From NCBI GenBank assembly GCA_025201365.1, contig JAIXMF010000185.1, positions 1 to 25,763 on the forward strand: DNA of 25,763 nucleotides, in the 5' to 3' direction. Below, piece after piece: positions 1-25,763 of this stretch. The DNA is from Syncephalis plumigaleata (taxonomy: Eukaryota; Zoopagomycota; Zoopagomycetes; Zoopagales; Piptocephalidaceae). Within the stretch, counting starts at the first letter, position 1; each line of letters starts with the position of its first letter. The notes under the pieces are model-generated. The model did no database searches. It saw only the letters and a program-made list of their open reading frames with translations, and was not told the origin of the DNA. Made by a program: the position numbers and the translations under genes.

Positions 1-1471
1 GTTAAGAAACAGTATTCGAAATGATACAGTATTATGGCAAGCACTATATCATAGGGATTTCCTATCAGGAGCATATTACGTAAAGAAATGGATTTCGTAT
101 TATGGTGTGTACGCACGGATGTCAACAATCCATGTACATCGGATAAACGAGCCGATCTACTAGAGAATGTGGACTGGTACAACACATATCGTCGACGAGT
201 GAGCACCGAGAATAATTGGCGATATGGACGATGCAATACCACACATATCGATATGAAAGCTGTCATGAATGGAGTATGGTACCGCAGAGATGTTAAGATA
301 ATCGTATGTTTATTACGCGGAGAAATCTCTTAGGCAAAGCGCCAGACCGTAATTATACTTAGAATATTTGCCACATTCAAATCTTCGATCAAGCAACCGT
401 GTTGTGTATAACAGCACATTCTCCACATCGCTAAACGTTCTTTCGCTGGATAGCGGTAATGAAACCAAATATCGTTATGTCCTGGGTGACCATTACATAG
501 CTGCATATCGTATGCCGAGCAAAAAGAATTCCAATTATAATGTAAAAATACTTACTCGCAAACATGGTAGTGTTTTTACTACATTCGATATTCCAGTACA
601 ATATCGAGTGAAGACAATCCAGAGGAACTGGGTATTACTAGTGAACACAGCACATGTGTTAGTCAATTATACGCGAGTTTATAAAGGTAGGCATAGTAAT
701 TATACAACGATGCAACATAAGTAGTACTAATCATCAATACATTCAGCCAATGTAATGGTATTCGATATAGATAATAATACCATGTGTCCAGGAAGCATTG
801 ATGGTACGTGTCATGCAACATGTTTCTACAAAAAACCAGCAATACAGCAATAGTATACATGGCAAAAGTGTTGAAGATGATGAGACAGGGCGTATTGAAT
901 GGGCATTACATCAGTTCTCGAGCAATAATCCTGTTGTACAATTGCGAAGTGGCTGGTTTCAACTACCTGAGAGGATAGAGAATGCGGGGCTAGTGACGTA
1001 TAATTCATACGATTCGCACGTAATCATCAAATTACGTGATAATCCTAATTATGATCCATACATAATGCATAGTGTAGCATCCAATGGTCAAAGCCATACT
1101 CCACGTAATTGCTATACTATATCTAAGCAGCATATGCCTATTCCATTATTAAGGGCTGGATGCGAATATTTAACATTTAATTCTGATCCAGCAAAAATAT
1201 GGACAGACTTATCCTACAATGACGATCAAGTATTGCAAATACCAGATACAATTTTCATTAGAAATATCATTGGAGATCTCTATGTTTTATTACAAAGGAT
1301 TTTGATCATATAGAAAGTCGATTGCTTGTAGACATCAGTACAAAAGAAATAATACGTACATTGAAAGCACCTAACATTGGTGAGCATTTGGAAATTGATG
1401 CCATGGTTGGTACGATATATGATCCGTTTTCTATTCATCAGCTATTAATACAAGAATATGGTGAACTATAA
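1..1471 (+). pseudogene. Decayed F-box-type protein gene, 5' end outside window
   Basis: No single frame stays open, but protein-like segments follow one another on the plus strand. Frame 2 from base 2 reads a post-F-box-like stretch with the motif DTVLWQALYHRDF. Frame 1 (about 88-333) continues with WYNTYRRR and NWRYGR, typical of the linker after fungal F-boxes. Frame 2 resumes at about 353-721, and a segment at 737-850 contains VMVFDIDNN. Frame 0 (798-1313) and then frame 2 (1274-1471) finish with a tail ending at TAA 1469-1471. At least three frame changes and several in-frame stops (for example TAG 722-724 and TAA 728-730) separate them. No GT-AG introns were found that would bridge all the breaks. 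An F-box adaptor would recruit SCF ubiquitin-ligase targets, but this copy looks non-functional. Assembly error is the alternative. The family call is from motif feel only. Confidence 0.5.
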
Positions 1472-2209
1472 CAAGCATCAATAAATCATACTATAGTAGT
1501 TGATAAGAGCAGTGTTTATACATCATTAAACCACAGGACATGCTAATACTTTCTATAGACTAGATGGTTAATTGAGTAAATCAACTATAGCAGCAATTGA
1601 GACATCAAGCTGTAAAAACTGATGAATGCTTCTCAATGCATAGAGGATGTTGCTCGATAGCACATGTACTACGGCATCATTTCATTCTGCTTGATTGAAG
1701 CTTGCTATCTGAATCATCTCGAATGTCATTATAACAATGCACTGAATAAAACAAACATCCATGTTGTCCTTTACTAAATGTTCCTGTCAATTCATGATAG
1801 CTTGTTAAACTCATTGTAATAGATGATATCACGATCATTAACATCTCCTCAACTGCTAGGATCATGACAACTACTTAATAATAATAGCAATGCGATAATA
1901 ATGTTAACTGTTGTGCAAGATTATTAATAATAATAGAAACACGTCTATTGTGTTTTGTGTGGCGTGGTTCATCCCAATTGGTTGGTGTGACCACCTTTCC
2001 TCTCTTGTTTCGCATACCACCACCACCATCAAGCATCCAATCTCTCTCTTACATACACTATTACTATCAACGCGCTACCACTACTCGTTTACTCTGCACT
2101 CATACTTTATTTCTTGTTTAGTTTCATAGTGGAAACTAACAGTCTTGATCATAATCTACCTTTGTTCTTTGCATAGGTCGGTTGATATACTTCGCGGTAT
2201 ACGCGAACA
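1472..2209. other. Intergenic region and hrd3 upstream region
   Basis: No convincing gene was seen. The segment is AT-rich, with a pyrimidine-rich stretch at about 1995-2125. A good 3' splice-site-like string (TTTGTTCTTTGCATAG, ending at 2176) lies 33 nt before the hrd3 start and follows an ACTAAC branch-like motif, so a short intron in the 5' untranslated region is possible. No clear donor was picked. Promoter elements of hrd3 should lie here. Confidence 0.5.
2191..2207 (+). promoter_or_regulatory. Inverted repeat ending 2 nt before the hrd3 start codon
   Basis: TTCGCG (2191-2196) and CGCGAA (2202-2207) are perfect 6-bp arms around GTATA, followed by CA and the ATG at 2210. In the mRNA it could fold as a small GC-rich hairpin abutting the start codon, or in DNA it could bind a dimeric factor. 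Function is inference. Confidence 0.4.
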
Positions 2210-5200
2210 ATGTATCGGTGGCGAGTCATAACACCAGTGCTCCTGGGTAAGTGAACTTGTAATCCTTCATATGAGATTGGAATTAATGAGTTATATATGC
2301 ATATATGTAGCAGCAATCTGGTTGACATTAAGCATTACTGTCTTGGCCGAACCGTCTAAAGAGGATGTGATTGTGGAAACGAAAGGGACAGCCACACAGG
2401 TGGTGACATCCGATACGACACCTATAGATAATAGCAATGCAGAAGTGAATGACGTGGTGTTCGAGTCCAATAAACAGAAGAACGATGGTATCGTAGTATT
2501 GGAATTGGATTTGGAAGATGCGGACATGAAGGAATTGTCAGGAAAAACATCGACGTCAAACCCGTCTGTAGTGACATCATCGCCTGGTGATGGTAAGTAG
2601 AATGTGCAAGCAATAGACAGGCAGGATATAGCATGATATATCATTGATACTAATCGTATTGTAGATTTGTATCGAAAAGCACTCGATCTACTCGAACCAA
2701 TTCCAGTTCGACCGGAAGTCTCTATCCCAATGCATCGTCGTCGACGTGGTAATAACTCGGGTGTATCCGGTCTACCGCAACAATTAGAGACGATATGGCG
2801 ATCAATTACGAATGGCATATTTAGATTCATGTACTTCTTTAGCGATGAAGTAAAACCATCGAATACTGAAGGAACGAAAGGGGATCAGGTGAATTACGGT
2901 CGTACACCGGAACGACGCCAAATACCGCAGGTGGAAGATGCGATTAAACTGTTGGACGAAGCTAGTTCACGCTATAATCATGCTGACTCGCTATTCTTAC
3001 TGGGAGAGTTATACTTCGTAAGTAGCTGCTATACCTTGTATGGAATAGGACAGGCTGATACTGATGAGTAATGAATAGCACGGGCTTTATGCGAAACAGC
3101 GTGACTTTACACAGGCACTCGTTTATTACAAGCAACTTGCCGACATTAATGGTAATGCCACTGCACAACAACGAACCGGCTTCATTTATTCACTTGGACT
3201 GGGAAAGACAGTGCAAGATGCACGCAAGGTAAGGAAACAAGACGTGTACATGAGTGTAAATAATGCAACACGTACTAATGCTACAATGATAATATGATCA
3301 GTCGCTGTTGTATACGACATTTGCGGGAATTAGCGGTGACACGGTAGCTGAAATGACCCTTGGCTATCGTTACTTGCACGGTATCGGTGTACCAAAGAGT
3401 TGCGAGGAATCCGTGTTCTATTATCAACGTGTAGCAGATAAAGGTAAGCTACTATACGATGCCTAGTATTTAGATATACATACACATCTATTGTTATTAA
3501 TATGTTGATGATAGCTATCGAGTATTTTGAATCTGGTCCACCGGGTGGTCGTCGATTACCCCGGATACGTATGCGACTAGCGGATGAGGAAGGCGGTGTA
3601 TTTGGTATTAAATCAACGAGTCAAACGGCCAATGGTGTTGAACTAGACGAAGTGCTCGAGTATTATCGATTGGCTGCCGAGAAGGGTGATCTACAAGCGA
3701 AGGTAAGTTCATCATACGAACATGCAGTGTACTTGTAACTGCCTATGTACTGACTATCTCGATTAGCTACTATTGGGACAGCTATATCATCGAGGCAGTA
3801 ATCGTATTAAACAAGACTTCCGCCGTGCCAAACGCTACTACCAATCAGTGGCATTGCATGTCTATTCGAGTAATGGCAAGCAGAAGCGTACCAAGAATGT
3901 CGATGAACATGTAGCATTTCTGGCGGCACAAGCAGCCGGACTTATCGGTGAGATGTACTGGCGTGGTGAAGGAGTGAAGGCCAACAACTTGATCGCTCTA
4001 CGATGGTTTAAACACGCCATTGAATATGTAAGACGATGACTGCGATGAGATATACATCAATGATAGGCGTACTAACTCGTAGAATGATCTATAGGATGAT
4101 CCGATAGCATTCAATGCACTAGGTGTCATGTATCGTGATGGTACTGTAGTAAAAAAGGTAAGCTATTACTAAACTGAATCATGATAACAATAACAATAAC
4201 ATTGATATGGTATTAGGATATTACATTGGCTATCAAATATTTCAAAAAAGCAGCCAGTGGTGGCAATGATGAAGCACAAGTGAATCTAGGCAAGATTATG
4301 TTTGGTAATGAATGATATGGTATAATATAATATAAACATTGATACTAATGAATGATATAGCTAGGAAATCATATAGCGAGGCTAGATATTTCTTTAATGA
4401 AGCGGCTAATCGTGGCAACATTCTTGGTCAATACTATCTCGCTGATATGCACTGGGAAGCACTCGGTACATCCTATTCATGTCCATTAGCAGTAGCAGTA
4501 AGTAATTTGATTATTATTATTAGCGCTATGGATCTAATCATAATGCTATCGTGATGACTATAGTACTATAAGATAGTAGCAGAGAAAGGAGATTGGCAGT
4601 ATTCGCCTATTCCAGCAGGATATCAAGCGTATAAGCGTGGTGACTATGAGACAGCCTTGCTAGTCTATTTACAGGCAGCAGAAATGGGCTATGAAGTGGC
4701 TCAAACGAATGCGGCCTGGCTACTCGATAAGCGTAAGTAGATACAATGAATGAATAGATAATAGCGAGGTAATAATAACACGATCATGTCTCTGTAATGC
4801 GTCATTATCAATAGAACGACATGGTCAACTGGAGATGACACCCACCTATGAACAAGTCGCGCTATCCCAATGGATGCGTGCAGCGAATCAAGGCAGTACG
4901 GATGCACGCGTTAAATCTGGCGATTACTACTATAAGGGCATTGGTACACCGCAGGATGCTAAACAAGCGGCCAAATGTTATCACTCGGTGGCACGCAATG
5001 ATATTAGCGATCTAGCCATGTGGAATCTAGGCTGGATGCACGAGCATGGTGTTGGTGTAAATAAGGTAAATAGCTAGAATACTTGATATTGTTAGCTAAT
5101 ATAATACTATATATATATCATATTATAGGACTTTTATCTAGCACGTCGTTGGTACATGCGTGCATTAGAGATCAATCCTAATGCTTACTTCCCGGTATTG

Positions 5201-6232
5201 GCATCTATCGTAAAGTTATACGTACACTGGACGTGGAACTGGATTACTCGACTAGAGTTCCTAGGTAAATTCTCGCTGTCTTCCTCCTCGTCTTCTTCGT
5301 CTTCCTCTTCACATAAAGGAGGCAAGTCATTGCATAAGGATGGTAAAACATCAAGTGGCCGAGGTGCACCGGGAGGAGCAACAGGAATGCTCGATGATGA
5401 AGATGAAGCCGAATTCATGGACGATATGGACTACGAAGACGATGACATATTCTCGGAGAAATTAGCTTGGGAGGAACCAGAAGATTTGGTCAACATTGAA
5501 GATGAACTCATTAACGGATGGGATTGGCGACGAGGAGGAGCAGACTCATCTCGTAGTAATAGCGATGAAGATGAACATGATGATTATAGTGGCGGTGCAG
5601 ATGATGGATTCCGAACACGCGATGCTACACGACGTGCACGTAAACTGATCGATCAGACTAGTTACGAAGACGATGAAGATAGCTGGATTGACAATCTAGT
5701 GATTATTGCCATGTGTATCCTTGTAGGCTGGATGGTCTATGTACGACAATTCCGTATGGATGTAGGCAATAATGCAGAAAGAGAAAGAGAAAGAGGAGGA
5801 GGAGGAGGAGCAGCAGGTAATCGTCGAGCATTTCCAATGATGCCGGTAGCTGATCAAAGACCAAACAACGATAATAACAACAATGAAGATGAAGTAAATG
5901 GACAGACATCAGCTAGAGATACACAATCTATTCGACAATCATATACGAATAATCAGCATCAAAATGAACACTTGTCCACTAGGCGTACATCAACTGCTGT
6001 ACCCTCTTCTTCATCGACACTATCCACGGATATTGATGAAGCGAATGAATCGTCATCTCATAATACAGATACTGATTCTATAGCAGGGGAATCACATCAA
6101 TCTCACTATAGTAGAAGTGGTAATGCGATCAATCCGTCAGAAGAAACTAGTACAGCATTACCATCAACATCGAGATCTCATAAAGAAGAAGCAACAGCAG
6201 CAGAGGATAATGAAACACAAGGCACGTTATAG
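2210..6232 (+). CDS. hrd3: Hrd3/SEL1L-like ERAD adaptor, Sel1-repeat membrane protein
   Basis: Thirteen exons: 2210-2246, 2311-2592, 2665-3017, 3079-3228, 3302-3443, 3515-3702, 3767-4027, 4095-4157, 4217-4304, 4361-4497, 4564-4732, 4815-5065, 5129-6232. They sum to 3225 nt (1074 aa). Joining exon 1 to exon 2 makes a classic signal peptide (residues 1-25, ending SITVLA), which fixes the start. The lumenal part carries many Sel1/TPR-like repeats (for example LGYRYLHGIGVP, GEMYWRGEGV, GDYYYKGIGTPQD). A Ser tract (about 756-770) and very acidic stretches precede a single membrane segment (about 897-912). Known Hrd3/SEL1L proteins sit in the ER membrane, partner the Hrd1 ubiquitin ligase and present misfolded glycoproteins. 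At 1074 aa it is longer than yeast Hrd3 (about 830) because of a roughly 160-residue low-complexity cytosolic tail. The family call is firm; exact substrates are unknown. Confidence 0.9.
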
Positions 6233-7338
6233 TTGTATATCGTTACTTTGTAATAGATACACAACACAATGATTCATTTCCTTTCCCTTTATTGATTTGT
6301 CATAGTAAAGCAGCTACTTGGCATTGCTTCCGTTCCTATAGTTGATGATACATCAATGGATGTAGTAATACGAGAAATAAAATGCATATATTCATTATCA
6401 TACTCCTATCATGTATTAGTCAATGTCAATACAGCTTAGTATTGTTGACTACTAGCAATTAATTAATCTAGGAGACTGATGCATATTAATGCACGGATAT
6501 ATCCATTGGTTAAGGCTAGGAGACAAATAAAAGGAAGAAGGAGTAGGGGTAATGCACTACTACTGCTACTACTGCTGCTACTATTACTGTTTGTGATTTA
6601 CGCATTTGACTTGACGGAGGTTTATTTGTTGTTTATACGATATCCGTAACTACTAGAGATGGATTGCCAATAAACAGTTCCATTCGTTATACATTTACTT
6701 ACATGCATGCTAGTACATCTACTAAGCATAACAACAACATCTCCTATATTATTCATCATCCATTCAATGTACGACAACCGAATGATCTCTCCCTAAATAT
6801 TTGTTATAATGAATAATAAAGTAATAACAAATGCATTGATTACTAAATAACTGGTAAATGAATCGGATGACTGTCAATGAACAGTGTATCTGTTTATTTG
6901 TCTACGTATACATGTATATACATATACATATGTGTGTGTGTATGTATGTATTCCCCTGCAGTTATCCATTATTCCTATTGATGAATGTCTTTCTTCATTG
7001 ACAAGTAATCAATGGTTGCATTATGGTTACGCAAATCCAAATGGATAAACCGTAATGCTTATATAGAATACAGCTCTGATATTCACTCAATAGTGATTGT
7101 ATTGAATGGGATGCACTACAGAAAGCCAATTCATCATATTCTTGGAATACGAGTTCCATCATCTACCACTTGAATGAGAGACATGGCATTGTTTTATCTG
7201 TCCTATTGGATGTCAACAGCTTGGCACACATCCATGCATGTCAGTTGTACAGCAAGAAAGAATGAGAACATGCACGCATGTGTGTGCGTCTGTTTCTAGA
7301 AAGTATAGCTTGTGCAGCCATTCAAGAAAAAAAAGACG
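6233..7338. other. hrd3 3' flank and intergenic DNA
   Basis: No gene is supported. It holds the probable hrd3 3' end (an AATAAA-like string near 6375), a CTA/CTG-type triplet run near 6557-6592 and a short TG/TATG microsatellite near 6930-6952. No tRNA or rRNA signature was noticed. Confidence 0.5.
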
Positions 7339-7566
7339 ATGTTTACAGCTTTGCTCGCTCTATCTCTCTTCCTCTTTCTCTTTCTCTATCATTCAGATGG
7401 AGACACAGAAGATAGGATGCATGGTCTTGAATGGTATTCGGAATATTTCGGAGATACCGGAATCCACCTATACAAAGCATATGATGATATCTTTGTGATA
7501 GTAGCAATGGCAATGTCAACACAGAACAGGATAAGCCTTAGTCGTCATTCACGTCTTTATTGCTAA
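7339..7566 (+). CDS. Candidate small secreted protein, unrecognised
   Basis: This is a 75-codon ATG-started frame with A at position -3 of the start. It begins with a strongly hydrophobic stretch (MFTALLALSLFLFLFLY) resembling a signal peptide, followed by an acidic, aromatic-rich segment (LEWYSEYFGDTG) and a short basic tail. No family was recognised. The leucine/phenylalanine run is encoded by a CT-repeat of the kind common in this non-coding region, so the hydrophobic start may be chance. No introns or neighbouring exons were identified. Confidence 0.22.
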   Translation: MFTALLALSLFLFLFLYHSDGDTEDRMHGLEWYSEYFGDTGIHLYKAYDDIFVIVAMAMSTQNRISLSRHSRLYC

Positions 7567-9358
7567 TACGATGATGTGATCACTTGATCTACACATTCCT
7601 TCGCTCTATTCGTCGATGGCGTGCACTACGTCTTTTATGATGAATATGACGACAAATAAATGGTCACCATGGCGTTAAAACGTAATATTGCACACCTCAT
7701 ATGGACGAGAATAAGTAATAGCGCTTTTGTTAGACACATTCGCAATAGACAGTTGATTAGTACTGCGTAATTGGTCGTCTCACCATTATACAGATTAGAC
7801 AATCTATTCATTGTTACTATATTTCGATTACTTGTCGGTATCTGTTGGTAGGGTATCCCTTCTTGACAACCATCTATACACCGCTACTGGAATGATAATA
7901 TTATGACCTATTATCAGCGGATGTAGTAGCTAGTGAACAGTAATAGTGTAGCATAGCAAGTAGAATCATCTATACTATACTATACTAAATGGAATAAATG
8001 TAGCTAGTACTCGTTTTTATTAGTTAGCTAGTTTGCCTTGTATGTCTCTCGTCATTTCTGGTGTGTTACGGCTCATCATTCGATTTATTATTTACATTGC
8101 TGTTTCTACATGCGTATCACTCTCTCGTTCTCTCTCGTTCTCGTTCTCTCTCTCTCCGTAAATGGGTGTGTCCATGAGTGAGAACGCCTTTTCCCAATTA
8201 CAAAGTGATCCCCCTTTTCCTCTCCCTTTTTTCCTACCCGCCAGCCATTCGTGTCACCTTGATCATCTGAGTAAAGATGATCAAATCTGACTCTCGTTTT
8301 AAATAGTCCTCTCTCTTTTGGTTTTCTCCATTATTTGTTCCTTGTTCGCTTCCGTTCTCCAAATCTTAATACATTTAGCACTTGCCACTATAGTAGCTAT
8401 CGTTACTACCCTACTCTCTATTGCTCTCTCTATTGCTCTCGTTCACACGTTCATATATAAATACAGCGTATTTATCGTAGACTACGGTCTTGTGCTATTC
8501 CACTCATCAACTAGTTAGCTACCTTTCTCTTTTCCTCTCTCTCTCTCTCTCTGAGGTTCGCTTGTATTCCAAGCTGCGTAAGTTGCACTCCTCAGTCTTT
8601 ATCTCTCTCGTAATCGACTCTACTACGCATTTGCGATTCGATATGGCTTGCTAAACATACCTTAGAGTTGTTTAGCTAGTCATCTTGTTTCCTTGTTTCC
8701 GCTCTCGCTTTATAAACGCCTCTCGTTTGTGTGTGTGTGTTTCTGCGATTATATTTGACTTGTTTTCATTTCTTCTTTGAACAATTCGAGTTATATCGTT
8801 TGCATAAAAAACGTTGTCTACCATCATTATTAGTCAGCCTCATGACAAACTCTTATCCTCCTTTCTCTATAGCATACATCATCAAAATGCACCACCGTTT
8901 GCCGCCTCTACGTTGAATGCTGCTGCTGCTGCCATCTTGTGTGACACATACTTTTCTGAGTCAACGCTTACTATAATTGAATCTTTTAGTGTAATAATCT
9001 TACTTTTCTTACATTGACCACGTCAGTCCTGCGTTTCCCGCTTGCTATATTACCTGCTGCTAGTAGCACTGCATTTACTTTAAACTTCGCTTCATCTTTA
9101 TCGTCTCGCACTTTTATACTCGTCGCACATCATTCTATTCTACGACAATCAACCTACTCTACACTGCACTGATTGCAGCTATATCCATATCCATAAGGAA
9201 TAACAAGACATTTATACCAACACATACCATTGATTAAGAAGGGATTAAAAAAGAAAAGATATATATAACGACATTGTCGCTATCCTTAGACATATCCACT
9301 CTTTATTATTACTATCGCTATTACTATTACTATTCAGCAATCTATATCCACCGTTAAA
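7567..9358. other. Intergenic DNA and long pyrimidine-rich leader of the SERTA-like gene
   Basis: There is no supported gene. From about 8040 onward the plus strand is rich in CT runs (TCTCTC tracts near 8121-8155 and 8538-8552). Such CT-rich DNA is common in fungal promoters and 5' leaders. Several short open frames here begin at TTG and merely read the pyrimidine tracts. TATATATA-like strings occur at 9260-9266. The transcription start cannot be placed. Confidence 0.45.
8259..8284. repeat. Perfect inverted repeat, 10-bp arms, 6-nt spacer
   Basis: TTGATCATCT (8259-8268) and AGATGATCAA (8275-8284) are exact reverse complements around GAGTAA. The repeat lies about 1.1 kb upstream of the SERTA-like ATG, at the edge of the pyrimidine-rich leader. 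It may be a binding site for a dimeric regulator or an RNA hairpin. No factor is recognised. Confidence 0.5.
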
Positions 9359-10207
9359 ATGGTATCAGTAGCCTCGCACGTTTATAACGCAGTGCGTGAC
9401 TTGTCACTCGACAAGTTACAGGCCATTGCCGTTGCACGCCAAGAACCTGCACTGCGTCGATCGGTCTTGATTGCCAACTTACTTCGACAGCCTGTGGTCA
9501 TCCTGTCCCACACACCCATGATCCATGTAGATGCCGACGGTGACATCTACCTATCCGACACAAGCTCAGCAACAACAACAACAACAACGAGTAACTTCTT
9601 CTTTGACGAGCATGACCCAGTCGTACCGTTGAACTACAAGGAAACATCATCTGCCTCATCTTCCACTTCAAATAACAACATGGAAGTGATGGATAGTCGA
9701 TTGGCCGAAGAGGCTTGGTTCGATGCTTGCTTTGCAGAACTCGATGACGATGACGATGATCTTGTAGATGTGGTCCCTGATGATGATGATGATGTTGCTT
9801 TATTTGACCATGAATCTAGTCTAATTCCATACAATAATGACTCATTACTAGTAAATGACGACGACGACGACGACGACGATATGGTCCTTGATGACGTGGA
9901 TACATCATCTGATAGTCACAACCATCATCGTAATGAGTTTGGATCACCTACTGAAATGCCAGAACTATCCCCTGGCCTCAGTGATTCCGGCTACTGCGAC
10001 ACCGGTTCCGATACAGAAGCTATTACGCCCCCTTCCCTCGGTAAACTAGTGGATACGACAACAATCGATGAAGATGATGATTTGTCATCAAATTGGTGGC
10101 CCATTACTTCTACCATTGAAAAGGACTGCAACGCATCATCCTCATCATCTACATATCGACAACAACAACGTCAACAACACTCGACAGGAGAGATGTATTT
10201 GCTATAG
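9359..10207 (+). CDS. SERTA-domain-like acidic protein, putative transcription regulator
   Basis: Single exon, 282 aa, starting at the first ATG of the frame (AAAATGG context). Residues about 10-44 (core LSLDKLQ and EPALRRSVLIANLLRQ) match the SERTA pattern, in which a hydrophobic helix is followed by EPsLRRSVLI-N-Lr. The rest is low complexity: a Thr run (about 65-71), Ser/Asn stretches and several Asp runs (about 128-175), with the motif EEAWFDACFAEL before the first acidic run and SDSGYCDTGSDTEA later. SERTA proteins in animals are transcriptional co-regulators with acidic activation regions and cell-cycle links; a similar nuclear role here is inference. The Asp and Thr runs come from GAC/GAT and ACA repeats. 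The DIRS element lies 425 bp beyond the stop. Confidence 0.7.
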   Translation: MVSVASHVYNAVRDLSLDKLQAIAVARQEPALRRSVLIANLLRQPVVILSHTPMIHVDADGDIYLSDTSSATTTTTTSNFFFDEHDPVVPLNYKETSSASSSTSNNNMEVMDSRLAEEAWFDACFAELDDDDDDLVDVVPDDDDDVALFDHESSLIPYNNDSLLVNDDDDDDDDMVLDDVDTSSDSHNHHRNEFGSPTEMPELSPGLSDSGYCDTGSDTEAITPPSLGKLVDTTTIDEDDDLSSNWWPITSTIEKDCNASSSSSTYRQQQRQQHSTGEMYLL

Positions 10208-10632
10208 CAACGCTCTCCTATTCAGCCAGTATGTCATCATCATTACCATTGTTGTTGTACGAGTGTGTGCGTCTCTCTTTCTCTTTTGTACGCTGTGTGC
10301 GTGTGTGTGTGATTGTTCGTGTTTGTATGTGCGTGTGTATGTGTTTGTACCAATATCTAACTATAACAGATATGGTCATTCAAAAGCACTCGCTTCATCT
10401 CTGTACCAATTGCGTTTCATTTCCGTAGTTTCTCTTTCTTCATTTCTCTCGTTCGTTTCTCTTTCTCTATTTCATTTCGTATCAGTTATTGCACTTTTTC
10501 ATTGCCATTCATTCCTTCAAAAACAAAAACAACACTTACTACCTTCATCCTCATCACAATCCTATTATATTAATTGTATACTATTCTATTATCATTATTA
10601 TGATAATTAACAATGAATTGAATAGAGTAATT
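10208..10632. other. 3' flank of the SERTA-like gene up to the DIRS insertion
   Basis: Pyrimidine- and TG-rich DNA (a GTGTGTGT-type run near 10290-10340). It is likely the 3' untranslated region of the SERTA-like gene. Overlapping open frames on the plus strand have repeat-driven composition and are not supported as genes. The region ends at the AATT (10629-10632) where the retroelement joins. Confidence 0.5.
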
Positions 10633-10778
10633 ACACTTTAATATGAATAATATTATACATGAATATATATTTTGCTTTTACCCTTTTCTCTTTATTAATA
10701 TCGAACTAAATAAAGTAACTTGGGATTTTCCTCCTATAAATAGTGCCTAATGTGAGCATGTATATTTCTCGCTTATCC
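10633..10778. repeat. Left inverted terminal repeat of the DIRS element (3' end of the element)
   Basis: Bases 10647-10778 are exactly the reverse complement of 14658-14789 (132 of 132 by eye). The outer 14 bases (10633-10646) differ, because the right repeat has about 28 extra bases at its end. The repeat contains TATAAATA (10735-10742) on the plus strand, so it could drive antisense transcription into the element. Confidence 0.92.
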
Positions 10779-10820
10779 GTTCTTCGCGGTCAATTCATGC
10801 TTGCGGAGGGTGTGGTGGGT

Positions 10821-10933
10821 AATATATATTCATGTATAATATTATTCATATTAAAGTGTAATTTTCATCAAATAAATTCTCTAGAAAATTACTTTAATAT
10901 TCATAATATTATACATGAATATATATTTTGCTT
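10821..10933. repeat. Internal complementary region (ICR) of the DIRS element
   Basis: Bases 10821-10859 are the reverse complement of the left end (10633-10671). Bases 10860-10933 are the reverse complement of the right end (14759-14832). The two halves meet at a single AATT (10860-10863), so this segment equals the sequence expected where the two element ends join in a circle. In DIRS models this region templates circularisation during replication. Its edge overlaps the recombinase stop codon by two bases. Confidence 0.9.
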
Positions 10934-11924
10934 ATTCAGCTGACGCAAAGTGTACTGGACTTATATCTAACACTTTTTCTGTAACATTACTTCTTAATAA
11001 ACGCTGGCGTCTGTAATGTTTTTCGAATGTGCGTGCATCTGCCCAATTGCCTAGTGTAATGATATCGTCGTGTGGCACACCTCTTTCAAGTGCTAAATCT
11101 GAAGCGATTGATCTGACACGAGGAGTTGGGCGAATGTCTGTTGAGAGCGCTGTCAACTTTGACAACCAAGAAGCAATGGTGTTATCGGCGACTTTATTGT
11201 GAGGCTTGCCTAACTTAGTGAATAGGTAGTTGTTTCTGACGATATATTGTGGGTGTTGTAATAGTGTTTCGTATGCTTGTACGGGGCATAGCTGTGGGAT
11301 GTTGCTGTTAGGTGGAATAATGATTGGTTTAGTAATCGACTCCTTCTTTCGCTTTTCTTTCGGATTAATGATGTATAGCTGTAGGCCTTCGTCAGTTGTT
11401 TTTGATTGTGATCTGCAAATTCTATTGATATCAGAGGGTCTCAATAGTGCTGACATTGCCAGTAAGTAAGCCGTTTTTCGTCGTAGTTGATCAAAATCAG
11501 CTGCTGGTGACGTCGGTATGGCGTATAAGTGACGTAATGTGGGCGTAATATCAACTTTTGATTTATTCAGTGGACGTGGGATGTATTTGAAGTTCCTTAT
11601 CAGTGCTTGTATGTCAGGATTGGTTTTGATTGATTCAGGGCGTGTGTGTAGCTTGACAATTGCTGCTCTATAAGTTTGTAGAGTTGCTTTGCTGTAGCCT
11701 GCTTCATGTGCATCTGCTATGAAATTAACCAAATCTGCTGATGTAAATTTGCTGATATTGATATCCCTTTGGATTGCCCATGAAATGAATAATTGTTGAC
11801 CTCTGATGTACGTTTTGTGCTTTACTTCTGCTAGAACTTTCACTGCCTTGTCCGAATATCCTGGCTCCTCATATTTTCGCTTGAGACACTCCACACGGAT
11901 ATTCTCCACTTGTGATTTATCCAT
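10932..11924 (-). CDS. DIRS tyrosine recombinase (YR)
   Basis: 330 aa if started at the ATG at 11922-11924, a normal length for a DIRS recombinase. The enzyme would insert the circular double-stranded DNA intermediate. Catalytic features, numbered in the longer 1037-codon open frame: first Arg in LLRPSDINR (R869), second Arg in TPRVRSIASD (R978), the Trp of GNW (W1001) at the His/Trp position, and the nucleophile in FEKHYRR (Y1011). The N-terminal part (KTYIRGQQLFISWA, YSKATLQTYRAAI) looks like a core-binding SAM-like domain. The frame is open far upstream without a stop, so translation could begin earlier or by frameshift from RT. It overlaps the RT ORF end by 85 nt with this start. Confidence 0.9.
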   Translation of the reverse strand: MDKSQVENIRVECLKRKYEEPGYSDKAVKVLAEVKHKTYIRGQQLFISWAIQRDINISKFTSADLVNFIADAHEAGYSKATLQTYRAAIVKLHTRPESIKTNPDIQALIRNFKYIPRPLNKSKVDITPTLRHLYAIPTSPAADFDQLRRKTAYLLAMSALLRPSDINRICRSQSKTTDEGLQLYIINPKEKRKKESITKPIIIPPNSNIPQLCPVQAYETLLQHPQYIVRNNYLFTKLGKPHNKVADNTIASWLSKLTALSTDIRPTPRVRSIASDLALERGVPHDDIITLGNWADARTFEKHYRRQRLLRSNVTEKVLDISPVHFASAE

Positions 11925-13873
11925 GGCCAACTGGCGGAAGGGGAGGTAGTTTGCGCGTGGTGTTGTGGGTCGAGTATTATTGGGGGAGCTGTGGCTAAGT
12001 TGCTCAGTATGGGGAACCACATTGCTGACGGCCAGAATGGCGTCACTATCGTTGCTTGTGTTATCTTCTCCTGTTGTATCTTGTTCACACATTTGGATAT
12101 CAAGTTCCACGGCGGATTCAGGTATGGGTGGTTGAATTGTTTCCAACTGATTGATAGTGCATCCGTGGCTATCGCATGAGGGTCTGGCTTCCACGCTACA
12201 TACGTTGGTAGTAGATGAGACGTTCGATCGGCGAATAGATCTACGTCGTGTTGACCGTACCTGCGTTGTATCTGTGCAAATGTGCGTGGATGTATTTGCC
12301 ATAGATTCTTGAGGTAGAACTTGCGCGATGCGTAGTCTGCTTCGGTATTCTGAGAGCCTGGAATGTGTTTGGCTCGAATCTGAATGTTCCTCTTGAGACA
12401 CATCTCCCATATCTGCGTTGCTAGTGAGCTGAGTTGACGAGATCTCGTTCCTCCCTGCTTGTTGATGTATGACTTCGCCGTCGTGTTGTCTGTGCGTATC
12501 AGAATCGTCGTATTCGATAGTTGCGGTAATGATTTGATCATCAATTCGATTGCTTTCAGCTCTCTCCAATTGATTGATTGCTTCGCTTCTTCGTGTGACC
12601 ATAGACCTTGTATCATGTTGTTCTTGTAAACTCCACCCCATCCTGTGTCGCTGGCATCCACATAGATTGATGATGTTGGTGGACGTGTTATTAGTGATCT
12701 GCCGTTCCACTTGGATAGGTTGGTGGACCACCATCTCAGTTCTCGCTTGCAATCTGCTGGTAGCGTCTGTTTGCAGTCCCAGTTCTTGTTGTTCTTCACA
12801 TGGGAATTCTTGAAGAACATCAATGCTTGGGTGTACAAGTTCACAGGAAATATTGCGATCGTCGCTGCCTTGATTCTCATTGTGAGACTGTGGATCATTC
12901 GAGGTGTTGTCGTATTGCTGTTGAGCACTGCTTTGATCGATTTGCGTATGTCGCGGATCTTCTTGGTGGGAAGCTTGATGGTCATCGTCTTCGTTTCTAT
13001 CTTGAAGCCTAGGTGAACTAGAGACTGCGTTGGAGTGAGCTGTGACTTCTTGGGATTCCACAACCAACCTAGTTCTGCTAGTTTGGCCATTATTGTGTTT
13101 GTGTGACATTTCGATTCCTGCTTTGAGCTGGCGATGATGATCCAATCGTCTAGGTATGCAGAAACTCGAATGCCTATTGACCTTGCCCACGTTAAGACGG
13201 GCTTTGTTAAACGTGTAAAAACCCACGGGACTACTGATAGGCCGAAGGGTGTGGTGCGAAATTGGAATGTGTCTCCTTCCCAATTGAATCGTAGGTATTT
13301 TCTTGAGCTGCGATGTACCAAAATGTGTAGGAAGGCGTCGGTAATGTCTATGGACGTGAGGTAGTCGTTTTTCCTTACTAGCTGGGTGACCTGTTGGATT
13401 GTCTCCATCTTGAAGTGAGGGGATATAACGTGCTGATTCAGTGCCTTCAGATTGAACACTGGTCGATAGCCTCCGTTCCACTTCGGGATGACAAACATGG
13501 GACTCATGTAACCTGGCGTATTCGTGGCAGGCTCTATTGCTCGTTTGGCCAATAGACTGTTGATCTCTTGCCTCAGTAATACGCGCTGTTCCTGGTTGAG
13601 CGGGATCGTCGGTCGCACTTTGTTTGAGATTGGTGGCCACTTGCTGAAATGTATCCGGAAACCTTCTTTGACGACGGCATGTACCCACTTGCTGTCTGTC
13701 AATCGAGCCCAGGCTAGATGGAAGCGCTGGAATCTGCCTCCTACTGTTGGTTGTTGTTGTTGTTGTTGTTGTTGTGGTTGCCTCTGTTGAATTGGGGCTT
13801 GACTCTGCCTCCTCTTCTGTTGTTGTTGGCTTGGTTGAATGGGCGCTTCTGGTAAGAGTTCCTGTTGTGCCAA
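11840..13873 (-). CDS. DIRS reverse transcriptase / RNase H / methylase-like polyprotein
   Basis: 677 aa from the first ATG of the frame. After a Gln-rich start (residues 1-42) comes an RT domain with KWNGGYRPVFNLK (131-143), SIDITDAF (174-181) and the catalytic box YLDD (240-243). RNase H follows, with YVDAS (D406), WRELKAIE (E438), RTDN (D462) and EADYAS (D513). The last part has DVDLFADR, NPPW (586-589) and TPFW (611-614), the DIRS-associated adenine-methylase-like domain. It copies element RNA into DNA. The start overlaps the Gag-like ORF by 133 nt in another frame, so expression may need frameshifting or internal initiation. All catalytic residues seem present. Confidence 0.93.
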   Translation of the reverse strand: MAQQELLPEAPIQPSQQQQKRRQSQAPIQQRQPQQQQQQQQPTVGGRFQRFHLAWARLTDSKWVHAVVKEGFRIHFSKWPPISNKVRPTIPLNQEQRVLLRQEINSLLAKRAIEPATNTPGYMSPMFVIPKWNGGYRPVFNLKALNQHVISPHFKMETIQQVTQLVRKNDYLTSIDITDAFLHILVHRSSRKYLRFNWEGDTFQFRTTPFGLSVVPWVFTRLTKPVLTWARSIGIRVSAYLDDWIIIASSKQESKCHTNTIMAKLAELGWLWNPKKSQLTPTQSLVHLGFKIETKTMTIKLPTKKIRDIRKSIKAVLNSNTTTPRMIHSLTMRIKAATIAIFPVNLYTQALMFFKNSHVKNNKNWDCKQTLPADCKRELRWWSTNLSKWNGRSLITRPPTSSIYVDASDTGWGGVYKNNMIQGLWSHEEAKQSINWRELKAIELMIKSLPQLSNTTILIRTDNTTAKSYINKQGGTRSRQLSSLATQIWEMCLKRNIQIRAKHIPGSQNTEADYASRKFYLKNLWQIHPRTFAQIQRRYGQHDVDLFADRTSHLLPTYVAWKPDPHAIATDALSISWKQFNHPYLNPPWNLISKCVNKIQQEKITQATIVTPFWPSAMWFPILSNLATAPPIILDPQHHAQTTSPSASWPWINHKWRISVWSVSSENMRSQDIRTRQ

Positions 13874-14045
13874 TTGGATTGATCCTGCCCGCCAGCGTTT
13901 CGTGGCGGGTCCGCTCGAAAAAACTGCTGGGCTTTTTTGTGTTCCAGTATGGCCTTCTTTTGGTTGCTTTGCTCAATGAAGGCTTGTTGGATAATTGCAA
14001 GATCTTCCTTTGGTTGCTCTTCTCTCTGAATGAGTGTGAAGTCAC
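11925..14045 (-). other. Open frame upstream of and in phase with YR, overlapping RT and Gag
   Basis: The recombinase frame stays open for 707 codons upstream of its likely start, through almost all of the RT ORF and into the Gag ORF. The predicted peptide is Ser/Thr/Gln/Asn/His/Arg-rich and shows no domain that I recognise. It may be an N-terminal extension of the recombinase or only a frame kept open by composition. Extensive overlap of RT and YR ORFs is known in DIRS-1. Confidence 0.45.
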
Positions 14046-14568
14046 TGTCCATTGACTTGAGGACCATATCCATTCTAAACGATTTCACAGTGTGAATCGT
14101 GTTTAACAGCAACGATCTAATATCGTCTAGAGCTACTACAAACTGGCGGTCAGCTTCCTGGTCTGCTTGAAGGATTGCTTGTTGTAGGATAACATCTAGC
14201 GGGCGTACAACGCCTGTTAATAAATATGCTATTTGTTTGAATCGGCTGTCGTATGCCTTCTGATACTTGTTGAGTTTTGAGCTCGATTCATAGCTACTGA
14301 CTGGCGTATAGTCAATACCTTCTATTGGAGCGTAGGCATCGACTATTGCCTTCTTGTCTTTCTCAGATAAGCTAAAGTTATCCAGCTTTGCTGACCATGA
14401 ACTGACGTGGTTAACAAAGTTTTCGTCCGGAATCCAGGTGTCCTTCTGCCTGGTCGGGAGTTGAACCTGCAGAGTTTCTTGCATCTGTTTGAACTGCTGC
14501 ATAGCTTCTTGCATTTGCTGCCACATCGCCATCATCTCCTGTGGGTTGAAACCTTGATTTTGTTCCAT
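13741..14568 (-). CDS. DIRS Gag-like protein (ORF1)
   Basis: 275 aa, first ORF after the right terminal repeat, with ATG at 14566-14568, 126 nt downstream of a TATAAATA in that repeat. The N-terminus is rich in Met and Gln (residues 1-36, likely a coiled coil). The middle is mostly helical-looking with Trp and Tyr residues. The C-terminus is basic and rich in Arg, Gly and Asn (RRGGRVKPQFNRG), ending in an Asn run. No CCHC zinc knuckle is present, which is usual for DIRS Gag-like proteins. It probably coats element RNA. Assignment rests on position and composition more than on motifs. Confidence 0.75.
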   Translation of the reverse strand: MEQNQGFNPQEMMAMWQQMQEAMQQFKQMQETLQVQLPTRQKDTWIPDENFVNHVSSWSAKLDNFSLSEKDKKAIVDAYAPIEGIDYTPVSSYESSSKLNKYQKAYDSRFKQIAYLLTGVVRPLDVILQQAILQADQEADRQFVVALDDIRSLLLNTIHTVKSFRMDMVLKSMDSDFTLIQREEQPKEDLAIIQQAFIEQSNQKKAILEHKKAQQFFRADPPRNAGGQDQSNWHNRNSYQKRPFNQANNNRRGGRVKPQFNRGNHNNNNNNNNQQ

Positions 14569-14628
14569 TGCAAATGTTGTAAATAACGCTATATAAAATA
14601 TAATGATAATAGAACGCTTTAACTAGAA

Positions 14629-14651
14629 CTTTGCGGTGATGACCGCGAAAG
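14629..14651 (-). promoter_or_regulatory. Imperfect hairpin in the element leader
   Basis: CTTT-GCGGT, a GATG loop, then ACCGC-G-AAAG pair as a nine-base stem with one bulged G. It lies 61 nt upstream of the Gag-like ATG, just inside the right terminal repeat. The matching place at the left end keeps only part of this sequence. A role in RNA packaging, priming or translation is conjecture. Confidence 0.35.
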
Positions 14652-14657
14652 AGAAAA

Positions 14658-14832
14658 GGATAAGCGAGAAATATACATGCTCACATTAGGCACTATTTAT
14701 AGGAGGAAAATCCCAAGTTACTTTATTTAGTTCGATATTAATAAAGAGAAAAGGGTAAAAGCAAAATATATATTCATGTATAATATTATGAATATTAAAG
14801 TAATTTTCTAGAGAATTTATTTGATGAAAATT
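14658..14832. repeat. Right inverted terminal repeat of the DIRS element (5' end of the element)
   Basis: Bases 14658-14789 are exactly inverted relative to 10647-10778. The outer part (14790-14832) is longer than the left terminus and is matched fully only in the internal complementary region. It holds the likely element promoter on the minus strand. Confidence 0.92.
14694..14701 (-). promoter_or_regulatory. TATA-like box of the DIRS element
   Basis: TATAAATA on the minus strand within the right terminal repeat, 126 nt upstream of the Gag-like ATG. It is the only canonical TATA string seen in the leader. The same string is present inverted in the left repeat. Confidence 0.5.
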
Positions 14833-17771
14833 CTAGTGTCTTTCTCTTTAACTTACTTGTACTCGTCAATGATTTGTTGTCTATCATATTAATAATCTGA
14901 ATAGTTACTATTACAAATCTATATATACCCTCTCTCTCTTTCTAGAATGCCATTACCTTCAAGGACATTAAACAAATGATGAACCTTTATTATTGGCATA
15001 ATAAATTAAGTTGCTTTTTTCAATAGTTATATTATCGAGTAATAAGCAGTATTACAATGTATTATCAAGTCGACATTGCCATTGTATGATAGTAGTCTCC
15101 CCTAAGTGCCAATGTCACTTTGTGTAATCTTAACAAAGGACTAACTTTGAAACGAGCCATACTTTTTACTCATTCATTTTAATTAATATTCGTAACTTGT
15201 ATCGCTAAACAGTAAGACAAGTATCTAGGAGTATTGCCATGTTGATTGATCATAGAATGTCCATCTAATCGTACTATTGCTCCTTGAATGGTTCTACTGC
15301 TTCGTTTTCCCTATGCACCAATGTGCGTATCACGTGGCTATAGCTGTCCAAATGCCTAAAATGGACATTCGGTTTGCCAATTTTTCTTTATTGAATCTAT
15401 GGGGACATGACCAATGGCATAACTACACACAATTCGGGGTAAACATAAAAAAGATGCTGTAGTATACGCCACTTTACTGATCATTTTAGTAGCCTGACAT
15501 GACAGTACATACAAATACGATAGAAACAATAATAATAATAGTTAGTATATTAACTAAACTAACAAGATGAGTGTAGGATATACTTGTTGGATGAATAGTC
15601 ATTGCAATGGCATTGATGGTCGTACCATTTTGTGCTTCTAGAAGAGTAATGAAAATCATACGACCACCAAAGTCAAACGAATAAATGCTTTTTGGCTACT
15701 ATTACTGTAGATGTTGTTATTGTTATTGTGAATAGTCTTCATTTGCCACTATTCCCGCTAGCTCCTCTTTCCCCTTGTTAACCTTTGCGTGGCGGTGTAA
15801 TCTCTTCTCTTTACTACTACTAGCACTACTACTCATCCTACTACTATCACTGTTCTTTTTGTTTGTTTATCCTACAGCTAAGGCTGACGTTCGTTTGCAT
15901 TCATTTATCCATTTCTTTTATTGAACTAGTGTGTGTAGTGTGTAGTGTATGTGTGTAGTGTAGTGTTCCTTGGCACGGCAATCTTACAACACTGAATTCG
16001 ATAGTGTGGCGTATTTTGTAGTCTACTCAGCCACCAACCACAGAGGAGGCCACTTCTTTCATCATTACTAGGTAAGTGCTTACTATTGAGCAAAGAACAA
16101 GGGGGAACAAGCAGGAGAACTTGGCAGGCGTAGCGTATAAGCGTAGTAGTGCGTAGTGTAATTATTGTTATGGTGGCGGTGTTTACGAATAGGCATAAAC
16201 ACGTTCATAGTATGCGTGTATGCACTTGCTAAAAGTAAGCAATGCTAGTTGGTAGTGTATGCCACGCCATCACTGCCATCACCATATCGAATAGTCGTCT
16301 ACTTTTTGCCCTCTTCTCTGTTTCAAATAGTACAACGTTCTTTTACAGATTTTCTTTCTTCGCTTGCTTCATCTCTACTCATTATCGACTATTATCCTCC
16401 TTTTTCATTTTGAATTAATACGTAGCTTACATCTACGTTAGCTTCCATTATTTAATAGTGCTTATTCTATAGTATACTTTTACTATTATTATTAATATTG
16501 TTATTGTATGTATGCATAAACATTTGATAGCTATTCAATGATATCATAAGCAATAGTAGTTTCATTTTAATAATTAATAGATAAACACGTAGATAACTGA
16601 CTGACAATAGGATTATTGCTCGTTGATATATCTATATATCTATATATATATATATATACATCTCACTTAGGGCGTATTCTCTAGTAGTTATTGATTGAAC
16701 GTTTATTGCAAGCTATTTATTTGGACCAGTATTTATTTGTGGTAAGTCATAGTGGTTTATTCATGTAGAACAGGCAATCATTCATATGTCCATTCTGTTG
16801 GAGCATACTATGATTGATAGGCCTTTATTATTATAGTGGCATTAGTACTATTGCAATTGCTTGTATGCTCTCTATTCCTTGTTAATGTATCATCGATAAT
16901 GGCTCGTTTCTCTTTCTTCATTTCTTTCTTTCTTTCTTGATGACTAGGATAGTAGTTGTTGATATTGACACATCAGTCTATATGATGACAGCGTATAATA
17001 AGACAATATGATGATATAGTCTCTATTGATTCTACGTAAAACGTGCAGACGTACGTTTATATTCCTGATAATGAATGAGCGATGCTGAGTCGTCATGTCA
17101 ATCTAATTGGTGTTTAAACTTCATTTGTTTAAATCACACTCACTCACTCACACATTCATGCTCTCAGTATTTTTTTTTCAGTATCCGACTTTCACCTTAC
17201 TCATCGCTTCTTGGTATTTATCGTGCCATTACGCCCTTCTTTCCTTAGTAGTGTAGCCGTAACAGTAGCAGCATCTACACGTTTTTTTCTTTCTTGATTT
17301 CTTGGCAGTGACATTCGAACACTTGCACACTTGGGTTATTGCGCTCCGCCGGCGGCCATAACCAATTCATACATTTGAACTATTGCACGCTTAGTAGACT
17401 GTTTTGTCATCTGTCTCTCTGTTCTGCTTCTTCTATCGTTGTTGTTGTTGTTGCGTCTTTTGATAGTTGCCACGTTTCTGCATCAAAGTAATTGAACTTT
17501 ACTGCATTCCTTCATTCATCGCTATCACTATCACTACTATTGTGTTGTTGCATAGTAGCAAGCAATTATTTGGTTGCATCTTCCTTCTTTAGCGTAGAAG
17601 GTTGTCAAGCGTATTGTATTCCTTCTCCTTATATCGAGTCACATCGTTTGTTTTGGTTTTTTGTTGACTCGTCTTTGTCTGCTGCTTAACGAGCAACAAC
17701 ATCCGTTTCTTCTTCCTCTTCCTCTTCTTCTATTATCCTTTGTGATACGGCAACGATAAACATATTTCACG
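14833..17771. other. Long non-coding interval upstream of drs2
   Basis: About 2.9 kb with no supported gene. It is AT-rich and contains a TA-rich microsatellite (about 16628-16660), TTTC and CT runs (16908-16938, 17700-17735) and TG-rich strings. A perfect GC palindrome CCGCCGGCGG (17346-17355) and a CCAAT (17362-17366) stand out as possible drs2 promoter elements. A strong donor-like GTAAGT (16072) and a strong acceptor-like T9CAG (ending at 17181) could bound an intron in the 5' untranslated region. No tRNA B-box-like string was seen. Confidence 0.45.
17346..17366. promoter_or_regulatory. GC palindrome and CCAAT motif, putative drs2 promoter elements
   Basis: CCGCCGGCGG is its own reverse complement and sits in otherwise AT-rich DNA; CCAAT follows 6 nt later. 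CGG-type palindromes are typical targets of fungal zinc-cluster factors and CCAAT of the Hap complex. The site is about 410 nt upstream of the coding start. Binding is inference. Confidence 0.35.
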
Positions 17772-20700
17772 CTGGCGTCTCATAATCCATACGATCCTTA
17801 CGGGCGGTCTTCATCGCGTCCTGCTGATCAAGATCGCTTGGTTGATTTTGACGATGATTTCGGCGACTTTAACTCGCAAACAAGAAATGAAGTTGCTCGT
17901 CACGGCCACACAGACAGTCATGGCCGTGTCTCACCGGATGATTTCGTTGATCTTGGCGAGGATACTAGTCTAGGGTATCATCATGGTACCACTGCTGCTG
18001 CTACTGCTGCTGCTGCTACCACTGGTAGTAATGCTAGAGTTAATCTATCGGCTCAACAAGACCCCTTTGCTTTCAATTCCAATGTACCATCCTCGCATCT
18101 TGCTAATTCTATGTACGATTCGTCCCCTGCACCATTTACAGCTAGCCTTAGCACGCATTATCCCACACAGCCACGTCAGTATTTGCATCTAAACGACGAC
18201 GAGGAAGACGAGGACGAAAACGACAGAGTTGGTACGGAACGTTATCCGCATCGAGGTGACTACAACGACGACGAGCTTAACGAGGCCGCAGCGGCAGCCA
18301 AGAATCGATCCAACTTCCGTGAACGTCAGTCTGCCATGGGAGCATCCGAAGCGACGGGTGCCGGTAATGGCGGTTCCGATGCCAATCAATTCCGTACATT
18401 CTACGTGAACGATCCCGCTAAGAATGCCCAGTATAAATTCTTGCATAATCGTATATCAACTGCAAAGTACAATTTCATCACTTTTCTACCAAAGTTTCTC
18501 TATGAGCAATTCTCCAAATATGCTAATTTGTTCTTCTTATTCACCGCATCTGTCCAGGTAAGCAGTCGAACAATAAGCTAGCATGAGTCTACGATGAATG
18601 AACATCTAATCATTCTACTATACTATACTATGTAATGACTGTAATAGCAAATTGAAGATGTGTCACCTACCAATCGTTGGAGTACGGCCATTCCATTAGC
18701 ATGTGTCTTGGTGGCCACTGCAATCAAAGAAATCATGGAAGATAGAGTGAGTAACTACGCGATTGATTACTATGCTTGTTGTGTTGCTAATATAGATTAT
18801 ATATTATGATCATCATTTTAGAAACGACATATTTCCGATTCTGAAACTAATGCACGCTACACAAAAACGCTAAGCGGTGATGTGTTCGTCGATACAAAAT
18901 GGAGAGACGTACACGTGGGCGATATCGTTCGTGTTGAAGGTGGCGAGGCATTCCCGGCCGATATAATTCTACTCAGTAGTAGTGAACCGGAAGGATTGTG
19001 CTATATCGAGACGAGCAATCTGGACGGCGAAACGAATCTCAAGATTAAACAGGCATTGGCAGAGACAGCGGGCATGATCACACCGCAGGATGTGTCTCAT
19101 CTAGAAGGTTACATTGAATGCGAACTACCGAACAACAGCTTGTACACGTTTGACGGCACACTGATTATGCAGAAAGCGTACGGCGGTGAACGACAACAAT
19201 TCCCGCTTGATCCGTCGCAACAACTACTACGCGGTGCTATTCTCCGTAATACACGCTGGGTCTACGGTATTGTCGTGTTCACCGGTCATGAAACGAAACT
19301 AATGCGTAATGCAAGGTAATGAACCATTTCAGTGTTGCTAACGTACACACGTACAGATAGATAGATGTGCTAACTAATGACAATGTCGCGTATTTATAGT
19401 GCAACACCGATTAAGCGTACTAATGTGGAGAAAATGACCAATGTCCAGATTCTCTTCTTATTTGGTTTATTGATTACACTAAGTGTTGCTTGTGCCTTGG
19501 GAACATTCATTATGGAAAAGTATTACGGCGAACAAATGCGATACGTTACGCATAAGAGTTCAGCCAAGGATTTCTTCTTTAATATCCTTACCTTTTTGAT
19601 TTTGTTCAACAATTTGATTCCTATTAGGTAAGTGTTGTGCGTAATTGTATAATAGTGACATTGTGTAATTAATCGTGCATTGTACAGTTTGATCGTCACA
19701 ATGGAAATGGTCAAATTCTATCAGGCCATATTGATCAATTCTGACCTGGACATGTATTATGAACCTTCCGATACACCGGCATTAGCGCGTACGAGTAGTC
19801 TAGTCGAGGAATTGGGACAAATCGAATATATATTCTCGGATAAGACTGGTACCCTCACGTGCAATGTCATGGAGTTCCGTCAGTGTAGTATCGCCGGTTA
19901 CATGTATTCCGACTCGGTCGATCCATCACAACGAGCCAAAATGATCGATGGCGAAATGGTTGGCTTACACGATTTCGATCAACTACAAGAGTACAGGCGA
20001 TCACACGAGAACAGTCATATTATTGTGGAGTTCCTTACCTTGTTGGCCACTTGTCACACTGTCATTCCAGAGGCAAATAACGGAAGTAAGTATTATTGTA
20101 CTATGATTGATGAGCATCGTCATTACTAATAACATGTATATGTATGTCATTATAATTGCTATTAGCCATTACGTATCAGGCATCATCACCGGATGAAGCA
20201 GCTCTAGTAGCGGGTGCTCGTGAATTAGGCTACGTGTTTACAGTTCGTCGTCCAAAGTCGATTACTGTGGAGATTGGAGGACAGCCGCACGAGTATGAAA
20301 TCCTTAATATTTGCGAGTTCAACAGTACGCGTAAACGTATGTCTGCCGTGGTTCGTGGTCCAGATGGTCGAATCAAGCTGTACACAAAGGGTGCCGATAC
20401 GGTAATCCTTGAACGATTAGCGCAGAACAATCCATTTGTCGAATCGACGCTCGAACATCTTGAAGTAAGTTGAACATGCCATCATAATAATAATAGCAGT
20501 AGTAGTAATAATACTCTTTCATTTAGGAATATGCCACGGAAGGTTTACGTACACTTTGTTTGGCCATGCGTGAAGTACCCGAAGATGAATACCGTCAATG
20601 GTCGGCCATCTACGACAAGGCAGCCACCACACTCGTCAATCGTAGTGAGGAACTCGATAAGGCAGCCGAGTTGATCGAGAAAGACCTGTTCCTATTGGGT

Positions 20701-22526
20701 GCCACGGCTATCGAGGATAAATTGCAGGATGGTGTCCCTGAAACCATCTACACATTGGCTCAAGCAGGCATTAAGATCTGGGTACTAACCGGTGATCGAC
20801 AAGAAACCGCTATCAATATCGGTTACAGTTGTAAACTAATTCAAGAAGACATGTCGCTAATTATCTGTAATGAGGAGACACACTGGGAGACTAAGGAATT
20901 CCTCGAGAAGAAGTTGAACGCCATACGATCAGCACGTACCGGATTCGAGAATGAACCATTAGCATTGGTAATCGATGGTCACTCGCTTAAATTCGCCCTA
21001 GAGAAAGACATCGAGCTCACCCTGCTTGAACTGGCGTGCATGTGCAAGGCGGTCATTTGTTGTCGAGTGTCACCGTTGCAAAAGGCCCTAGTGGTTAAGC
21101 TCGTCAAGAAGCACAAGAAAGCCATCCTACTAGCCATTGGTGACGGTGCCAACGATGTCAGTATGATCCAGGCAGCGCACGTCGGTGTCGGTATCAATGG
21201 ATTGGAGGGTATGCAAGCAGCACGTAGTTCTGACTTTGCCATATCGCAATTCCGCTATCTACGTAAACTGCTATTGGTGCATGGTGCATGGAGTTATCAA
21301 CGATTAAGCAAGCTGATTCTCTACTCGTTCTACAAGAATATCTGCTTGTATATGACACAGTTCTGGGTGAGTATTTAAGCTTGATATATATATATATATA
21401 TGTATATGTCATACTAACTCGATTTGCTTTGTAATTAGTTTGCCTTTTTCAATGGCTTCTCCGGACAGATTATCTACGAGTCGTGGACCATCAGTATGTA
21501 TAACGTGATATTCACTGTATTGCCACCATTGGTTATCGGTATATTCGATCAATACTTGGGTGCTCGTATGTTGGATCGATACCCCGAGTTGTATCAATTA
21601 GGACAGAAGAAGGAATTCGTAAGTAATAGTAATAACTGGTTAGTTAGTTAGTTAATTAATGTGTATATATCATTCTAGTTTAACGTGCGTAATTTCTGGG
21701 GTTGGACCACCAATGCATTCTACCATTCATTGGTAAGTTGTTATCATTGAATAACCATAGTATTAGCATGATTAACATGATGATCAATTACTATCATTAG
21801 ATTCTATTCTTTGCCGCGTATGCCATATTCCAAGGTGATGTCATCTTGGCTGATGGTACAGTGGGTGGTCATTGGATATTCGGTACTACATTGTACACGG
21901 CCGTACTTGGTACAGTACTACTAAAGGCTGCCCTCATCAATGAGTAAGTTGTGATTATCGTATTAGTAACTTCTTTCCTATTTTTACTTATTCCATTATG
22001 TACTTGTTAGTTTATGGACGAAATACGCTTGGATCTCCATTCCTGGATCATTCATCATTTGGATTATTTTCTTCTCCATTTACGCGTCAGTTGCTCCATT
22101 AACACGAGCATCGCCAGAGTATTTCGGCATTGTTCCCGTGTTGTATAAGAGTGGCATCTTCTGGTTCACCATTATCGTCCTGCCCATCTTTTGTATCATG
22201 CGTGATTATGCTTGGAAATAGTAAGTAGAGAATATGACACGCCCTAGTGTATTATTGTCATCATCATCATCATGAATACTAATCAATTATTACACAGTGT
22301 CAAGCGTATGTACTATCCACGTACTTATCATTACATCCAAGAGATTCAAAAGTTCAACATTCCCGATTACCGACCACGTATGGAACGATTCCGCAAGGCA
22401 GTCCACAAGGTTCGCCTTATTCAACGTCTCAAGCGCAATCGTGGTTTTGCCTTCTCACAAAGCGAAAGTGGTCAGGCACATCTCATTCGTGCCTACGACA
22501 CAACGATGGAGAAACCACGCGGTTAA
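17772..22526 (+). CDS. drs2: Drs2-type P4-ATPase (aminophospholipid flippase)
   Basis: Twelve exons: 17772-18557, 18648-18746, 18822-19315, 19400-19627, 19688-20085, 20166-20464, 20527-21366, 21439-21618, 21679-21732, 21801-21943, 22011-22220, 22298-22526. They total 3960 nt (1319 aa; yeast Drs2 is 1355). Seen: TM1 region [24 protein letters not shown] (363-366), PIS in TM4 across the exon 4/5 junction, phosphorylation motif DKTGT (D587), nucleotide-binding [22 protein letters not shown] (973-980), ten membrane segments, and the C-terminal RGFAFSQ (1292-1298), part of the regulatory tail. It flips phosphatidylserine/ethanolamine at the trans-Golgi with a Cdc50 partner. The frame is coding-like from at least [10 protein letters not shown], but there is no in-frame ATG until 18111. 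I start at CTG 17772 (A at -3, G at +4). The ATPase call is firm; the start is not. Confidence 0.93.
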
Positions 22527-22837
22527 GCTTAATGCTTATACTAGTAGTAATCTACTAGTAGTAATATCAAAGGAAAAGAAGATAACGATTATCTATCCTC
22601 TATCTTATTCTATCCTATTCTATCCATTCCAGTATTATCATCAGTTCTGTCGTGTCGTGTTGTTTACTTTATAACAATAGCTCACTCGCATTCATTCTCT
22701 TTAATTAATACACACACACACACATCATCATCATCATCTATAATACGTGTCTCTAATCATTTACATTTATACATGCATGTTTCATTATAAGCAAGCAAGC
22801 ATGATCGATACTTGTTTATTAAGAGGTATCGATATCA
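22527..22837. other. Convergent 3' flanks of drs2 and crn1
   Basis: 311 bp between two convergent stop codons. It contains an imperfect 14-nt tandem repeat with the core CTAGTAGTAAT twice (about 22541-22566), TCTATCCTATTC-type pyrimidine repeats (22596-22628), a short CA run (22712-22724) and a CAT run. No gene was seen. Confidence 0.5.
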
Positions 22838-24993
22838 TTACAATTCAAAGAATAGCTTGACTTTTTCCTCCAAGAACTTGACACGAGCATCTCGTTTCGC
22901 TAGATCCTCGCGTAATTGAGCATTTTCACGACGTAATTTCTCCAATTCCGCCTAGATAACACATTATCATATAGAATCATTAGGATAAATACGAACGATT
23001 AATTACTAAATTACCTTAGTTGATGCATCAATCGTACTGCTACCATTAGGTGTCGTGGCAGTCACCGTAACGGATGCTGCCTTGTTCTCCACCTTTGTTT
23101 TATTTGGTTCTGTCGCTTTGGCCACTTCTCGTTGAGCGGGGGTTAGCGGACGTGCTGCAGATGATTCGGTGGTGGCAGCAGCAGCAGCAGGAGTTAGCGT
23201 ATTTGCACTTATACTACTCGATGAGTGAGCAGAGGTTGTACTAGTATTGGCATGACCACCACTTGATTTAGGTGGTAATGGTGAAGGTGTACGTGCACGT
23301 TGAGCAGCAGCAATTCTAGCGGCATCTGCTTCACCACCAGTCTCTAGATCGAATAGAATAGGATTAGCATTCTGACCGTTAAAGTAGTCATCGGCCGATT
23401 GAGCTGGTTGTTGACCGGCAGTAGGAGGGAAGATATCAGCCTGGAATGTATCAGACTAAACAAACAAACAAACAAATAAATGTAATGATGATGAGCAGAA
23501 GGATATTTGTGAGAGAACATTGATGATGCTTACCCGACGTGGTACTACAAATGAGATCGGTTCAATCAAATTGCTGGTAACCTTAAAGGCACGAGCCACT
23601 TCGCAGTCATGTGCATTAAGTGCGTATTTCGGCATAAATGCAATGCCTCGTTGTGGTTCCGTTGATTTGTACTCGGATAGTAAAAATAGATCATCGCTCT
23701 CGTATTCAAAGTAACGAATATTGCCATCACTGTAGTGCAATACAATGTAATTGCATTAGTTAAACGATATAAACTGATAATGACATGCAGTCATCTACAT
23801 AAACTATAACCTACCCCTAAATAATAAGTAATTATACAATGTTAGTCATCTATTCTACTAGTGTAGCAATACATTTATTAGTAATACTACTTACTTTACC
23901 CGCTAGATATAGCATGTTGACATCTGCATCAAAGTAGGGCATGAGCACGCCCGAGGATGAATCGATAGATTTCATCTTTAATGGTTTCTCCATATTCCTC
24001 GTGTCCCATAGAGCGAGTTGACGATCACTCGATCGAGCAAATCCAGTGGTGGCCAAACGATCATGCTGGCCAAGCCATACGACACGCGCTCCCTTGATGC
24101 CCTGATGTCCGTCCGTCTCTTGTATCACTTGATTGGCGCGTACATCGAGTATACGCAACTTTTTATCGCGACAAGTAGTCGCCATTAGACTGCCGTTATA
24201 ATTCCAAGTAATCGATTGAATGACTTCGTTGTGACCCTCAACGGTCTGACGCTCAACAGCCTTTTCCGTGTCCCATAGTTTAACGGTGGTGTCTGCACTT
24301 GAACTGGCTACTACATGATCAGCCGTAGGATGGAATAGAACATGGCCTACTTTGCTATAAAAAGGAAGATGTATAATGTGTATATGTATTGGCATGGTCA
24401 TTAATAAATGTTTACTAGTATATCAACTAGGCAATTGCTCAGCTGTTTGGTCATGTTACCTACCGCTGATGACCAGACAATGTAGCTAATGGTTCAGTTT
24501 GCGAGTCTTCCCATTCAGTATCGGGTATGCGCCAGATCATTACTTTGCCATCTTCAGCGGCACTAGCAATTATTTGATTATTGAAGTTGGCGAATGACGT
24601 ATCAAGTACCGCGCTAGAATGTCCATGGAAGAGGGGTTGTTCCGCGGGTAGACGACCTGTACGATATTCCATTAACAACATACATACTACTGATAGTGGT
24701 CATACGATACTTACCTACGGAAGTAAGAGGGATTACGGCAAAAGCACCGCCACCAGCTGCCTCCCAGTTCACGGCAAGGTATTTCTAGTCATATGTGTGT
24801 GTGTTTGGCATATCGATATGAATATCCTCGAGTGAATACGCTCTACGTCACAAGTGTCACTTACCGAGTTGACCGATAGCAGATTGGAGTCCCATGCGTT
24901 ATTCGAGACTCTTATGTTATCGTAGCAGTTCTCTCGACGGGCAGCCGTACCAAATACATGGCGGAACTTCGAGGCACGTACGAAGCGAGACAT
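22838..24993 (-). CDS. crn1: Coronin, actin-binding WD40 protein
   Basis: Eight exons on the minus strand: 24865-24993, 24715-24784, 24464-24656, 23895-24354, 23815-23816 (2 nt), 23534-23729, 23015-23455, 22838-22951. Together they are 1605 nt (534 aa). The N-terminus [15 protein letters not shown] and [14 protein letters not shown] are coronin hallmarks. WD40 blades follow ([29 protein letters not shown]), then VARAFKV, SFVVPRR and [11 protein letters not shown] of the conserved extension. A Ser/Thr/Ala/Pro-rich linker and a C-terminal coiled coil (about 498-534, [15 protein letters not shown]) end the protein. Coronin bundles F-actin and regulates Arp2/3 at cortical patches. Without the 2-nt exon the frame would hit TGA at once. 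Confidence 0.93.
23815..23816 (-). other. crn1: Two-nucleotide microexon (GG) of crn1
   Basis: On the minus strand the sequence reads ATTATTTAG, GG, GTAGGT. The preceding exon ends in phase 0 at AAA (23895). The next begins with T-GAT-GGC (23729). GG restores GGT, giving the coronin-conserved K-G-D-G-N. The flanking introns are 78 and 85 nt, normal for this window, and each has its own CTAAC/CTAAT branch-like motif. Confidence 0.75.
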
Positions 24994-25499
24994 GGTGGAG
25001 TACTGAATTTACGACAGAGTAACAAAACCCAGATAGCTTCTAGGCTTGGGTCAGACCGGAGAAATGGTAGGAACAACGATGAAAGAAACGAGATGACAAC
25101 TCGATGCAATGCAGAGCGTACTCAGATGGATAGCCACAGCAATGCAGTAATGGTGGTGGTGGTGGTGATAGTGATAATGGTAACAGTGATAGGATAAAGA
25201 GCGTGTAACAAAGTCGCCGTGCTATAAACATCACCATTAGCGGGTTATTTGGAACAAGGCGACCTGCAGAAATGGGTATGACGCACACACACACACTCGT
25301 TTCACGTGACGTGAAGTGAGTTCTATCATTTTGAGCGAGAGTGAACGACAAAACAGCTTAGAGTGTAGTTGTTGTCAATAGATGAGTATCTATCCTTTTC
25401 TTCTACTTCCACTACTTCTACTACTACTACTTGCACTTGCACTGCAACCATAACAAAGAACACTAGCCACTTTCTTTGCTGTAGTTATAGTCGGTCAAT
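24994..25499. promoter_or_regulatory. Divergent promoter between crn1 and cdc37
   Basis: 506 bp between two divergent start codons. It contains a (TGG)n run (25148-25166), a CA run (25283-25294), a 15-nt palindrome (25301-25315) and triplet-type CTA/CTT runs (25401-25430). No convincing heat-shock element array was recognised, although cdc37 could be expected to have one. No ORF is supported. Confidence 0.6.
25301..25315. promoter_or_regulatory. Palindrome TTCACGT-G-ACGTGAA in the divergent promoter
   Basis: Seven-base arms are exact inverted copies around one G. The site contains both CACGTG (E-box, bHLH type) and TGACGT (ATF/CREB half-site type). It lies 185 nt upstream of the cdc37 start and about 310 nt from the crn1 start, so it could serve both genes. 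The factor is unknown. Confidence 0.5.
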
Positions 25500-25763
25500 A
25501 TGAGTCGTTTGGATTATTCGAAATGGGACAAACTTGAGCTAAGCGACGACGACGACTTTGAATGCCATCCCAATATAGATAAGGCGTCGTTCATTCGTTG
25601 GCGACAACAGGATATTCACCAGAAGCGACAGGAGAGACGCGCGAAAATAGAGGCGCTAAACGCGGAGATCGCCATGAATGCTGTCTTACAGGCGCGTATT
25701 GACCGATTAGTAAGGAATTGCAGGACGATCAGCAAGCAAGCCTGAAGAGCACCAGTGATCTTG
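25500..25763 (+). CDS. cdc37: Cdc37, Hsp90 co-chaperone (N-terminal part)
   Basis: The ATG at 25500 starts [20 protein letters not shown], followed by [21 protein letters not shown]. This is the hallmark Cdc37 N-terminus, including the Ser in the SDDDDF casein-kinase-2 site (S15) needed for kinase clients, and then a predicted coiled coil. Cdc37 loads protein kinases onto Hsp90 in the cytosol. The starting frame runs to TGA at 25743-25745. From about 25713 the coding-like sequence lies in frame 2 ([17 protein letters not shown]) and is open to the window edge. Either one base is missing near 25710-25714, or an intron begins at GTAAGG 25710 and ends outside the window. The gene continues beyond the window. 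Confidence 0.9.

Follow-up and report, generated by a model that had tools for sequence, protein, structure and literature searches.

In recursive splicing, and likewise in the stwintrons of fungi, consecutive splicing reactions are needed to take out one stretch. Stwintrons consist of one intron nested in a splice signal of another, and no exon is left. The closest described counterparts of the locus reported here are the 1-nt exons of the plant genes APC11 and VPS55, which are proven by RNA, conserved across species and missed by annotation (PMC4674806, PMC8831610). Aphid bicycle genes have approximately 17 exons on average, almost all of phase 2 (PMC9168663).

The window, a stretch of 25,763 nucleotides from Syncephalis plumigaleata, contains a coronin gene on its minus strand. 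An earlier note had observed an exon of only two nucleotides, GG, in this gene, and we confirm the observation. The gene as rebuilt from the sequence has the following features.

24865..24993, minus strand: exon 1 of the rebuilt gene, with the ATG
24715..24784, minus strand: exon 2 of the rebuilt gene
24464..24656, minus strand: exon 3 of the rebuilt gene
23895..24354, minus strand: exon 4, 460 nt, 3' end GCG GGT AAA, phase 0
23817..23894, minus strand: upstream intron, 78 nt, donor GTAAGT, acceptor TTTAG, 69th percentile of 258 introns
23841..23847, minus strand: branch-like GACTAAC within the upstream intron; its A is 26 nt from exon 5 (counted by hand)
23815..23816, minus strand: exon 5, GG, 2 nt, forming with the T of exon 6 the codon GGT (Gly of LAGKGDGN)
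23730..23814, minus strand: downstream intron, 85 nt, donor GTAGGT, acceptor CTACAG, 18th percentile of 258 introns
23755..23761, minus strand: branch-like AACTAAT within the downstream intron; its A is 27 nt from exon 6 (counted by hand)
23534..23729, minus strand: exon 6, 196 nt, starting T GAT GGC
23015..23455, minus strand: exon 7, low-complexity linker
22838..22951, minus strand: exon 8, C-terminal heptad-like segment (by eye) and stop

The predicted spliced junction of exons 4, 5 and 6 reads GCGGGTAAA-GG-TGATGGC. On rebuilding, AAA ends at 23895 in phase 0, GG occupies 23816-23815 and TGATGGC begins at 23729, all exactly where the earlier note had placed them. Joining 23895 directly to 23729 gives AAA-TGA, the immediate stop that had been claimed, and the 78- and 85-nt introns around GG are present in the sequence with their own donor, acceptor and CTAAC or CTAAT. 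We also reproduced the exon total of 1605 nt and the restoration of LAGKGDGN by GG; the eight exons encode 534 amino acids and a stop, with no internal stop codons.

The product matches the Pfam families DUF1899 (PF08953, 1.1e-33), WD40 (PF00400, 1.3e-24) and WD40_4 (PF16300, 4.1e-20), and its best matches in the PDB are coronins, with coronin-6 first (2.9e-116). GKGD is found at the place of the junction in five of five coronin alignments among those listed (7kyx, 2aq5, 7sty, 9qey, 4ozu), and in this gene its Gly is supplied only by the GG exon. A search of the organism's own genome with coronin returned the gene and its allele as the only strong matches, the next being at 26% identity (4.2e-11), and no relatives were found in the viral contigs searched. 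The C-terminus of the translation is heptad-like as judged by eye.

We trained an unsupervised gene finder on 226 kb of this genome, made up of the window and 200 kb of C1. Its initial splice model was derived from ORFs, and two preliminary intron sets were small (15 and 89 introns). The training output consists of 44 genes and 272 introns, with alleles counted twice. The intron cost of -9, set by reasoning, was kept across the gene-finder predictions and the array models described below. The gene finder picked the GG exon without knowledge of the coronin family, and picked it again in both alleles after the splice-site, branch and length models had been rebuilt without the 14 coronin introns (258 introns remained; coronin stayed in the codon table). 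Apart from one array gene, the sole exon below 8 nt predicted in the 226 kb is GG, which is present in both coronin alleles.

Both introns of the gap are bounded by GT and AG and contain CTAAY. The donor GTAGGT of the downstream intron recurs in coronin intron 24463-24355, while its acceptor is weak (8th percentile) and the intron as a whole is below average. The alternative single intron of 165 nt falls at the 6th percentile of the 258 training introns. Its length had also been held against it, as greater than that of any other intron in a range of 56-109 nt. It is indeed longer than the other coronin introns; however, these span 58-109 nt, the 56-nt intron being predicted in another gene of the window, and the argument is only a moderate one, as 7 of 258 predicted non-array introns are at least 150 nt long. 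Eleven of the 258 exceed 110 nt, some of them weak predictions (226 kb, coronin's own introns included).

To enumerate the ways of closing the gap we considered each GT-AG intron and each ordered pair of introns, the second acting on the product of the first, with ends up to 40 nt from the ends of the gap. None of the 34 entries that restore the coronin frame, with orders counted apart, uses one GT-AG intron only. The GG model takes the two top scores, 3.63 and 3.38 for its two orders, followed by a 5-nt exon reading KFIDGN at -1.33, and KGDG is obtained with the GG solution only. In four kinds of random controls, a frame-restoring pair of introns that scores as well or better occurs in 32, 117, 18 and 45 of 6000 cases (212/24,000 in total). 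Such solutions contain a 2-nt exon in 3, 2, 1 and 8 cases per 6000 (14/24,000), and a GG exon in 0, 1, 0 and 0 (1/24,000). The GG solution is more than chance.

The window is a haplotig of C1:1563846-1585520, with 96-98% identity, so that parts of the assembly hold both haplotypes. The microexon lies within an 18-base motif with exactly two copies in the genome, one in the window and one at C1:1583556-1583573. The earlier note had named an indel in the exons as grounds for rejecting its reading. The C1 allele speaks against one: it has the same eight exon lengths, a product of 534 amino acids, and no indels in the gap. The alleles differ by six substitutions in 1605 exon nucleotides (two amino acids). 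In the gap introns (163 nt together) there is a single substitution, too few to judge selection against neutrality, and the 388 nt of the other coronin introns contain 10 substitutions and 8 indel columns.

Elsewhere in the window, a mobile element of approximately 4.2 kb (10633-14828), putatively DIRS-like, carries repeats at its ends and internally, together with reading frames that resemble reverse transcriptase. It is absent from the C1 allele, where the flanks join at 1574528-1574531. Positions 1-1939 of the window have a further copy, 82% identical and probably a paralogue, at C1:1637805-1639743.

These data support the interpretation of GG as a microexon, and alternatives to it can be weighed against the same evidence. 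The frame is also restored, on inspection, by one 165-nt intron with a non-canonical GT...AC end, which leaves AGTGATGG (AAA-AGT-GAT, K-S-D-G) and makes a microexon unnecessary. However, this intron puts Ser in place of the Gly found in all five listed coronin alignments and ignores the canonical CTACAG two bases further, and we give it very little chance of being correct. It was noticed by eye and carries no score, as the enumeration and the gene finder were limited to GT-AG introns. A sequencing or assembly error, or a broken allele, in which two bases are missing from an exon flanking one ordinary intron, would produce the same symptom as a GG microexon. Yet two separately assembled alleles that differ in other introns agree at the gap, where the absence of indels makes a shared sequencing slip unlikely. 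Neither junction lies inside a long homopolymer, and the acceptor, donor and branch signals that flank precisely the two needed bases are not something an error would produce. This explanation is therefore highly improbable.

It is equally improbable that another small exon is used, or that there is a mixture of products. The 5-nt exon keeps the frame and has splice-like signals, but its score of -1.33 compares with 3.4-3.6 for GG, and it lacks the Gly and makes a conserved turn one residue longer. Nested twin introns are known from fungi, and one of these would remove the gap with no exon left. No nested solution is present among the 24 listed of the 34 rows, the other 10 of which repeat peptides already listed, and an intron with the same outer ends still gives AAA-TGA. 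This possibility is the most remote of those considered.

GG is thus, with high probability, a real exon of the coronin mRNA, probably a constitutive one, joined by two successive intron-defined splicings. The flanking introns would both be ordinary short introns of the U2 type. As introns are short in this genome (median 66-68 nt in the gene-finder predictions), recognition across the intron is likely. Splice sites 2 nt apart would be hard to occupy together given the footprints of splice sites. The acceptor and donor around GG are probably not bound simultaneously, so that one intron would go first and the other would be spliced on the product. The intermediate would read either AAAGG and then GTAGGT, or TTTAG-GG and then TGATGG, and the scores of the two orders (3.63 and 3.38) favor neither. 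We infer successive removal from this crowding of two splice sites, and it is the best-supported mechanism. That the organism tolerates such an exon would be in keeping with a spliceosome that already seems to handle hundreds to thousands of exons of 2-9 nt.

Such exons are predicted in a family of genes for secreted-type peptides. At C1:1610213-1611447 (minus strand; L022, L031), a predicted 94-nt leader exon of secreted type is followed by exons of 3, 9 and 2 nt, ten exons of 3 nt and a last exon of 6 nt; the 14 introns in between measure 70-80 nt. A search of the genome with this leader gives 150 matches at E-values no worse than 4.1e-4, alleles among them; of 169 candidates, these 150 were scored. 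Further array loci are found at C362:256900-262300 (L044, L048), C68:288900-292200 (L046) and C1:1706900-1710500 (L043), among others. Twelve loci (L031-L042) yielded seven array gene models, one fragment, two cases with another gene only and two with nothing above the cut. In the 11 array loci that were modeled, from which L041 was left out because it overlaps L043, 215 of 248 internal exons are 3 nt long and lie between introns of approximately 79 nt. CTAAY is found in 222 of 259 array introns, compared with 48% of the 258 training introns. The introns within an array gene have a mean identity of 64-74%, compared with 50-51% for shuffled sequences, which indicates that the units share descent. 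The pairs L031/L032, L033/L034 and L044/L045 are alleles, so these counts are not independent.

Whether the arrays are coding, or a satellite with an intron-like look, can also be judged from the pattern independently of gene models. ATAG-NNN-GTAAGT occurs 1842 times genome-wide and its reversed pattern 222 times, whereas the corresponding numbers are 153 and 215 with two nucleotides in place of three (ATAG-NN-GTAAGT) and 147 and 233 with four (ATAG-NNNN-GTAAGT). TAA or TGA is found in 8 of the 1842 triplets (TAG is outside the count), compared with 58 for the reversed pattern and approximately 58, calculated by hand, for uniform triplets. In 15 loci defined by the pattern alone, 249 gaps fall in the range of 1-15 nt, of which 210 measure 3 nt and 241 a multiple of three; the opposite strand of these loci yields 15 gaps, and not one measures 3 nt. 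Among the 210 triplets there are 40 different kinds and no stops. The absence of stops is weak evidence alone, as shuffling of positions gives an average of 2.6 and 116 of 2000 shuffles also reach zero. The codon log-odds of the triplets is 0.072, compared with -0.026 (s.d. 0.031) when codon positions are shuffled. Prokaryote genomes contain 23 stretches that fit the array pattern; in 21, most of which are cyanobacterial, the constant triplet is GGA. However, each of the 23 has one constant triplet, as opposed to the 40 kinds in the 15 loci here, and the GGA stretches resemble CRISPR repeats. No arrays of this pattern were found in viral contigs.

The 3' ends of the array genes are uncertain, since some ends and some unusual exons came out differently when eight of them were re-parsed with a flat codon table and an intron cost of -5. 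The re-parse removes exons of 0, 15 and 26 nt from earlier models, and one model loses its leader. In L043, two long introns (135 and 161 nt) and a doubtful 2-nt exon remain. The re-parsed models have up to 48 introns in the C362 gene and 35 in L046. In the array gene models the leader, a signal peptide by eye, ends at a dibasic-type site, which we assume to be Kex2-like, and a short variable peptide follows. The L046 peptide has a C...CC...C arrangement, of which C...CC is common to L043. Three re-parsed peptides have no Pfam family at E<=0.1, and the best PDB match of one array peptide is at 0.49. The probable alleles L033 (C32) and L034 (C90) have 15 and 17 introns and differ in their mature peptides; they are two single-codon units apart, as if units had been gained or lost.

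Five of the 11 modeled array loci (L031-L034 and L037) have a 2-nt exon, always in the same ordinal position. They represent three gene types, two of which are present with a second copy; the other six loci have 5 nt at this position. The coronin GG is thus no freak in this genome, though 2-nt exons are not numerous. Exons this short had been called extremely rare in the earlier note. The statement has to be qualified, since within one gene family of this genome exons of 2-9 nt are commonplace, although 2-nt exons show no genome-wide excess by the ATAG-NN-GTAAGT pattern. From the tiny array exons and the 1842 ATAG-NNN-GTAAGT sites, ultra-short exons look routine here. The coronin gap introns do not appear noticeably related to the array introns, with mean identities of 0.59 and 0.57 compared with 0.55 and 0.56 for two other coronin introns. 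We consider it likely that the spliceosome of this organism is adapted to ultra-short exons, that its secreted peptides are encoded at nearly one codon per exon and change by exchange, perhaps also skipping, of units, and that the coronin GG draws on the same ability in a housekeeping gene. If this is true, hundreds to well over a thousand single-codon exons lie between related introns of approximately 79 nt, and single residues could be gained, lost and reordered by exchange of units with the frame kept. The family would allow the order of intron removal and the minimum length of an exon to be tested on a large scale in one organism, as well as whether single codons are exchanged or skipped to diversify the peptides. 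In a conserved gene, an exon of 2 nt is in turn a test of how a spliceosome recognizes splice sites this close together. Exons such as GG will escape annotation pipelines and short-read aligners.

Phrase searches of the open literature, with subscription papers and preprints outside of their range, returned no description of a 2-nt exon of the coronin type or of a family with one codon per exon, and the term "2-nt" has no occurrences in the main text of PMC8831610. Like the plant 1-nt exons, the coronin GG lies between ordinary introns and is needed for the frame of a conserved gene. However, it has two nucleotides, belongs to another lineage and is predicted from DNA. As 1-nt exons are already proven in plants, what would be new is an exon of two. 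Like the fungal stwintrons, the coronin gap would need consecutive splicing reactions for one stretch, but its introns are adjacent rather than nested and two bases remain. The peptide family resembles the Schistosoma micro-exon genes (PMC4015677) and aphid bicycle genes (PMC9168663) in that the products are secreted, the exons tiny and the families large and fast-changing. Its single-codon exons are of phase 0, in contrast to the phase 2 of almost all bicycle gene exons. Judged from genomic sequence, it has the organization that defines micro-exon genes, a signal-peptide exon (by eye) followed by many tiny exons that keep the frame. With mostly single-codon internal exons between related introns of approximately 79 nt, this near one-codon-per-exon family would go further than the micro-exon genes with which it was compared.
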